Assembly (NCBI GenBank): GCA_024276695.1
Contig: JAJRWR010000014.1
Coordinates: forward strand, 1-64,000
Length of the DNA stretch: 64,000 bases
Source: an archaeon
GTDB taxonomy: Archaea > Thermoproteota > Nitrososphaeria > Nitrososphaerales > Nitrosopumilaceae
Direction: 5' to 3'
Both the position numbers and the translations under genes were made by a program. The notes beneath the pieces were generated by a model. The model had not been told where the DNA came from and did no database searches. It was given only the letters and a program-made list of their open reading frames with translations. Positions 1 to 64,000 of the stretch are shown here, piece by piece (position 1 is the stretch's first letter; the number at the start of each line of letters is the position of its first letter).

Positions 1-38
1 ATTCCTGCAAGTAAGATTCCTGCAAAGATATACTTCAC
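1..38 (-). CDS. Start of a membrane protein cut by the window edge
   Basis: On the minus strand after the sat stop codon there is an open frame from a GTG (36-38) that reads MKYIFAGILLAGI to the window edge, which looks like the first transmembrane segment of a permease. It is only 31 nt downstream of sat and in the same direction, so it would be the third gene of the sulfate operon; an anion or sulfate permease would fit that position, but this is inference from context. The plus strand of the same bases is also open to a stop at 58-60, so the call is weak. Confidence 0.35.
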   Translation of the reverse strand, partial: MKYIFAGILLAG

Positions 39-68
39 AAGCTGGAGTGAATATGATTGAATAAAAAT

Positions 69-1211
69 CTAATCAACAAATGGCTTTGGATGATCCAAAA
101 TTACTTTTGCTACTTCTGGCCTTAGAATAAACTCTGATGGGGCCTGGGCATTCTGAATCATTTCTCTTAGTGCAGTTCCACTGATTTGCTCTTTGACATC
201 ATTGCCGTGCGGACATGCTTTTGGAGTTGTGTATGTAAGACATTTCTTACAGTAAAAGAACGGTGGGAAAAATACTGGAGAAATTTCCAACTCTGGATAA
301 TCATCAAAGATCTTTTGTGCTGCCATTGGATCATAGAACTTTCCGACTCCCGCATGGTCTCGTCCAATTATAATATGAGTACAGCCATAGTTTTGTCTCA
401 TGATTGCATGGTGGATTGCTTCTTTTGGACCGGCATACTTCATTTGTGTATGTAATGTTCCTAGTTGGCATCTGTTTTCAGGATAGTATAATTTTATCAT
501 GGTTTCATAGCATTTTACAATCACTTCATCGACAAAGTCACCAGACTTTTTCTTGCCGATTACTGGGTTTACAAATACACCATCACGGGTTGTAATTGAT
601 GTTTTTTGTAGCATTTCGTGTGCTACGTGTGGCGGGTTTCTGGTTTGGAAGGCACAAATGGTCTTCCAGCCTGCTTTTGCAAAGGCTTCTCGTGTTTGAG
701 TTGGTGTTAGTCTATTTTTTCTAATTTCAGTATCTTTTGGTCTTTGGATATAGTCAATTTTTCCGCCAACAAGATAATCTTTCATTGACATTGTATATGC
801 AACGCCTGGATGGGATGAATCATTAGTACCATAGACTCCTTGAGCTGCTTTTTCTTTATCAAAAGTAAATGTTTCATCAACGTGTAAAATTGCAACTCCT
901 ATTCCATCTGGATTTTTCAGTAAAACATCTCCTGCTTCTTTCATTTTAGTTGCAGTTTCTTGATCAACATCAAGTACAATTGGAATGGTCCAAGCTAAAT
1001 CATTAGCTAGTCTTCCACGAGAAACAACATTTTCAAAGTCTTGTTGTCCTAAGAATCCCTCCAAAGGACTAAAGATTCCATCTGCAATGTTTTCAACATC
1101 ATTTGCAAGATCTTCACTGATTGTAATTGAGAATAATCCACTAGGATCAGCTTTTGTAATTCTATTTACTAGTATTCCACCATGTGGTTTGATTGAATCG
1201 TTTTGTGACAC
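69..1211 (-). CDS. sat: Sulfate adenylyltransferase (ATP sulfurylase)
   Basis: Makes adenosine 5'-phosphosulfate (APS) and pyrophosphate from ATP and sulfate, the first step of sulfate assimilation. The 380-residue protein has the family signatures [10 protein letters not shown] (about 189-198) and GRDHAGVG (283-290). A Cys cluster near the C terminus (C321, C324, C333) is typical of the archaeal/bacterial single-domain enzyme and probably binds zinc. There is no C-terminal APS-kinase domain; a separate cysC lies at 18.8 kb. Start is GTG. It follows cysH by 13 nt, so the two are almost certainly co-transcribed. Confidence 0.95.
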
Positions 1212-1224
1212 AATAAAACCTCTA

Positions 1225-1938
1225 TCAAGGGTCTATATGAAGGCCACACTCTTTGTTACCTCCTTGTTCCCACCACCACCTACCTGATCTTAGATCTTCT
1301 CCAGGTTTGATTGCTCTGGTACATGGCTCACATCCTATACTTGGATAGCCTTTGTCAAGGAGACTGTTGTATGGTAAATTATTTTTTTTGATATATTCTT
1401 GAATTTGTTTCCATGTCCAATCAACAATAGGGTTAATTTTGAGAATTCCGCCATGTCCATGATCTAGTTGAAAGATTTTGGCATTTTCACGATTTTTGGT
1501 CTGATCACGCCTTAATCCAGTAATCCAACCATCTAGAGTACTCAACATTTTGTTCATTGGGTGAACTTTTCTAATTTCACAACAAAGTTCTCTATTTTCC
1601 ACACTGTCATAGAATAGATTCATTCCTTTGTCTCGAACCATATCTTCAACTTCTTTAGTATCAGGGAATAGAACCTCGATTGAAATATCGTATTTTTTAC
1701 TCACTGTATCTATGATGTCATAGGTTTCTTGTGGTAATCGTCCCGTATCAAGAGTAAAGAATCGAAATTTAGGATTAATTTTCAACATTATATCCATTAT
1801 TACTGCATCTTCAGCACCAAAGCTTGATGCTTTTGCAACTTTTGGATGAAGGTTATCTGAAGTCCACTGTAAAGCTTCTTCAGTAGTTTTAATTTTTGAG
1901 TTCAAGTCATCTACTTGTTCTTGGGTGAATTTTGTCAC
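1225..1938 (-). CDS. cysH: APS/PAPS reductase, Fe-S cluster type
   Basis: Reduces activated sulfate (APS or PAPS) to sulfite with thioredoxin-type reductant. The 237-residue protein has the PP-loop-like SFGAED (39-44), the paired cysteines CC (119-120) and CxxC (203, 206) that ligate the [4Fe-4S] cluster, and the catalytic C-terminal ECGLH (230-234). The cluster cysteines are the mark of APS-using reductases, although cluster-containing enzymes can also accept PAPS. Start is GTG. A TATA-like box at 1959-1967 on this strand sits about 25 nt upstream, suggesting a leaderless cysH-sat transcript. Confidence 0.93.
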
Positions 1939-1958
1939 AATATCAATAAGATTATTTG

Positions 1959-1967
1959 TTTTATATT
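1959..1967 (-). promoter_or_regulatory. TATA box of the cysH-sat operon
   Basis: The minus strand reads AATATAAAA centred about 25 nt upstream of the cysH GTG, the spacing expected for an archaeal TATA box and a leaderless start. This is a sequence match only. Confidence 0.5.
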
Positions 1968-1990
1968 GATTACCCGGAGTTTATCCTAAA

Positions 1991-1998
1991 TTATAAAC
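1991..1998 (+). promoter_or_regulatory. TATA box of the ThiI-like gene
   Basis: TTATAAAC lies about 27 nt before the ATG at 2022. It supports that ATG as a leaderless start over the earlier in-frame ATG at 1956. Confidence 0.45.
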
Positions 1999-2021
1999 TA
2001 GTAGAATTTAAAATAGAAAAT

Positions 2022-3133
2022 ATGAATGAAATATCATATGTTGTAGTTTTTCCAACTATATTTTCAAAAAATAAAATTCCCAATCTAATTTCAAATATAA
2101 AAAAAATTCTCAAGATAAAAAATCAACAATTCAAGTCTGTTAAACGTGATGGAGATGTAATTCTAGTTGATGCAAATGATCCTGTATTTGCATCGTCTGC
2201 CATCAATTTACTATTTGGAATTGAAAAAATAGCAATTGCAAGGCAAATAAAAAATAATTTTCAAAATATTGTATCTGAAATTACTTCTATTGGCGGTAAT
2301 TTACTCTTAAGGGGGGAAAAGTTTCTAGTCAAAGTCGAGGGAATATCAAAAGGATTTGTAACTAAAGACGTAGAAATTGCCGCAACATCAAACATCATAG
2401 AGAAAAAAGCAAACTTGGGTGTATATCCTGGTACGGATGAAAATTTTGATAAATTGCTGTACACATATCTAACAAAAAATAATGCATACATCTGTATTTT
2501 CTCAGACATAGGTAAAGGGGGAATTCCATATCAATCACAAAGTGAAAAAACTATCTGTGCAGTATATGATGAGTTATCAGCAGTATCTTGTTATGAGACA
2601 ATTAAGCAGGGATATGATACAAAGATAGTAGTTTGTTATAGACAGAAATCAGAGCTGATGAGTCTTGCAAAGACAATTAATCAAATAATTCCAAGATTAG
2701 TACAGGATAAAATTGAACTAGAATTTTTACAGCTAAAAATTAGTCCTAATGGAATCAAAAATTATTTAATCTATGTAAATTCAATTCTGGAGGTTCTGTT
2801 GCATTATCCAAACAATCGCATATCACTAGCATTATCTCCACTAGTTTTTTCATCAGATTTTATTGATAATTCATTAAAACTAGTATTTGCAAAAAAGAAA
2901 ATTCCAATTATCCCACTAACAGGAGTTGATACTGTTTTGTTTGATGAAGCAAAAGAGATCGGATTGGAAAGAAATATGAAAAAATTGGAAAGGCAGTCAC
3001 AATTACTACAAATGAAATTCCTCCTTTTTCAAAAAAAGAAGTTGAATTTGCTCTTAAAACAAAGAAAGAGATCACAGTTAAGATAGGCCCCAACAATGTA
3101 CATGATATTTTAGATTCTCTTGAGAATCATTGA
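2022..3133 (+). CDS. THUMP-domain ThiI-like protein with a 3' frameshift
   Basis: The N-terminal half has the THUMP region seen in ThiI tRNA sulfurtransferases and tRNA-modifying enzymes. It is followed by a PP-loop-like Rossmann region in which the usual SGGxDSP ATP-binding motif is not visible, the segment reading KTICAVYDELSAVSCYE. A catalytic tRNA thiolation role is therefore unsure; it may be an RNA-binding or thiamine-related relative. I place the start at ATG 2022 because of the TATA spacing. The frame breaks near 2976-2984: the original frame ends in a low-complexity K/L/Q tail at 3086. One extra A in the A6 run restores a sensible tail (VTITTNEIPPFSKKEVEFAL and onward) to a stop at 3131-3133. 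It diverges from the sulfate operon. Confidence 0.7.
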
Positions 3134-3163
3134 GAATTTAAACAGCATATTTGGTTTCATATT

Positions 3164-4399
3164 GTGCTCAAAATAGGAGAATTCATCTATCCATGGGGAA
3201 GTGGCCACTATTCACGAATGATGAGGCTAAATGAGGTTTTAGGTGATCATATCAAAGAAAAATTTGAAGTTCATTTTTCTAGTAAGGACCATGTTTATGA
3301 AAAATTATTAAAAAAATTCCCTGATCAGAAAGAAAAAATTCATGAAATTTTGATGCCAACCCCAATTGATGGTAAGTTTGGTCCAAGTGTTTCAAAATCA
3401 TTGATGAATCTGTTATTACCTATTTCAAAAAATCCATCATTAATTAGACAAATTACAAATTATTTGAGAGAAGAAAGGAAACTGTATAACAAAGAAAAGT
3501 TTGATTTGGTAATTAATGACGGTGATATGGGTTCAAACATTCTAGCAAAAAATCGAAACATTCCTAGTTTGTTTGTAACAAATCAATTTAGACCTAAACT
3601 GTATAATTCAAGATCATATCTTTATCCATCATTAATTTTTGTTGCAAAACAAATTGGCAAAGCATCAAAAATTCTTGTCGCAGATTCACCACCGCCATAT
3701 ACAATGTGCGAGTATAACTTGAATTTCATCAAGGAAGTAGAAGAAAAAATAACCTATGTAGGACATTTTACAAATAATAAAGAAATCAAAAAAGAGGATG
3801 AATCAGACCTTGAAAAATTAGTTAAAGACAATGAGTTTGGATATTGGATGAGAACAGGAAATAAATCAACTAATGATGGTACTGGTCAAAGATATGAAGA
3901 AATTTTTGGTCAGGATGAAATGAAAAATGAAAAGAGGATAATTTCTCATGCAAGAAATGATCCCAACATAGATTCAGTAATTGGAAAAGATGGGGAAAAA
4001 TATTCAGTTACAGAAGCATTAGAGAGAAAAATTGATTGGATACAGATTGACATCGGTTTTCTCTCAGAGCAGGAAAAAGATACAATTTTGAATTTATGCA
4101 AATATGCAGTGGTTAATGGATCTCATACGGTAATGGGGGAGATCATGGGTGGAAAATCAAAGCCGATAATCGGAATCCCAATTTATGATGAGCACACAAA
4201 TAATATCAGATGGGCTGAAGAAAAGAACCTAGGCGTATTAGCGATTAAAACAAATCAAGTGACTAGAGGTATATCAAAAATCAAAGAAAATTATGAAGAA
4301 TTTCAGGATAGTTTGAAAGAGTTCTCAAAGAACTTTATTCCTAATGGGGCAGAAAATTCAGCAAAAATTGCTGCCCAAACCTTGGAAGAAAAGAGATAA
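3164..4399 (+). CDS. Glycosyltransferase-like protein (GT28/MurG-like fold)
   Basis: 411 residues from a GTG start. The N terminus MLKIGEFIYPWGSGHYSRMM has the glycine-rich GSGHxxR element of nucleotide-sugar glycosyltransferases of the MurG/GT28 type. Near the C terminus VNGSHTVMGEIMGGK with GIPIYDEHTNN resembles the donor-binding region of the same fold, where a G(S/G)xxTxxE stretch is followed by a PxxxEQxxN-like stretch. Such proteins transfer sugars to lipid or protein acceptors in surface glycan synthesis; donor and acceptor cannot be read here. A central loop (about 220-285) has no obvious counterpart and may be lineage-specific. Confidence 0.65.
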   Translation: MLKIGEFIYPWGSGHYSRMMRLNEVLGDHIKEKFEVHFSSKDHVYEKLLKKFPDQKEKIHEILMPTPIDGKFGPSVSKSLMNLLLPISKNPSLIRQITNYLREERKLYNKEKFDLVINDGDMGSNILAKNRNIPSLFVTNQFRPKLYNSRSYLYPSLIFVAKQIGKASKILVADSPPPYTMCEYNLNFIKEVEEKITYVGHFTNNKEIKKEDESDLEKLVKDNEFGYWMRTGNKSTNDGTGQRYEEIFGQDEMKNEKRIISHARNDPNIDSVIGKDGEKYSVTEALERKIDWIQIDIGFLSEQEKDTILNLCKYAVVNGSHTVMGEIMGGKSKPIIGIPIYDEHTNNIRWAEEKNLGVLAIKTNQVTRGISKIKENYEEFQDSLKEFSKNFIPNGAENSAKIAAQTLEEKR

Positions 4400-4419
4400 T
4401 AGATTATTTTAATGATTTT

Positions 4420-4497
4420 TGTTCGTCTGGCACGCGGGATTTCGATGGGCGAACGGACCGAAAGGGATGATGAAAAAATCCGTGTGTCAGACATTAT
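4420..4497. ncRNA. Candidate structured RNA with a long closing helix
   Basis: Bases 4425-4438 pair with 4479-4492 in a 14-bp helix with several G-U pairs on the plus strand. It closes a loop of about 40 nt that holds further short complementarities (UUUCG 4440-4444 with CGAAA 4459-4463) and a purine-rich GAUGAUGA. The segment is much richer in G+C than its surroundings, as expected for an RNA gene or leader in an A/T-rich genome. I do not recognise the family. It could be an independent RNA or a conserved leader of the gene at 4552; the TATA box at 4523-4532 argues that the gene has its own leaderless start. Strand is not settled. Confidence 0.45.
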
Positions 4498-4522
4498 CGA
4501 TCAAAAAAGATGTGGGAACGCT

Positions 4523-4532
4523 TTTATGTAAA
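4523..4532 (+). promoter_or_regulatory. TATA box before the zinc-ribbon gene
   Basis: TTTATGTAAA is centred about 25 nt upstream of the GTG at 4552, consistent with a leaderless mRNA starting at that codon. Confidence 0.45.
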
Positions 4533-4551
4533 AAATTAAGCCAACACATCA

Positions 4552-4866
4552 GTGCCTAACTGTCCAGAATGTACATCACGAGAGAAAAAGAAGATAGAAG
4601 CAAAATACATAGAAAATTTTCCAGAGGAAGAGGACAGAAGCAGAGACGCTTTATTCAAATTATTTGATGAAATTGACATTCCAATGAAGATGGATGAGAA
4701 GAATAGAAGACATTTCATTTGTAAACGATGTGGATTATATGCGACAAGAGAAGAGGTTTCAGATATTAGATTCAAGTTAAATCAAAGAGAAAGAACGCGT
4801 GATGACAAACATGATGACTATCTTGAGTGGTGGTCAAAAAGCAAAAAAGAAAAAGCAGAAAACTAG
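4552..4866 (+). CDS. Small zinc-ribbon protein, unknown role
   Basis: 104 residues from a GTG start. It begins with a CPEC pair (PNCPECTS) and has a second CKRC pair in HFICKRCGLYATREE, making a likely four-Cys zinc ribbon split by a charged helical segment. The C terminus is highly charged. Zinc-ribbon proteins of this size in archaea often bind RNA, ribosomes or the transcription machinery, but nothing here assigns a partner. It precedes the next gene by 12 nt on the same strand, so the two are probably co-transcribed. Confidence 0.75.
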   Translation: MPNCPECTSREKKKIEAKYIENFPEEEDRSRDALFKLFDEIDIPMKMDEKNRRHFICKRCGLYATREEVSDIRFKLNQRERTRDDKHDDYLEWWSKSKKEKAEN

Positions 4867-4878
4867 AGGGGATTTACC

Positions 4879-5280
4879 ATGGTAAAAAAGAAAGAAGATG
4901 AGATTCCAGAATGGGTTACTAATGAAATTCAAAATGTAAAATTTAAGAAACCTGAAGAGCATAAAAAATCAGGATATATTTTAGAATTCTATTATGATGA
5001 CAACAAGATTGATGTTCAGTTGTATGATGCTGTAGAGGATGGACGACACATTGTTACAATGGATGTTCCAAAAACAGTAAAAATTGATGATTTGCTAAAA
5101 GGTGAAGTTTACGAGTTTACTTTTGACCAACATAAAGCACCATTAAGCAAAAAAGTCTCAGAATTTCTAGAAAAAGAAAAAGAAATTGAGATGAAGGCAA
5201 TTTACCAATTTGATTTAAAATCATTGGAATTGATGGATGTAGGCTCTGAATCTGCAGATAATGATTCAGAAGAAGATTAA
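4879..5280 (+). CDS. Conserved acidic hypothetical protein
   Basis: 133 residues with a lysine/glutamate-rich start, a likely beta-rich middle (YILEFYYDDNKIDVQLYDAVEDG) and a very acidic tail (SESADNDSEED). I recognise no domain. A purine-rich GAGGGG at 4866-4871 lies about 7 nt before the ATG and could act as a Shine-Dalgarno site, as expected for an internal operon gene. The 3' end overlaps the convergent SDR gene by 4 nt. Confidence 0.7.
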   Translation: MVKKKEDEIPEWVTNEIQNVKFKKPEEHKKSGYILEFYYDDNKIDVQLYDAVEDGRHIVTMDVPKTVKIDDLLKGEVYEFTFDQHKAPLSKKVSEFLEKEKEIEMKAIYQFDLKSLELMDVGSESADNDSEED

Positions 5281-6077
5281 TCCTTTTTCATAGAATCCAA
5301 TTGTTTTTTGAAAGATTTTCCTAAGATTGGATTGATAAAATATGGAAATGTGTTTTTCAGCCAAACTGCACCACGTACTACTGATGGAACTATAATTTCC
5401 AATCTTGGAGAGTTAGCAGCCTTTAAGATTGCTTTTGCAACAGTTTTAGAACTAAGTGATGTTGGAGAAAATTTTGGCATTTTTTCAAATGATGGATGTT
5501 CAAAGAAATTAGTTCTAACCATAATTGGGCTAACAACTGTAATCCCAACTCCAGAATTTTTTAATTCATGTTTTAATCCTTCAGAAAATCCTAGCATTGC
5601 AAATTTTGATGCACAGTATGAAGCAATTCCAGGCAGACCAAAGCTTGCTGCAACTGATGCAACATTGATTATATGGCCAGATTTTTTATCAATCATTGTT
5701 GGAAGAAAGTGCTTGATGCAGTAGACCATTCCAAAATAGTTAGTCTCCATTTGTGATTCTATTTCATCAATACTAAGATCATTTACAGAACCATATATTG
5801 CAAAACCTGCATTATTCACTAAAATATCAACTGAATCAAATTTTTCTAAAACAATTTTTGACATTTCTTTCACTTGATCTTTATCGGACACATCACACTG
5901 ACAAACCAATGTAGTAACATTGAATTCTTTTAATTCATCAACAACTTGTTCAAGTTTATCCTTTCTTCTTGAAACTAGAACTATATTTGCACCTAGTTTT
6001 GCAAATTCTATTGCAGATTCTCTACCAATTCCTGACGATGCTCCAGTAATTAAAACAACTTTGTTTTTAAAATCCAC
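5277..6077 (-). CDS. Short-chain dehydrogenase/reductase
   Basis: 266-residue classical SDR using NAD(P)H: TGASSGIG cofactor-binding motif near residue 11, NNAG (about 90) and the catalytic YCASK near residue 155. A C-terminal extension after residue 230 carries aromatic and basic residues that may touch the membrane. Substrate unknown. It ends against the convergent gene at 4879-5280 and starts 34 nt downstream of the flippase-like gene, on the same strand, so these two may form an operon. Confidence 0.85.
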   Translation of the reverse strand: MDFKNKVVLITGASSGIGRESAIEFAKLGANIVLVSRRKDKLEQVVDELKEFNVTTLVCQCDVSDKDQVKEMSKIVLEKFDSVDILVNNAGFAIYGSVNDLSIDEIESQMETNYFGMVYCIKHFLPTMIDKKSGHIINVASVAASFGLPGIASYCASKFAMLGFSEGLKHELKNSGVGITVVSPIMVRTNFFEHPSFEKMPKFSPTSLSSKTVAKAILKAANSPRLEIIVPSVVRGAVWLKNTFPYFINPILGKSFKKQLDSMKKD

Positions 6078-6111
6078 AAATCAAAAAAATCATTAAAAGA
6101 TAAAGTGGTTT

Positions 6112-7191
6112 CTATGTAGCCTGAGGCTTGGAGATTCTACTCAGAGCTAGTTTTACCAAAAGTAGCCAAGTAATGACAATTGGGACATAGTATGTTGCAA
6201 TTCTCCAGCCAATTACTGCATCCCAAGCAACAATTCCATCTGTAATTTCAAAAGCAAATGGATCCAAGTTATTCAGATATGCAACAATTCCAAATTCTGC
6301 CAAACCAGAACCGCCTATGGTAATCGGTAGATTTCCGATTGCATTTGCGCCCATTACTGCCATGATAGAATCAAATGCATTAATCGTAAAGTCTGTTCCC
6401 ATTGCAATGATCATAAATGAAATTCCATAAAATGACCAAGATGCAAGTGAGAACAAGAATGAAACTGTAAAGATTTTTTTGGATTCAGATGTTTTTAGAT
6501 TCTCTCTACTCATAACACACACTTCTTCCATCCATGTGTTTGTTTTATCAATGGCTTGTGCTCCTTTTTCTTTTCCGAATCTCTTTACGAGTTTTTCTAA
6601 TATTTTGGGAATTTGGAACGTGTGCTTGGAAGAGAGAAAGAACATAATCATCCATAGTGATGTAATAATAATACTGGTAGCTAGAATAACAGCTGCAACT
6701 ACATATGCACCACTTAGCAATGCAATGATTCCAGCCATTATAGATAGTAGACCTGCTGCAAACACTTCAGTCACAATATCCATAATTGCAATCCATGCAG
6801 ACTTTGCAGGCTTTGCTCCTTTTTTATGCAAATAGTATATCACAACAAATTCTGCACCAATAAACATTGGAGTTGTAAATTTGATAAATTCGCTTCCAAC
6901 CCTAACACCAACTAATTTAAAAAAAGAGTCAAAGTTTCCAAGATACTTTCTTGTAATGTATGCAAATTTGACTCCCTGAAGACCAAGCTTTATCAGCATT
7001 GCAACAACTGCACCAGCAAAAGGAAATAATCCGATAGCAAGAACATCTTCTATTTTAATATCAAATTGAATGGCAATGATCAAAATAGGAATCAAGGTAA
7101 CAGGAATGGCTGCCAGTCTCCAGTTCATTTGATGGTTTTTTTGAGGAATCAAATATGAAAGTTGAGTAAATTTCCAGTCAGGAAGAATCAA
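6112..7191 (-). CDS. Flippase-like membrane protein (LPG synthase TM-region family)
   Basis: 359 residues with about eight hydrophobic segments. The arrangement matches the lysylphosphatidylglycerol-synthase transmembrane domain family (UPF0104/AglD-like): paired helices after residue 25, the polar KLGLQGVKFAYITRK loop and the late glycine-rich segment IGNLPITIGGSGLAEFGI. No aminoacyl-transferase domain is attached. Archaeal members have been linked to lipid or glycolipid translocation and glycosylation. The nearby glycosyltransferase (3164-4399) makes a glycolipid role plausible, but this is inference. Confidence 0.75.
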   Translation of the reverse strand: MILPDWKFTQLSYLIPQKNHQMNWRLAAIPVTLIPILIIAIQFDIKIEDVLAIGLFPFAGAVVAMLIKLGLQGVKFAYITRKYLGNFDSFFKLVGVRVGSEFIKFTTPMFIGAEFVVIYYLHKKGAKPAKSAWIAIMDIVTEVFAAGLLSIMAGIIALLSGAYVVAAVILATSIIITSLWMIMFFLSSKHTFQIPKILEKLVKRFGKEKGAQAIDKTNTWMEEVCVMSRENLKTSESKKIFTVSFLFSLASWSFYGISFMIIAMGTDFTINAFDSIMAVMGANAIGNLPITIGGSGLAEFGIVAYLNNLDPFAFEITDGIVAWDAVIGWRIATYYVPIVITWLLLVKLALSRISKPQAT

Positions 7192-7213
7192 TCCTTGGAA
7201 CTAGGCATGAAAA

Positions 7214-7372
7214 TTATGGCATATCTGAGATTCTGTCTTGATTTTGAAGCTCCTGCTTTACTTCTTCAAATAATGAATCCAACATATCAAAATCTGAAAG
7301 ATTCTTTTCTCTAAGTAATTTTACTACTAAATTCTTGAGATAATCTTCCTTATCCAATGTGCTTTGAATCAT
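7214..7372 (-). CDS. Small acidic/basic protein of 52 residues
   Basis: An open frame from ATG 7370-7372 to TAA 7214-7216 encodes 52 residues, MIQSTLDKEDYLKNLVVK onward to the end QDRISDMP. It is strongly amphipathic and helical in character with regularly spaced Leu, Val and Phe, which favours a real gene. It fills most of a gap of about 320 nt and lies upstream of the flippase-like gene on the same strand. No known domain. Only its composition and the lack of a better explanation for the space support it. Confidence 0.5.
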   Translation of the reverse strand: MIQSTLDKEDYLKNLVVKLLREKNLSDFDMLDSLFEEVKQELQNQDRISDMP

Positions 7373-7510
7373 AAATAGAATACAATTTAATCAGTTAAAG
7401 ACAAAATGGAAATTATTGATCTTTTTGAATACCAATTTGGTATTTTCAGATAGAGTGATATCAAAATCAAGCTAGTTTGAAATATAAGCAAATAGTGAAA
7501 ATTAGACGGA

Positions 7511-8269
7511 TTGAAAACAATTTTTGTTTCAGGTACTGCTGGTTCAGGAAAATCACTTCTTTCATCAAAGCTTTATGAATATTATACAAGAAACGGAGCA
7601 TTTGCAGCCGTATTGAATTTAGATCCTGGTGTAGAGAATTTGGCATATACTTGTGATGTTGATGTTAGAGATTACGTAGATTATGTATCAATCATGCAAC
7701 AATATGATCTAGGACCAAATGGTGCAATGGTAATGGCAAATGATTTAATTGCATCAAAGATTGATGAGATTCAAAATGATGTAAACAAAGTAAATCCAGA
7801 TTATCTAATTGTGGACACACCTGGCCAGATCGAATTGTTTGCATATCGCTCTAGTGGACGTTTCATTATAGAAAATCTCACATCAGAGGAAAAAACAAGC
7901 ATATTCCTTTTTGATGGTGTACTAATCAATACTCCAGTAAATTTTGTTTCAATTGCATTACTTGCTACATCAATAAGATTGCGTTTGAATTTACCAACAA
8001 TCAATGTTCTTACAAAATCAGATCTAATAGGTGATAAATTAAAAGACATTTTGCAATGGTCAACAAATTTGAAAACTTTGGAGAATGCTATTGCCAATGA
8101 TACTGATGGTGATACCTACACGCTGACTACAAATATTTTACGAGGGTTGAATTTGGGTGGGTTTGCACAGGGGCTAATTCCAATATCAAACGTAACTGGA
8201 GATGGTTTTGTAAATCTTGAAGGTGCTCTAAGCAGAATTCTTAATTTGGGTGAGGAGGTAGAAGATTAG
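7511..8269 (+). CDS. GPN-loop GTPase
   Basis: 252-residue homologue of archaeal/eukaryotic GPN-loop GTPases, dimeric P-loop proteins that in eukaryotes help assemble RNA polymerase II. Visible features are the Walker A GTAGSGKS (8-15), the defining Gly-Pro-Asn insertion in LGPNGAM (about 72), the Walker B region DTPGQIELF and the guanine-specificity NVLTKSDL. Start is TTG. The stop codon abuts the thrB start, which has a Shine-Dalgarno-like GAGGAGGT (8252-8259) inside this gene, so the two are translationally linked. Confidence 0.9.
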   Translation: MKTIFVSGTAGSGKSLLSSKLYEYYTRNGAFAAVLNLDPGVENLAYTCDVDVRDYVDYVSIMQQYDLGPNGAMVMANDLIASKIDEIQNDVNKVNPDYLIVDTPGQIELFAYRSSGRFIIENLTSEEKTSIFLFDGVLINTPVNFVSIALLATSIRLRLNLPTINVLTKSDLIGDKLKDILQWSTNLKTLENAIANDTDGDTYTLTTNILRGLNLGGFAQGLIPISNVTGDGFVNLEGALSRILNLGEEVED

Positions 8270-9193
8270 ATGGTATCCAAAGTTACAGTCAAGGCACCTT
8301 CTTCCACTGCAAATATAGGTCCAGGATTTGACGTGTTTGGACTAGCAGTAGATGCATTTTATGATACAGTGACATTAGCTAAAACAAAAAATGGAATTAA
8401 AATAATTACAGAAGATAACATTCCTACAAATCCTGAAAAAAATACTGCAGGCTTGGTTGTAAAGAATATGAAAAAAAAATTCAAAATTAAAGAAGGTATT
8501 GAAATCAATATCAAAAAAGGAATCCCTGCAGGCTTTGGAATGGGAAGTAGTGCTGCATCAGCTGCTGCAACTGCAGTGGCATTTGATAAATTATTTGGAT
8601 TAAATCTTGATGGCAATAGTTTAGTAGAGTTTGCAGGATCTGGAGAAAAAGCTAGTGCAGGAACAGTCCATTATGATAATGTCGCAGCTTCTGTTTTAGG
8701 GGGATTTGTGATTGTAAAAACAAATCCTTTAGATGTAATTAGAATTGATCCGCCTTCTAATCTTAGAATGTGTATTGCGATACCAAGTATTGATGTTCCA
8801 AAAAAGAAAACCAAAGTTTCAAGGGGCGTAATTCCAAAAAAAATCAAACTGACAGACAGTATTTTGAATTTATCAAACGCTTCAGGAATTGTTGCAGGAT
8901 TTATGAAGAAAGATCCTGAAATGATTGGAAACTCAATAAAAGATGTAATAGTTGAGCCTGCCAGACAGCATATGATTCCAGGATTTGTCAAAGTTAAGGA
9001 AAATGCCATTAAAGCAGGTGCATTAGGTGTTACAATAAGTGGAGCGGGACCTTCAGTCATTGCGTTTTCAAAAAGTTCAGCTAATTTGAAAAAGATCAGT
9101 TTGGCCATGTCCAAAGGATTTGCATCTGCCAATACAAAATGTCAAACTATAATTTGTAAACCCAGCAAGGGTGCAGCAGACAAAAGAAAATAG
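8270..9193 (+). CDS. thrB: Homoserine kinase
   Basis: Phosphorylates homoserine with ATP in threonine synthesis. The 307-residue protein is a GHMP kinase: N-terminal VKAPSSTANIGPGFDVFG, the ATP-binding PAGFGMGSSAASAAA near residue 90, and the C-terminal glycine motif TISGAGPSVIAF (about 253). Length and motif spacing match the standard enzyme. Start is the ATG directly after the preceding stop. queC follows after 11 nt, so the GPN GTPase, thrB and queC probably form one operon. Confidence 0.93.
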   Translation: MVSKVTVKAPSSTANIGPGFDVFGLAVDAFYDTVTLAKTKNGIKIITEDNIPTNPEKNTAGLVVKNMKKKFKIKEGIEINIKKGIPAGFGMGSSAASAAATAVAFDKLFGLNLDGNSLVEFAGSGEKASAGTVHYDNVAASVLGGFVIVKTNPLDVIRIDPPSNLRMCIAIPSIDVPKKKTKVSRGVIPKKIKLTDSILNLSNASGIVAGFMKKDPEMIGNSIKDVIVEPARQHMIPGFVKVKENAIKAGALGVTISGAGPSVIAFSKSSANLKKISLAMSKGFASANTKCQTIICKPSKGAADKRK

Positions 9194-9204
9194 TTGAATG
9201 TATC

Positions 9205-9879
9205 ATGAAAAAAGCAGTCATAGTTTTTAGTGGGGGGGTTGATTCTGTTTGTGCTGCCTCATATTTGAAATCAAAGTATGAGTTGTATGGAATTACATTC
9301 TCATATGGACAAAAAGCAAATAATGAAATTGCTGCTGCTAAATCTTTCGCAAAAAAACTGGGTTTAAAACAACACAAAATAATTGATATAGGCTTCATGA
9401 AAGATTTGTATGGAGATTCCAATGTCCTAACAAGTTCTAAAAGAAAAATTCCTAGCAAATTTGAGTACTCGATTGTAGTTCCAATTAGAAATGCAGTTTT
9501 TCTATCAATCGCATCGGCATGGGCTTTTACTCTAAATGCTTCACTAGTCGTATATGGTGCCCATACAGGAGACAAAAACTATCCTGATTGCAGACCAAAT
9601 TTTGCAAAAAAACTAGAAACTGCATTTAATCAGGGTGAAATTGATGGAATCAAATCTAAACTACGAAGAAATATTGAGATTTGGTCACCGTATAGACAAG
9701 GATTATCAAAAAGTGAGTTACTAAAAGTAGGAATGAAAGTTTTAGGAGGCTCCATCTTCAAAACATGGAGTTGTTATTCAAATAAAAAATATCATTGCGG
9801 AATTTGTGAATCCTGTAATAATAGAAAAATTGCATTTGGAAAAGCTGGCATTACAGATAAAACAAAATATCTTAAGTAA
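9205..9879 (+). CDS. queC: 7-cyano-7-deazaguanine (preQ0) synthase
   Basis: Converts 7-carboxy-7-deazaguanine to preQ0 with ATP and ammonia. In archaea preQ0 feeds archaeosine at position 15 of tRNA. The 224-residue protein has the PP-loop FSGGVDSVCAA (about 8-18) and the C-terminal zinc site CYSNKKYHCGICESC with four cysteines. folE and queE lie just downstream on the opposite strand, so three of the preQ0 steps are clustered within 2.3 kb. Confidence 0.93.
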   Translation: MKKAVIVFSGGVDSVCAASYLKSKYELYGITFSYGQKANNEIAAAKSFAKKLGLKQHKIIDIGFMKDLYGDSNVLTSSKRKIPSKFEYSIVVPIRNAVFLSIASAWAFTLNASLVVYGAHTGDKNYPDCRPNFAKKLETAFNQGEIDGIKSKLRRNIEIWSPYRQGLSKSELLKVGMKVLGGSIFKTWSCYSNKKYHCGICESCNNRKIAFGKAGITDKTKYLK

Positions 9880-9881
9880 TT

Positions 9882-10145
9882 TTAGTAACTGTTTCTAAGA
9901 ATTTTCTTTTTTAGAATTAAACCTCTAATTCCTATATACCAAATTAAAAAGAATGCGCCAACAATGCCCATAAACACATAGTTTTGAACTTCGGGAGTTA
10001 GCCCTTCAATTGAATCAGTAATTTTACTTGATGTCAACATGGAAATTGCAATTACAATGATACACTCTATTGCATACCATGTCCAGTTAGGCCATGATTC
10101 CTTTGGAATGTGAATGTATGGATTTGCTCCCATGTATGTGATCAA
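9882..10145 (-). CDS. Small membrane protein with two TM segments
   Basis: 87 residues. Hydrophobic stretches at about 26-40 (AIECIIVIAISMLTS) and 58-76 (VFMGIVGAFFLIWYIGIRG) predict two membrane helices joined by a short polar loop, with a basic C terminus. It ends 3 nt from the convergent queC stop and lies 30 nt downstream of folE on the same strand. Not recognised. Confidence 0.65.
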   Translation of the reverse strand: MITYMGANPYIHIPKESWPNWTWYAIECIIVIAISMLTSSKITDSIEGLTPEVQNYVFMGIVGAFFLIWYIGIRGLILKKKILRNSY

Positions 10146-10175
10146 AAATATTGATTATTTAATTTTTCAGTATAT

Positions 10176-10733
10176 CTATAAGGACAAACCAGATCCACGC
10201 TGTCTAATTAGTGACATTATACCTGCTTTTTCCTCCTTATTTTCATAAATTCCCCTAAATGCAGATGAAGAAAGTGTTGCATCATTTTTGACTCCACGCA
10301 TTTTCATACAAAGATGTTCTGCATCAGCTAAAACAACAACTCCCTTTACTCCCTGAGAGTGTAGTTCATCAGCAATGTTTTTGGTTAAACGTTCTTGAAT
10401 TTGCAGCCTTTTTGAATATTTTTCAACTAATCTAACAAGTTTTGATATTCCAAAAACTCTACCATTTGGAGAGTAAGCAATGTGAATTTTGCCATAAAAT
10501 GGTAACATGTGGTGTTCACACATGGAATAAAATTGAATATCACGAGCAATAACTACATCAGAATCTTCAGAGAATTGAACTGATAATTCGGAGTCAGAAT
10601 CGTATCCTCCAAAGATTTCCTTGTACATATTTGCAATTCTTTCAGGAGTTTCTCGTAATCCCTCACGTGTAGGATCTTCACCAACTTCAATAATTAATTC
10701 TCTAACGAGTTTTTTTACACGCTCTTGATCCAT
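10176..10733 (-). CDS. folE: GTP cyclohydrolase I
   Basis: Makes 7,8-dihydroneopterin triphosphate from GTP, the entry step for preQ0 and archaeosine (and for folate where made). The 185-residue protein has the catalytic zinc motif MCEHHMLPF (about 110), GISKLVRLV and QERLT, and a C-terminal cysteine in AEHLCMKMRG that completes the zinc site. This is the classical FolE type; many other archaea use the unrelated MptA instead. Placement with queC and queE indicates an archaeosine role. Confidence 0.93.
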   Translation of the reverse strand: MDQERVKKLVRELIIEVGEDPTREGLRETPERIANMYKEIFGGYDSDSELSVQFSEDSDVVIARDIQFYSMCEHHMLPFYGKIHIAYSPNGRVFGISKLVRLVEKYSKRLQIQERLTKNIADELHSQGVKGVVVLADAEHLCMKMRGVKNDATLSSSAFRGIYENKEEKAGIMSLIRQRGSGLSL

Positions 10734-10797
10734 TTTATATTCTCACAGATTTTTTCTAGTATTTGAACCTAATCTGATTTTTAGGCAGGTGGTAACA

Positions 10798-11511
10798 TTA
10801 TGGAGCGCCAATGAATTTGTGTAATTGGGGTACTACCTTAACATCAATGTAATGAGGATATACCAGATCGTATAATTCCAATAACAGGTCTAGTGACGGT
10901 TCTGAAATACCATATGTGGGTTGAATAATAAATCCATCAATGTCATCTTTAGATATAACATCAAAAATTTCTTTTGCTAAATTTCTAAATTCACTTAGAT
11001 GAGTTTTTGAACTAACTACAATTTTGATGTACGTTGTTTTCTTTGATTTCACAGATGATTGCAGACATTTCATTGTGTGACCAATTAATTTTTCATAATG
11101 ATTAGCATCAACAAAGTCAGAATCTTTTGTTTTGAATTCAATTTTAACAATATCAATAAATGGTAAAACATGATTGAATCGATCAATATCAAAGCATGAT
11201 GATTCAAGATATGTTAGAATTTTTTTTTCCTGGATATGTTTTGCAAGCAGTGCTACTGCTTCATGTTGAATTAGTGGATCACCGCCTGTGAAATTTACTT
11301 TGTAGGTTTGATTTTTCAGGTTAGAATCAATTAGTTGATTTGCATCTTCAATGGAATATTCTGTTCCGGAATTTAGCGGAAGGGATTCTTTGGTATCACA
11401 GTAAAAGCAAGTAAAAGGACATCCTGCTAGTCTAACAAAAAGTGTCTTTGTTCCATAAAGGATACCTTCACCTTCAACTGACGTGAATATTTCAAATAAT
11501 CGTACTTTCAA
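10798..11511 (-). CDS. queE: 7-carboxy-7-deazaguanine synthase (radical SAM)
   Basis: Radical SAM enzyme that converts 6-carboxytetrahydropterin to 7-carboxy-7-deazaguanine, the substrate of QueC. The 237-residue protein carries the cluster motif CPFTCFYCDTK (Cys at about 31, 35 and 38), the N-terminal FTSVEGEGILYGT shared by QueE proteins, and NFTGGDPL. It lies 64 nt upstream of folE on the same strand. QueD, needed between FolE and QueE, is not in this window. Confidence 0.9.
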   Translation of the reverse strand: MKVRLFEIFTSVEGEGILYGTKTLFVRLAGCPFTCFYCDTKESLPLNSGTEYSIEDANQLIDSNLKNQTYKVNFTGGDPLIQHEAVALLAKHIQEKKILTYLESSCFDIDRFNHVLPFIDIVKIEFKTKDSDFVDANHYEKLIGHTMKCLQSSVKSKKTTYIKIVVSSKTHLSEFRNLAKEIFDVISKDDIDGFIIQPTYGISEPSLDLLLELYDLVYPHYIDVKVVPQLHKFIGAP

Positions 11512-11552
11512 GTAATAATTGTAAATTTTTTCATTATTTATTCAGTGAGTTT

Positions 11553-11753
11553 CTAATGCATTACTGGTTCTTTTGTGTAAAATAATCCAGAGATGAAAAA
11601 TACCACTCCTAAGATTCCGATTATGCTTCCTACAAGTTCAATTTGATTTTGAAGATCTGCTTCAATTGGAGCCCATAACCAAGCCATCAAAGCACCGACA
11701 ATAATCATTGGAATTCCTACACCAACAGTAATTGCTTTGGATGCCATGCTCAA
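11553..11753 (-). CDS. Small membrane protein with two TM segments
   Basis: 66 residues with two hydrophobic segments (about 7-28 and 39-58) separated by a short acidic loop, ending in KEPVMH. It has the same topology as the 69-residue protein at 17742-17951, and both pair a conserved LIVGVL-type first helix with a glycine-rich second helix. Not otherwise recognised. It is 41 nt upstream of queE on the same strand. Confidence 0.65.
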   Translation of the reverse strand: MSMASKAITVGVGIPMIIVGALMAWLWAPIEADLQNQIELVGSIIGILGVVFFISGLFYTKEPVMH

Positions 11754-11787
11754 GTTGTTTAGAAAATGTATATGAAGCTTATGTTAT

Positions 11788-12594
11788 CTAACGAATTGAT
11801 TTCTTAATTATTTTTATGATTTTGTTCAATTCTCCAAATTTTTTCTTGGCATCAGAGATTTTATCTTCTGATATCAAAGTTTCAATTTGTTTAACTAATG
11901 AATTGGCTTCTTCAAGTTCGGGAATTTTAGGATTTGCTTTGTCAAGAATATTTTGAATTCTTTCTAATTGTTTTAGAGCAAATTTCTTGACTCTATCTGA
12001 TGCAGAATTGGATGAATAATCGCGAATATGTTTTTTAATTGAAACAATTAGTGATTTTATCTCTTCGATTGTTTTGGCAGCTTCTTGATTATCACCAGAA
12101 TCTATCTGCTCATTAGCTAAAGCGAATAATTTTTGGATTTTATATAACTCAATTCCTGTATTTTGTTTCTCAGATATGGATTTTAGATTCTGAAAGTATT
12201 TGTCTAATCTATTCAACTCACTTTTGAGATCTCTATCAGATGCATCAGATGCAGTAACTTTTGCTTCGGTGGTATATGTAGAAGTCATTCTAGAGATTTT
12301 TTGGAATAATTTCATTGCTGTAAGGAAATCTTCTCTTGCTTGCTTTACATCATCAGGTAGAGATTCTTCTAAGGATTCTACCGCCTTGTGTCCTTGATCA
12401 TATAGATTTTCTATATCAGAAGGAACTGAATCACCAAAAGATCTATCTAATTGATTTTTGATTTGTTTGTCTGCTTGTTCGGCGATTTGTAATAAAATAT
12501 TAGGATCATTTTGTGCATATGCGTCACTAACTAATGAAGTAGATACGGTTCCAAAAACTAGTACAAGTATTGTAAATATTGCTAGAGTTTTCAT
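11788..12594 (-). CDS. Secreted coiled-coil protein
   Basis: 268 residues. A signal peptide is clear (MKTLAIFTILVLVFGTVST, probable cleavage near DAYA-Q at about 27), followed by an almost continuous run of charged helices with heptad-like Leu/Ile spacing and no glycine-rich or Cys motifs. This is an extracytoplasmic coiled-coil protein of unknown role. Its ATG overlaps the stop of the membrane regulator upstream by 4 nt (12591-12594), so the two are translationally coupled and probably work together, for instance as a surface component and its sensor. That last point is inference. Confidence 0.75.
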   Translation of the reverse strand: MKTLAIFTILVLVFGTVSTSLVSDAYAQNDPNILLQIAEQADKQIKNQLDRSFGDSVPSDIENLYDQGHKAVESLEESLPDDVKQAREDFLTAMKLFQKISRMTSTYTTEAKVTASDASDRDLKSELNRLDKYFQNLKSISEKQNTGIELYKIQKLFALANEQIDSGDNQEAAKTIEEIKSLIVSIKKHIRDYSSNSASDRVKKFALKQLERIQNILDKANPKIPELEEANSLVKQIETLISEDKISDAKKKFGELNKIIKIIKKSIR

Positions 12595-13604
12595 TCTTCT
12601 TCCTCCATATTCTTTCGTATTTTTACCAGATTTTGCAAGTCTTTCTTTTCAATTTCAATAATTCCATTACGTTCCAATCTTTTTACTGCACGCCACATGG
12701 TAGTTCTTGGTTGTAAGAATTTTTTACGCAATTCACTTTCAAGTGCTTGTCCTCCGTTATTAGAGATAAACTTCACTATCTCTTTATCATCTTCGCGGAT
12801 ATCTGGTTTTAGTTTGAAAATTGTTTCAGTATCAATTGTTTCAGTTTGTGTTGTTTGATCTAATTGTTCATTTTGAATTGGTTTTACATTTTTTTGTTTA
12901 GAACGAGTAATTGCGATAGTTCCTATTACTGCAGTTGCTACAACTCCACCAATAATTGCATATGTAATATAATCTGGTTGAGATATGGAATTAATTGAAG
13001 CTGTAGAATCAGGGGTGCTGAATAGATAATTGATTTCAACATCTCCACTAGAAAGAGTTAATTGATTTTTATCATTAATAATTTTCATATTAATTGGTAG
13101 ACCAGTCATACCAACTATAACAGAATTTTTTGGAAAAAGTAAAGTAAAATCAGAGGGGGCATTTAAAGAAAATGTCCAAACTTTACCTTGTTTGGATACT
13201 AAATCATGAATATCATATTCTACAAAAATAACTGAAGAACCAAAAGTTTCAATTAATGCAGAATCACCTAATACATCAGTATCAAGTAAAAAATCATTTT
13301 CACCTACAGCTACTAAATTATCTATAGTGCTTCCAAATAGATCTAGTTCATAATCTGTTGTGAGTGGATCTACATCAATTTCTGTAGAAACATGTGTTGA
13401 ACCATCTGGATAAATTATTAGATCTAGGGTTCTAGGAGAACTGAATGAAGACTGAATTGGCATTATAGCTGCTACGATAATCATACTGGCTACCAAGAGA
13501 GGTATTTTGACCATTGTATCGACAATACCCTCAGTCCTTACAAAAAGCATTCCATCTTCTCCAAGAGACTCTTTCCTATGAATTGGTACGATTTCTGGAT
13601 TCAT
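12591..13604 (-). CDS. Membrane-spanning winged-helix regulator with an external domain
   Basis: 337 residues. A hydrophobic segment near 33-52 (IPLLVASMIIVAAIMP) leads into an extracytoplasmic beta-rich region of about 165 residues. A second segment follows near 218-235 (YAIIGGVVATAVIGTIAI), then a polar Thr/Gln-rich linker. The C-terminal cytoplasmic winged helix is about 275-337 (DDKEIVKFISNNGG, RTTMWRAVKRLERNGIIEIE). The layout is a one-component system: external sensing coupled directly to DNA binding. The true start may be the internal ATG at residue 32. It overlaps the secreted coiled-coil gene by 4 nt and follows the small regulator by 4 nt, making a three-gene operon. Confidence 0.75.
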   Translation of the reverse strand: MNPEIVPIHRKESLGEDGMLFVRTEGIVDTMVKIPLLVASMIIVAAIMPIQSSFSSPRTLDLIIYPDGSTHVSTEIDVDPLTTDYELDLFGSTIDNLVAVGENDFLLDTDVLGDSALIETFGSSVIFVEYDIHDLVSKQGKVWTFSLNAPSDFTLLFPKNSVIVGMTGLPINMKIINDKNQLTLSSGDVEINYLFSTPDSTASINSISQPDYITYAIIGGVVATAVIGTIAITRSKQKNVKPIQNEQLDQTTQTETIDTETIFKLKPDIREDDKEIVKFISNNGGQALESELRKKFLQPRTTMWRAVKRLERNGIIEIEKKDLQNLVKIRKNMEEEE

Positions 13605-13608
13605 ATAC

Positions 13609-13896
13609 TCAATACCTTAGATTCATGCTCTCTACTAATCCTTGAAATCTCTTAAATTCTTGAAAGAATGCTAGTCCTTTTTCAGTAATTTGAAAGACCC
13701 TGTTCCTATCATTTTTGACGGACTCTACTAAGCCAGCTTCTACCAATTTCTCACATTTGTCTAGTACTGCATAGTGAGACAGGTTGGCTTTGCGAGAGAT
13801 TGCAGATACAATGATTCCATCGCGACCACCATCGGCGGTTACATCTAAGATATCACCCATTATGCCCATTTCGGACCTGTATTGTTGTTTTGACAT
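13609..13896 (-). CDS. Winged-helix transcriptional regulator
   Basis: 95 residues from the ATG at 13894-13896 (MSKQQYRSEMGIMGDIL). An in-frame upstream ATG at 13932 is less likely because a TATA-like CATAAACT lies about 25 nt before 13896. The fold is a single winged helix: helices in the first 45 residues, AISRKANLSHYAVLDKCEKLVEAGLVE as helix-turn-helix, and a wing in NDRNRVFQITEKG. It heads the operon with the membrane regulator and secreted protein, and upstream repeats (13944-13990) suggest it or its partner binds there. Effector unknown. Confidence 0.8.
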   Translation of the reverse strand: MSKQQYRSEMGIMGDILDVTADGGRDGIIVSAISRKANLSHYAVLDKCEKLVEAGLVESVKNDRNRVFQITEKGLAFFQEFKRFQGLVESMNLRY

Positions 13897-13943
13897 GCTA
13901 TAGTATACATCAACGTAGTTTATGAGGAACATTTTGAAACGTT

Positions 13944-13990
13944 ATAGCGGAACACATAGCGGAACACAGTTCTATCTAAAAAAACTGTGT
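13944..13990. promoter_or_regulatory. Tandem 12-bp repeat plus inverted repeat, operator candidate
   Basis: TAGCGGAACACA occurs twice in direct tandem (13945-13956 and 13957-13968). The end of the second copy also starts an inverted repeat, ACACAGTT (13964-13971) with AACTGTGT (13983-13990), separated by 11 nt. The block is upstream of the winged-helix gene, beyond its TATA element, which fits a regulator-binding site. Which protein binds is not known. Confidence 0.5.
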
Positions 13991-14147
13991 GATTCTAAAG
14001 AAAATTGAATTGTAGAAAAAAATACCAGAAATTTTATGCCTAGAATTTTGATGAAAGAATTATGTTTTTCTTGAAAAGATAATAATTTTTGAAATTTCTG
14101 AAAAAATGAGTCAATTTTTTGTTTTTTGGGAAAATTTTGTATATAAA

Positions 14148-14157
14148 GAACAGGATG
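14148..14157 (+). promoter_or_regulatory. TATA box of the secreted protein gene
   Basis: GTATATAAAG is the best TATA match in the stretch 13991-14201, which otherwise holds only A/T-rich sequence. It predicts transcription from about 14177-14181, giving a 5' leader of roughly 20-25 nt before ATG 14202. Confidence 0.45.
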
Positions 14158-14201
14158 ATTTCTTGCCGTTCCTAATCTATCATTTTGATATGTTCTAGTT
14201 T

Positions 14202-14780
14202 ATGATAAAACCCCAAAACAGAACTATTTGTGTAATTACGGTTCTTTTGATGCTTGGTGCATCACCAATATCTGTAAACTATTCATTTGCAGATGTAGAA
14301 ACCCAAAGCCAAAAGATTGTCCAAAAAGATGGACTTGGAGTAATTTTAACTGAAAAAATAATTGATGGAAAGCTTCAGGTACAACGTTATGTCTTGCCAG
14401 ATGACACATCAAAGGAAGATGAGCATAGAACGTTACCCTTTGATGTTACATCTAGATGGGCATATGTGAATTATAACGCCTATAATGCTGGAATAATTCT
14501 CTTTGATGGAAAAGCAACAAAGGTTGGAGAAAATCTTTGGGAGATTTCTACAAATGATGAGCTATATCTTGGAGAAAATGAATTTGATCTAGAATTAAGT
14601 GGAAAATCCAATGGTTCCCATGTAAAGATGCATGGAACAGCCTCGAATATGGATCTCAGTTATAGTGTCATATTTTCGGGAAAAGTTGGAGAAACAAATG
14701 ATGAGAATATCTTTGTCGTTTCTTTTATGAATTCTGGAAATCCGGAGATGGGTCAAAATATCAAATTCTCCCAGATTTAA
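14202..14780 (+). CDS. Secreted protein of unknown function
   Basis: 192 residues with a signal peptide (hydrophobic VITVLLMLGASPISVNYSFA, cleavage likely just after) and a beta-rich mature part containing an aromatic, aspartate-rich core (RWAYVNYNAYNAGIILFDGK) and ISFGKVGE-like strands near the end. No metal-binding or catalytic pattern is visible. It diverges from the regulatory operon, with the operator-like repeats between them, so it could be a target of that regulation; this is inference. Confidence 0.7.
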   Translation: MIKPQNRTICVITVLLMLGASPISVNYSFADVETQSQKIVQKDGLGVILTEKIIDGKLQVQRYVLPDDTSKEDEHRTLPFDVTSRWAYVNYNAYNAGIILFDGKATKVGENLWEISTNDELYLGENEFDLELSGKSNGSHVKMHGTASNMDLSYSVIFSGKVGETNDENIFVVSFMNSGNPEMGQNIKFSQI

Positions 14781-14838
14781 GAAACTACCAATTCAGAAAG
14801 ACTAATTGATTCGAATCAAGAATTCAAAAATACAATAT

Positions 14839-14866
14839 CGGTGAGATAATCACCGTTTTTCTTTTT
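14839..14866 (+). terminator. Hairpin plus T-run terminator
   Basis: CGGTGA (14839-14844) pairs with TCACCG (14850-14855) across a 5-nt loop, followed directly by TTTTTCTTTTT. The shape is that of an intrinsic terminator; the T-run is the main requirement in archaea. It lies about 60 nt after the stop of the secreted protein gene. Confidence 0.6.
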
Positions 14867-14919
14867 ATTGACTAAAAATCATTCAATAGGTCAGCTTTGA
14901 GTTTCATAGTAACTTTTTA

Positions 14920-14934
14920 TTCCCATTTTGGGAA
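14920..14934. promoter_or_regulatory. Short palindrome upstream of the coiled-coil gene
   Basis: TTCCCATTTTGGGAA has 5-bp arms with a 5-nt centre. It lies 12 nt before ATG 14947, immediately after a TTTTTAT element that may serve as the TATA box, where bound protein would block initiation. Operator role is a guess from position. Confidence 0.35.
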
Positions 14935-14946
14935 CAATATTATAAA

Positions 14947-15423
14947 ATGTTTGATAAATTCAAAAAAGAAGAGGGCGGAGAGATGGTAGAAGAAAGAACA
15001 GAAGAAGATATCAATGCTGAAGAAGCTGTAGAATCTACAGTTAGTGAATCTCCAAGCGGGATTGGAATTGGGGAATTAATGGGAAAACGTGCCAAACTAG
15101 AAGAGGCAATTGATTATGTTGGTTTAATGATTAAGAATCTTAAAGACAAGAGAACTTTACTTGAAAAAGACATTGAAGAGGAATCTGTAGATATTAAAAA
15201 TCTTAAAGAAAAATTACAAAAAGTCAGTGAATACATTGAAGAGGAAAATAGAGGAATTAGTGAGCTGGCAAACAAAAGAAAACAAGTAGAAACTGAAGCT
15301 GATGAGGTAGGAGTAATAATCAATAATTTGAGAGATAAACTATCAGGTGTTGATAAAATTATTGATGATGAAAATAGTAGAGTTAAGAAGATCAAAGAAT
15401 CCAGAGATTCTCTAGATGCATAA
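14947..15423 (+). CDS. Cytoplasmic coiled-coil protein
   Basis: 158 residues, no signal peptide. After an acidic N-terminal tail, about residues 40-155 are a nearly uninterrupted coiled coil. They contain three related blocks of roughly 35 residues, in which a GLMIKNLKDKR-type segment is echoed by VGVIINNLRDKL. Internal repetition suggests a rod-like scaffold. The neighbour on the other side is a CdvB-like ESCRT-III gene, convergent with it, but no functional link can be read. Confidence 0.7.
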   Translation: MFDKFKKEEGGEMVEERTEEDINAEEAVESTVSESPSGIGIGELMGKRAKLEEAIDYVGLMIKNLKDKRTLLEKDIEEESVDIKNLKEKLQKVSEYIEEENRGISELANKRKQVETEADEVGVIINNLRDKLSGVDKIIDDENSRVKKIKESRDSLDA

Positions 15424-15471
15424 TTCTAAAATTAAATAAATTTTATTTTCTCAGAGATATTGTAAATGTAT

Positions 15472-16119
15472 TTAGTAAAACTTTGTGGTTGCTTCAAATG
15501 ATGAACTTGCATTTGAAGGAACTGATGGGAACATTTGGCCTGCAGAACTTTCAGCTACTGCAGCTGCCTCTTTAAGAATACTTTCAGATTCAGCGTTAGT
15601 TGTTTCATCCATTCCAAATGCTGCATCCCCTGAGAAGCTTTCTGTCATAAAGCCACCAAGCATTTCAGCCATTTGACTAATTTCTGCCTCTGCTCCAGGC
15701 ATTACTTTGCCAAGAGAGGATTTGAGATTCTTCATTAATCCCATTGTTGGCATTATAGCCATTACAGTATCTCCAAGATCACAAGTTGTAGATAATCGTA
15801 ATTCAATCTGTTCTAATGCTATTCTAGCACTACTCAAAATTTTTGTAACTTTTCTAACTTCGGCTAATTCATTTCCAAGAACTTTGGTGGTTTGAGTATC
15901 ATGCTTTTGTGTTGCTTCTACGATTCGTTGAAATAATTTTGCGTCACGTTCTTGTAAGTTTGATAGCATTGTATCTAATTTTTTAATTTGTAATCGTAAT
16001 TTTTTAATACCTTCTTGAACTCTTGGTTTCAAGGCACCTTTAGGCTTGATTGTATCATTAATTTTGTCAGCAATACTAGGTTTAGGTTGACTGGACCATT
16101 TATCGGACAAATTAGGCAT
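15472..16119 (-). CDS. ESCRT-III/Snf7-family protein (CdvB paralogue)
   Basis: Archaeal ESCRT-III proteins polymerise on membranes for cell division and vesicle budding. This 215-residue protein (from ATG 16117-16119, MPNLSDKWSS) has the basic N-terminal helical hairpin typical of the fold (KPRVQEGIKKLRLQIKKLDTMLSNLQERDAKLF) and the following amphipathic helices, ending in an acidic Ser/Ala-rich tail. An in-frame ATG at 16170 is possible but adds an unusual basic leader. No winged-helix or clear MIM motif is visible at the C terminus, unlike the main CdvB. cdvA and cdvC are not in this window, so I call it a paralogue. Confidence 0.8.
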   Translation of the reverse strand: MPNLSDKWSSQPKPSIADKINDTIKPKGALKPRVQEGIKKLRLQIKKLDTMLSNLQERDAKLFQRIVEATQKHDTQTTKVLGNELAEVRKVTKILSSARIALEQIELRLSTTCDLGDTVMAIMPTMGLMKNLKSSLGKVMPGAEAEISQMAEMLGGFMTESFSGDAAFGMDETTNAESESILKEAAAVAESSAGQMFPSVPSNASSSFEATTKFY

Positions 16120-16248
16120 GAGTTTAATTTTGGAATATGTACTTAATTTCCTGTGTAAAGAATGGTTCACAGGACATTAAATTTAACTAACAAAAAATAG
16201 GTATTTAAAATAGGCTCGCTTTGGAGATAAATTTTTCTAATTTGAGAT

Positions 16249-16698
16249 ATGCAAATGCATGTAATAATGAATAAAAAAATAATCATAATTCCAGTCATTT
16301 TGATAATTGTGATTGGGATAATTGGTTTTTCATCAGATGGACCTGATGTAGAAAATAGTATCGTATTTCATGTAACGCTTGCAGATCCTAATCTTTACGT
16401 TAATGGAGAATATGCTGATTCATTTACTATTCAGAAAGGTGACTATATTTTCAGATTTGTTCCAAATGGAAGTAGCCCAAAAATTCTGTCAATAATACTG
16501 AGTGGAGATACATTTGATTTTTCTGAAGATTTTGAACTGGTTGGAATACCACATCAAACTGAAATCTCTGAATATTTTACATGGGATTATGTTGGAGAGA
16601 AGAAAATTTCAATTTCTGAAATGCAAGAAATTTCAATCATGATTAATCCAAATGGAGAAACAATGGGTTCGGTATCTGTGGATATCTTAGAAAATTAA
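16249..16698 (+). CDS. Membrane-anchored extracytoplasmic protein
   Basis: 149 residues. One hydrophobic segment (KIIIIPVILIIVIGIIGF, about 10-27) is followed by a beta-rich domain with no cysteines. Three in-frame ATGs (16249, 16255, 16267) are close together, and the last gives the most typical signal-anchor start. No family recognised. Confidence 0.65.
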   Translation: MQMHVIMNKKIIIIPVILIIVIGIIGFSSDGPDVENSIVFHVTLADPNLYVNGEYADSFTIQKGDYIFRFVPNGSSPKILSIILSGDTFDFSEDFELVGIPHQTEISEYFTWDYVGEKKISISEMQEISIMINPNGETMGSVSVDILEN

Positions 16699-16800
16699 AA
16701 GGCGTACACCCCTTTGTTACAGAACAATGAGAGATTTCCTCTCTTTGTCAGTCGTTTAACGTCTGATCACCTTTTTCGTTCTGCGGGGCTACGCAATTTT
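16698..16800 (-). ncRNA. Candidate structured RNA with four helices
   Basis: The segment folds into a closing helix (16702-16712 with 16785-16794, one bulge), an inner helix (16720-16725 with 16778-16783) and two hairpins (16729-16734/16740-16745 and 16748-16766), giving a three-way junction. It is clearly richer in G+C than its flanks. The minus strand is favoured: that strand has a TATA-like ATATAATT (about 16811-16818) some 25 nt before the helix and a U-rich tail after it. I see no match to tRNA, 5S, SRP or RNase P RNA. UGAU and CUGA facing each other near the second hairpin recall a kink-turn, but this is tentative. Confidence 0.5.
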
Positions 16801-16929
16801 AGTCGATAGCAATTATATCTTTCGACATTAATTACTATAGGAACTTTAAGTATTTAAAATTTAATATGAAATTTTGTATAAAATCATTATTTTTTATGTA
16901 ATTTCTTACCTATTTATAAGTTAATAGAT

Positions 16930-16938
16930 CTATAAATT
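16930..16938 (+). promoter_or_regulatory. TATA box of the SDR gene
   Basis: CTATAAATT is centred 27 nt upstream of ATG 16961, indicating a leaderless mRNA. Confidence 0.55.
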
Positions 16939-16960
16939 ACGAATTTCAATCCAAGACATT

Positions 16961-17704
16961 ATGAGATTATCAGGTAAAATTGCATTAGTAACTGGTGGAA
17001 GTCGTGGCATAGGACTTGCTACTGCAAAAATTTTATCTGAACATGGAGCAATAGTTGCAATCACTGCAAAAAACACAGAAAGATTAGAAAAGGCAGTGTT
17101 AGAAATTCCTAATGCCATAGGTATTGCAGCTGACATTAGAAAAACAAATGATGTAAAAAATGTCGTAAACAAAATTATTGAAAAATTTGGTAAATTAGAT
17201 ATTCTTGTAAATAATGCCGGAATATTTCCAGAGATAAAAAAATTGCATGAGATTGATGAGGATGAATGGAATAAAGTACTAGATGTAAATCTCACAGGAC
17301 AGTTTAGGTTCACCAAGGAAGCAATTCCTCATTTGCAAAAAACAGCTGGTTCAATAATTAACATTTCATCAGATGCAGGAATCAAAGCATATCAAGGATT
17401 TAATGCCGATGCATATTCTGCATCAAAAGCTGCTTTGATTCTATTAACAAAATGTTGGGCACTAGAATATTCTAAAGATAAAATTAGAGTTAATTGTGTT
17501 TGTCCTGGGGTTGTTGATACTGATATGACAAAACCATTTTTGAAAACTGAGAAAGACAAGGAATTCATGGATAGTGAGCATCCAATTGGTAGAATTGGAC
17601 AACCAGATGAAGTGGGAAAAGCAGTGTTATATTTTGCCTCAGATGATGCGTCTTGGACTACAGGGGCAATTCTCTCTGTAGATGGGGGAGAATCAATAAA
17701 ATGA
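16961..17704 (+). CDS. Short-chain dehydrogenase/reductase (FabG-like)
   Basis: 247 residues with TGGSRGIG (about 11-18), NNAG (about 86-89), the catalytic serine region INISSDAG and YSASKAALIL, and the C-terminal GAILSVDGG typical of 3-oxoacyl-ACP reductase-like SDRs. NAD(P)-dependent; substrate not determined. Fatty acid synthesis of the bacterial kind is doubtful in archaea, so the FabG label means fold only. Confidence 0.87.
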   Translation: MRLSGKIALVTGGSRGIGLATAKILSEHGAIVAITAKNTERLEKAVLEIPNAIGIAADIRKTNDVKNVVNKIIEKFGKLDILVNNAGIFPEIKKLHEIDEDEWNKVLDVNLTGQFRFTKEAIPHLQKTAGSIINISSDAGIKAYQGFNADAYSASKAALILLTKCWALEYSKDKIRVNCVCPGVVDTDMTKPFLKTEKDKEFMDSEHPIGRIGQPDEVGKAVLYFASDDASWTTGAILSVDGGESIK

Positions 17705-17741
17705 ATTCACATGAATTTAATACAACTCCGGAGGTCAAAAA

Positions 17742-17951
17742 ATGATGAAAGATAGAAAAGCTAAAGCAAAATTAATTGTTCTTTTAGGAATTATTTGGAT
17801 AGTAATCACATTGCCTTTGCCATGGATAGTTAATAATCCAGATGTATCAATGGCACAGTTCAATACCATTATCGCGATCATAGGAGTTTTGTCAATTCCA
17901 TTTATTGTTCTAGGGGTTGTTTGGACATTAAAGCCAGAACTCACAACTTAG
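17742..17951 (+). CDS. Small membrane protein with two TM segments
   Basis: 69 residues: a very basic start (MMKDRKAKAKL), a first helix (IVLLGIIWIVITLPLPWIV) and a second (FNTIIAIIGVLSIPFIVLGVVWTL). A strong Shine-Dalgarno GGAGGT (17730-17735) precedes the ATG by 6 nt, unusual in this largely leaderless window and consistent with an internal operon position after the SDR. Topology resembles the protein at 11553-11753. Confidence 0.75.
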   Translation: MMKDRKAKAKLIVLLGIIWIVITLPLPWIVNNPDVSMAQFNTIIAIIGVLSIPFIVLGVVWTLKPELTT

Positions 17952-17961
17952 GTTATTTCTA

Positions 17962-18777
17962 TTGAAAGGTATTCCTATTTCTGAAAAGATTCCTGAATTA
18001 GATATTGCCATCAAGGCTGCAAATGAAGCCGGTAGTGCCATTTTAGAGATTTATCAAGGAGATTATAAGACAACTACAAAAAATGATGATTCGCCGATTA
18101 CAGACGCTGATCTTAAGAGTAATGAGGTCATCAAAGGAATTCTCTCACAAACAGAACATCAAATTTTATCTGAAGAAGACAAAGATGATCTAAATAGATT
18201 ATCAAAAAAAACTATTTGGATTATAGATCCTCTTGATGGGACTTCAGATTTCATTGACAAAACAGGTGAATTTACAGTAATGATTTCCTTAATCAAAAAT
18301 AAAAAACCAATTCTTGGTATAATTGGATGGCCTACAGAAAAAACATTGTTTGTTGCACAAAAAGGAAGTGGTGCATTTAGATTTTCAAATGAAGAGTGGA
18401 GTAAAATATCAGTAACTAAAATTTCAGAGATTCCAAAGTGTAGAACTGTTGGATCAAGACATCATTTATCAGATAAAGAGAAGTTATTTATTAAAAAATT
18501 AGGGATTGAGGATTTCACAAGCATTGGTAGTTCATTAAAAGTTGGGAAAATCAGTTCGGGTGAAGCTGAAGCATACATTACAACTACAAACAAAATGAAA
18601 GAGTGGGATACTGCTGCATCTTACTGTATAATTTCAGAAGCTGGTGGTAAAATGACAGACATGTCAGGAAATGATCTCACATACAATAATGAAGATGTGT
18701 ATCATCAAAATGGAATTCTAGTAACAAACGGACTAGTTCATGATAAAATAGTTGAAGAATTTAAAAAATTAGAGTAG
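17962..18777 (+). CDS. cysQ: 3'(2'),5'-bisphosphate nucleotidase/inositol monophosphatase family
   Basis: 271-residue lithium-sensitive phosphatase superfamily member. It shows the metal-binding EED (about 71-73), DPLDGTSDF (about 91-99) and the late WDTAASYCIISEAGG (about 214-228). Members hydrolyse PAP, fructose bisphosphate or inositol phosphate. The convergent APS kinase gene next door, and the sulfate genes at the window start, favour PAP removal (CysQ). Start is TTG. Its 3' end overlaps cysC by 9 nt. Confidence 0.82.
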   Translation: MKGIPISEKIPELDIAIKAANEAGSAILEIYQGDYKTTTKNDDSPITDADLKSNEVIKGILSQTEHQILSEEDKDDLNRLSKKTIWIIDPLDGTSDFIDKTGEFTVMISLIKNKKPILGIIGWPTEKTLFVAQKGSGAFRFSNEEWSKISVTKISEIPKCRTVGSRHHLSDKEKLFIKKLGIEDFTSIGSSLKVGKISSGEAEAYITTTNKMKEWDTAASYCIISEAGGKMTDMSGNDLTYNNEDVYHQNGILVTNGLVHDKIVEEFKKLE

Positions 18778-19284
18778 GTTTCTTCCTTTAAGGAAGTCCT
18801 TTACTTTATTTGCACTATCTGAAAGTGAATCATGCTCGGTATCTACTACTAAATCTGCTTTTTCTGGAGCCTCATAAGGATCATCAATTCCGGTAAATCC
18901 TTTGATTTCTCCTTTCCTTGCCTTGGCATACATACCTTTGACATCTCTTTCCTCACATTTTTCAAGTGAACATTTGACATAACATTCTGCAAACTGATCA
19001 CCTGCAGCGATAATCTCTCTGGCATTTTTTCTGTTTTCAAGATATGGTGATACAAGAGATACTACACTTGGAACACCATGTTTTAGCAAAAGCTTTGCCA
19101 AATGAGCAACTTTTTTGTTATGCTCATCACGTCCAGCTTTTGAAAAGTCTTTTGGAGAGAACCATTCTCTTAGTTCATCACCATCAAGCATGGCCAAATT
19201 TGGAATATCTTTTTGCAAATCTTTTACGATGGTAGTCTTTCCTGAACAAGGAAGACCGGTCATCCAAAGAATTAAAGGTTTCAT
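18769..19284 (-). CDS. cysC: Adenylylsulfate kinase
   Basis: Phosphorylates APS to PAPS with ATP. From ATG 19282-19284 (MKPLILWMTGLPCSGKTTIV) the protein has 171 residues, the usual size. The P-loop GLPCSGKTT is at 10-18, LDGDELREWFS (about 32) follows, and GxxDPYEAP is near the C terminus. A longer in-frame start exists, but a TATA box at 19306-19312 sits 26 nt before 19284 and supports the short form. In the same genome CysH carries APS-type cluster cysteines, so PAPS may serve sulfation rather than reduction; this is inference. Confidence 0.92.
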   Translation of the reverse strand: MKPLILWMTGLPCSGKTTIVKDLQKDIPNLAMLDGDELREWFSPKDFSKAGRDEHNKKVAHLAKLLLKHGVPSVVSLVSPYLENRKNAREIIAAGDQFAECYVKCSLEKCEERDVKGMYAKARKGEIKGFTGIDDPYEAPEKADLVVDTEHDSLSDSANKVKDFLKGRNLL

Positions 19285-19305
19285 GAACAAAAATATCTGA
19301 ATAAC

Positions 19306-19312
19306 CCATAAA
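19306..19312 (-). promoter_or_regulatory. TATA box of cysC
   Basis: TTTATGG on the minus strand lies about 26 nt before ATG 19284. It decides the start codon of cysC. Confidence 0.45.
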
Positions 19313-19321
19313 GAGCTTACG

Positions 19322-19864
19322 TTAATTTTTAGCCCAAGGTTGATTTTCCAAATAATCAATTTCTGCAATCATTTCATTTACCTTTTTCACTATGGCAAAA
19401 ACTGATCTGTATTGTTCATACATTTCAATTTCTTCTTCTTTAGATAAAACATCTGCTTCTGCTTCATCAAAAAATTTGTTTTCTTTGTTAAGGTGATCAT
19501 TTAGGAAAATGCCATATGTTCTCAAATATCGTGATACTGGTTCTTGTGCATTTTCTCCATCTTTCCATCTTTTTAGGTGGTGTGAGATTTGTCGTGCAAT
19601 ATTTCTTCCAAATTCATGCTCTATCATAAATTTTCGAATTTCTTCTTTCAATGAATCATAGCTTGCTACACATGGAAAGTATGAATCTTCTTCCCTTGAA
19701 TGATGTATGGTATCGACAAATTCTGAGATTATTATTGTAATTTTAGTTAGATCTGAAAACGGAATTTTAGTACCTTTGTATAGTTCATCAGCACATTTAC
19801 CTACTAATTTTTCTAAACGGCGAACTTGATCATGATCTGCACGTAGTTGATTTGTAGCACTCAT
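19322..19864 (-). CDS. Hemerythrin-like (HHE) protein
   Basis: 180 residues forming a likely four-helix bundle. The di-iron pattern is visible: RADHDQVRRLE near residue 8, HHSREEDSYFP (about 56-66), EHEFGRNIARQ (about 84) and later NDHLNKENKFF. These match the HHE cation-binding domain. Family members bind oxygen or nitric oxide, or sense them; a role handling O2 or NO would suit an aerobic ammonia oxidiser, but this is inference. Confidence 0.87.
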   Translation of the reverse strand: MSATNQLRADHDQVRRLEKLVGKCADELYKGTKIPFSDLTKITIIISEFVDTIHHSREEDSYFPCVASYDSLKEEIRKFMIEHEFGRNIARQISHHLKRWKDGENAQEPVSRYLRTYGIFLNDHLNKENKFFDEAEADVLSKEEEIEMYEQYRSVFAIVKKVNEMIAEIDYLENQPWAKN

Positions 19865-19968
19865 AATATTCTTGTCTAGAATATGTTATTTAAAAATCAG
19901 TTAGAGCCTAAAAATACTAAATTAATCGAGTTTAACTTTTATCCAGATGTGTTTATATTCAGACATTA

Positions 19969-21348
19969 ATGAATCTCATAATTTTATCAATCTTGAATTT
20001 GTTTAGAGGACAAACTGGAGACATTACATTACCTAGTTTTGATACAACTATAATTTTATCAAAAATTATAGAATTGCAAAATTCTATAGGAACATTATCA
20101 ATTCAAGATGGGCCTATTGCTGAAGCTCATGTAATATTACTTGCAGCAGGCGTAGTAATTTTTCTAGGAGTAGCAGGAGAAGCATTCTTTAAAAAAACAG
20201 GTATTCCAGATGTAGCTTTTCTAATGGTTCTTGGTGTAATTATTGGACCAGTATTTGGACTCATTCAACCTGAAGCTGTAATTCAAGTGGTGCCATACTT
20301 TGCAGCATTAGCATTGATAATAATTATGTTTGATGGTGGATTAAATCTAGACATCAAACATGTCATAAAAACTGCTCATTTTTCATTTACACTTGCAATT
20401 CTTGGTTTTGTTTTATCAGTTGTCATGATCACACTTGCGGCTCATTTTGCATTAGGGTGGTTATGGTTAGAAAGTATTCTATTGGGTTCCATTGTAGGTG
20501 GAAGTAGTTCTGCAATAGTTTTTGGTTTGGTTAGAAACATCAAAATTTCAGAAGAAACAAAATCAATGCTAAGTTTTGAATCTGCATTAACTGATATTTT
20601 AGCCACTATTGTTGCGTTCATCTTATTTGAAGCAGTATTAGCAGGACAGTTTAACATTGAAACACTACAAGAAACTATTGGAAGAGCAGTTGTAGTTGGT
20701 CTAGTTCTTGGGTTTGGGGTAGGAATTCCATGGATGTATGTTTCGACAAAGCTTGGAAATGCTCAACACGCATACATGCTTACATTAGGTGTTTTGTTTG
20801 TTTTATTCTTCTTGGCAAATTCATTTGGGGAATCTGGAGCATTAACTGCATTAGTATTTGGTTTGATGATTGGAAACAAAAGTCATCTTGCAAAAATACT
20901 CAGATTTAAACTACCTAGAATTGAGTTGGATGATCCAACACATAATCAATTGACATTTTTGGTGAGATCATTTTTCTTTGTGTTTGTGGGATTGATGGCA
21001 AGTTTCGGTCAAATAGAATATTTGATTTTTGGAGTTTTGATAACAATTGCTGTATACTTTGGAAGGTTGTTTGTTGGCAAGATTACACTGACAAAAAGAT
21101 TTTCACTTTTGGATAGAGCAGTAACAAACTCTATGATTCCAAGAGGTTTAGCAGCTGCAGTACTTGCAACATATCCAATTACTATGGGTTTGCCAAATGC
21201 AGAAGCATATCCACAACTTGTATTCTTTATCATTTTATCATCAGTAATTATTACAACAATAGGATTAGGAAAATCAAAGAAGATCCCACCACCAGAATCA
21301 GTTGAAGGTGGATTTGTAAAAGGAACTGAGGAACCTAAAAAAGAATAG
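19969..21348 (+). CDS. Na+/H+ antiporter, CPA family
   Basis: 459 residues with about 12 membrane helices. Typical cation:proton antiporter 1 elements are visible: PDVAFLMVLGVIIGPVFG, IIMFDGGLNLD in helix 4, LGSIVGGSSSAIVFGLVR, the FESALTDILA ion-binding stretch, and a late SMIPRGLAAAVLA. A long extracytoplasmic N terminus and a short cytoplasmic tail with no RCK/TrkA domain are present. It likely exchanges sodium or potassium for protons; ion choice is not settled by sequence. Confidence 0.87.
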   Translation: MNLIILSILNLFRGQTGDITLPSFDTTIILSKIIELQNSIGTLSIQDGPIAEAHVILLAAGVVIFLGVAGEAFFKKTGIPDVAFLMVLGVIIGPVFGLIQPEAVIQVVPYFAALALIIIMFDGGLNLDIKHVIKTAHFSFTLAILGFVLSVVMITLAAHFALGWLWLESILLGSIVGGSSSAIVFGLVRNIKISEETKSMLSFESALTDILATIVAFILFEAVLAGQFNIETLQETIGRAVVVGLVLGFGVGIPWMYVSTKLGNAQHAYMLTLGVLFVLFFLANSFGESGALTALVFGLMIGNKSHLAKILRFKLPRIELDDPTHNQLTFLVRSFFFVFVGLMASFGQIEYLIFGVLITIAVYFGRLFVGKITLTKRFSLLDRAVTNSMIPRGLAAAVLATYPITMGLPNAEAYPQLVFFIILSSVIITTIGLGKSKKIPPPESVEGGFVKGTEEPKKE

Positions 21349-21446
21349 AATATTGTAAACTACAAAACTAGACAATTTTAGAAAATTTTGTGCGTATTTT
21401 AGAATGTCTCTTAGATTGTATTTTAGAAATAGAGAGTTTAGGAGTG

Positions 21447-21746
21447 TTATGAATCAAGTTTTTCTTTAATCGATTGAATATATTTTTCATTGTACTTATT
21501 GAACATCTGACTTTTGTCTTGAGCCAATGCCATTGCACCTGGCCTAGTATTGATGTGAGTTTCAGCAATTTTCTATTCATCTAAAATTTTTTCAAGATTT
21601 ATTTTTGGTTGTGATGACAATTCTGCAAGAAGTATTGAGAATTCTTTTTCAAAAATATCTCTAGTGTCAGGTATTGCAGGCGGATCTGCACCAATAATTT
21701 CTTTGGTTGTGATATTTCCAAATACCTTTTTGTCTAATTCAATCAA
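21447..21746 (-). pseudogene. Small protein gene broken by an in-frame amber stop
   Basis: On the minus strand a frame from TTG 21744-21746 (MIELDKKVFGNITTKEIIG) runs 57 codons to TAG 21573-21575. It continues in the same frame with coherent protein-like sequence (KIAETHINTRPGAMALAQ and on) to TAA 21447-21449, 99 codons in total. The two halves share codon style and charge pattern, so this is one gene with a nonsense codon, not two ORFs. Family not recognised. The rest of the gap (21349-21446 and 21747-21838) holds nothing I can name. Confidence 0.6.
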
Positions 21747-21856
21747 TAATGAAAAATAGAATTAGTTGTATAAATTTAATTTCATTTTAAAAGAATTTGA
21801 AAAAGTGAGTGCAGTGCAATCAAACGTTTTATCTTTAGATGATTTTATTCTATTTA

Positions 21857-22066
21857 ATGACTTATTGTATAGGGAAATGTAAAGAATACAAGGCACTAAA
21901 ACCATCAGAAATTGGTAGGTATGCTGCTGGACAAAAAAGATGTAATTATTGTGAGGTATTTGTAGAGTTTGAGGGAATTATTTGTCCTTGTTGTAACAGA
22001 CAATTGAGATGTTTACCAAGAAGTAGAAAAGGTAAAGAAAAGTACATGGCTCAAATTATTAGATAA
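21857..22066 (+). CDS. Small zinc-finger protein
   Basis: 69 residues from ATG 21857 (MTYCIGKCKEYKALKPSEIG); a TTTTAT element about 28 nt upstream favours this over the ATG at 21839. Eight cysteines fall as CIGKC, CNYC, CPCC and CLP, with the central CNYC/CPCC making a plausible zinc ribbon. The C terminus is basic (PRSRKGKEKY), suggesting nucleic-acid binding. Proteins like this are common in Thaumarchaeota, with no assigned function that I know. Confidence 0.75.
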   Translation: MTYCIGKCKEYKALKPSEIGRYAAGQKRCNYCEVFVEFEGIICPCCNRQLRCLPRSRKGKEKYMAQIIR

Positions 22067-22122
22067 AAATTCATGCCTAAGAATTAAAGTTCTACTTATA
22101 AGAAATCAATACAAGTATTGTT

Positions 22123-22395
22123 ATGGCAATTCCTGCAGATGTGGAAGAATTTGTTGAGAAACATATCAAATTAATGATTTCTCAGACTGAAACATATTTG
22201 CCATTTATCAGAGTTGCATTTCCTTATTCAAATAATGTTGCAGATGGAGTATACAATTTGATAATTGGTAGTGCGTTATCTGTATTTGTCAATCAGTTTG
22301 CTATGAAAATGAAATATCCAACTGCTGATGATTTTAAAGATTTTGGAAAGATTGCTTTAAAGTATAGAGATCAAGTTGATCAGTTTTTCAAATAA
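22123..22395 (+). CDS. Conserved hypothetical protein
   Basis: 90 residues, helical and moderately hydrophobic (AFPYSNNVADGVYNLIIGSALSVF), with no clear membrane helix or metal site. Not recognised. It abuts the convergent gene at 22396. Confidence 0.65.
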   Translation: MAIPADVEEFVEKHIKLMISQTETYLPFIRVAFPYSNNVADGVYNLIIGSALSVFVNQFAMKMKYPTADDFKDFGKIALKYRDQVDQFFK

Positions 22396-22626
22396 CTAGG
22401 CTAATTCGCCTAGAAAATGTATAGTATCATTTGTTACAACAACTGTTCTATCTTTTGGTACATGATATAATTTTTTTGAACCATTATAAGATTGAACAAT
22501 AAGTTTTGAAAACGGATCTTTGAGTGATTTGTAAAGAATTCCTTTATCTCCTACTGATTGAGACCAATGATTTCCTTGTACAAAAGAAATCGTTTGAAAC
22601 TTTACGACTTGATATGAATAGACCAT
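22396..22626 (-). CDS. Hypothetical protein
   Basis: 76 residues, beta-rich in pattern (YQVVKFQTISFVQ, RTVVVTNDTIHF), no signal peptide. It lies 6 nt after crcB on the same strand, so it probably shares its transcript. Not recognised. Confidence 0.55.
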   Translation of the reverse strand: MVYSYQVVKFQTISFVQGNHWSQSVGDKGILYKSLKDPFSKLIVQSYNGSKKLYHVPKDRTVVVTNDTIHFLGELA

Positions 22627-22632
22627 TTCTAA

Positions 22633-23012
22633 TTAATTATTAATAATTGCATTCATTAATGACTTTCCTCCAATTAGTGCTGCAATTGATAATCCTACAT
22701 TAGCTAGTAAATTGATTGCAAATGCTCCATAATGATTGTGTTCAAGAAAAGTATTGGATTCAAGTGCTAGTCCAGACATGGTAGTAAGTGAACCGCAAAA
22801 TCCTATAGCTGCAAAAAGAGAATATTTTCCATCAAGATGCCATTGTTGAGACATTACAATAAAGGCACCAAGAATAAATGCTCCAATTACATTGACTACT
22901 AAACATTAACAGGTATTGTATTAAAAAGCAGTGGAGATTCAATAATTTTGAATCTCAGATATGCTCCTAATACAGAACCTACTGCAAGAAAAACAAACTC
23001 TAGGCCTTTCAT
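22633..23012 (-). pseudogene. crcB: Fluoride channel CrcB/Fluc, frameshifted
   Basis: CrcB exports fluoride as a dual-topology dimer. The 5' part (ATG 23010-23012, MKGLEFVFLAVGSVLGAYLR) ends at a premature TAG near 22906. The 3' part in another frame restarts with VVNVIGAFILGAFIVMSQQ and includes the signature GFCGSLTTMSG and two more helices. Adding one T to the T3 run at the junction joins them into about 126 residues, the normal family length, containing the expected NVLVVNVIGAF. It is therefore a one-base deletion, real or from sequencing. Neighbours give no second crcB. Confidence 0.75.
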
Positions 23013-23111
23013 ATACACGATAGAAATTATTGACGTTATTAGTGCTATTTGGATGAGATTCGGGTCAAATTCATACCTAATCTTGTTTTGATTAAGAAAA
23101 TAGGTCTATGG

Positions 23112-23120
23112 TTTTTATAG
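23112..23120 (+). promoter_or_regulatory. TATA box of the DUF1059-like gene
   Basis: TTTTTATAG is centred 27 nt upstream of ATG 23143, consistent with a leaderless transcript. Confidence 0.5.
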
Positions 23121-23142
23121 GTTCAATTTTTTTCTAAACTGA

Positions 23143-23334
23143 ATGACATTAAAATTGAGATGTGATGACTATGGTTTTGAATGTGAATACATTCTTGATG
23201 GAGAAAAATCTATCAGTACAATTGAAAAATTAAGAAATCATTTTGAAGAAGAACACGGAATTGATTATACTGTAGAAGCAGTAACTCAAATGATTACAAA
23301 TCGTGGACATTCTTTAGAATCAATTAGAAAATAA
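23143..23334 (+). CDS. DUF1059-like small protein
   Basis: 63 residues: MTLKLRCDDYGFECEYILDGE, then KLRNHFEEEHGIDYT. The C...C spacing followed by an H...H pair matches the small DUF1059 family, whose members probably bind a metal. Function unknown. The following 178 nt (23335-23512) are very A/T-rich and hold only the TFB promoter. Confidence 0.8.
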   Translation: MTLKLRCDDYGFECEYILDGEKSISTIEKLRNHFEEEHGIDYTVEAVTQMITNRGHSLESIRK

Positions 23335-23483
23335 ACTTGTAAAAAAATTATTTTTCATTTTTTAACATTTATTACAATGTGTGTTGTATTATAATTAAGA
23401 ATTTTATTTTAACAAAAATTTAAGGAATTTTCAGTATGTAAAGAATAGTTTTGAATCTTAAATTACCTGAATCATATTATTTT

Positions 23484-23494
23484 TATTTTATAAT
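23484..23494 (+). promoter_or_regulatory. TATA box of the TFB gene
   Basis: ATTTTATAATC is centred about 24 nt upstream of GTG 23513. Confidence 0.45.
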
Positions 23495-23512
23495 CACCCA
23501 TAGTAATCAATA

Positions 23513-24433
23513 GTGGTAGGAAATTATTCAAACGATTATGATGTAAAGTGTCAACTTGATACTTGCAAAACCTACCCTGCAATTACAGATTCTGAAAGAG
23601 GAGAAATTGTTTGTGGGGGTTGCGGTCTTATCTTATTGCAAAATATGGCTGACGCATCATATGAAAACAACGGTTACACTTCGGAAGACTTTATGAAAAT
23701 GTCAAGAACAGGTCCTGCTTCATCACTAACAATGAATGATAGAGGATTATCAACTGTAATTGGCACGAATAAAGATTCTACTGGAAAAGCATTATCTAGC
23801 AAAACAAAATACGAGTTTAACAGATTACGAACATGGGATCAAAGAAGCAAATCAAGAAAGACTGCCAGTTTAAGCAAGGCATTCACATTGCTTCATGGAA
23901 TGAAAACAAAGTTAGGAATCTCCGACAATGTTGTAGAAAATGCTGCCTATATTTACAGAAAAGTGGTTAATGCAAAACTAACCAGAGGAAGAACAATGAC
24001 CTCATTGATTTCAGCCTCACTGTATGCAGCATGTAGAGAAAACAATATTCCAAGAACTTTAAACGATATTGCAGAAGCTGGAAATGTAGAAAGAAGAATA
24101 CTTTCTCGAGATTTGAGAACCATAATCAAAAAGCTTGGATTAAATCTTAATCAATATGATACCACATCGTTTATCTCAAAAATTTCAAACAATATGAATC
24201 TAAAAGAGAAAACAAAACGAGATGCATTTGAGATACTAAAACGATGTGAAAAAGAACAGATTACTGCTGGAAAACACCCTGTAGCACAAGCTGCTGCATC
24301 GTTATACATTTCTTGTATAATGAATGGGGAGAAAATCAGTCAAAAGCGATTTTCAGTGGAATCTGGAATAAGTGATGTTACCATCAGAAACAGAGCTGTT
24401 TTAATTAAGAAAACATTAAAGCTAATTGAGTAG
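23513..24433 (+). CDS. tfb: Transcription initiation factor TFB
   Basis: Archaeal TFIIB homologue that binds TBP-DNA and recruits RNA polymerase. The 306-residue protein has the N-terminal zinc ribbon (C13, C18, and CGGC near 39-42, here with a 4-residue gap in CQLDTC), a B-reader/linker with DRGLSTVIG, and two cyclin-like repeats (about 110-205 and 205-300) including SLYAACRENNIPRTLNDIAE and the second-repeat ASLYISCIMNGEKISQKRF. Start is GTG. The first ribbon pair spacing CX4C departs from the usual CX2C, so this may be one of several specialised TFBs. Confidence 0.92.
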   Translation: MVGNYSNDYDVKCQLDTCKTYPAITDSERGEIVCGGCGLILLQNMADASYENNGYTSEDFMKMSRTGPASSLTMNDRGLSTVIGTNKDSTGKALSSKTKYEFNRLRTWDQRSKSRKTASLSKAFTLLHGMKTKLGISDNVVENAAYIYRKVVNAKLTRGRTMTSLISASLYAACRENNIPRTLNDIAEAGNVERRILSRDLRTIIKKLGLNLNQYDTTSFISKISNNMNLKEKTKRDAFEILKRCEKEQITAGKHPVAQAAASLYISCIMNGEKISQKRFSVESGISDVTIRNRAVLIKKTLKLIE

Positions 24434-24447
24434 ATAATCTAAAAATC

Positions 24448-24885
24448 CTATAATCTTATTGTAGGAAAAAATATTTTTTCAGATATTATTTCTTTTAATT
24501 GATTTACCAAATCCATAATTACACGAATTTGTTCTAATGTGATTTCTTTAAGACTTTGTATAGAATTATTGAGTTCTGAAATTTCTGTTTGTAATCTTGA
24601 TTTGTCATTTTTCAGAGAAGATATTTGGCTATGTAAATAACTATTTTGTTGTTTTAGCTTATCATTTTCTTGAGTTAATCGTTTCACTTTTTCTGAATCA
24701 GATTCTTTTGGAAAAGGGTCTGGGACAGGTTCAGGATCTGGCATTCTAATTGGTTCTGGAGAAGGACTGGGTTCAGGAATTTGTGGTGGTTCTGGTTCCT
24801 GTTCTGTTTCGAATGCCAATGTAATTTGTAAAAAACTCACAGATGTAAGTAGGGCAATCATGCTAAAAATAAAAACAGATTTCAT
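24448..24885 (-). CDS. Secreted proline-rich and coiled-coil protein
   Basis: 145 residues: signal peptide (SMIALLTSVSFLQITLAFE), then a Pro/Glu/Ser/Asp-rich stalk with repeated PEP and PDP elements (about 27-60), and then a leucine-zipper coiled coil (KVKRLTQENDKLKQQNSYLH and on). This is an extended stalk carrying an oligomerising rod, likely on the cell surface. No partner is evident. Confidence 0.7.
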   Translation of the reverse strand: MKSVFIFSMIALLTSVSFLQITLAFETEQEPEPPQIPEPSPSPEPIRMPDPEPVPDPFPKESDSEKVKRLTQENDKLKQQNSYLHSQISSLKNDKSRLQTEISELNNSIQSLKEITLEQIRVIMDLVNQLKEIISEKIFFPTIRL

Positions 24886-24959
24886 CTTAAAATCTCACAA
24901 AAACCTTACGGCAGTTTTGTATATGAATATAATTACTAATTTCTAAGAATAAAAAAGGG

Positions 24960-25178
24960 TCACTTGTAGAAATCAGGCTCTTGATCTCTTTTTTGTTTTG
25001 GAAGATCTTCCATTACAGCTTGAACCACTTCGTTGTGATTATATGTCAAATGTCTAAGAAACTTTGCTGATTCATCTGCTCTAGTTTTTTCATCTGCAAA
25101 TAACATTTCAGGACTACTTAATCCGGTCATCATTTCATTGCATTCTTTACAAGGTTCAAAGTCAAGATATAGTTTCAT
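24960..25178 (-). CDS. Small conserved protein with CxxC and paired His
   Basis: 72 residues: CKEC near residue 10 and HLTYNHNE near residue 43 could form a CCHH metal site. It lies 34 nt downstream of the Cdc48 gene's stop? No: Cdc48 is transcribed toward it and ends at 25213, so this gene follows Cdc48 by about 34 nt on the same strand and may share its transcript. Function unknown. Confidence 0.65.
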   Translation of the reverse strand: MKLYLDFEPCKECNEMMTGLSSPEMLFADEKTRADESAKFLRHLTYNHNEVVQAVMEDLPKQKRDQEPDFYK

Positions 25179-25212
25179 GATTTTTCATCATTTTCTTAGT
25201 ATTTAGACTATT

Positions 25213-27348
25213 TTATGGATTAAGGATGGGAGCCTCTTTCTTTTGAGGCTTTACCTTATCCACAGCGTCAATCAGATCTTGTTGGGTAATCTTGATCTCC
25301 TTTACATTCTTTGATTTGCCTGAAACATATCTCTTCAAAGCTGTTATAGCTGCTCTGTTTGCTACTGCTGCAATCTCAGCACCACTAAAATTATCAGTCA
25401 ACTTTACAATTTCTGATATTTTCACATCACTTGCAAGAGGTTTTTTCTTTGTATGAATCTCAAAGATATGCAATCTTCCTTTTTCATCAGGATTTGGAAC
25501 TTTGATGATTCTATCGAATCTGCCTGGTCTAAGAAGGGCTTCATCTACAATGTCTAATCGGTTTGTTGCACCAATTATCAACACATTGTTTAGTTCTTCT
25601 AATCCATCAATTTCTGTTAGGATTTGAGACACTACATTTTCTGTAACATGTGAATTAGAGCTTCCGCTTCCTCTTTTTGGAACAAGTGCATCAATTTCAT
25701 CTAAGAATATGATGCATGGAGCTGCCTGTCTTGCCTTTCTGAAGATTTCTCTTACTCCTTTTTCAGATTCTCCTACCCATTTTGAGAGTAATTCAGGACC
25801 CTTGATGCTGATAAAATTAGACTCTGTCATTTTTGCAAGAGCCTTTGCTATCAGTGTCTTACCGGTTCCTGGAGGACCATGGAGTAGAATTCCTTTTGGT
25901 GAATCTACATTGACATAATCATATGCGTCTTTGTATTTGATTGGCCATTCAACAGCTTCTTTGAGTTCTTCTTTTAGATCATCTAATCCACCAACATCAT
26001 CCCAACTTACATTTGGAACTTGGACTTGAACTTCTCTGAGTGCACTAGGACTTACTTCCTTTAGTGCGTCTCTAAAATCATCACTGGTGATTTGGATCTT
26101 TTCAAGTATCTCTGATGAAATTTTTTCTTCATCATAGTCAATCTCAGGAAGAATTCTACGAAGGGATTTCATTGCAGCTTCTTTAGATAATACTTCTAAA
26201 TCTGCTCCGACAAATCCATGTGTAGTTTTTGAGATTTGTTTTAGATCTACTTTTTCATCAATTGGCATACCACGTGTATGAATTGAAAGAATATCGAATC
26301 GTCCTTCATCGTCAGGGATTCCAATTTCAATTTCTCTGTCAAATCTTCCTGGTCTTCTAAGTGCAGGATCAATTGAATCGGGTCTATTTGTTGCTGCAAT
26401 TACTACAACTTTACCTCTAGACTTCATACCATCCATTAGGGTTAGTAATTGTGAAACAATTCTTTTCTCTAGTTCACCAGAGACTTCATCTCTTTTTGGA
26501 GCAATAGAATCAATCTCATCGATGAAAATTATGCTAGGAGCATTTTCTTCAGCCTGAGTAAAGATTTCTCTAATTCTCTCTTCACTTTCGCCATAATGTT
26601 TACCCATTATTTCAGGACCGCTTAATGAGATAAAGTGAACATTTGTTTCTCCAGCTACTGCCTTTGCTAGTAGCGTCTTACCGGTTCCTGGAGGACCATA
26701 CAAAAGTACGCCTTTTGGTGCTTCTACGCCTATTTTGTCAAATAATTCAGGGTGTCTCATTGGTAATTCGACCATTTCGCGAATTTTTTGAACTTCATTT
26801 TTTAGGCCTCCAAGCTCATCATATGTTATTCTTGGTACGGATGAATCAACTGCTTTGGTCATTGCTCCAATCTTGAATATTGTGTTTTCTGTTACTAAAA
26901 CAGGTTTTGATGGTTTAGTACTTGTCACAATAAATTGAACTCTACCACCCATCTGTGTATTAAGAGAAATTGAATCTCCTGTTGTAAATACATGATTAAG
27001 ATAGTTGTAAATCATATATTCTTGCAATCCTTCTGCAGCAATTTTTTCAGTTGGAGACAAAACAATCTGTTCAGCATTTACAGCTTCTACTGATTTTAGT
27101 GAAATTTTATCACCAATTCCAGCTCCAATATTTTGTCTTGTCATACCATCTATTTTGATAATACCTGAACCATATTCTTCAGGTACTCCGGGCCAAAGTT
27201 TTACATGTGTTTTTTTATTGTATGTCAGTTCTAGTATTTGTCCAGTATTCCATTTTTGATCCTCAATAATTTTAGGATCAATTATAGCTCTACCTCTTCC
27301 AATATGTTGTTGTGGGCTTTCTTCTATTTTTAAAATTATTTCACTCAT
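25213..27348 (-). CDS. cdc48: Cdc48/VAT-type AAA+ unfoldase
   Basis: Hexameric ATPase that unfolds proteins for the proteasome and other partners. The 711-residue protein has an N-domain (double-psi barrel, 1-180), a D1 ATPase with [17 protein letters not shown] and [14 protein letters not shown], and a D2 ATPase with [16 protein letters not shown] and [15 protein letters not shown]. Both modules keep Walker A, Walker B and the NR arginine-finger stretch ([20 protein letters not shown] and the D2 equivalent). The HbYX proteasome-docking motif typical of archaeal Cdc48 is not seen; the tail ends EAPILNP. An Hsp20 gene lies 27 nt upstream on the same strand. Confidence 0.94.
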
Positions 27349-27375
27349 ATCATTACCTCAAAAATAAAGAGGGGT

Positions 27376-27876
27376 TTATTCAACCTCCACTGTTTTGCTT
27401 TTTGGTTTTTGTTCTTCAACTAACTTAAAGACGATTTCCAAAACTCCGTTTTTGTAAGTAGCCTTTGCAGAGTTTTCATCAACTTTATGTTGAACAGGAA
27501 CTTTAACATGATATTTTTTATTATCATGTTCTGCTGAAAGATCAACCGTATTATTTTCAACAACAATTTTGACATCAGACTTTTCTACTCCTGGCATCTC
27601 AGCTATGAGTTTTGCTACTTTTTCTTTTTCGTCGACAATTGTGTCAACAAGTGGTTCTCGTGCATCCGAAGTTTGTGGAAGGCCTGGTTTGATATTTCCA
27701 TATTAGTTTACAACAGGTTTTCCATCAGGACCAACGGTCATTGTATAACCGTAAAAGAATGGACCTGATTCAGAACCATTTCCCTTGAATTCCTTAAAAA
27801 CGTCATCTATATCAAAAAAAGAGTTTGACATTTTTTTGAAGATTCTATCAAATTCACTATCAAAGAAGTTTGTCAT
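27376..27876 (-). pseudogene. hsp20: Small heat-shock protein (Hsp20) broken by an in-frame stop
   Basis: An Hsp20-family holdase: the 3' part holds the alpha-crystallin domain (PGVEKSDVKIVVENNTVDLSA, and GVLEIVFK with the I/V-x-I/V-like tail). The frame runs without gaps from ATG 27874-27876 (MTNFFDSEFDRIFKKM) for 166 codons, interrupted only by TAA at 27703-27705. Around it the protein reads GPDGKPVVN, then stop, then YGNIKPGLP; thaumarchaeal Hsp20s often have a Glu- or Gln-type codon there, and GAA or CAA to TAA is one base. The 74-residue 3' ORF alone would lack the N-terminal oligomerisation region. Upstream of cdc48, a fitting proteostasis neighbour. Confidence 0.75.
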
Positions 27877-27951
27877 ATTTATCTACTTAATGTAATACAT
27901 ATGACATTATATAAAGATTATTGATAAAAATTTGATTTCTTACATAATCCT

Positions 27952-27959
27952 CTTATAAC
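27952..27959 (+). promoter_or_regulatory. TATA box of the ACT-domain gene
   Basis: CTTATAAC is centred about 25 nt before ATG 27981. A TTTATATAA element around 27905-27914 on the minus strand serves the divergent hsp20. Confidence 0.45.
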
Positions 27960-27980
27960 TGACATGATATAATAGTTTTA

Positions 27981-28646
27981 ATGAGGACTACAAATGTATC
28001 CATACCTGAACTAGTAAGAGAGATCATTACTAGAAATCGACCAGTATATGATTGTATGAAAATGGATTTGATTAACTATACAGCTTTGGCAGTAAAGATT
28101 CAACCAGAGATTGAAAAAATTCTAGGAAACTCTGTTAATCTCAATACTGTAGTTGTTGCAATTAAGAGATTTGCTGATTCATTTGAAATTAAAGAGGAAG
28201 TCAAAGAAGAATCAGTTTTGAAAAATGCAAGATTGTCATTAACTGATGGCATAATGGATGTCAAATTTTCTGTAAAGGATTCAAACGAAATGGATCCCAT
28301 GGTAATTTTAGACAAATTCTCTAAGGTAACTAACAACTATGATTTTTTTAGATTGTCTGATTCCTTTAGATTTTTGGCTGAAGATATGGATGATATTAGA
28401 CAGATTTTCAGCAATATTCCAGAAAATGAGGATATGTTTAGTACTGGCCTTGCAAAAATTAGAATTTCAATTCCAAACTCTCAAAATCAATCAGATGTAG
28501 TATCTTATGTTGCTGAAGTTTTGCATGCAAATGGAGTAGAATTAGTTAATGCATTTTTCAGTCAGGATAACATCACAATTATTCTAAATGAAAGGGATTC
28601 ATCCAGAGCCTATGAGATTTTACATTCTGATATTATGAGAACCTGA
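27981..28646 (+). CDS. ACT-domain protein, possible regulator
   Basis: 221 residues. The N-terminal part looks like a helical module (IPELVREIITRNRPVYDCMKMDLINYTALA). The C terminus (about 150-221: GLAKIRISIPNSQNQSDVVSYVAEVLHANGVELVNAFFSQDNITIILNE, abbreviated) has the beta-alpha-beta pattern of an ACT-like ligand-binding domain. Thaumarchaea have several such proteins, probably amino acid sensors. No catalytic domain is attached. Confidence 0.7.
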   Translation: MRTTNVSIPELVREIITRNRPVYDCMKMDLINYTALAVKIQPEIEKILGNSVNLNTVVVAIKRFADSFEIKEEVKEESVLKNARLSLTDGIMDVKFSVKDSNEMDPMVILDKFSKVTNNYDFFRLSDSFRFLAEDMDDIRQIFSNIPENEDMFSTGLAKIRISIPNSQNQSDVVSYVAEVLHANGVELVNAFFSQDNITIILNERDSSRAYEILHSDIMRT

Positions 28647-28699
28647 GCACAGTAGTGAATTTATTGAAAATTATCTTATAGCATATATTCACCCAATTT

Positions 28700-30073
28700 G
28701 TGGAAAGGGCACGATTGGCAAGAAATAAGAAAAAAATTGTGATTTTAGGGGGAGGATTTGCAGGGGTAGAATGTGCCAGACAGTTAGAATCAGAATTTGG
28801 GGATGATCCTGAAACTGAACTAGTAATGATTAGTGAAGATAATTTTCTATTATTTACACCAATGCTACCACAAGTAGCCTCTGGAATGATTGAAACTAGA
28901 CATATTGTTTTGCCAATTAGAACCGTTTGTAAAAAAACAAAATTCTATGAGGGCAGAATCAAAAATGTAGATCCTTATGGAAAAATTGTAACATTGTGGG
29001 GATCAGGAGAGAAAAGAGGAATTTCAATACATTATGATTTTCTAGTTGTTGCACTTGGCAGTGAAACTAACTTTTTTGGAATGGCTGATGTTGAAAAGAA
29101 TGCATACACCATGAAGACACTCAATGATGCTGTTTTGTTAAGAAATAGAGTTATTGATATGCTTGAACAAGCAGAAAATGAAACTAATCCAATACTTAGA
29201 AAAAGTTTTTTGAATTTTGTTGTTGTAGGAGGAGGATTTGCAGGTATTGAAACTGCAGGAGAATTAATGGATCTTCTTTTGGATGCAAGAAAATATTATC
29301 CTACAATTCACAAAGAAGATCTCAAAGTTATTGTGTTAGAAGCTTTAGGGATGATTTTACCTGGATTTAATCAAAAACTAGCTGATTTTGCAAAAGATAA
29401 GATGGTAGAGAGGGGAATTGACATCAGATTAAAAACAGCAGTTACTAGTTTTGATGGAAATGAAGTTACTACTAAATCACTAGATGAAAACCCAAAAGAC
29501 TCAGTCGATACATCTGAAATATATTCAATAATTACAAAAACTTTGATTTGGACTGCGGGAATTACACCAGTTAATACAATTAAGAGATCTATGTTCAAAA
29601 CTGAAAAAGGAAAAGTAATTGTGAATGATTACCTTGAAGTTTCAGATTTTCCAGGAGTATTTGCAATTGGAGATTGTGCATTACATATAGATCCTAAAAC
29701 AGAAAGGCCATTACCACCAACTGCACAAATTGCAGAAGCTCAGGCAAAGATTGCGGCTAAAAATTTAATATCGTTAATTAAAAATTCTAAAAAAGAAAAA
29801 TTTGTCTATCATTCCAAGGGACAAATGGCAATTATTGGAAAAAGATCAGGAATTGCTACATTTTTGGGAATAAATATCTCAGGATTTTGGGCTTGGTTAA
29901 TTTGGAGAAACGTATACCTCTCAAAAATTACAACCTTTGATAAAAAAACTCGTGTATTTCTTGATTGGATGATAGATTTGTTCTTTGATAGAGATATCTC
30001 TAGACTGAAATTAATGAAACGTGAAACTGAGAAAGAATACAAGCTACTCGATGAAGTAGATGATGTTTGGTAA
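28700..30073 (+). CDS. ndh: Type II NADH dehydrogenase (NDH-2-like)
   Basis: Single-subunit flavoenzyme passing electrons from NADH to quinone. The 457-residue protein has two dinucleotide folds: FAD motif VILGGGFAGVECAR (about 15-29) and NAD motif VVVGGGFAGIETAGE (about 173-187). The late ATP-free FAD loop is GVFAIGDCALHIDP with TAQIAEAQAKIAAKN. A hydrophobic C-terminal stretch (GFWAWLIWRNVYL) probably anchors it to the membrane face. Start is GTG. Proton translocation is not expected from this type. Confidence 0.88.
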   Translation: MERARLARNKKKIVILGGGFAGVECARQLESEFGDDPETELVMISEDNFLLFTPMLPQVASGMIETRHIVLPIRTVCKKTKFYEGRIKNVDPYGKIVTLWGSGEKRGISIHYDFLVVALGSETNFFGMADVEKNAYTMKTLNDAVLLRNRVIDMLEQAENETNPILRKSFLNFVVVGGGFAGIETAGELMDLLLDARKYYPTIHKEDLKVIVLEALGMILPGFNQKLADFAKDKMVERGIDIRLKTAVTSFDGNEVTTKSLDENPKDSVDTSEIYSIITKTLIWTAGITPVNTIKRSMFKTEKGKVIVNDYLEVSDFPGVFAIGDCALHIDPKTERPLPPTAQIAEAQAKIAAKNLISLIKNSKKEKFVYHSKGQMAIIGKRSGIATFLGINISGFWAWLIWRNVYLSKITTFDKKTRVFLDWMIDLFFDRDISRLKLMKRETEKEYKLLDEVDDVW

Positions 30074-30086
30074 AAAAGAGAATAAT

Positions 30087-31634
30087 CTATTTTTTAATTT
30101 TGTAGATAATTATTGCAGGTGCTGCAAAATACATTCCAACATTCATTAAAATAATTCCAATTCCATAAGACAGCATTTCTGTTTCAGAGTCAATATCTGC
30201 ATAATTTAGAATTGATAATGTGGACAACATTGGGGTAATTGAGAGTTTTACAAATTCTTTGAAAAGAGGACTTTCACGTTCTAAATCAGCAATTGTAGGT
30301 GAAAATGAATAATAGAATTGATTAAATCCACTCATGAAAGCAGTTCCTGATTCTGTTGATAAAATAATATTATCTCTAATTTCTCGGAGTTGTTGTACTT
30401 GGGGAGCAAGTTCTGAGCCAAAGGTTGCAGTTGCTATTAGACATCCACCTCCTTCTTCAGTTGATGTTTCATTCATTGTCTCATCGTTTGAGGCGTCTTC
30501 TGATAATATTTTAAAGGAATCTATTGTTTCTTCAAATCTTGGAAGTTGGGATTCAAAATCATTTAATTCGTTACTATATGCAAGAGAATAAAATTTTTCA
30601 GTATCATAAATCATAATCTCCTTGAATTGTACCTCAAAACTTTCTCCATTGGATAAAAAGTCTGCTTGTGCATTTATCACATATGCATCATATCCATTAA
30701 TGACCATTTTTTCTTGTGAAATAATTTTTAGATTTCCTGCATCAACTGCGGGATTGATTAATTCAATTTTTTCAGAAATTATCTCATCTAGAGTTCTTTG
30801 ACCGGTTTCTTGTACTGTTAGTGATATTACAGGATTCATTACTCCTGTTTTAGGTCCAACTGCAACTACATCAGGAGCATTTGCTTCTGTTTTATCTGGA
30901 GTTTGTAATAGCCACCCTTCAGGTACACTGAATCCTACATCAAGCTCAACACTTTCATATTTTTGATTACCAGTTGAAGGAGTTATGATTGATTCAGTGC
31001 GTTCTGGTTCTGGTAATTCAAGAATATTTGATACTTCATAACGATTAATTATTGAAACTTTTGTAATTTTTACTTGCTCAGGATCTTGTGGTCTATCTTG
31101 AGAAACAGTTTCTACTGATGCAATTTTATCTAATGTTTCAAAACTTTCTTCAGTTACAATTCTACCAAATACAGTATATTGTTCATCCAGAAAATTAGAA
31201 TCAGCATGAACAATAAAAAATTGTGAGCCAGCACTGTCAGGATCAGCTGATCTTGCCATGGAAATTATTCCACGATTGTGTTTGATCGTGTTAAATTCAG
31301 CATCCACACTTGTGTTTGGACCACCAGTTCCCCAGGTATTTGGATCACCGTCAATTGTGTTAGGATCTCCACCTTGGATCATAAATCCTGGAATGATTCT
31401 ATGGAAAAGAGTGCCATCATAAAATCCAGATTCAGTTAGTTTGATAAAATTATCAACATGATTTGGGGCATCATCTGGGAAAAATTCAATTATAATTGTT
31501 CCAAGATTTGTTTCCAGTACTGCTACTTTATCATCAAATTGAGCAAATACATTGTTTCCAAAACTTACCAAAAGAATTGAGACAGAGAAAATTAAGAGTA
31601 TTTTATTCAATAATTTTTTTCCGTCAAATCTCAC
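30087..31634 (-). CDS. Secreted cyclophilin with PsbP-like region and CFI-box C terminus
   Basis: 515 residues in several parts: signal peptide (ILLIFSVSILLVSFGNNVFA), cyclophilin-type peptidyl-prolyl isomerase domain about 33-195 (FHRIIPGFMIQGGDPN, RSADPDSAGSQFFI), a PsbP/DUF-like middle region to about 375, and a C-terminal CFI-box-like region with GGGCLIATATFGSELAPQ (about 398-415). One or two membrane helices follow at the end. CFI-box domains are C-terminal and of unknown role; they often carry Cys at this site. The likely job is proline isomerisation on exported proteins at the membrane. The middle region is unassigned. Confidence 0.78.
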   Translation of the reverse strand: MRFDGKKLLNKILLIFSVSILLVSFGNNVFAQFDDKVAVLETNLGTIIIEFFPDDAPNHVDNFIKLTESGFYDGTLFHRIIPGFMIQGGDPNTIDGDPNTWGTGGPNTSVDAEFNTIKHNRGIISMARSADPDSAGSQFFIVHADSNFLDEQYTVFGRIVTEESFETLDKIASVETVSQDRPQDPEQVKITKVSIINRYEVSNILELPEPERTESIITPSTGNQKYESVELDVGFSVPEGWLLQTPDKTEANAPDVVAVGPKTGVMNPVISLTVQETGQRTLDEIISEKIELINPAVDAGNLKIISQEKMVINGYDAYVINAQADFLSNGESFEVQFKEIMIYDTEKFYSLAYSNELNDFESQLPRFEETIDSFKILSEDASNDETMNETSTEEGGGCLIATATFGSELAPQVQQLREIRDNIILSTESGTAFMSGFNQFYYSFSPTIADLERESPLFKEFVKLSITPMLSTLSILNYADIDSETEMLSYGIGIILMNVGMYFAAPAIIIYKIKK

Positions 31635-31684
31635 TTAAAAGCTAATAGTATTGATTTTTAACAAAGTCAAATAGATCAACAAAT

Positions 31685-32176
31685 ATGGAACCTGAAGAAA
31701 AGATTCAGGCACATTTAGTTTCAGTGTGGAGGGAATCTAAAAAATTCTTTTCAATTGGTGGAAAAGAAGGTATGTTGATATTAACTGACAAACATTTGAT
31801 GTTTATTCATAAGACAGAATCTAAAATGAATTGGTGGAAAGCCATTACTCAAAGACAAGTTGTGAATTTTATCAAATCAAAAAATACAATGATTCGTCAT
31901 GACGGATACAATGAAGAAGATTTGATGCATGATTGTGAAGATGATAGGAATATTGAATTAAGATTTGATGATATTTCCAGTATTAGTTATACAGAAAAAG
32001 ATTGGGGAAGTTCATTACAATTAGAATATCAAAAAGATGGAAAAGATGAGAAATTTCAGTATTCAATAGCCCAAGATTGGGTAAAATATCCTGCAAAAGA
32101 GCCTACAAAATACATGAAAGTGGATTGGAAGCCTTTTGTGCAATATATTAAAGACAGACAGAAATTTACGAAATAA
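31685..32176 (+). CDS. Hypothetical protein, possible PH-like fold
   Basis: 163 residues, cytoplasmic, rich in Lys, Asp and Trp. The start EEKIQAHLVSVWRESKKFFSIGGKEGMLILTDKHLMFI has the pattern of bacterial PH-like or GRAM-related domains (a phosphoinositide-binding fold), but the match is by eye. It precedes cbiE by 2 nt on the same strand. Confidence 0.6.
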   Translation: MEPEEKIQAHLVSVWRESKKFFSIGGKEGMLILTDKHLMFIHKTESKMNWWKAITQRQVVNFIKSKNTMIRHDGYNEEDLMHDCEDDRNIELRFDDISSISYTEKDWGSSLQLEYQKDGKDEKFQYSIAQDWVKYPAKEPTKYMKVDWKPFVQYIKDRQKFTK

Positions 32177-32178
32177 AA

Positions 32179-32892
32179 TTGAAAGTTTACGCTGTAGGTG
32201 TTGGACCTGGTTCTCCAAAATATGTAACAGGTATTGTAAAAGAGATTATTCAGAATTGTGATGTAATAATCGGTTACAAATACACTCTAAAAACAATTGA
32301 AGATTTGATTGTGGGAAAAGAAATCTATGAAATTACTATGAATGATCAAGAAGATTCTTATCAAAACATTCTTCCTAAATTAGGTGATAGAACGCTAGTG
32401 ATTCCATTTACTGGTGATGTGAATTTTTCAGAATCTGAAGTTGTAGATAGATTAATAGAAATTTTTGGTGAAGTTGAAGTTGTTCCAGGGATTAGTTCAA
32501 TTCAAGTTGCTGCATCAAGAGCAAAGGTTCCTCTTGATAAATCAAAAGTAATTACAATGCATGTAACAACGCCAATTGAAGATAAGAAATTGGAATTGCA
32601 AAAAGCATTGATTGATGGTTTTAGTGTAGTTTTGGTTCCCCGACCTTGGCCAAAACAACCAGACAAGCATTTCATGCCTTCTGAAATAGCTGTCTACCTC
32701 AGTGAACATAATTTTGATACTGAAAAGATGAAAGTGCATGTTTTCGAGGCAATAACTACTAAAAATGAAACAAGTTTCGAGGGTACAGTAAAAGATTTGG
32801 AAGGAAAAGAATTTTCTGATTTATCTGTGATGGTGTTCAATCAAGTTAATCTCGATTCATATATGAATTATAGATGGCAGTGGAAAAATTAG
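32179..32892 (+). CDS. cbiE: Cobalt-precorrin-7 C5-methyltransferase
   Basis: SAM-dependent methyltransferase of the cobalamin pathway. The 237-residue protein begins KVYAVGVGPGSPKYVT, the GxGPG motif of the tetrapyrrole methylase family. PGISSIQVAASRAKVPLDK in the middle matches the CbiE/CobL N-terminal domain; the C-terminal CbiT decarboxylase domain is absent, as in archaea with separate genes. Start is TTG, two bases after the preceding stop. Other cobalamin genes are not in the window, and cobalamin is needed by these ammonia oxidisers. Confidence 0.85.
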   Translation: MKVYAVGVGPGSPKYVTGIVKEIIQNCDVIIGYKYTLKTIEDLIVGKEIYEITMNDQEDSYQNILPKLGDRTLVIPFTGDVNFSESEVVDRLIEIFGEVEVVPGISSIQVAASRAKVPLDKSKVITMHVTTPIEDKKLELQKALIDGFSVVLVPRPWPKQPDKHFMPSEIAVYLSEHNFDTEKMKVHVFEAITTKNETSFEGTVKDLEGKEFSDLSVMVFNQVNLDSYMNYRWQWKN

Positions 32893-33815
32893 TTTCCTGA
32901 GTTTTGTCCTTCACCCAAAATCAAACTATCTGAAGCCGGAAATACATAGGCTATAATTTTCATCCATGGATAATCAGGATCATATAACCTGTAAAATCCT
33001 GCATCATCAAATGTTATCACAACTGATTTTCCTGGTTCAATAGTATCAGTTACAATTCTACCATCTGCTGTGAATGGATCATGTCGATCGCCATAATTTT
33101 CTTTTCCACTAAAAACAGTATGAGAAACAATGTCATTATTTACTATTGTTATAGAAGAACCTGGTTCAACTGAGATTCTATCCTGAGAAAAGTATCTCAA
33201 TCTAAAAGGATCACCTGAACTCTGTGTTGAAACTGTTTGATCTCTAACTGAACCTGCACCAATATAACTATCTACAATACCTTGTGAAAAAGATCCTTTG
33301 AGAATGTAAAGTGTAACATCATTTGATTCTTCAATTATTGTTGTATCAATTTTAGATAAAGTAGATAATTTTGTTGTGTAAATTATTTTGTAAGTTTCAT
33401 CAGACGTTGTAATTCTACCAGTAAAACCATAAACTGATGCATCCTTGCTTTCTTCAACTAGTCTTCCAAAAAAGCTAATTGAGGTATCAAAACCACTTGA
33501 ACTTTCAACTTCACCGTTTATTCGAATGTACTTTCCTTCACGCAAAAATTTACCTTCTAAATTAGAAATTAGAAATTCTTTGTCATTTAATGTGATAAAA
33601 CCGTCTTCTACAAGAAAGTTAATTGTACTTCTGCTCTGATCTTGAGAAGACAATCCTATATCAATTTCTGATATTTTGATGATTTCTTCGGTTACTGCAA
33701 AGCCAGAACCTTCTAAAAGAAATGCTTGATTTTCAGAAATCTCTGCAAATGATTCATTTACAAAATATCCTGATGAAACTACAAGTAAAGCTAATAATGT
33801 AAAGACTACCTTCAT
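32889..33815 (-). CDS. Secreted protein with a degenerate cupredoxin domain
   Basis: 308 residues. A signal peptide (VVFTLLALLVVSSGYFVNESFA) precedes a beta-rich region. The last 90 residues have a plastocyanin-like frame: GSSITIVNNDIVSHTVFSG with the first copper-ligand His, TIEPGKSVVITFDDAG, and GFYRLYDPDYPWMKI where active blue-copper proteins have YxCxxHPWM. The Cys and second His are replaced, so type 1 copper is unlikely. It may bind another metal or act as a structural relative of the many thaumarchaeal multicopper/cupredoxin proteins. Confidence 0.7.
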   Translation of the reverse strand: MKVVFTLLALLVVSSGYFVNESFAEISENQAFLLEGSGFAVTEEIIKISEIDIGLSSQDQSRSTINFLVEDGFITLNDKEFLISNLEGKFLREGKYIRINGEVESSSGFDTSISFFGRLVEESKDASVYGFTGRITTSDETYKIIYTTKLSTLSKIDTTIIEESNDVTLYILKGSFSQGIVDSYIGAGSVRDQTVSTQSSGDPFRLRYFSQDRISVEPGSSITIVNNDIVSHTVFSGKENYGDRHDPFTADGRIVTDTIEPGKSVVITFDDAGFYRLYDPDYPWMKIIAYVFPASDSLILGEGQNSGN

Positions 33816-33900
33816 GATTAAATTCTCATCTAATTTGGTTTATAATTTGCTACTAAATTATTTTAGACTGATTAGGCAAATCGATGGGTAATTAGAAAAA

Positions 33901-34440
33901 TTAGAATCCAGGCATGTCCATTAGTCCTTGCTCTTGAGCCATTTCTATCATGTAAAATTCAAGATATCCTCCAGTTAAAAGAAGACCTATAACAATTCCA
34001 ATTTCAATCATGGTTGGTTTGATGAATTGAGTTAGATTAATTTTTTTTACAATCGCTCTAATCAGAATAAAACTTCGAGATATTCCAAAAGAGTATGCAA
34101 TTAGTTCCATCAATCCAAATGGAGACATGAAAAGAATTGTGAGTGGTTGGATTTCTGCAATTTGAGGGGTAGTCAAAGCTATTGAAGCAAAGGCAAAACC
34201 TGTAGACCAAGCAGAGAAGAGTCCCCATGCAACACCAAATCCCGGAATAAACATTGGAAGGGTAATAGTCAGGTTATGGATAAATATTCCAAATGCGTCA
34301 ATGTCTAAAACAAGATCTTCAAATTCTGCCATAAAGGCTTCTGCCTCTTCTTCAGTGACAGAAGATAATGAACCAAGTTGAAATAAAGCTGCAAAAAGCC
34401 CTAAAAATACAAAGAATGTAATTATTCTAATTTTATTCAT
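33901..34440 (-). CDS. SpoIIM-like membrane protein
   Basis: 179 residues from ATG 34438-34440 (MNKIRIITFFVFLGLF); an in-frame ATG seven codons upstream is possible. Five or so hydrophobic segments, and the arrangement IFIHNLTITLPMFIPGFGVAWGLFSAWSTG then FMSPFGLMELIAYSFGISRSF resemble the SpoIIM/DUF95 family (IHNL...PFGxxE...). Function in archaea is unknown; members may bind membranes or partner with transport systems. Confidence 0.75.
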   Translation of the reverse strand: MNKIRIITFFVFLGLFAALFQLGSLSSVTEEEAEAFMAEFEDLVLDIDAFGIFIHNLTITLPMFIPGFGVAWGLFSAWSTGFAFASIALTTPQIAEIQPLTILFMSPFGLMELIAYSFGISRSFILIRAIVKKINLTQFIKPTMIEIGIVIGLLLTGGYLEFYMIEMAQEQGLMDMPGF

Positions 34441-34516
34441 ATATCCATATTCTATGAACAATATTTGAGGGTTAGTGTAGGCACAGATTTAATTAAACCA
34501 GATTGTACTTTTTGAT

Positions 34517-35962
34517 ATGAAAAAGGAACTTGCCTTTGCATTAAACTATGCATTAAACAAAGGATTTCAGATTCATCCAGATGCTTTTAAAATTTTAGAA
34601 AACGTTGATGTAAAAAAATTGGAGAAGAGCATAAAAGAAATAGTTAGAGAAAAAACAAGACAAAAATTATTTCAGATTAACCAAGACGATTTGGAAACAT
34701 ATCTTGGAATTAAAGATGATTCATCATTAGAAAGTGAAATTAAGATATTATCAGATCCTACTAGTAAGATAACATCAGGAGAGGGAGTAAAGGGATACAA
34801 TGCTCTATTTTTAAGTCGCTTTAACAAGCTTAAACGAATTATCTCAGACAGGCCAGAGTCAAAAATGCTCAAATCTGCAGCATCCTTGAAAAATGCAAAA
34901 ATTGAAGATGATTTGTATGTGTGTGGATTAGTAACTATTAGAAATTCTGAGAGAAACATCACAAAAATAGTTCTGGAGGACCCGTCAGGCTCGTTTGAGG
35001 GCATTATTTTTGATGAGGAATTGCAAAAAACTGCAGGTAAATTATTGATTGATCAATTTATCATGGTAAGAATTGGTTCAGGTAAAAATTCAGGATATAT
35101 CATTAAGGATCTAATTTTGCCGGATATTCCTGAACAAGCAAAGAACAAGTCAGAGAGTGAGGTATATGCAGTATTTCTTTCTGACTTGCATATTGGAAGT
35201 AAATATTTCATGGAAGATGAATTTTCAGAATTTGTATCATGGATATCAAGTCCGGATCCAGTTGCAAGGAAAATTCGATTTGTCTTAATTGGTGGAGATG
35301 TGGTAGATGGGGTAGGGATATATCCAAATCAAAATAAAGAATTGGTTTGTCAGACGATTCAAGAGCAATTAAAAAAAGTAGAAGATTTGATTGACAAAAT
35401 TCCAAAAAATGTGAAGATTATCATAATGCCAGGAAACCATGATCCTGGAAGAAGAGCATTGCCACAGCCGGCTATACCAAAAAAATACAATTCTGGTTTG
35501 TGGGAAAGAGAAAATGTGTTTATGGTCGGCAATCCGGCTGTAGTCTCATTAAATGGGGTTATGGTTTCAATGTTTCATGGACAGAGTATAGATGATATTG
35601 TAAAGACCACACCAGGTCTAAGTTATGACAGACCTACTGATGTAATGAGGCATCTACTCAGGGCAAGACATCTCAGTCCAATTTATGGTAGCCAGACACC
35701 AATAGCACCTGAAATGGAGGATCTTTTGGTTATTCAGAACATTCCAGATATCTTTCATGTGGGACATGTACATAGAGCACAATTAGATATGTACAAGGGA
35801 GTTTTATTGGTAAATTCTGGCTCATGGCAGAAACAGACACCATTTCAGGCTAGTGTTGGAATGACCCCAAATCCTGGAATTGCTATTTTGGTAAATTTAA
35901 AAACTTTCCAAGTCTATCATCAAAATTATAGTTCTAATTTAGACAATGTCTTGCAAAGTTAG
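34517..35962 (+). CDS. polD1: DNA polymerase D small subunit (DP1)
   Basis: Archaeal replicative polymerase subunit with 3'-5' exonuclease of the Mre11-like phosphoesterase type. The 481-residue protein has an OB-fold region (about 130-200) and the metal-binding motifs DLHIGSKYF (about 221-229), GGDVVDG (about 256-262), MPGNHDPGR (about 301-309), FHGQS and GHVHRAQ. All catalytic His/Asp/Asn positions appear present. The end overlaps the convergent orc1/cdc6 by 24 nt; the large subunit is at 40.2 kb. Confidence 0.94.
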   Translation: MKKELAFALNYALNKGFQIHPDAFKILENVDVKKLEKSIKEIVREKTRQKLFQINQDDLETYLGIKDDSSLESEIKILSDPTSKITSGEGVKGYNALFLSRFNKLKRIISDRPESKMLKSAASLKNAKIEDDLYVCGLVTIRNSERNITKIVLEDPSGSFEGIIFDEELQKTAGKLLIDQFIMVRIGSGKNSGYIIKDLILPDIPEQAKNKSESEVYAVFLSDLHIGSKYFMEDEFSEFVSWISSPDPVARKIRFVLIGGDVVDGVGIYPNQNKELVCQTIQEQLKKVEDLIDKIPKNVKIIIMPGNHDPGRRALPQPAIPKKYNSGLWERENVFMVGNPAVVSLNGVMVSMFHGQSIDDIVKTTPGLSYDRPTDVMRHLLRARHLSPIYGSQTPIAPEMEDLLVIQNIPDIFHVGHVHRAQLDMYKGVLLVNSGSWQKQTPFQASVGMTPNPGIAILVNLKTFQVYHQNYSSNLDNVLQS

Positions 35963-37147
35963 ATCATCTTTGAATGTTTTTTTTATCATTTCAGATGATA
36001 TTGTGAGTTTGTATTTTTTTGTCCTTCCATGAATGCCTTGGTGGATTAGTCTTCCAGAAATAATTCCAGATAGTTCGATTTCGCTAAGCATTTGAGTGAT
36101 CCTTCTTTGTGTTAGCTCGTCTTTTCCTACTACCTTACAGAGATTTTTGTAGGAAGAATAAATCTCTCCAGTAGAAGAGCCATTTGCCTTCATTATTGCA
36201 ATAAGGACAAGTTTCTCATGAAGTGGAAATGATTTGAGTGATTTTTCTTCTTTATTTTCTTCCATTTTTTGGGAGGCCTCTCTGACATGCTCAATAGTGA
36301 CTGTGTCTGCTTGTTGTCGCTCAGCAAGTTCTCCTGCTACCCGAAGTAGATCGATTGCTCGACGAGCATCTCCATGTTCTCCTCCTGCAAGTGCGGCAAT
36401 GAGATTTAGGGCAGGTTCCTCTACTGAATCTTCAATGAATGATTCATTGATTCTTTCTTGAAGAATTTTTTTTATTTGTTCAACATTGTAATTTGTAAAT
36501 ACAACTTCTTCTTCTCCAAGACTACTAATTACTCTAGGATCAAGTCTTTCCTTAAATGTTAGATCATTTGAAATTCCCACCAAAGTTAGTGAACCTTGAG
36601 TTAGACGCTCATTTGCTCTGGTAAGTTGATAGAGAATATCCTTGCCTGTTTTTGCTATTAGTTGGGCTAGATAATCAATTTCATCAATTACAAAAATTGC
36701 GTTTAGTTTTCCCTCATCGATTTTGTTAAGTAATCTTTCAAAAACTACACTAATTGCCAACCCGTTTGAGGGTAAATCTTTTTCATTTAAGCCTAATTGC
36801 CTGCCTAGATTGACTAATAGTCCATATAATGTGGTTTGTTCTTTTGAGTTTGAATAAATTAATTTAATTGGGAAATTTGATTTTTTCACTCTTTCTTGAA
36901 TTTTAGAAATTACTTTTTTTACGACAAGTGTTTTTCCTGTTCCAGGTTTTCCATATACTAGGAGATTTGATGGTCTTGATTTTTTTAGAATTGGTAGTAA
37001 GGATTGAGTAACTTGTTCTTGTTCAGTTTTTCTATGTAAGATAATATCTGGCATGTATGTAAAATGAAGAATATCACGATTTTTTATTATTGACTTTCCA
37101 GATTCTGCTGCATTTAGTAAATCATCTATTGGATCAGACATACTCAC
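35939..37147 (-). CDS. cdc6: Origin-binding initiator Orc1/Cdc6
   Basis: AAA+ protein that binds origin recognition boxes and recruits MCM. The 402-residue protein has Walker A YGKPGTGKTLVVKK (about 62-75), Walker B FVIDEIDYLAQ (about 147), sensor 1 LVGISNDLTF, and a C-terminal winged helix (about 300-402) with SGRLIHQGIHGRTKKYKLT as the wing. It is transcribed away from the candidate origin directly upstream (37148-37631), the usual archaeal arrangement. Confidence 0.93.
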   Translation of the reverse strand: MSMSDPIDDLLNAAESGKSIIKNRDILHFTYMPDIILHRKTEQEQVTQSLLPILKKSRPSNLLVYGKPGTGKTLVVKKVISKIQERVKKSNFPIKLIYSNSKEQTTLYGLLVNLGRQLGLNEKDLPSNGLAISVVFERLLNKIDEGKLNAIFVIDEIDYLAQLIAKTGKDILYQLTRANERLTQGSLTLVGISNDLTFKERLDPRVISSLGEEEVVFTNYNVEQIKKILQERINESFIEDSVEEPALNLIAALAGGEHGDARRAIDLLRVAGELAERQQADTVTIEHVREASQKMEENKEEKSLKSFPLHEKLVLIAIMKANGSSTGEIYSSYKNLCKVVGKDELTQRRITQMLSEIELSGIISGRLIHQGIHGRTKKYKLTISSEMIKKTFKDDLTLQDIV

Positions 37148-37380
37148 ACACCTTTGTTTCCTTTCAACAATAACACAATTATATCTAAATTAAGAGAGTA
37201 TAGAATAGGATAGTAATAGTAGTTTAGTTTGTAATTAATTATTTTTAGTTAGTTTTAGATTTTCTATTAAAAAAATTAAAGAAAAAGATAGAGTGGAAAT
37301 ATTGGTGTGTGAGTTAGATTTTAAATTAAAAATAAATTAACATTTTTGTTAAAGTAATGTTAAGAAAAACCTCGAAAAGC

Positions 37381-37411
37381 CCATTTTAACCCCCTTATTT
37401 CCATTCCAGGC
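37381..37411 (-). repeat. Origin recognition box, copy 1
   Basis: First of two perfect 31-bp direct copies. Read on the minus strand, its centre (TGGAAATAAGGGGGT) matches the conserved GGAAA plus G-string layout of archaeal ORBs. Confidence 0.7.
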
Positions 37412-37441
37412 GTTAAGATGAATGTTAACATTGTGGATATT

Positions 37442-37472
37442 CCATTTTAACCCCCTTATTTCCATTCCAGGC
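37442..37472 (-). repeat. Origin recognition box, copy 2
   Basis: Second identical 31-bp copy, 61 bp from the first; same orientation. Confidence 0.7.
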
Positions 37473-37631
37473 ATGATAATTTCTTAATTTAAAAGGTTAA
37501 TTGAAGATTGACTGTTAATAACAAAAAACAAACTAGGCGTGGGTTAGGCAGTCAATGTTAACAAACCATTTAGTTAACAAACATTCGCGGATCATTTCAA
37601 CTGTTAACATTAGATCCGTTAGATCTCAAAG

Positions 37632-38018
37632 ATGACAAAAAAACGAATTAGAATAGATATGGAAGACTCTGATGGTGCTCATTATGACATCAAATTAGAG
37701 GGCAATGTAACCAGAGACAAAGTTCTCAAAATATTTGAAATGATGGATTTGATGAATATTGAAGAAGAACAAGAAGTCACAAACATGGATTCTGTTGGTT
37801 CTAAAATTTGGTATATTGTGGATAAATTCTTCCCAATGAGCAAATTTACCTCCACAAACATTCTTGAAAAATATGAGGACGAATATAATGAACCTGTTAA
37901 ACTTAGTATAATTTCCACATACCTATCAAGATTTTCCACAAAAGGTAGGGTAAACAGAACCAGAACAGGCCGAGAATGGACATATCAAACTATCAAAATA
38001 GCACAAAAACAACAATGA
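37632..38018 (+). CDS. Conserved protein next to the origin, winged-helix-like
   Basis: 128 residues: a charged N terminus (MTKKRIRIDMEDSDGAHYDIKLEG), an acidic linker and a C-terminal module (about 60-125) whose helix-helix-wing pattern (TNILEKYEDEYNEPVKLSIISTYLSRFSTKG then RTGREWTYQT) looks like a winged helix. The start is 11 bases after the last origin element, with no room for another gene, so its promoter must lie in the origin. A role in origin or replication control is suggested by position only. Confidence 0.7.
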   Translation: MTKKRIRIDMEDSDGAHYDIKLEGNVTRDKVLKIFEMMDLMNIEEEQEVTNMDSVGSKIWYIVDKFFPMSKFTSTNILEKYEDEYNEPVKLSIISTYLSRFSTKGRVNRTRTGREWTYQTIKIAQKQQ

Positions 38019-38019
38019 A

Positions 38020-38181
38020 TTAAGAAATAGTGATTTTTCTAACTAGTAATCTATCTTTTCCAAGGATTACTTTAACATATTCTCCTTTTTGTATGTCCAT
38101 ATACTTTCTAAACTGTTTTGGAATTGAAATCGTACCAGCAGAAGTGATTTTTACTAAAACTTCATTCTCATTTACTGACAT
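38020..38181 (-). CDS. AbrB/MazE-like small DNA-binding protein
   Basis: 53 residues from ATG 38179-38181 (MSVNENEVLVKITSAGTIS) to TAA 38020-38022. The sequence ITSAGTISIPKQFRKYMDIQKGEYVKV has the swapped-hairpin AbrB signature (G-x-I-x-I-P-x-x-x-R). Proteins of this kind are archaeal transcription factors or antitoxins; no toxin partner is adjacent. It converges on the previous gene, ending 2 nt away. Confidence 0.75.
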   Translation of the reverse strand: MSVNENEVLVKITSAGTISIPKQFRKYMDIQKGEYVKVILGKDRLLVRKITIS

Positions 38182-38291
38182 ATTGATATTATAATTTAAT
38201 AATATATAATTTAATAAATTCTCTAATTATATTTTTAATAAAATTAGTCATATTTTATATTAAAAACATAATAAATAATTCTAAAATTTTT

Positions 38292-38897
38292 CTATTCTGT
38301 GATTGGATTAACTTTCACTTGTTCTACTTTTGCTATTCCTTTATCAGTAATTGAGTAAGTATATGGTTTTGATTCCGTATTTCTTTGAACATATCCATCC
38401 TCAAACATCTTTTTCATCAATCGTGAAGTATGTTCTCTACTTTTCTTTAATGTGATTTGTATGTCACGTGATGTCATAGCTTTGTTTGTGATTAGATGCA
38501 ACACATAATCAATAGGATTTGCAGGTGTAATATTTGGAATATTAGGCGTAGAAATCACATTTTCATGCATAACTTCTGGTTTACTAACCATCTCAATTGA
38601 TCTTTCTTGAACCTCATTCTTTACTAATTTTTCCAAAAACTGCCTCAATTCCAAATTAGGATCCTCTACTTTTTGTTCAACCCCTTGAATTTCTAAGGCA
38701 TCTAGGCGTATTTTCATGTCAATTAATTGTCTTTCATAATATTCTAATCGTTCAGCCCGTGTAGCATCAAAGACTTGGTTCTTAATTTTTACAAAAGGAC
38801 GTATTTTGAAGTAGCCATACAAACCTACTATTCCTATAATGAATGCTAAAATCACACCTAAAATCACTTCAGGTTCAGGAATTTCTATTAACATCAC
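38292..38897 (-). CDS. Membrane-anchored winged-helix protein
   Basis: 201 residues: one membrane helix (PEVILGVILAFIIGIVGLYGYF, about 9-30), a coiled-coil stretch (ERLEYYERQLIDMKIRLDALE), a polar linker, and a C-terminal MarR/ArsR-like winged helix (about 128-200: DYVLHLITNKAMTSRDIQI, SREHTSRLMKKMFEDGYVQ, KPYTYSITDKG). The DNA-binding part is tethered to the membrane with no external domain, unlike the protein at 12591. Target unknown. Confidence 0.7.
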   Translation of the reverse strand: MMLIEIPEPEVILGVILAFIIGIVGLYGYFKIRPFVKIKNQVFDATRAERLEYYERQLIDMKIRLDALEIQGVEQKVEDPNLELRQFLEKLVKNEVQERSIEMVSKPEVMHENVISTPNIPNITPANPIDYVLHLITNKAMTSRDIQITLKKSREHTSRLMKKMFEDGYVQRNTESKPYTYSITDKGIAKVEQVKVNPITE

Positions 38898-39021
38898 AAC
38901 ATTTACGCCTGCATTGTGATTTATCGTGATTGAACAATATTATTTCACATTTTAGATTAACAAACTTACATACATTATCACACACAAATTGATATGATGC
39001 TAATTTACATAATCACAGACA

Positions 39022-39384
39022 TCACATATTACATGCCTGACGAACGAGCCTATCTATCACATTTATCACTTCATCTTCCCTTTCAGGAAAAATATCACTA
39101 TCATTTATCACACGTACTTGTTCAGAAAGCTTTGATATCACATCTATATCATCAGGCAAAAGTATGCCCAAACCACGAAAAAGTATAATTGAGTAGAATA
39201 ATCCAATCAATTTGTCTCTAGATTGGCCAACTTGCCTGTAATACGCACCTTTACTAATCGAAAAACTTGATTCTAGAAGATCCTTTTGATTTAAAATAAT
39301 TTCAACTTGTCGCTCTGTAAACAGTGATTTTTTGATCATTTTACGTATAATATTGTTAAAATTATATTCTTCCAATTCATCCAT
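39022..39384 (-). CDS. Conserved helical protein near the replication genes
   Basis: 120 residues from ATG 39382-39384 (MDELEEYNFNNIIRKMI); a longer form from 39414 starts with less usual residues. Mostly helical, with a HTH-like stretch LFTERQVEIILNQKDLLESSFSISKGAYYRQ. No known domain. The 124 nt downstream (38898-39021) hold several ATCACA-type words and nothing else I can name. Confidence 0.6.
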   Translation of the reverse strand: MDELEEYNFNNIIRKMIKKSLFTERQVEIILNQKDLLESSFSISKGAYYRQVGQSRDKLIGLFYSIILFRGLGILLPDDIDVISKLSEQVRVINDSDIFPEREDEVINVIDRLVRQACNM

Positions 39385-39448
39385 AGCTATACAAATCTGT
39401 ATATAGCATTCCAATTAAACTTTAAAGAGACACCCACAAACCTCTTTT

Positions 39449-40204
39449 ATGGTTGTGAACAGAGTAGAATCATTCCTAAAATCAGAATTAAAAAGGAAAA
39501 ATGCATTACTATTCATATTAATCGATTCAGAAGTATCAAATCTAAAGGCTTCAAGCAAACTTGCCAAAGATGTTGAAAAGATGGGTGCCTCAGCAATTCT
39601 AGTCGGAGGATCATCTGCAACTGATCAAATCGAGATGGCCCAAGTAGTCAAAGGCATAAAAAAAGGTCTAAAAATTCCAATTATTCTATTTCCAGGCAAT
39701 GTTACTGGTGTTGTACCTGATGCCGATGCAATATTATTCAGTTCATTAATGAATTCTGAAAACCCATATTTCATTACTCAAGCACAGGCTTTAGGCGCTC
39801 CAAATGTACTTAAATTTGGATTAGAACCACTTCCAACCGCATATTTGGTAATTGGAGATGGAACATCTGCTTGGTTTATTGGTTCAGCCAGAGGAATTCC
39901 ATTTGAAAAACCAAAAATCGCTGCAGCATATTCCCTTGCAGCCCAATTCCTTGGCATGAGATTTGTATATCTTGAAGCAGGATCTGGTGCAAAGACCAAT
40001 GTTACTCCTGAAATGGTGAAGACAGTTAGACATGTGTTTAATGGATTTTTGATTGTGGGCGGAGGAATCAAAGATGAAAAAACTGCTGAAAGTCTAGTAA
40101 AAGCAGGAGCAGATGCTCTAGTTATAGGAACCTTCCTTGAAAAAGGTGGAAGCATCAAAAAATTCGAAAAAATAGCAAAAGCAATTCAAAGAAGCAAGCA
40201 GTAA
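39449..40204 (+). CDS. Geranylgeranylglyceryl phosphate synthase
   Basis: Joins geranylgeranyl diphosphate to sn-glycerol-1-phosphate, the first committed step of archaeal ether-lipid synthesis. The 251-residue TIM-barrel protein has VGGSSATDQIEM (about 51-62), LFPGNVTGV, PLPTAYLVIGDG and the phosphate-binding end LEAGSGAKTNV with IVGGGIKDEKTAE and GADALVIGTFLEK. Length and motifs match. It is 10 nt upstream of polD2 on the same strand. Confidence 0.92.
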   Translation: MVVNRVESFLKSELKRKNALLFILIDSEVSNLKASSKLAKDVEKMGASAILVGGSSATDQIEMAQVVKGIKKGLKIPIILFPGNVTGVVPDADAILFSSLMNSENPYFITQAQALGAPNVLKFGLEPLPTAYLVIGDGTSAWFIGSARGIPFEKPKIAAAYSLAAQFLGMRFVYLEAGSGAKTNVTPEMVKTVRHVFNGFLIVGGGIKDEKTAESLVKAGADALVIGTFLEKGGSIKKFEKIAKAIQRSKQ

Positions 40205-40214
40205 AGGACGTACC

Positions 40215-43200
40215 ATGTCTGAAAATGATGCAATTTCTCGAATTAGTGATATTGAAATGCCAGACTATTATCTTAATTATTATTCTAGTCTCTCAACTGA
40301 AACATATTCTATATTTGAACATGCAGCATCTGCCAAATCTAGTTTAGTCGATTCTTCAGGTATTATTGAGCCTAAAATCGCATTTGATTTGGCAGATAGA
40401 GTTGCGAAAATGCACGAGATTGACATTGCAGATCCATTAAGAGAAATTTTAAAAATTAATGGAAAAGAACTTTCTGCGCTTATTTTAGCAAAGGAGATTG
40501 CTTTAGGCAAATATTGTCTTCCAGATGCTACTTTAGAAGACAAACTTGATCTTGCAGTTCGTGTCGGTCTAGCTATAATTACAGAGGGGGTTACAATTGC
40601 TCCATTACAAGGAATTAGTGAGGTATTGATAAAGAAAAATAAAGATGGCACAGAATACCTATCTGTTTCAATTGCAGGACCAATGCGTTCAGCAGGAGGA
40701 ACAGAATCTGCAGTAACTCTGTTGATTGCAGACCATGTTAGAAAAATTGCAGGATTATCAAAATTCCAAGCTAACTCCTTTGATGATGAAACTGGTAGAT
40801 TTGTTGAAGAACTAAGAATCTATGAAAGAGAAGCCAGCAGCTTCCAGTTTCATATCTTAGATGAGGATATCGAACATGTCATTTCTAATCTTCCAGTAGA
40901 ATTAGCCGGCGTTGATACAGATCCTTATGAAGTGGTCAATCACAAATCAATGGCTCGAATCAAAACTGATCGAGTCAGAGGTGGAGCCTTACGTGTCTTA
41001 AATGATGGATTGATTGGAAGATCAAAGAAACTCCTCAAAAGAATTGAATTGTATAATCTAGATGGTTGGGAATGGCTAAATGATCTAAAAGGAGCTGTTC
41101 AAACTGGAGATAATCAAGAAGATACAGCTGCAAAAAGAATGCGTGAAGTAATTACAGGTAGATCAGTATTGTCTATGCCTAACAAATTAGGTGGATTCCG
41201 ATTGAGATATGGAAGAGCCTGCAATACAGGCTTTGCCGCCGTTGGAATTCATCCAATTATTGCTGAGATTCTTGACCATACAGTAGCTGTAGGAACTCAA
41301 ATCAAATGTGATATACCAGGAAAGGGTGCAACTGTGGCATTTGTTGATTCAATAGATACCCCAACAGTACGTCTCAATAACGGCAATGTTGTAAAAATCC
41401 GAGATGTAAAACATGGACTAGAAATTAAAAATGAAATAAAAAAAATTCTTCATTTAGGTGACATCTTAATTTCATTTGGAGATTTTCTTGAAAACAATAC
41501 CCAATTGGTACCTTCTGCTTATGTAGAAGAATTTTGGATAGAAGAACTAAAACAAAAAATTCAAAAATATGAGCCTGATAATCAATATCTAAATCAATTT
41601 TTGAATAAAACACCTACTATAGATGAAGCACTAAAAATTTCCCTAAATTTTGAGATTCCACTTCATCCACACTATTTGTATTTCTGGGATAAAATATCAT
41701 CTAAAGATCTTATCGAACTTTTAGAACCCAAAAAAGTCAACGAAACATCAATCGAATATCCAATCCAATTCAAACAAATTCTTGAAAACTTGGGAACCCC
41801 ACACAAAATTGAAAATGAAACAATTATCTTAAAAGGACCAGAGGCAAAAATCTTCTTTAATCTCTTGTTCAGGCAAAAACCCATAATCAGCGATCTATCA
41901 GTCCCAAAAATTTTAACAAAATCATCTGGAATCCAAATTAAAAATAAATTTTCAACAAGCATCGGAGTTAGAATAGGAAGACCTGAAAAAGCAGCTCCCA
42001 GACAAATGAAACCTCCGACACATGTATTATTTCCAATTAGTGACAAAGGCGGACCTACACGGGATCTTCTCAAAGCCTCTAAATCTGAGCATTTTTTTGC
42101 TAATATTTTTAATCGTCATTGTATACAATGCAATCAACCCTCCATAGGCATAAAATGTTCAATCTGTGGTACTAAGACATCAATTTCATACAGATGCTCT
42201 AGTTGTAGAGATACACTTGAGGAACCATTTTGTGAAAAATGTAAGCGTAAAGCACCGGCTCATTCACATCAAGCATTTCCACTTAAAACAAGATTGCTTT
42301 TAGCTCAAGAAAAAATGGGAATTCGTGCAAAAGAACCTTTCAAAGGAGTAAAAGAACTAATCAGTCAAGACAAAATTGCAGAACCATTTGAAAAAGGACT
42401 TGTGAGACAAAACTTTGGATTGACTACTTTCAAAGATGGAACAGTAAGATCCGATGCGACAAATTCTCCCTTAACACAATTCAAACCATCTTGGATTGGA
42501 ACATCTATTGAGAAACTAAAGGATCTTGGATATGTTCAAGACATTGACGGAAAACCTCTGGAATCTATAGATCAGACCATTGAACTTCGAATGCAGGACG
42601 TTATCATTCCTTATGAGAGTGGAAAATATCTAGTTTCTACATGCAAATACATTGATGTTCTTTTAGAGAAATTCTATGGAAAATCTTCATTTTATAATGT
42701 AAAGAATTTAGAGGAATTAATTGGACACTTGATTATTGGTTTAGCTCCTCACACATCAGTAGGAATAGTTGGAAGAATTATAGGATATACTGAAACCCAT
42801 GTTTGTTTTGGAACTCCAAATTGGCATTCTGCAAAAAGAAGAGATGCTGATGGAGATGCTGATTCTATAATGCTTTTAATGGACAGTCTACTAAATTTCT
42901 CAAAACAATACCTATCTGATGCAATAGGTGGTTTAATGGATGCACCATTACTTATTCAACCACATGTTTTACCACATGAATCTCAACCTCAAGCGCATAA
43001 TCTTGAAGTTACAAAAATACTTCCTTTGGAATTCTTTGAATCTACATTTGAACAAGTAAAAGCATCAGATGTATCCTCAGTTGAGATTATCAAATCACGT
43101 CTTGATACTAAGAGACAATTCTATGATTATCATTTTACACATACAACCTCATCTCTAACTACTTCAAAATCAAGAAGTGCATATTCCACGCTTGGTTCAA

Positions 43201-43592
43201 TGCTTGACAAATTTGATATGCAAGTACGAAATGCCGAACTAATCAATGCCGTAAACACTTCAGAAATTGTCTCAAATGTGATTTCAACACATCTCGTTCC
43301 CGACCTAATGGGAAATCTAAGGGCATATGCTAGACAGAGTTTTAGATGTACTGCATGTGGAAAATCATTTCGTAGAATGCCTCTTATCCAAACTTGTATT
43401 TGTGGGCATAAACTAATTGCCACAATTACAAGGGGTTCTGTAGAAAAATATCTGAAACTTGCAAAAAGATTGGTTGAAAAATATGATGTGGGTGATTATC
43501 AAAAAGGAAGAATTCTTGCTCTATCTGATGAAATTGAATTAGTATTTGGTAAGAGTAAGGGAGACCAATCTCTGCTTACAGATTATTCATAA
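40215..43592 (+). CDS. polD2: DNA polymerase D large subunit (DP2)
   Basis: Catalytic subunit of the archaeal replicative polymerase. 1125 residues with no intein visible. The double-psi barrel catalytic region near the C-terminal third has NWHSAKRRDADGDAD (the two catalytic aspartates) and LLNFSKQYLSDAIGGLMDAPLLI. Zinc modules are seen at CIQCNQPSIGIKCSICG (about 635) with the following CSSC and CEKC pairs, and at CTACGKSF...CICG near the end. The N terminus carries the GTESAVTLLIADHVR region. A Shine-Dalgarno-like AAGGACG precedes the ATG. Confidence 0.95.
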   Translation: MSENDAISRISDIEMPDYYLNYYSSLSTETYSIFEHAASAKSSLVDSSGIIEPKIAFDLADRVAKMHEIDIADPLREILKINGKELSALILAKEIALGKYCLPDATLEDKLDLAVRVGLAIITEGVTIAPLQGISEVLIKKNKDGTEYLSVSIAGPMRSAGGTESAVTLLIADHVRKIAGLSKFQANSFDDETGRFVEELRIYEREASSFQFHILDEDIEHVISNLPVELAGVDTDPYEVVNHKSMARIKTDRVRGGALRVLNDGLIGRSKKLLKRIELYNLDGWEWLNDLKGAVQTGDNQEDTAAKRMREVITGRSVLSMPNKLGGFRLRYGRACNTGFAAVGIHPIIAEILDHTVAVGTQIKCDIPGKGATVAFVDSIDTPTVRLNNGNVVKIRDVKHGLEIKNEIKKILHLGDILISFGDFLENNTQLVPSAYVEEFWIEELKQKIQKYEPDNQYLNQFLNKTPTIDEALKISLNFEIPLHPHYLYFWDKISSKDLIELLEPKKVNETSIEYPIQFKQILENLGTPHKIENETIILKGPEAKIFFNLLFRQKPIISDLSVPKILTKSSGIQIKNKFSTSIGVRIGRPEKAAPRQMKPPTHVLFPISDKGGPTRDLLKASKSEHFFANIFNRHCIQCNQPSIGIKCSICGTKTSISYRCSSCRDTLEEPFCEKCKRKAPAHSHQAFPLKTRLLLAQEKMGIRAKEPFKGVKELISQDKIAEPFEKGLVRQNFGLTTFKDGTVRSDATNSPLTQFKPSWIGTSIEKLKDLGYVQDIDGKPLESIDQTIELRMQDVIIPYESGKYLVSTCKYIDVLLEKFYGKSSFYNVKNLEELIGHLIIGLAPHTSVGIVGRIIGYTETHVCFGTPNWHSAKRRDADGDADSIMLLMDSLLNFSKQYLSDAIGGLMDAPLLIQPHVLPHESQPQAHNLEVTKILPLEFFESTFEQVKASDVSSVEIIKSRLDTKRQFYDYHFTHTTSSLTTSKSRSAYSTLGSMLDKFDMQVRNAELINAVNTSEIVSNVISTHLVPDLMGNLRAYARQSFRCTACGKSFRRMPLIQTCICGHKLIATITRGSVEKYLKLAKRLVEKYDVGDYQKGRILALSDEIELVFGKSKGDQSLLTDYS

Positions 43593-43594
43593 AT

Positions 43595-44926
43595 CTATCT
43601 TAATTTAACGTACTCGTAAGCACCTAATTTACTATCAAAACAGAATTTGACTTTTTGATAATCTTTTCTGAATGATTTAACTTTGGAAAGGATTTTCTTT
43701 GGATCCTTTTTCTCGATTACAACTTGTTTAATATATGAGGCAATTTCTTGCATCTCATTCTTTCTCATTCCAAGTCTTGTAATCTCAGAAACACCCAGTC
43801 TAATTCCACTTGGATGGAAATAGTTTCTTCCAGCTTTAATGTCTCCTGGAATTAATTGTCTGTTTACTATGATGTTTGCTTTTTCTAAATCAGCTTCCAC
43901 CTTTCCACCATCAGAATAATCTAAAACATTAACTGCAATTTGATGTGATTTTGTAAATCCTTTATTTCCTCCTAATACTTTGAATCCCATGTCGCTTAAT
44001 GCTTCAGCAAATATTTTGGCATTTTTAATTACCTCAACTGCATAGTCTTTACCAAATTCTAACGCTTCAGCAAATGCAACTGCTTTTCCTGCCATATGAT
44101 GAATATGATGACTACTGGTAAGTCCAGGGAATGTAGCTTTCTTGATAACTTCTTCATGTTCTTTTGAACCTAAAACAAGTCCACCTTGAGGTCCAAACAA
44201 AGTCTTATGAGTACTCATAGTCATCGTATCTGCGCCTTCTCGAAGAGGATCTTGGAATTTTCCACCTGCAATTAATCCAGCAACATGTGCTGCATCATAA
44301 TTGATATGCATATCATAACTTTTTAGGAAATCTGACAATTCTTTGACGGGATGAGGAAACAAAAACAATGAACCCCCAAACATTGCCATTTTAGGTAAGC
44401 GTTTTGCTTTTTCTAGATCTTTCACTTTTTGTTTTGTTTTATCTACATCAATTGTCATTTCTTCTGCATCAAACGGATAAAATTCAATCTCTAATCCATG
44501 GACTAAACCTGCAGTTCCATAATGTTCTTTTTTCCCATGTGAAATATGTCCACCAGCTGGAATTGAGGGTGCTAACATAATATCTCCAGGATTTGTAAAT
44601 GCGGAATATATTGCCAAATTTGCAACAACTCCTGAGATTGGTCTAACATCAGCAAACTTTGCTTTGTATAATTTTTTAGCTAATTTCATACATTCAAACT
44701 CTACATCATCAATGTAGACACAACCAGCATAGACTCTTTCTCCAGGCCATCCTTCAGCATATCTATTCCCAAAATCAGAAATTATTGCTTCTCTAACTGC
44801 AGGACTAGGAATATTTTCACTTGCAATTAATGGAATTGAATTTTCAAACCATTTGTGATGTTTCTTTAATTTTGTAAATATCTTATCATAAGCTTCTTTA
44901 TTCTGTGATTTGGTCATATTCTCCAT
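43595..44926 (-). CDS. glyA: Serine hydroxymethyltransferase
   Basis: PLP enzyme interconverting serine and glycine with a one-carbon carrier. 443 residues with the lysine motif STHKTLFGPQGG (the Lys that binds PLP), RPISGVVANLAIY near residue 100, and the C-terminal HPSGIRLGVSEITRLGM. The archaeal carrier is probably a pterin or folate. It is divergent from the thermosome gene, with a shared promoter region. Confidence 0.93.
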   Translation of the reverse strand: MENMTKSQNKEAYDKIFTKLKKHHKWFENSIPLIASENIPSPAVREAIISDFGNRYAEGWPGERVYAGCVYIDDVEFECMKLAKKLYKAKFADVRPISGVVANLAIYSAFTNPGDIMLAPSIPAGGHISHGKKEHYGTAGLVHGLEIEFYPFDAEEMTIDVDKTKQKVKDLEKAKRLPKMAMFGGSLFLFPHPVKELSDFLKSYDMHINYDAAHVAGLIAGGKFQDPLREGADTMTMSTHKTLFGPQGGLVLGSKEHEEVIKKATFPGLTSSHHIHHMAGKAVAFAEALEFGKDYAVEVIKNAKIFAEALSDMGFKVLGGNKGFTKSHQIAVNVLDYSDGGKVEADLEKANIIVNRQLIPGDIKAGRNYFHPSGIRLGVSEITRLGMRKNEMQEIASYIKQVVIEKKDPKKILSKVKSFRKDYQKVKFCFDSKLGAYEYVKLR

Positions 44927-44948
44927 CTTGATTTTCCCAATTTAAAAA

Positions 44949-44996
44949 CACCGATATAATTTCAAAACCACCGATCTTGATCTGGAAGATATAAAA
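44949..44996. promoter_or_regulatory. Divergent promoter between glyA and thermosome
   Basis: Minus strand ATTATAT (44954-44960) is placed for glyA, about 30 nt from its start. Plus strand ATATAAAA (44989-44996) is placed for the thermosome. The heptamer CACCGAT is repeated at 44949-44955 and 44969-44975 between them. The distance from the plus TATA (about 28 nt to ATG 45021) hints that the real thermosome start may be 45021 rather than TTG 45012. Confidence 0.5.
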
Positions 44997-45011
44997 GGGG
45001 AATCTGGAGTT

Positions 45012-46733
45012 TTGGCATCTATGGGAATGCAAGCAACTTCTAAAGGAAATATGCCCGTTGTTTTGCTAAAAGAGGGTGGTTCTGAAACCAAAGGAAAAGA
45101 AGCCCAAAAGAACAACATTGCAGCAGCCAAAATTATCGCTGAAATTGTTCATACCAGTCTTGGTCCACGAGGCATGGATAAAATGCTAGTAGACTCACTA
45201 GGAGACGTTACAATTACCAATGATGGTGCAACTATCCTAAAAGAAATCGATGTTCAACATCCAGCAGCAAAAATGCTAGTTGAAATCTCAAAAACTACTG
45301 ATAATGAAGTTGGGGATGGTACAACATCTGCAGTTATCTTAGCAGGCGCTTTACTTTCACAGGCTGAATCATTAATTGATCAAGAAGTACATCCAACAAT
45401 CATTGTTGATGGATATAGAAAAGCCGCTAAAAAAGCAAAAGAATACCTTGAAAGTATTGCAGATACAATCTCGGCAAACGATAAAAATATTCTAAATAAA
45501 ATTGCTAAAACTTCAATGCAAACAAAACTTGTTAGAAAAGATTCTGATCTTCTTGCAGATATTATTGTAAAATCAGTACTTGCTGTTTCAGAAAAAGAAG
45601 GCGAAACTTATGATGTTGACATTGACGACATTAAAGTAGAAAAGAAAGCAGGTGGTTCAATTAGAGACTCTATGATTATTCAAGGCATTGTTCTTGACAA
45701 AGAAATTGTTCATGGAGGTATGCCTAGAAAAATTACTGATGCCAAAATTGCATTAATCAATACAGCATTAGAAATTAGTAAAACTGAAACTGATGCCAAA
45801 ATTAACATTTCAAATCCTCAACAACTAAAATCATTTTTAGATGAAGAAAATAGAATGCTAAAAACAATGGTTGACAAAGTCATTGGTTCTGGCGCAAATG
45901 TAGTCTTGTGTCAAAAAGGATTAGATGATATGGCTCAACATTATCTAGCTAAAGCTGGAATTATCGCTGTTAGAAGAATTAAAGAAAGCGATCTTACAAA
46001 ACTAGCAAAAGCAACAGGTGCTAGAATAGTTACAAATCTTGATGATCTTTTTGAAAAAGATCTTGGTTCTGCTGAGGTTGTTGAAGAGAAAAAAATTGAA
46101 GAAGACAAATGGGTATTTGTTGAAGGATGTAAACATCCAAAATCTGTGACTTTACTTCTTCGTGCAGGCTCACAAAGAGTAGTAGATGAAGTAGAGCGCT
46201 CTGTTCATGATGCTTTAATGGTTGTAAAAGATGTAATTTTAAAACCTGAAATTGTTGCAGGTGGAGGTGCCCCTGAAACATTTGCAGCAACTAAAATTCG
46301 AGGTTGGTCAAAATCTTTAGAAGGTAGAGAGCAGCTTGCAGCAGAAAAATTCGCTGATGCATTAGAAGAAATTCCAATGGCACTTGCTGATAATGCTGGA
46401 ATGGATCCAATTGACACACTTACACTTCTTCGTTCAAAACAACAGAAAGGGGAAAAATGGACTGGGATTGATGTTATGAAAGGAAAAATTGCTAATATGA
46501 AATCAAGTGATATTATTGAACCACTAACTGTTAAACTTCAAATTGTTTCTGCTGCTGCTGAAGCTGCATGTATGATTCTTAGAATCGATGATGTTATTGC
46601 TACCCAAAAATCTGCAGGTGGACCACCTGGTGGTGAGGGTGGAATGCCACCTGGTATGGGTGGAATGCCACCTGGTATGGGTGGAATGCCACCTGGTATG
46701 GGTGGAATGCCTGACATGGGCGGAATGATGTAA
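45012..46733 (+). CDS. thsA: Thermosome subunit (group II chaperonin)
   Basis: Cpn60/TCP-1 family ATP-driven folding chamber. 573 residues with the apical and equatorial signatures [29 protein letters not shown] (abbreviated), [12 protein letters not shown] with the P-loop-like motif, and AGGGAPE near residue 416. The tail is a methionine/glycine/proline repeat: GGMPPGM three times in perfect 21-nt copies (46638-46700). The usual start is the TTG here or the downstream ATGs (45021, 45027). Confidence 0.95.
46638..46700 (+). repeat. Three perfect 21-nt coding repeats in the chaperonin tail
   Basis: Three identical, in-frame copies of a 7-codon unit encoding GGMPPGM (46638-46658, 46659-46679, 46680-46700). 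Such GGM tails are normal in group I and II chaperonins and vary in copy number by slippage. Confidence 0.85.
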
Positions 46734-46783
46734 ATTATTTTGAAAAATTTCAAAACTTTAATTGCTAATTTTATTTACGAAAA

Positions 46784-47068
46784 ATGTTGAATAAAACATC
46801 ATCCACCAAAATGCTCACTGGTTTCAAATATATCTACTTAGTTGCATTTTTTGCATTACTTGCAGGATTTTTCAATCCACTTATCACTAACACAAATTTT
46901 GATGGGGTGATCATTGGTATACTGATATTGTTTGTAGGACTCGCAGGAGGAGTTTTACTATACAGAGCTGCAACATCTGAAAGTAAGAGAACAATATTTC
47001 TTGGGAGCGGTTTTGCTTTAATGTCTATTTCATTATATTATATTTTTCAATTAACTGGAAGAGCCTAA
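46784..47068 (+). CDS. Small membrane protein with three TM segments
   Basis: 94 residues: hydrophobic stretches at about 16-33, 42-61 and 72-90 with short loops. Not recognised. Its 3' end overlaps the convergent glnA by 4 nt. Confidence 0.7.
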   Translation: MLNKTSSTKMLTGFKYIYLVAFFALLAGFFNPLITNTNFDGVIIGILILFVGLAGGVLLYRAATSESKRTIFLGSGFALMSISLYYIFQLTGRA

Positions 47069-48537
47069 ACATCAAAGTATAGATAAAATTCGTGTGGGTG
47101 TGGTCTGATGGCTATCTCGCGTTGATCTCTTCTTTCTAATTCTATAATTTTATCAATTACATCATTTGTATAAATTGGATTAAGGAACTTTCTATCACTT
47201 TCTAACTCATCTAATGCTTCACCAAGACTTTTTGGAAGAACACCAATTCCTCTTTTTGCTCTATCTGATTTTGTCATTTTGAAAATATCATCACGAACTT
47301 GATCTCCAGGATCCATCTTTTTCTTAACTCCATCCATTCCTGCTGCAGCTACAGCTGCAAACACAAGATATGGATTTGATGAAGGATCAGGCGCTCTAAA
47401 TTCAAGTCTTTTAAGATTAGCATAATTCTTTCCTTTGAGATGTTTTGGAACTCTAACTATTGCAGAGCGATTTCCCGAACTCCAAGCAATATATGCAGGC
47501 GCTTCATATCCTGGTACTAATCTATGATATGAATTAGTTGTTGGATTACCAATTGCAGATAGTGCTTTTGCATGATTAATTATACCGCCACAGAAATATC
47601 TTCCAAGCTGACTTAATTCAATTTCATCATCTGGATCATAAAATGCATTTTCCTTTCCTTTCCATAAACTAACATTCACGTGCATACCAGAACCAGAATC
47701 CATTGCAATTGGTTTTGGCATCATTGTTGCAACTTTTCCATATTTTTGTGCAACATTTCTAATTACATACTTGTAAGATTGTGCAGCATCAGCAGCATTT
47801 GTCATGTAATCATATTTGATATCGATCTCACATTGTCCTGCAGTTGCAACTTCATGATGATGATTATCACATAAAATTCCAAAATTTTTGTTTAAAATAT
47901 TCACACATTCATTTCTATAAGGTGTAAGAGTATCTGCTGGAGTACTTGGATAGTACCCTTCTTGTAATCCCATTGGGTATCCATCTCCTGATTGACTCCA
48001 TGGAGCTTCTTTTGATTCAATTGAATATGATTGGCCCTTGTAAGGTGTTAGAACATCCCAATGTACTTTATCAAATACAAAGAATTCAACTTCTGGCCCC
48101 CATGTACTATAATCATATCCTTGAGTTTTGATATATTCTTCAGCTTTTTGAGAAATTCCTCTTGGATCTTTTGATAATCTTCCTCTATCTTCACCCCAAT
48201 AAACATCACATAGAAGTCTGGCAGTTTTATTTTCAGTTAACCATGGAATTATTGCAAATGTATTTGGATCTGGTTTTAGAAGTAAATCTGAATCATCAAT
48301 ACTAGCAAATCCAATAATTGATGAACCATCTAATTTTGGTAATCCATCGCGCATTTGTTCAGGAGTAAATGTATTTGCTGAAATTGTAGTATGATGAAAG
48401 TGACCTGTTAGGCCTGTAAATTGTAGATCAATAAATTGAATTCCTTCATGTTGAATTCTTGAGAAAACTTCATCCGATGAGTATCCAACTTGAATTGCTT
48501 TACCGTGACTGACTTTATATGGCAATTTATTCTTCAA
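47065..48537 (-). CDS. glnA: Glutamine synthetase, type I
   Basis: Makes glutamine from glutamate, ammonia and ATP, the main ammonia-assimilation step. The 490-residue protein has the metal-site WGPEVEFFVFD (about 145), HHEVATAGQCEIDIKYD (about 224), the ATP region MPKPIAMDSGSGMHVNVSLW and the substrate loop NRSAIVRVP, then RLEFRAPDPSSNPYLVFAA. The tyrosine adenylylation loop of enteric enzymes is not evident. A second gene copy starts at the window end (63251). Confidence 0.94.
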   Translation of the reverse strand: MKNKLPYKVSHGKAIQVGYSSDEVFSRIQHEGIQFIDLQFTGLTGHFHHTTISANTFTPEQMRDGLPKLDGSSIIGFASIDDSDLLLKPDPNTFAIIPWLTENKTARLLCDVYWGEDRGRLSKDPRGISQKAEEYIKTQGYDYSTWGPEVEFFVFDKVHWDVLTPYKGQSYSIESKEAPWSQSGDGYPMGLQEGYYPSTPADTLTPYRNECVNILNKNFGILCDNHHHEVATAGQCEIDIKYDYMTNAADAAQSYKYVIRNVAQKYGKVATMMPKPIAMDSGSGMHVNVSLWKGKENAFYDPDDEIELSQLGRYFCGGIINHAKALSAIGNPTTNSYHRLVPGYEAPAYIAWSSGNRSAIVRVPKHLKGKNYANLKRLEFRAPDPSSNPYLVFAAVAAAGMDGVKKKMDPGDQVRDDIFKMTKSDRAKRGIGVLPKSLGEALDELESDRKFLNPIYTNDVIDKIIELERRDQREIAIRPHPHEFYLYFDV

Positions 48538-48578
48538 TCAAACACAAATACATCAGCCATTTAAGGATTAGGTAAGAA

Positions 48579-49136
48579 ATGTCAGAATCAAATCAAATTG
48601 ATGTCAACTCTTTACATTATACAGTTTTACGTGAAATCGAAAACGATTCAATTTTAGAAATTGATCCAAACTTTTACAGAAATCTTGCTGACTTTATTGG
48701 AAATTTACGAAAACAAGAATTTGACGGAGTAGAAAATAAAATCAAAAACACTATGATAGAAATGGTCATAGAACTAACATCCTTATTGATAAAAATTAGA
48801 TTAGATAAAATTTTAAAATCATCTGATTTAGAAATAAGCTATCTTTTAGATGAAGAAAAATTTATTCTAGATTCTCAAGAGGATCAAAAAGAAAGAATAG
48901 AAATGATATTGTCAGCAACAATAAATGGAAAATCAAAATTCCTTGAATCTTTAGCTCAAAATCATAAAACTAAGAAAATGGTCATTCGATTTCTTAATGA
49001 AGTAGATGAAATCGTTGGTGCTGATCTTGAAAAATATGGGCCTTTTAAAACTGAAGATATAGCTACAATTCCATATGAGAATGCTCAGGCTTTAATTGCA
49101 AAAAATGTAGCAACTAAGGTTCATTTAGAAGACTAG
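48579..49136 (+). CDS. gins51: GINS complex subunit Gins51 (Sld5/Psf1-like)
   Basis: GINS links MCM and Cdc45/GAN in the replicative helicase. The 185-residue protein has an N-terminal helical A-domain (LHYTVLREIENDSILEIDPNFYRNLADFIGNLRKQEF, abbreviated) and a C-terminal B-domain (YGPFKTEDIATIPYENAQALIAKNVATKVH) in the Gins51 order A-B. Its partner Gins23 is not in this window. Confidence 0.83.
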   Translation: MSESNQIDVNSLHYTVLREIENDSILEIDPNFYRNLADFIGNLRKQEFDGVENKIKNTMIEMVIELTSLLIKIRLDKILKSSDLEISYLLDEEKFILDSQEDQKERIEMILSATINGKSKFLESLAQNHKTKKMVIRFLNEVDEIVGADLEKYGPFKTEDIATIPYENAQALIAKNVATKVHLED

Positions 49137-49167
49137 ATAGAAATTATACCCTTTATCATCATAATAC

Positions 49168-49452
49168 ATGTCCCATACAGGTGTGGATGTAATTGATTTT
49201 CTTTTTTATACAATTTACCCTGTAATTGGAATTTTTGTAGTTGAAGCTATTAGCAGAGTGATAAAAGCACCAAAATGGATAAAATTGTGGACACAAGCAA
49301 TTGTATCTATTGGTTTTGGAATTTATTATTGGTTTATTCTACCTGCACCACAAAACTTTCCGTTAACTGCTATGGTAATGTTTGTACTTGCTATTGCTTT
49401 AATTTACCAAGGAAGACGAGCAAAAATTTCTCCCGACAAAAGCCCTTACTAA
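49168..49452 (+). CDS. Small membrane protein with three TM segments
   Basis: 94 residues. Hydrophobic helices at about 9-27, 40-58 and 65-82, with a basic loop and C terminus. Not recognised. It follows gins51 by 31 nt and ends convergent with the AN1 gene. Confidence 0.65.
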   Translation: MSHTGVDVIDFLFYTIYPVIGIFVVEAISRVIKAPKWIKLWTQAIVSIGFGIYYWFILPAPQNFPLTAMVMFVLAIALIYQGRRAKISPDKSPY

Positions 49453-49454
49453 TT

Positions 49455-49676
49455 TCAAAATCTTCCAAAAATTCGTTTTAAAATGTTAGGCTTATTTCGT
49501 CCACCATCACGGATAACTTTCTTTTCACCAAATCTTTTTACTCTAATTTGACTGAGCTTTACACATCTGTGTTCTTCAGGGAGTCTATGCTCTGCACAAA
49601 AAGGATCCTTACAATAATTGCATTGAAATGGCATATCCGTTAAATCTCCACAATATGCACATTTTTCTGATTGCAT
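49455..49676 (-). CDS. AN1-type zinc finger protein
   Basis: 73 residues. The N-terminal CAYCGDLTDMPFQCNYCKDPFCAEHRLPEEHRC matches the AN1 zinc finger (two Zn, Cys/His ligands in order). The rest is a short basic tail. Eukaryotic AN1 proteins act with ubiquitin and the proteasome/p97; an analogous role with archaeal Cdc48 would be attractive but is inference. Confidence 0.87.
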   Translation of the reverse strand: MQSEKCAYCGDLTDMPFQCNYCKDPFCAEHRLPEEHRCVKLSQIRVKRFGEKKVIRDGGRNKPNILKRIFGRF

Positions 49677-49785
49677 GTTTTTTTATTACAATTTTTCTTT
49701 TAATAAAGGTGCTATTTTTATTCTTGTAATCCATTAATGTCTAAACATTTTTACGATGTTCAAATTTAGTTTTTTAAGATAACAA

Positions 49786-50526
49786 ATGATTAAAGATAAA
49801 GTTGCAATAATTACTGGAGCTAGTAGTGGTATTGGATTTGCTACTGCTTTGGCCTTGTCAAAAGCAGGTGCAAAAGTTGCAATCGGTGCTAGAAGAGTTG
49901 ACCGTTTAGAAGAGCTTGCAAAAAAAATTTCATCTGATGGTAGAGAAGTATTTTATCAAAAATTAGACGTAACACAAAGATCTGAATGTGATAATTTTGC
50001 TAAAGCGGTTTTGGATAAATGGGGTTCTATTGATATTCTTGTAAACAATGCTGGATTAATGCCTTTGAGTTTCTTCAAAAGCCTCAAGGTTGATGAATGG
50101 GATAGAATGGTTGATGTGAATATCAAAGGTGTTTTGTATTCTACAGGCTCTGTTATTTCTCATATGAAAGAAAAAAAATCTGGCCATATAGTTAACCTTT
50201 CATCTGTCGCTGGAAGAATTGTTTTTCCTGCTGGTAGTGTTTATTGTGCAACAAAACATGCAGTTGCTGCATTTAGTGAGGGATTAAGACAAGAATTCAG
50301 TGTTCGTTCTAACATTAGAGTTACTAGTATTGAACCAGGAGTTGTTGCAACAGAACTTAATGATACGATTACCGATGAATCTTTACAAGGATTTGTAGAA
50401 AATGCAAAGAAGATGGAAGCATTACAGGCAGAAGACATTGCAAATGCAATTTTGTATGCAGTTGATTCACCATCACATGTTAATGTAAATGAAATTCTAA
50501 TTAGACCTACAACTCAAGAACGCTAA
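49786..50526 (+). CDS. Short-chain dehydrogenase/reductase
   Basis: 246-residue classical SDR: TGASSGIGFATA (about 10-21), NNAG (about 86), the catalytic SSVAGR and YCATKHAVAAFSEG. Substrate unknown. The gene ends 1 nt before the TTG start of the flavoprotein, so the two are almost surely co-transcribed. Confidence 0.87.
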   Translation: MIKDKVAIITGASSGIGFATALALSKAGAKVAIGARRVDRLEELAKKISSDGREVFYQKLDVTQRSECDNFAKAVLDKWGSIDILVNNAGLMPLSFFKSLKVDEWDRMVDVNIKGVLYSTGSVISHMKEKKSGHIVNLSSVAGRIVFPAGSVYCATKHAVAAFSEGLRQEFSVRSNIRVTSIEPGVVATELNDTITDESLQGFVENAKKMEALQAEDIANAILYAVDSPSHVNVNEILIRPTTQER

Positions 50527-50527
50527 A

Positions 50528-51676
50528 TTGACAAATATTCCACACGTTGTAATTTTAGGAGGAGGCTTTGGTGGACTCTCAACTGCAAATGAATTAAGAA
50601 ATACATTATCATCATCTCAAGTAAAAATTACTGTTATTGATAAAAAAGATTGGTTCATGGTGGGATTTGCAAAATTATGGATCATTAATGGAACACGTAC
50701 TTTTGAAAATTCTGTTGGTTCATTAAATGAATTACAAAAAAAAGAAATTGATTTCATTAAAGATGAAATTTTGTCAATAAATTTTGAAAATAAAAATGTA
50801 AAAACTAAATCTCATGAAATTTCTTTTGATTTTCTAATAATTTCAATGGGGGCTGTATTAGCTCCTCAAAAAATACTTGGATTAGTAGAAAATGGATTCA
50901 ATCTTTATGATCATGAACAACTATCAGAAATTCATGATAAACTTACAACTATGAAATCTGGAAAAATTGCAATATCCATTATGGGAATGCCTTACAAATG
51001 TCCCCCAGCTCCATTTGAAGCTAGTTTACTAATAGATTCCATGCTTAGAAAACGTGGAGTTCGTGATTCTATACAAATTGATTTTTACAGTCCTGCTCCA
51101 ATTACATTGCCTGCAGCTGGACCTGAAGTTAGTAAACAAATTCTGGAACTAGTAAATTCTGAAAAAATTACTTTTCATAATTCATCTAAAATAAAATCTG
51201 TTGAATCTGGAAAATTGATTTTTGAAAACAGTGAAGCTGATTTTGATTTACTCTTAGCTGTTCCTCCACATATTGCTCCAAAAGTAATTTATGATTCTGG
51301 ATTAGCTAAAGAATCTGGTTTTATTCCAGTAGACAGGGACTGTAAAACACCTTTTGAAAATATTTTTGCAGTAGGAGATGTAACTAGTTTGACTGTTACT
51401 GAAAACATGACAGTTCCAAAAGCTGGAATTTTTGCAGAAGAAGAAGGAATAACAGTTGCTAAAAACATCCTCGCAAAGATTCAATCAAAAGAAGATTCTG
51501 CATTATTTGATGGAAAAGGTGGATGCTTTATAGAATCAGGTAGAGACACTGCATCTATTATTGAAGTTGATATGTTTTCACAGCCAAAACCATCTACAAG
51601 TCTTTCAGAGCTAACGTCTGATAATCTTTTAAAAAAAGTTGAATTTGAAAAAGAAAGATTATCAAAATGGTTATAG
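50528..51676 (+). CDS. FAD-dependent oxidoreductase, SQR-like
   Basis: 382 residues with VILGGGFGGLSTANE (FAD motif, residues 7-21), a GMPYKCPPAPFEASLL segment and FAVGDVTS with KAGIFAEEEG, in the order seen in sulfide:quinone oxidoreductase-like proteins. The CPPAP cysteine could be redox active, but SQR needs a third cysteine and that is not visible. True sulfide use is uncertain. Start is TTG. Confidence 0.77.
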   Translation: MTNIPHVVILGGGFGGLSTANELRNTLSSSQVKITVIDKKDWFMVGFAKLWIINGTRTFENSVGSLNELQKKEIDFIKDEILSINFENKNVKTKSHEISFDFLIISMGAVLAPQKILGLVENGFNLYDHEQLSEIHDKLTTMKSGKIAISIMGMPYKCPPAPFEASLLIDSMLRKRGVRDSIQIDFYSPAPITLPAAGPEVSKQILELVNSEKITFHNSSKIKSVESGKLIFENSEADFDLLLAVPPHIAPKVIYDSGLAKESGFIPVDRDCKTPFENIFAVGDVTSLTVTENMTVPKAGIFAEEEGITVAKNILAKIQSKEDSALFDGKGGCFIESGRDTASIIEVDMFSQPKPSTSLSELTSDNLLKKVEFEKERLSKWL

Positions 51677-51677
51677 T

Positions 51678-51887
51678 TTATTCTTCTGAATCCTTATTTT
51701 TTGAAAGATGTTCTAAAATTGCTCTAACCTCTACACCTAATTCTTGATTATCTTTTGAAAGATTGAGTTTTTCTGGAATACCATTTTTAAAATCTTCAGC
51801 TTCTAATTCTATACTTCTTTTTTGAATACAATCAAGATGATCTTGATCTGTAGCAGATATCTTGTGACAAATATTACAAAATTTCAT
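51678..51887 (-). CDS. Small protein with CxxC and HxxC
   Basis: 69 residues: MKFCNICHKISATDQDHLDCIQKRSIEL carries Cys at 4, 7, a His at 17 and Cys at 20, a likely zinc site, followed by a charged helix. Unknown function. It converges on the flavoprotein, ending 1 nt away. Confidence 0.65.
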   Translation of the reverse strand: MKFCNICHKISATDQDHLDCIQKRSIELEAEDFKNGIPEKLNLSKDNQELGVEVRAILEHLSKNKDSEE

Positions 51888-51943
51888 TAATTCTGTTTAT
51901 CAATAGGACGATTTAATAATTTCATTTTATGCCTCTGAAGCGA

Positions 51944-52017
51944 GGGATCGTAGTCTAGCTTGGTATGATACTAGTCTGGGGGACTAGTGGTCGCAGGTTC
52001 AAATCCTGCCGATCCCA
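51944..52017 (+). tRNA. trnP: tRNA-Pro (anticodon GGG)
   Basis: A complete cloverleaf is visible: acceptor GGGATCG with CGATCCC, D-arm from 51953, anticodon stem CTAGT/ACTAG with loop CTGGGGG (anticodon GGG), T-arm GCAGG-TTCAAAT-CCTGC, and discriminator A. CCA is not encoded, in line with the cca gene 0.7 kb away. No intron. A TATA-like GATTTAATAA (51910-51919) lies about 25-30 nt before it. Confidence 0.94.
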
Positions 52018-52779
52018 TTATAATTTTAGAACTATGAGTAATTTTTCAAAATTTTCTCGTGATTTTGTTTGTTTGTATGATGTTAGTGCTTGAATAATTT
52101 TTTCTTTGGGTGAATTTTTGTAAATTTTCTGAGCCTTTTTAGAAATTCCGGATCCAATAAAAAAGGCTTGAGTAATTGATGTAACATTAGATGGCCTCCT
52201 CTTTGTACTAGAACTTTCAAAATCAATTAGTGAAGCTTTTGTTTTACCTACAATAACATGCTTTGAGATATTACTTAATTCACCATGATCAAATCCTATT
52301 TGATCTAATCTATAACAATCTTCTAATACACTTTTTATTATAGATTTTAATTTTTTTGCACTTCCAACTCCTTTTAACATCTCAATCCAATCACTAAATT
52401 TTTCTCCATCAAGATATTCCATAACCAAGAAATTTTTACTAGCATCAAACATTTTTGGACCAACTTTAACTGAATTTACTAATTTTAACAATACCGCCTC
52501 ATTTTTCATATCTTTTCTTGGAGAATCTATTCTTCTAATTTTTAGAGCAACTTTTTTGTTACCTTTTTTTGCAATTACTACAACACCAACATATCCTTTT
52601 CCTAAAATTGCTAGGTTTCCAAGTGTAGTAGGACCTGTTAAATAAATTGATTTGATTTTTAATTTTTCTAATTCATTAATTCTTGATTTGATTTGACGAT
52701 TAGTTGCATTCGGATATCCTAAAATGTTTGAGTATGGTTTTCCTGAAAATTTCTTAATTGAAATGAAGGAGTGTGCCAT
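52018..52779 (-). CDS. RIO/Bud32-related protein kinase-like protein
   Basis: 253 residues. The N-lobe has VALKIRRID with the ATP-binding Lys and the glycine-rich LGKGYVGVVVIAKKG. C-lobe signals are changed: FDHGELSNISK replaces the usual HGDxxxxN catalytic loop (Asp to Glu), and LIDFESS replaces the DFG. It may be a divergent kinase, ATPase or pseudokinase. It follows cca by 26 nt overlap on the same strand and ends at the tRNA-Pro gene. Confidence 0.7.
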   Translation of the reverse strand: MAHSFISIKKFSGKPYSNILGYPNATNRQIKSRINELEKLKIKSIYLTGPTTLGNLAILGKGYVGVVVIAKKGNKKVALKIRRIDSPRKDMKNEAVLLKLVNSVKVGPKMFDASKNFLVMEYLDGEKFSDWIEMLKGVGSAKKLKSIIKSVLEDCYRLDQIGFDHGELSNISKHVIVGKTKASLIDFESSSTKRRPSNVTSITQAFFIGSGISKKAQKIYKNSPKEKIIQALTSYKQTKSRENFEKLLIVLKL

Positions 52780-54085
52780 CTACTGAAATTAATTCTGCTG
52801 CTTCCTCTTTAATTGATTTGCTTAGACTTTTGTTTCCTATTGATATCTTGAAACCTCGTTTAAAATCACTTTGAAGACCTTTTGGTATGCCTATCTGAAG
52901 ATTTTTCTTCATGAATTCTTTCATAAAACTCATTACATCAGCATGACTTCTTTTTTCTAAGGAAATTATTTTTCTGTCATTTCCAACCCATACCAATTCT
53001 GCATTTTTGAGATTTTTAGCAATGAAACTATGGGTACTATCTTCTCTGAAAAATTCAGGTCCTTTTTTAGAATATATCTCACTAATTTTTGTAGACTCTA
53101 AAAAGAAGAAAAGATAGGCTTCTTTTTGCTGATCTGTATAAGATTTATTTCTAAGCACAGTAAATCCTCCTAATTCTAATTGTGTAGACAGTGTAGACGT
53201 TGCTCTTTTAATCTGTCCCCAGATAATATCAGGACTTCTAGCTTTAAAATCAAATTTTACTACAAGCAAATTATTCCAAAATTTATTTGATATTCTTGAT
53301 TTCTTAATCTTGAAAAATTCTAAACTCGGTTTTTTCTTTAGTGCTCTGGAAATAAGAATAAACTTTCCAATATTTTCATCTGAAATAGCAGCAGCTAAAT
53401 TCCTGTTATTGTCAATCGGATCTATTACTATAATTGATGTATCAAATGATTTTGATGTTTTTCCAATTATTTGATTTTCTTTAATTTTTGAAATTGATTT
53501 TATTAGATTTTCAAAACTTCCAAATTCTAGAATCAAAACCTCTGAAATATATCCACTAAATCCTTGCTTTGCAATTTCTGCACCATAAATCCCATTTGAC
53601 TTTAGAAATATCTTTAGAATTCTAACGTCATTTTTCATTTTTGGCGTTAATGATTTTTTCATAAATCTTGTATGAAATGGAGATCTATCCGCAGCACTTT
53701 TCCATTCTCCAATTTTTACATCATAACATGGTACTATGTTTATTTTCGTATTCTTAATTTTAGCCTCAACATAAGGATGCTGAGAATATCTTACATATGG
53801 AGAATATTTTTTTAATGAATTAAAACCAATTTTCTGTGAAATTTTCTCAAATTTTTCTTCAGAAATATTTTTCTTAAATTTAATGAAAATATCAATATCT
53901 GCATCTTTAGATAGCCATGTATCTTTAGCAAATGATCCTCCAAATTCTAATCCCATTACCTCCGAATATTTCTTAATTTCTTTTTTTACCAGACTAAATG
54001 CTATTTCTGCAATTTGATTTTTTGATTTTTTTATTACTGTAGAAGGAACTACAGATCTTGAAACCTTGGAAATTATCTGCTTCAT
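52754..54085 (-). CDS. cca: CCA-adding tRNA nucleotidyltransferase (archaeal class)
   Basis: Adds CCA to tRNA 3' ends without a template. The 443-residue class I enzyme has the catalytic GSFAKDTWLSKDADIDIF (GS and DxD, about 50-67), followed by the poly(A) polymerase-like central domain. The archaeal tail region is present. It matters here because the window's tRNA lacks an encoded CCA. It overlaps thpR by 1 nt and the kinase-like gene by 26 nt. Confidence 0.93.
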   Translation of the reverse strand: MKQIISKVSRSVVPSTVIKKSKNQIAEIAFSLVKKEIKKYSEVMGLEFGGSFAKDTWLSKDADIDIFIKFKKNISEEKFEKISQKIGFNSLKKYSPYVRYSQHPYVEAKIKNTKINIVPCYDVKIGEWKSAADRSPFHTRFMKKSLTPKMKNDVRILKIFLKSNGIYGAEIAKQGFSGYISEVLILEFGSFENLIKSISKIKENQIIGKTSKSFDTSIIVIDPIDNNRNLAAAISDENIGKFILISRALKKKPSLEFFKIKKSRISNKFWNNLLVVKFDFKARSPDIIWGQIKRATSTLSTQLELGGFTVLRNKSYTDQQKEAYLFFFLESTKISEIYSKKGPEFFREDSTHSFIAKNLKNAELVWVGNDRKIISLEKRSHADVMSFMKEFMKKNLQIGIPKGLQSDFKRGFKISIGNKSLSKSIKEEAAELISVDGTLLHFN

Positions 54086-54627
54086 TATTTTGCACTGATC
54101 TCCATTAAATCTGAATAAATTGGTCCGCTTGAAGTAAGTTTACTTTTTTTCAATTTAATATTAGTTATATTCTGTATTCCAAAATTCAGCATTTTTTTAT
54201 TTTCCAATTCTCCTGATATATCTCCAATCTTCTTTTTAATTCTAAATACTGTGATATGAGGTTTGAATGGTTTATCTGCAAAAAATCCTAATGGCTCTAA
54301 TGCTTTTTCCACTTTTTTGGATAATTGAATAAGCATATTTCCACCATCTTCATCAGTACCGACCCAAATTACTCTAGGAAATTTAGGTTTAGGAAAAGCT
54401 CCCACTTCTTTCAGGTTTACGTTAAAACTTGAAAACTCTATTTTTTGGAGAGATTCGATAATTTTTTGACTCATTTCCTTTGAAATTTCACCTAAGAATT
54501 GCAAAGTAAAATGAAGATTTTTTGATTCCACGGGCTTGGCATTAATTTTTGTTTCATCTTGAAATTTTCTTATTGAATTAATTACTTCATTACTTGTTAT
54601 TTCAATTGCAACAAAAACACGCATCAT
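54085..54627 (-). CDS. thpR: RNA 2',3'-cyclic phosphodiesterase (2H family)
   Basis: 180 residues with both 2H motifs: HFTLQFLG (about 42-49) and HITVFRIK (about 125-132). The family hydrolyses 2',3'-cyclic phosphates or acts on tRNA ends; also called 2'-5' RNA ligase. Coupled to cca by a 1-nt overlap, pointing to RNA-end processing. Confidence 0.9.
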   Translation of the reverse strand: MMRVFVAIEITSNEVINSIRKFQDETKINAKPVESKNLHFTLQFLGEISKEMSQKIIESLQKIEFSSFNVNLKEVGAFPKPKFPRVIWVGTDEDGGNMLIQLSKKVEKALEPLGFFADKPFKPHITVFRIKKKIGDISGELENKKMLNFGIQNITNIKLKKSKLTSSGPIYSDLMEISAK

Positions 54628-54693
54628 AACATTTTTTGAATAATGTTTATAATTATTTCCGGTAACTTCATAGACGAGCCTTATTTTTGGTAT

Positions 54694-55245
54694 ATGTTGA
54701 CTAAATTAATTGTATGTTTAACAGGCATGCCCGGTGCTGGCAAATCTACAATTGCAGATGGACTCAAACCCAAAGGATATGAAATTATCAACATGGGTAA
54801 TGCTGTAAGAGAAGAGGCAAAAAAAAGAAATTTAGAACCAACTAGAGAAAATCTTGGAAAATTGATGCTTGAACTTAGAGAAAAAAATGGACCTGGTGCT
54901 ATTGCAGAGTTAGTTAAATCACAAATAGAGTCTTCTACATCAAATGTAATTTTAATAGATGGAGTAAGATCAAATGATGAAATTAAAGTACTCAAAAAAT
55001 TTGGTACTGTAAAATTATTGGCAGTACATGCATCAACTGATACTAGATTTGATTTTTTACAAAAAAGGGGAAGATCAGATGATCCACAAACAAAAGAACA
55101 CTTTGAAGAAAGAGATAACCGTGAACTGAGTGTTGGTATAAGCAATTCTATTGCATTATCTGATTATGCAATTTCAAATATTGGTTTAACAAAAGAAGAA
55201 TTAATTGAGCAAACTTTTAAAATTATTCAAAGTTGGATAGAATGA
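54694..55245 (+). CDS. UPF0200-like P-loop nucleotide kinase
   Basis: 183 residues from ATG 54694 (MLTKLIVCLTGMPGAGKSTIA); an earlier in-frame ATG at 54643 adds an unlikely leader. The P-loop GMPGAGKST, a NMGNAVREEAKKR nucleotide-binding segment and DGVRSNDEI are like adenylate kinase/dephospho-CoA kinase folds, matching archaeal UPF0200. Substrate not known. Its stop codon overlaps the next start (ATGA, 55242-55245). Confidence 0.78.
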   Translation: MLTKLIVCLTGMPGAGKSTIADGLKPKGYEIINMGNAVREEAKKRNLEPTRENLGKLMLELREKNGPGAIAELVKSQIESSTSNVILIDGVRSNDEIKVLKKFGTVKLLAVHASTDTRFDFLQKRGRSDDPQTKEHFEERDNRELSVGISNSIALSDYAISNIGLTKEELIEQTFKIIQSWIE

Positions 55246-55640
55246 AAATTCCAAATATCAATTGTAAAATTGAAATGATATGCCCAATAAATCTATCCGA
55301 AGATCCAGAAAAAGTCAAACAAGCAATTTCTAATGTTTTTCCATTTTCAGAAACAAAAAAAGAAAATTTTTCAATCAAAGCACAATCAAAAGAACTAAGA
55401 TCTTTCGAAAAAATTTATGATGTAATATTATCAAATCAATCCCAGAAAAGTTACACACGTAATTTAGAAGATAATTTAGACAATAACAACACTTGGTTTT
55501 TTCTAAATAAACAAGCAGCTTTTGTTGAAAAAGTAGTAATTTGTGATGACGCAGAAGAATCTCCTTTAGGCCCAATTAAGGTAATTCTGACTTCATCAAA
55601 TATTGATGGAATAATTGATTGGATAGCTTTTGCAAATTGA
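55242..55640 (+). CDS. UPF0201 family protein
   Basis: 132 residues from the ATG overlapping the upstream stop. The N terminus KIEMICPINLSEDPEKVKQAISNVFP and later SPLGPIKVILTSSNIDGIIDWIA fit the archaeal UPF0201 (DUF54) family, which may bind RNA. The UPF0200 neighbour is a common partner of this family in archaea. Confidence 0.75.
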   Translation: MKIPNINCKIEMICPINLSEDPEKVKQAISNVFPFSETKKENFSIKAQSKELRSFEKIYDVILSNQSQKSYTRNLEDNLDNNNTWFFLNKQAAFVEKVVICDDAEESPLGPIKVILTSSNIDGIIDWIAFAN

Positions 55641-55724
55641 TAAAAATTAGCTAAGAAAATTCACTCATTTTTGACTATTTTCTTTAGTTTGAATCTAAAA
55701 TCCATTTTTTTAAATTATTGTTTG

Positions 55725-56456
55725 ATGCTCATTAAACTAGGCATAATTATTGGGATCGTTGTCTTGGGAGGCATGATATTTTCAAATGAAATCGATAATT
55801 TGTTTCCCACAACTTCAGCAACTATATTTGATTCTTTAAAAAATGATGTAGGCATTTTTGGTTCTAAGGCTTCTGATTCTGTAGAACAAAGAATTGATGA
55901 GTCAATTGATAAAATTGTAGATAAGACAAATGAATCAATATCTGATGAAATTAGTGATGTAGGAGATAAAATAACTAATGAAATCTCTAATGTAAAAGAA
56001 TCTTCTCAAAAAATAATAAAAGATGAAATCTCTAATTTTAATCCAATTGAATCAATCCAAAATATTTTTACAGGCAATTCAAATTCAGGATCAACTAACT
56101 CATTAACTATTCAAGAGTTATCAAATAATATTTCTATTCAAAATACTATCCCGATAATCCCTAAAACTCTATCTTTATCAACCCAACAACAATCTAATAA
56201 TATTCTCCTTCAATATGTCGATACGAGTGGTAAAACAAAAAGTGTTAATGTAGTGATAAGAACTGTAGATAAAGAAATTTTTTCTGGAATATTCTATACT
56301 TCAATATTTAATACAAATGTAAATGATGCAACTGGAGTTCCATATTATGTAGATATGATTGTTGAGCATGAAGATTATGGAACTGTAACCTCATCAGTTT
56401 ATAATCCTGGAGATTCTTCTGATACAAAAATTAACGGAATATTTTCTCAATCATAA
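55725..56456 (+). CDS. Membrane-anchored protein with a coiled-coil and extracellular domain
   Basis: 243 residues from ATG 55725 (MLIKLGIIIGIVVLGGMIF); a longer in-frame start at 55671 adds a hydrophobic leader. After the membrane helix come a repeated IDxIVDKTNESISDEISDVGDKITNEIS coiled coil, a Ser/Asn-rich linker and a beta-rich end (SGIFYTSIFNTNV, YYVDMIVEHEDYG). Not recognised. Positioned between tRNA/coenzyme genes and SIR2. Confidence 0.65.
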   Translation: MLIKLGIIIGIVVLGGMIFSNEIDNLFPTTSATIFDSLKNDVGIFGSKASDSVEQRIDESIDKIVDKTNESISDEISDVGDKITNEISNVKESSQKIIKDEISNFNPIESIQNIFTGNSNSGSTNSLTIQELSNNISIQNTIPIIPKTLSLSTQQQSNNILLQYVDTSGKTKSVNVVIRTVDKEIFSGIFYTSIFNTNVNDATGVPYYVDMIVEHEDYGTVTSSVYNPGDSSDTKINGIFSQS

Positions 56457-57182
56457 TTAATTTTTGAATAAAGAAACTAGTTTTGGCAATACTTCTGCAC
56501 TTGTATTTCTAATTACTACGTCCATTCCTTCTGACATTTCTGTACTTTCTGGATTAATTTCTATTAATATTGCATTATTTTGTTTTGCATAAATTGGAAG
56601 TGTGTTTGCTGGAGACACAACAAGTGATGTACCAACAATTATCATTAAATCACATTGACTGGAAAATAGTATGGCATTTTGCCATACATCTTGTGGTAAT
56701 GATTCTCCAAACCATACTACGTCTGGTCTGAATATATTTCCACATTTACAATGTGGGGGTAATTCAAAGATTTCTGTCAAAATTTCCTCTTTATAATCAC
56801 ACACAGAGCATTTGATCTTTACAATACTACCATGAAGTTCCAATACTTTTGAGCTTCCTGATTTTTGGTGTAATCCATCAATATTCTGAGTTAGAATTGT
56901 AACTTCAGCATATTTTTCAAGTTCTGTAATCGCTTTATGTCCTAGATTAGGCTGTGCCTGAAAAATATTCTTCCTTCTTTCATTATACCATTCCCAAACT
57001 AGCTTTGGATTATCATAAAATGCATCTATTGTAGCTAACTTCATGGCATCATAATTTCTCCATAATCCACCTTTTCCTCTAAATGTAGGGATTCCGCTTT
57101 CTTGTGAAATTCCAGCTCCTGTCACTACTGCAATTTTTTTAAATTTTTTGATTTGATCTATAACTGACTCAAACATTTTCAT
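56457..57182 (-). CDS. cobB: SIR2-type NAD-dependent protein deacylase
   Basis: 241-residue sirtuin: GAGISQESGIPTFRG (about 21-35), TQNIDGLHQKSG with the catalytic His, zinc site CSVCDYKEE...CKCG, and VGTSLVVSPAN. Archaeal Sir2 deacetylates chromatin protein Alba or enzymes in some species. Overlaps rnz by 4 nt (57179-57182). Confidence 0.92.
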   Translation of the reverse strand: MKMFESVIDQIKKFKKIAVVTGAGISQESGIPTFRGKGGLWRNYDAMKLATIDAFYDNPKLVWEWYNERRKNIFQAQPNLGHKAITELEKYAEVTILTQNIDGLHQKSGSSKVLELHGSIVKIKCSVCDYKEEILTEIFELPPHCKCGNIFRPDVVWFGESLPQDVWQNAILFSSQCDLMIIVGTSLVVSPANTLPIYAKQNNAILIEINPESTEMSEGMDVVIRNTSAEVLPKLVSLFKN

Positions 57183-58078
57183 TTAATTTCTACTTCTAAA
57201 AGATCTTTAGCAGTTATTACTGAATTATGAATTTCTTGTGCTTCTTTCAAATGTCCAGTTTCATCTTTGTACCTTGCTGAAAAATGTGTTAAAATTAAAT
57301 TTTTTGCTTTAGCATTTTTACCCAATATTGCAGCTTGTTTTGCAGTAGAATGACATGTATCTTGTGCTCTCTGTTTTTCTTCATCCAAAAATGTTGAATC
57401 AAATACAAGATAATCACAATTTTCAAAAAATTTCTCCAAATTTTTTGTAGGCATTGTATCACCAGAAATTCCTATTTTTTTCCCTGGACGTTTTTTTCCT
57501 AATACTTGCTCTGGCTTAATAATTCTTTCATCAATCCTAATTTCATGCCCACTTTGTAATTCACTCCACAATTTTCCTTCAGGAATTCCTAATGCTTTTG
57601 CTTTCTCTAAATGAAATCTTCCAGGTTTATCTTTCTCTTTAAATAGATATGAAAATGCAGCTACTGAATGATTTGCTTTACATACATACATAGAAAATTT
57701 TTCATCTTCAAATATTTTTCCTTCTTTGATTGTAGTTATTAAAACTGGAAATGATAATCCAAAATTTAACATCTTAATATTTGCATCAATAAATTCTTCA
57801 ATCCCACTTGGCCCAAAAATTTCAAATGTCTCAGTTCTATTTTGCATAGACATTGTTTGTAATAATCCCAAAATTCCTATACAATGATCACCATGCATAT
57901 GCGTAACAAACAACTTCATTTTTTTATTCCAACCCAAACCTGATTTCATAAACGATATTTGAGTAGCCTCACCAGCATCAAACATCATAATTTCTCCATC
58001 TCTTTCTAAGCAAATACATGATAATCCTCTATTTTCAGTGGGTTGAGCTGCCGATGTTCCTAAAAATACAAGTTTCAT
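57179..58078 (-). CDS. rnz: Ribonuclease Z
   Basis: Metallo-beta-lactamase nuclease that trims tRNA 3' trailers. 299 residues with the zinc motif THMHGDHCIG (about 61-70), a later DSTFLDEE, and LTHFSARY near the end, all standard for the short-form tRNase Z. Overlaps trmG10 by 4 nt. Confidence 0.93.
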   Translation of the reverse strand: MKLVFLGTSAAQPTENRGLSCICLERDGEIMMFDAGEATQISFMKSGLGWNKKMKLFVTHMHGDHCIGILGLLQTMSMQNRTETFEIFGPSGIEEFIDANIKMLNFGLSFPVLITTIKEGKIFEDEKFSMYVCKANHSVAAFSYLFKEKDKPGRFHLEKAKALGIPEGKLWSELQSGHEIRIDERIIKPEQVLGKKRPGKKIGISGDTMPTKNLEKFFENCDYLVFDSTFLDEEKQRAQDTCHSTAKQAAILGKNAKAKNLILTHFSARYKDETGHLKEAQEIHNSVITAKDLLEVEIK

Positions 58079-59022
58079 TTAATCAAAATTGTTCTTGTCA
58101 AGCTTTTATGCCTATAGATATGGTATTTTTTCAATCCAGTCAACTTTGAATTAAAATCTAATTCCTTTTTGTACATTACAGCTACTTTTTTTCTTTTAGG
58201 GATGCTAGCAAAAAATTTCTTTAAAACTATTTGCGGCTTTTCTGATGTTTTTGAGGCAGTACCATATGGCAAATCAGTAACAATCCCATCAAATTTATCA
58301 GAGATTTTTGATAATCCTTGAAATTCAGATTTGATTACTTCAGAATGATATTTGTTCGCCTTGAGATTTTCTTTAGCAATTTTACACATTCTTTCATCAA
58401 AATCCAATCCAATCCCATGAATTCCCATGGATTCTGCCTCAAGAAGTGTAGTGCCTGTTCCACAAAATGGATCACATACAGTTTCTCCTTTTTTCAATCC
58501 TATCAAATTTATCATTACTCTTGTTAGCTTCCAATCTAATTCATGAGGATATTTTTTGGTCTTTTTTGGTCTTTTTTGACCTTTAACTCGTTTTGAAAAT
58601 CCAAAAAAATTTTCATTATTTGTAAAAATTAGATAAACCGTAATATCAGGATTTTCCAAATTTACTTTTGCGTGAGAGAACTTTGATATCATATCTCCCA
58701 TAGAGTTTTCTAATTCTGGAACATTAAATTGATTTGATGATAAATTTACAATTCTACATACAAATGTTTTTGCATTTTTTAAAACACCTAAATTTTCTTC
58801 ATCTAAAAACAATCCAGACATTTTACGTAATATTTGTCCTGAAATTTTTACAAATGTTGCTCTTTTAGCAATTTCATTCCAATTTGTTTTAGATTGAACT
58901 ATGACTAAATTAGAAATCACTTTAATTTTAGAAAATCTATCATACATTTTTGCCAGTGCAGTAACTTCATCTATAGCAAGTTCTAAATAATCTTTAGATA
59001 AAACAAAAAAACTTTCTGGCAT
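58075..59022 (-). CDS. trmG10: tRNA (guanine-N2) methyltransferase, TrmG10 family
   Basis: 315 residues. N-terminal THUMP region, then a Rossmann methyltransferase with GETVCDPFCGTGTTLLEAE (SAM motif) and TDLPYG (catalytic DPPY-like motif). This layout fits archaeal TrmG10, which makes N2,N2-dimethylguanosine at position 10. It is one of five tRNA-related genes in this part of the window. Confidence 0.9.
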   Translation of the reverse strand: MPESFFVLSKDYLELAIDEVTALAKMYDRFSKIKVISNLVIVQSKTNWNEIAKRATFVKISGQILRKMSGLFLDEENLGVLKNAKTFVCRIVNLSSNQFNVPELENSMGDMISKFSHAKVNLENPDITVYLIFTNNENFFGFSKRVKGQKRPKKTKKYPHELDWKLTRVMINLIGLKKGETVCDPFCGTGTTLLEAESMGIHGIGLDFDERMCKIAKENLKANKYHSEVIKSEFQGLSKISDKFDGIVTDLPYGTASKTSEKPQIVLKKFFASIPKRKKVAVMYKKELDFNSKLTGLKKYHIYRHKSLTRTILIK

Positions 59023-59024
59023 TA

Positions 59025-59903
59025 TTAAATTGCCTTTGCAATAGTGTTAGAAATATCTACAATTGATGTTTTACCTGGAATTGTATTTGTACTAATGATT
59101 TTGGTTACTCCTGCTTTTCTAATTCTTTTTTCTGCATCATTCATCAATAGTGCATGTGTACATGCAACATAGACTTTTTTACATTTTTGTTTTTTAAGAA
59201 ACTGAGTAGCTTTCACAATACTTCCTCCAGTACTAATCATATCATCAACTAAAATCAAATCTCTATTTGTAACATCATCTAGATTTTTTGTTTTAATATG
59301 AACTTTTCCTGTTTTTCTATCTCTTTTTTTCTCTAATGCAATATATTCAGAACCAAACTCTTTAGCAAACTCCTTTGCTCTTTTTTTTCCTCCTTGATCT
59401 GGTGATACAATAAGTGGATTTTTTAGGCTCAATTTCTTAAAATATCGTACAAGTTCAGGAATTGCAGATACATTTTTTGTTTTAATGGAAAAATGTTTGA
59501 ATCCAATCAAACTATGAATATCAATAGCAATAATTTTTGATGCTCCAGCTCCTTTGAATAGCTTGCCAAGAACTTTCATAGTTACAATTTCTCCTGGTAA
59601 AAATTCTCTGTCTTGTCTTGCATATCCCATATATGGAATTACAGCAATTACTTCAGATGATGTCTCTTTTGCTTTTGAAATGAGTGATAATACTTGAATT
59701 AGATTTGTATCAACTGGAGGATAAATTGATTGTACAACAATAGATTTTCTTTTAGATATTTTTCCTGAAAGTGTTATCTTACTTTCTCCATCGGCAAAAA
59801 CTCTTACTTGTGATTTTATAAAATTTGCCTTTATTTTTCTAGATAATTTTCTTGCTATATCTTCAGAAGACTTTCCTGCAATTATTGATAATTTACTCAA
59901 CAA
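59025..59903 (-). CDS. prs: Ribose-phosphate pyrophosphokinase
   Basis: Makes PRPP for nucleotides, His and Trp. 292 residues with YMGYARQDREF (flexible loop), KLFKGAGASKIIAIDIHS and the PRPP-binding DLILVDDMISTGGSI. Slightly shorter than bacterial enzymes, as usual in archaea. It ends 2 nt upstream of trmG10's start and is probably co-transcribed. Confidence 0.94.
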   Translation of the reverse strand: MLSKLSIIAGKSSEDIARKLSRKIKANFIKSQVRVFADGESKITLSGKISKRKSIVVQSIYPPVDTNLIQVLSLISKAKETSSEVIAVIPYMGYARQDREFLPGEIVTMKVLGKLFKGAGASKIIAIDIHSLIGFKHFSIKTKNVSAIPELVRYFKKLSLKNPLIVSPDQGGKKRAKEFAKEFGSEYIALEKKRDRKTGKVHIKTKNLDDVTNRDLILVDDMISTGGSIVKATQFLKKQKCKKVYVACTHALLMNDAEKRIRKAGVTKIISTNTIPGKTSIVDISNTIAKAI

Positions 59904-59941
59904 GCAATGTGAATTAATGGGATTCTTAAGTTTTGAGAAAA

Positions 59942-61681
59942 TTATTCATCCTCACCAGTACCACGACCAAGATCTCCTATACCATATTTATCAATAACCG
60001 TATTTCTCTGATCCTCTAGCTTATCTATCTCCTCTTGTTCACGTTTTTCATCTCCTTGGTACACTGTTCTAATTGGCCATGGAATTCTAATATCGTATCT
60101 CTTAAACTCTTCATACATAATCACTCGCATATCTGTTTTAGTTTTGAATTGTGCACCATAATCTCTAACATAAACCCATAATGAAAAATCTAATGCAGAA
60201 TCATTGAATTGATTAAACCTTACAACTGGTTGATTGATATCAACATGAATATCTTTATCACAACCACAACTTGGTTGGTTATGTTTCAGATATGGACACC
60301 GAATTTGTCTAATGAGATGTCTACCTCTACCATCAACCACTTCATTCATTGCACGTTTCCCAACTTTTACAAGAATAGCTGAAACCTGTTTAGGATCATT
60401 AAGATAAGAAACACCTACATCTACAATTGCAGGTACCATCTTTATTCCCTGTGTGTAGTTGATTACTTGTGCACTGACTAATTGTCTTGTTGGAATTATT
60501 GCAACTGATTCATTCAATGCATCTCGAATATAGGTAACTCTAGGCGTAATTTTGTGTACATAGCCATTATATCCTGTATCAAGTTTTACACGCTCACCCT
60601 CGACAAATATCTTATCTTTTCTAATGAGAATATATGCAAAATAATTCTGCATTGTCTCTTGTAATGCTAACCCTATACCAATTGCCATCCCTCCTGTAGC
60701 TGTAGCAAGTACAATCAGATCAACACCCCACCAAGCAACAACTCCTAAAATTGTTGCAACAAAAATTCCAACTGGAAGTACCTGTTTTGCAGATTTTGGA
60801 ATTCCTTCTCTTTTCTTTTTTGCATATCCTGGAGGACGAGAACTTGGAATTAGTGGCTCATAGCCATTTGCTCTTTTTTCTTCTCTCCATACATCAATAG
60901 GAAATATCTCATCAGGTTTTGCACCTGGTTTTAACTTTCTTCCAGATTGATTGTTGCCAGTAATACAATTTTGATAATATTTTTCATATTTTGAACGCTC
61001 TGATTTTTTCCATTCTTCAAATGGATTATCAACTAATTTTTCATATCCGCCAATTGGATTTCCTTTTCCTGTTCGAAATCGTTCTAAATCCAACATACCT
61101 TCTTCTGTTTTTAACATTTTTTTGAATTTTTCCTCTTCAATGTCTTCTGGAATAACTTTTGGTGGAACCCATTTGTACAATTTATGGAATAAATCATCTT
61201 CATCATCAACAAATCCTCTCATTTCAAACCAAGCATCAAAATCCTCTTTTTCTAACTCTGTTTTTTCACGTTTGTTAAGACCAATTGGAATGAGATGAGA
61301 AATTGTATAACCAATTACTAAAATGTTAAAAGTATTGAGAATCTTTGCAAATATTTCTTGAGGTGAAATATCTTCATTCCCAACTATTGTTAAATCTTCT
61401 CCTAACAAAATACCACTTTGTATGTGAATATTGATTAGCGTGATAAACACAATTGCAAAAACTGGTAGAACCGCTCTACGTACAAATCTTGAAAAATGTG
61501 GTCTTTGATAATAGAATTTCTGAGAACCAACCCATAATGAAAATTTCCTATAACCAATTACTATTCCAATTATTCCTAAAATCATTATGGAAAATGCAAT
61601 TTGAATTGATTCATTTGATGCTAAAAGCTGTGAAACTGTTTCAAACTCTCCAACTGGAATTTGTGATAAGTCTTCAGCCAC
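59942..61681 (-). CDS. MscS-family mechanosensitive channel
   Basis: 579 residues. An N-terminal domain with membrane helices (about 30-45, 69-87, 107-125), a polar cytoplasmic stretch of about 180 residues, then the MscS core: helices GIFVATILGVVAWWGVDLIVL and ATGGMAIGIGLALQETMQNYFAYILI (pore-lining) and a beta-domain (FVEGERVKLDTGYNGYVHKITPRVTYIRDA). In the late domain is the unusual CPYLKHNQPSCGCDK cysteine cluster. It likely gates under osmotic stress; the big insertion and Cys cluster are not in E. coli MscS. Confidence 0.83.
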   Translation of the reverse strand: MAEDLSQIPVGEFETVSQLLASNESIQIAFSIMILGIIGIVIGYRKFSLWVGSQKFYYQRPHFSRFVRRAVLPVFAIVFITLINIHIQSGILLGEDLTIVGNEDISPQEIFAKILNTFNILVIGYTISHLIPIGLNKREKTELEKEDFDAWFEMRGFVDDEDDLFHKLYKWVPPKVIPEDIEEEKFKKMLKTEEGMLDLERFRTGKGNPIGGYEKLVDNPFEEWKKSERSKYEKYYQNCITGNNQSGRKLKPGAKPDEIFPIDVWREEKRANGYEPLIPSSRPPGYAKKKREGIPKSAKQVLPVGIFVATILGVVAWWGVDLIVLATATGGMAIGIGLALQETMQNYFAYILIRKDKIFVEGERVKLDTGYNGYVHKITPRVTYIRDALNESVAIIPTRQLVSAQVINYTQGIKMVPAIVDVGVSYLNDPKQVSAILVKVGKRAMNEVVDGRGRHLIRQIRCPYLKHNQPSCGCDKDIHVDINQPVVRFNQFNDSALDFSLWVYVRDYGAQFKTKTDMRVIMYEEFKRYDIRIPWPIRTVYQGDEKREQEEIDKLEDQRNTVIDKYGIGDLGRGTGEDE

Positions 61682-61760
61682 TACTAATCACCATTTTAAT
61701 CAAATTCATGTCCTAGAATACAAATGTTAAGACAAATTTAATTAAATTTAAAATTTTTTT

Positions 61761-63176
61761 ATGCCTAAAAAGTCTGTAACCTTTAACAAGGGTAAACCCA
61801 CTAATTACAAAATGACCTATCAAGAATCAGAATGGGGCGATTCTCCATCACTAAAATCTTATACACTATTAAATTTTCGTACACTTCCACAGATTCAAAA
61901 TCTTAGTGAAGAAACTCAATTTGAAATGGAGGTTGTAGGAAATGTTTTACCATTTAAAGCAAATAATTATGTTGTTGAACAATTAATTGATTGGAATAAT
62001 ATTCCAAACGATCCTATCTTTGTGTTAACCTTCCCTCAAAAAGGAATGCTAAAATCAGAGCATTATAAAAAAATGGAAACTGCGCTAAAAAATAATTTAG
62101 ATAAAAAAGAAATTACCAAAATTGCAAACGAAATTCGTTTACAATTAAATCCACACCCTGCAGGTCAAATAGAACTAAATGTACCAACATTGAAAGATGG
62201 TACCAAATTATATGGAATGCAGCACAAATACAAAGAAACATGTCTCTTTTTCCCTAGTCAAAGTCAAACATGTCATGCATATTGTAGTTTTTGTTTTAGA
62301 TGGCCACAATTTGTTGGTATGGATGAAATGAAATTTGCAATGCAAGAAGGTGAACAACTTGTTCAATATGTCAAAGAACATACAGAAATCAGCGATGTAC
62401 TTTTCACAGGCGGTGATCCAATGATTATGAAAGCAAAAATTTTCTCAAAATACGTTGATGCTCTAATTGATGCAAAATTATCTAATCTTAAAACAATTAG
62501 GATTGGAACAAAGGCTCTAGCATACTGGCCTTACAAATTTTTAACAGATTCTGATTCTCAAGAAATGTTAGATGTTTTTAAAAAAATTACTGATAATGGA
62601 TTACATTTGGCATTTATGGCTCACTTTAATCATTTGAATGAATTATCAACAGGTGCAGTAAAAAATGCAATTAAAGAAGTAAGAAAAACAGATGCACAAA
62701 TTAGAACTCAATCTCCTTTATTGGCACATATCAATGATGATGCAGAAATGTGGGCAAAAATGTGGACTAAACAAGTTCAGCTTGGATGTGTTCCATACTA
62801 CATGTTTGTAGTAAGAGATACAGGTGCACAACATCATTTTGGAGTTTCACTAGTCAAGGCATACGAAATTTTCAGAAAAGCATACTCTTCAGTTAGTGGA
62901 TTAGCAAGAACGGTTCGTGGACCCAGCATGTCTGCAACTCCTGGAAAAGTGCATGTAATTGGAACCGCAAATCTAAATGATCAAAAGGTTATTGTTTTGA
63001 GATTTTTACAGGGTAGAAATCCTGATTGGGTACAGGTACCATTCTTTGCAAAATATGATGAAAATGCAATTTGGTTAGATGATCTAAAACCTGCATTCAC
63101 TGATAAATTCTTCTTTGATGAAGAAATGAAAAATTTCAAAGCAACAAATCCAATTGAAGATTACCCTGAATCTTAG
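61761..63176 (+). CDS. kamA: Lysine 2,3-aminomutase-like radical SAM enzyme
   Basis: 471 residues. The radical SAM motif is CHAYCSFCFRWPQ (about 172-184, CxxxCxxC), with TGGDPMIM after it. KamA family members move amino groups (lysine to beta-lysine, or glutamate to beta-glutamate), usually for osmolyte or antibiotic synthesis. Nepsilon-acetyl-beta-lysine is an archaeal osmolyte, but the partner acetyltransferase is not in the window, so the substrate is undecided. Confidence 0.85.
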   Translation: MPKKSVTFNKGKPTNYKMTYQESEWGDSPSLKSYTLLNFRTLPQIQNLSEETQFEMEVVGNVLPFKANNYVVEQLIDWNNIPNDPIFVLTFPQKGMLKSEHYKKMETALKNNLDKKEITKIANEIRLQLNPHPAGQIELNVPTLKDGTKLYGMQHKYKETCLFFPSQSQTCHAYCSFCFRWPQFVGMDEMKFAMQEGEQLVQYVKEHTEISDVLFTGGDPMIMKAKIFSKYVDALIDAKLSNLKTIRIGTKALAYWPYKFLTDSDSQEMLDVFKKITDNGLHLAFMAHFNHLNELSTGAVKNAIKEVRKTDAQIRTQSPLLAHINDDAEMWAKMWTKQVQLGCVPYYMFVVRDTGAQHHFGVSLVKAYEIFRKAYSSVSGLARTVRGPSMSATPGKVHVIGTANLNDQKVIVLRFLQGRNPDWVQVPFFAKYDENAIWLDDLKPAFTDKFFFDEEMKNFKATNPIEDYPES

Positions 63177-63250
63177 AATTAACCTGACAAACTTGCCAAT
63201 TCAAACTTACAAGACCACATTAGTAAAATAATTTACAAAAAATATCAAAA

Positions 63251-64000
63251 TTGAATATAGATCAAGTATTACAAACTATTAAAGACGAAAACATTTCCTT
63301 CATTGATTTTTGGTTTGTAGACATTTTTGGTGAATTACATAATGTGGGAATGCCAAGTTATGCAATTGATAAAAATAGTTTTGTAAATGGTCTTGAAAAA
63401 TTAGATGCAAGTTCAATAGTTGGATTCAAATCTGTAAATAATTCTGATATGATTTTAATGCCAGATCCAAATTCATTCAAAATTCTTCCTAATGATTATG
63501 ATCCAGGAAATAGAAAAAATGCAAGAATATTTTGTGATCTATATGATGGTAGTGCAAACAAAGCAGCACGTTATAATCGAGATTCTAGAGGAATAGCACA
63601 TAAGGCATCAGAGAAACTAAAAGAATTTGGATTAACTCATACCAATTGGGGCCCAGAAATAGAATTTTTTGTATTTGATTCTATCAATGTTTATCCATCT
63701 CCATATGCTGCAACACATTCTGGAGGTGGTTCTGGATATTCTATAGAATCTAAAGAATCACCATGGCTAAAGGAAATGTAAGCACTGCAATTGATCTCAA
63801 AGAAGGATATTATCCATCACAACCTAAAGATACGCTTGATGGATTTAGAAAGGATGTTTGTGATGATTTGTATAATTATTTTGGAATAAAAATTGAAGCT
63901 GAACATCATGAGGTTGCAACTTCAGGTCAATGTGAAATCAATTTAGTCTATGATGAAATGATTGCAATGGCTGATAATGTTATTGCAGTTAAAAATTTAG
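63251..64000 (+). pseudogene. Second glutamine synthetase, frameshifted and cut by the window end
   Basis: The first frame from TTG 63251 reads a GS N terminus (MNIDQVLQTIKDENISFIDF) through YSIESKESPWLKEM and stops at 63779-63781. Another frame continues the enzyme: KGNVSTAIDLKEGYYPSQ, then HHEVATSGQCEIN, to the window edge. The intact first glnA in this window (47065) has ESKEAPW followed by a GYYPS block, so the true join is ...SPW, A, KGN. One missing G in the GG of CCATGGCTAAAG (63764-63770) explains the break. Both halves are coherent GS, so it is one gene with a one-base deletion. Upstream 63177-63250 shows nothing notable. Confidence 0.8.

Follow-up and report, generated by a model that had tools for sequence, protein, structure and literature searches.

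The intergenic gap beside orc1/cdc6 (hereafter cdc6) in a 64,000-nucleotide stretch of archaeal DNA, which we call the window, is almost certainly the chromosomal replication origin (oriC) of a Nitrosopumilus. The explanation that best fits the whole, and that we hold to be very probably correct, is a replication origin with four origin recognition boxes (ORBs, here named L2, L1, R1 and R2), melting between L2 and L1, and an extra protein that would bind an array of palindromes (Table 1). The window belongs to a draft genome of 1.56 Mb in 41 contigs, whose sole cdc6 encodes a protein with up to 96% identity to Nitrosopumilus proteins. The gap is bounded by cdc6 on the minus strand and by the gene for a 128-aa protein on the plus strand, and on either side of the locus lie the two DNA polymerase D genes, small subunit (34517-35962) and large subunit (40215-43592), a replication-gene neighbourhood. 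The first-pass annotation of the window had judged the gap origin-like, and our analysis supports an origin of the Orc1/Cdc6 type; the fourth box L2, the class-wide enrichment of GTTAAC and the bordering winged-helix gene were absent from that annotation.

Table 1. Features of the origin region, in window coordinates
Feature	Position	Strand	Remark
orc1/cdc6	35939-37147	minus	TIGR02928; conserved ATG at 37141-37143
ORB L2, L1-type variant box GGAAACAAAGGTGTGTGAGT	37142-37168	minus	directly upstream of conserved cdc6 ATG
Proposed duplex unwinding element, L2-L1 interval	37169-37287		~82% A/T, low stability; proposed role
ORB L1, conserved variant box AGAGTGGAAATATTGGTGTGTGAGTT	37290-37315	plus	alignment and matrix
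L1-R1 interval, unwinding element of the first-pass annotation	37316-37380		A/T-rich
ORB R1, first perfect 31-bp copy	37381-37411	minus	core TGGAAATAAGGGGGT at 37389-37403
Palindrome TGTTAACA between R1 and R2	37423-37430		GTTAAC at 37424
ORB R2, second perfect 31-bp copy	37442-37472	minus	core TGGAAATAAGGGGGT at 37450-37464
Near-palindrome TGTTAATA	37513-37520		conserved
Palindrome TGTTAACA	37556-37563		GTTAAC at 37557
Palindrome AGTTAACA, GTTAAC core	37572-37579		GTTAAC at 37573
Palindrome TGTTAACA	37602-37609		GTTAAC at 37603
128-aa winged-helix protein gene	37632-38018	plus	origin-linked across the class and beyond

Strand asymmetry switches near the locus in closed congeners

According to two reviews, N. 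maritimus has one mapped origin (PMC4010727, PMC5333045), a result that the first of these credits to Pelve et al. 2013 (as cited in PMC4010727). Ori-Finder 2 likewise recovers one oriC in this species (PMC4164010), and its ORB repeats adjoin the cdc gene (PMC5797428). We examined strand asymmetry in two closed congeners, using evenly spaced 10-kb samples every 25 or 42 kb and permutations that treat the samples as exchangeable. In the first congener (G059), in which the locus lies at 828 kb, gene direction switched near 780 kb, AT and MK skew gave a best switch at 805 kb after correction for gene direction, GC and RY skew placed an equivalent axis at about 810 kb, and no permutation out of 2000 gave skew differences as large as those observed. 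In the second (G073, locus at 498 kb), the AT, RY and MK axes fell at 465-510 kb (p 0.02-0.03), the gene-direction axis fell at 595 kb (p 0.046), and GC skew gave no signal. The skew switch that the first-pass annotation had anticipated at the origin is clear in G059 and weaker in G073, where it does not extend to GC skew.

Four boxes of two types occupy the gap

The two perfect 31-bp copies that had been reported 61 bp apart (start to start) were recovered as R1 and R2, and their minus-strand core TGGAAATAAGGGGGT has the reported ORB design of TGGAAA plus a G-string; judged by sequence, both copies are ORBs. Repeats scattered over unrelated sites had been named as a sign against an origin, and a search of the 1.56-Mb genome that allowed up to three mismatches returned no match to the 31-bp sequence beyond these two (reversed control, 0). 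The looser core TGGAAANNNNGGGGT is found at three places in the genome, two of which lie inside the gap. A plus-strand box had also been placed at 37291-37304 and called degenerate; it is present one base to the right (core AGTGGAAATATTGG at 37292-37305), and belongs to a conserved second box type, since L1 averages 1.78 of 2 bits over about 70 relatives. Alignment of 73 sequences showed the boxes to be conserved, with L1 and L2, which form a mutual 20-nt inverted repeat, both nearly invariant. Using a matrix built from the ORBs of near and deep relatives to scan the 64 kb, we obtained four sites above noise (scores of 35.8, 35.8, 16.2 and 15.7; the next was 6.6), all four in the gap, against a background of one position scoring at least 15.7 in about 2 million positions of two congeners.

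The tandem pair R1/R2 is retained in almost all relatives as CCTGGA[AG]TGGAAATAAAGGGGT, and in the 70 sequences with both boxes detected the spacing was either 61 bp (29 sequences) or 62 bp (41 sequences), with no other value. As this spacing approximates six helical turns, R1 and R2 would sit on one face of the helix.

The two types change in pairs. In deep lineages of the class the tandem boxes have the textbook ORB sequence CTCCAGTGGAAATAAAGGGGT, which agrees with the DoriC common motif (PMC4164010), and in most of these lineages they are spaced 59-62 bp. In the Nitrosopumilaceae, TCCA has become TGGA in both tandem boxes (TGGA[AG]TGGA) and the dyad is lost: the R boxes of this family do not have the TCCA...TGGA dyad of the canonical ORB, although the deep lineages keep TCCA. 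As Orc1 binds an ORB as a monomer (PMC6742236), we do not take the dyad to be required. L1 and L2 both have GGTGTGTG where GGGGT is canonical, and over 30 gaps the 12 nt that follow the G-string have a G content of 0.32-0.35 in L1/L2 versus 0.18 in the R boxes, the L boxes being the G-richer in 25 of the 30 (Wilcoxon p 1e-5, uncorrected for kinship). Since the box sequences change together within a pair, we read L1-L2 and R1-R2 as probable functional pairs. The fixed four-box layout is common across the class, deep lineages included.

That layout bears on whether the boxes and palindromes might serve only to regulate cdc6 and the divergently oriented winged-helix gene, with replication starting elsewhere. 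Both promoters must indeed sit in the gap, and Orc1/Cdc6 paralogs can regulate transcription, as one report describes for Orc1-2 (PMC9738581). This explanation is nevertheless very improbable given the skew and gene-direction axes of the two congeners, the single cdc6, the single mapped origin of N. maritimus, the occurrence of the boxes nowhere else in the genome and their fixed arrangement across the class.

The weak duplex between L2 and L1 is the probable melting site

At this origin, boxes of opposite polarity flank an A/T-rich, weak duplex. The first-pass annotation had placed an unwinding element between the plus-strand box and the 31-bp repeats, in a stretch (37311-37375) described as nearly pure A/T; its A/T content is in fact 81.5%, compared with 67.6% for the window overall. 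The interval is A/T-rich as claimed, but its role as the unwinding element is doubtful, as 24-25 of 27 genomes have their weaker interval at L2-L1. These comprise the gaps, from the class and from outside it, in which L2, L1 and R1 could all be named: L2-L1 was the more AT-rich interval in 24 of the 27, and the weakest 40 bp were less stable in L2-L1 in 25 of them, a measure that, unlike A/T content, favours the longer interval (both counts uncorrected for kinship). In the window itself the A/T contents are nearly equal (0.83 for L2-L1 versus 0.80 for L1-R1), and the least stable part of the gap lies at about 37170-37290, the 120-bp stretch from 37170 being the third weakest in the 64 kb.

Polarity adds to the comparison. 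In a distant member of the phylum that does not have the winged-helix gene (G331), outward-pointing G-strings flank an A/T-rich stretch holding TATACAAAC, the core of the published crenarchaeal ucm motif, whose sequence is ATTATACAAAC (PMC12141716). By the polarity in G331 the element at this origin would therefore be L2-L1, a lean from one genome rather than proof. The ucm motif was also sought in the window, where its pattern had no match in either interval and an A/T block bore a loose resemblance only.

Melting and MCM loading between L1 and R1, with the G-strings pointing inward as in the first-pass layout, is an alternative that we regard as somewhat doubtful, although it has several points in its favour. 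L1-R1 is A/T-rich, with a sequence that varies (at 37316-37335) and a composition that does not; the cores of L1 and R1 lie about 110 bp apart, a distance comparable with that of the 130-bp ORB3-DUE-ORB2 region in Sulfolobus oriC1 (PMC12141716); and R1 is the strongest box. It is opposed by the higher A/T content and lower stability of L2-L1 in most genomes, by the outward G-strings that enclose the ucm-like stretch in G331, and by the variant form of L1, which matches L2 and not R1. The melting site is thus probably L2-L1, and the element of the first-pass annotation misplaced. Some of the A/T excess of L2-L1 may be due to the cdc6 promoter, which this interval must also accommodate.

Other elements of the two intervals were noted along the way. 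Half-sites of the palindromes described below extend into L1-R1 (TTAACA at 37337-37342, TGTTAA at 37347-37352 and TGTTAAGA at 37358-37365). Within L2-L1, an A/T-rich block (37188-37253) is near-invariant, with a mean of 1.70 of 2 bits, in Nitrosopumilus and its close relatives, in which it could have an unwinding or a promoter role; as a class-wide element it was rejected, being present in close relatives only.

GTTAAC palindromes are concentrated at the origin

Four GTTAAC palindromes had been described as lining the far side of the repeats. There are four exact copies, the first of which lies between the two repeats. Among 77 relatives the density of GTTAAC is 8.7 per kb in the gap and 0.07 per kb elsewhere in the same loci. 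In 34 gaps that represent about 20 families of the class, GTTAAC was observed 73 times versus 6.6 expected and was the sole strongly enriched one of the 64 six-base palindromes, the runner-up reaching 39 versus 25 expected; up to 161 bp of one of these gaps (G067) come from joined, non-adjacent contig ends, a portion that holds none of its GTTAAC sites. Several deep families have few GTTAAC sites or none, and outside the class GTTAAC is only mildly enriched (14 versus 4.0 expected). By these sequence counts, GTTAAC qualifies as an origin-specific, class-wide element, and we found no link between GTTAAC and archaeal origins in the open-access literature. The longer form TGTTAACA has 36 copies in the genome, three of them in the gap. 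The reversed control has 73 genomic copies against these 36, so the octamer may be avoided outside the origin.

A search of GTTAAC-poor lineages for a substitute repeated palindrome, as a changed site for the winged-helix protein, returned essentially only ORB dyads. A second GTTAAC cluster in G059 (L177:6576-7205) proved to be a tandem repeat of 24 bp within the coding sequence of a long open frame, a coincidence and no origin. The gap also has three GATC sites (37590, 37613 and 37622) no more than 40 bp from the start of the winged-helix gene. We rejected this cluster as a signal for methylation or sequestration, since it is conserved in the Nitrosopumilaceae (mean of 3.0 per gap) and not class-wide.

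A small winged-helix gene stays with the origin

The 128-aa protein matched no named family above the cut-off, scoring 17.5 bits with PF03965 (cut-off 22.6) and 17.4 with TIGR02698 (cut-off 121.95); at E up to 0.1, 10 of 15 members of its family matched PF03965 and 13 of 15 matched TIGR02698, with a best E of about 1e-7. AlphaFold2 predicted a confident winged helix at residues 54-120, preceded by a beta-hairpin and a helix, and the fold matches were generic winged helices, MecI and BlaI among them; a search by sequence for a solved structure returned none. In a divergent alignment the invariant residues gather in the predicted recognition helix (STYLxR) and the wing. A further predicted protein near the origin (38292-38897) ends in a C-terminal winged helix (PF13463) and is a second possible DNA-binding protein.

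The gene for the 128-aa protein was found in 256 of 300 genomes of the class. Both this gene and cdc6 could be placed in 28 distant class members, and in 27 of these no more than 1.75 kb separates the two, including three cases in which it is on the same strand as cdc6 and two across the record start; in the exception, G067, it lies at least 2 kb from cdc6, across the record start. In the same-strand cases (G012, G195 and G008) the ORBs are upstream of the winged-helix gene instead. Outside the class it adjoins cdc6 in 17 of 30 genomes, and 9 of the other 13 have a strong ORB about 1 kb or less upstream of it with cdc6 elsewhere, so that the gene is near cdc6 or ORBs in 26 of the 30. It therefore tracks the origin more than it tracks cdc6. 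We found no plasmid relatives of the protein, and no description of such a gene at an origin in the open-access literature.

The winged-helix protein may act at the origin and bind GTTAAC. Its gene borders the palindrome array and keeps close to the origin, the recognition helix of the protein is invariant, and its family has matches, below the curated cut-off for the window protein, to the MecI/BlaI/CopY repressors. Winged helices of those repressors bind short palindromes. It is about an even question, though, whether TGTTAACA is instead bound by another protein, such as a nucleoid protein like Sulfolobus UBP, which shows that origin-binding nucleoid proteins exist (PMC12141716), or serves another purpose: lineages that lack GTTAAC yielded no other palindrome in its place, and because the gene is spread more widely than the palindrome, a simple one-to-one link between the two is disfavoured. 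We propose only tentatively that in the Nitrososphaeria and the outside group the winged-helix protein has gone unrecognised as an origin factor, which here would bind the TGTTAACA array and, with Orc1/Cdc6, would shape, fire or silence the origin. Such a protein would be a new kind of archaeal initiation or control factor.

Discussion

The mechanism that we favour draws on the computed boxes with their conservation, spacing and pairing, on the weak duplex, the palindrome array and the gene linkage, and on the axes of the two congeners. Orc1/Cdc6 made from the adjacent gene would bind the four ORBs with fixed polarity. L2 and L1, matched variants with G-strings pointing outward, would flank the weak A/T duplex (37169-37287) at which the strands would melt and onto which MCM helicases would be loaded, and R1 and R2, the matched stronger pair on one helix face, would gather or hold the initiator nearby. 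As L2 sits at the start of cdc6, Orc1/Cdc6 bound there may also lower cdc6 expression, a form of autoregulation. An additional protein would bind the TGTTAACA palindromes, the first candidate being the winged-helix protein, whose gene bounds the gap opposite cdc6.

The open literature searched hardly describes the detailed make-up of the origin in marine ammonia oxidisers, which are very abundant archaea. The comparison yields a testable map of paired box types, a probable new melting position, a palindrome array and a small DNA-binding protein whose gene is often retained next to the origin when cdc6 lies elsewhere.

Origins of the Orc1/Cdc6 type are already known; what sets this one apart, as a variant undescribed in the open-access literature searched, is its ORB form, its paired box types, its palindrome array and its linked gene, although parts may already stand in the original N. 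maritimus mapping paper. The origin of N. maritimus SCM1, from the same genus, likewise adjoins cdc6 and has ORB repeats (PMC5797428), but the reviews give it without a box map, palindromes or winged-helix gene. The 128-aa protein shares with the BlaI/MecI/CopY repressors a winged-helix domain, with fold matches to MecI and BlaI, but falls below the curated cut-offs and has an N-terminal beta-hairpin and helix before the winged helix. Haloarchaeal oriC1 also has inverted boxes near cdc6 (PMC4010727, PMC3528665), with other neighbours and with a G-rich enhancer repeat where the present origin has the GTTAAC array. Sulfolobus oriC1 resembles it in the adjacent Orc1-type gene, the ORBs of opposite polarity around an A/T-rich stretch and the presence of a non-ORB motif (PMC12141716); it differs in the ORBs, which here have TGGA for TCCA (R pair) and GGTGTGTG for GGGGT (L pair), in the extra motif, which is GTTAAC here and ucm there, and in that one cdc6 and apparently one origin are present here. 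Ori1 of Aeropyrum pernix has four boxes too, with an A/T-rich stretch between two of them, ORB2 and ORB3 (PMC8287685), whereas the element proposed here has one box on one side and three on the other.
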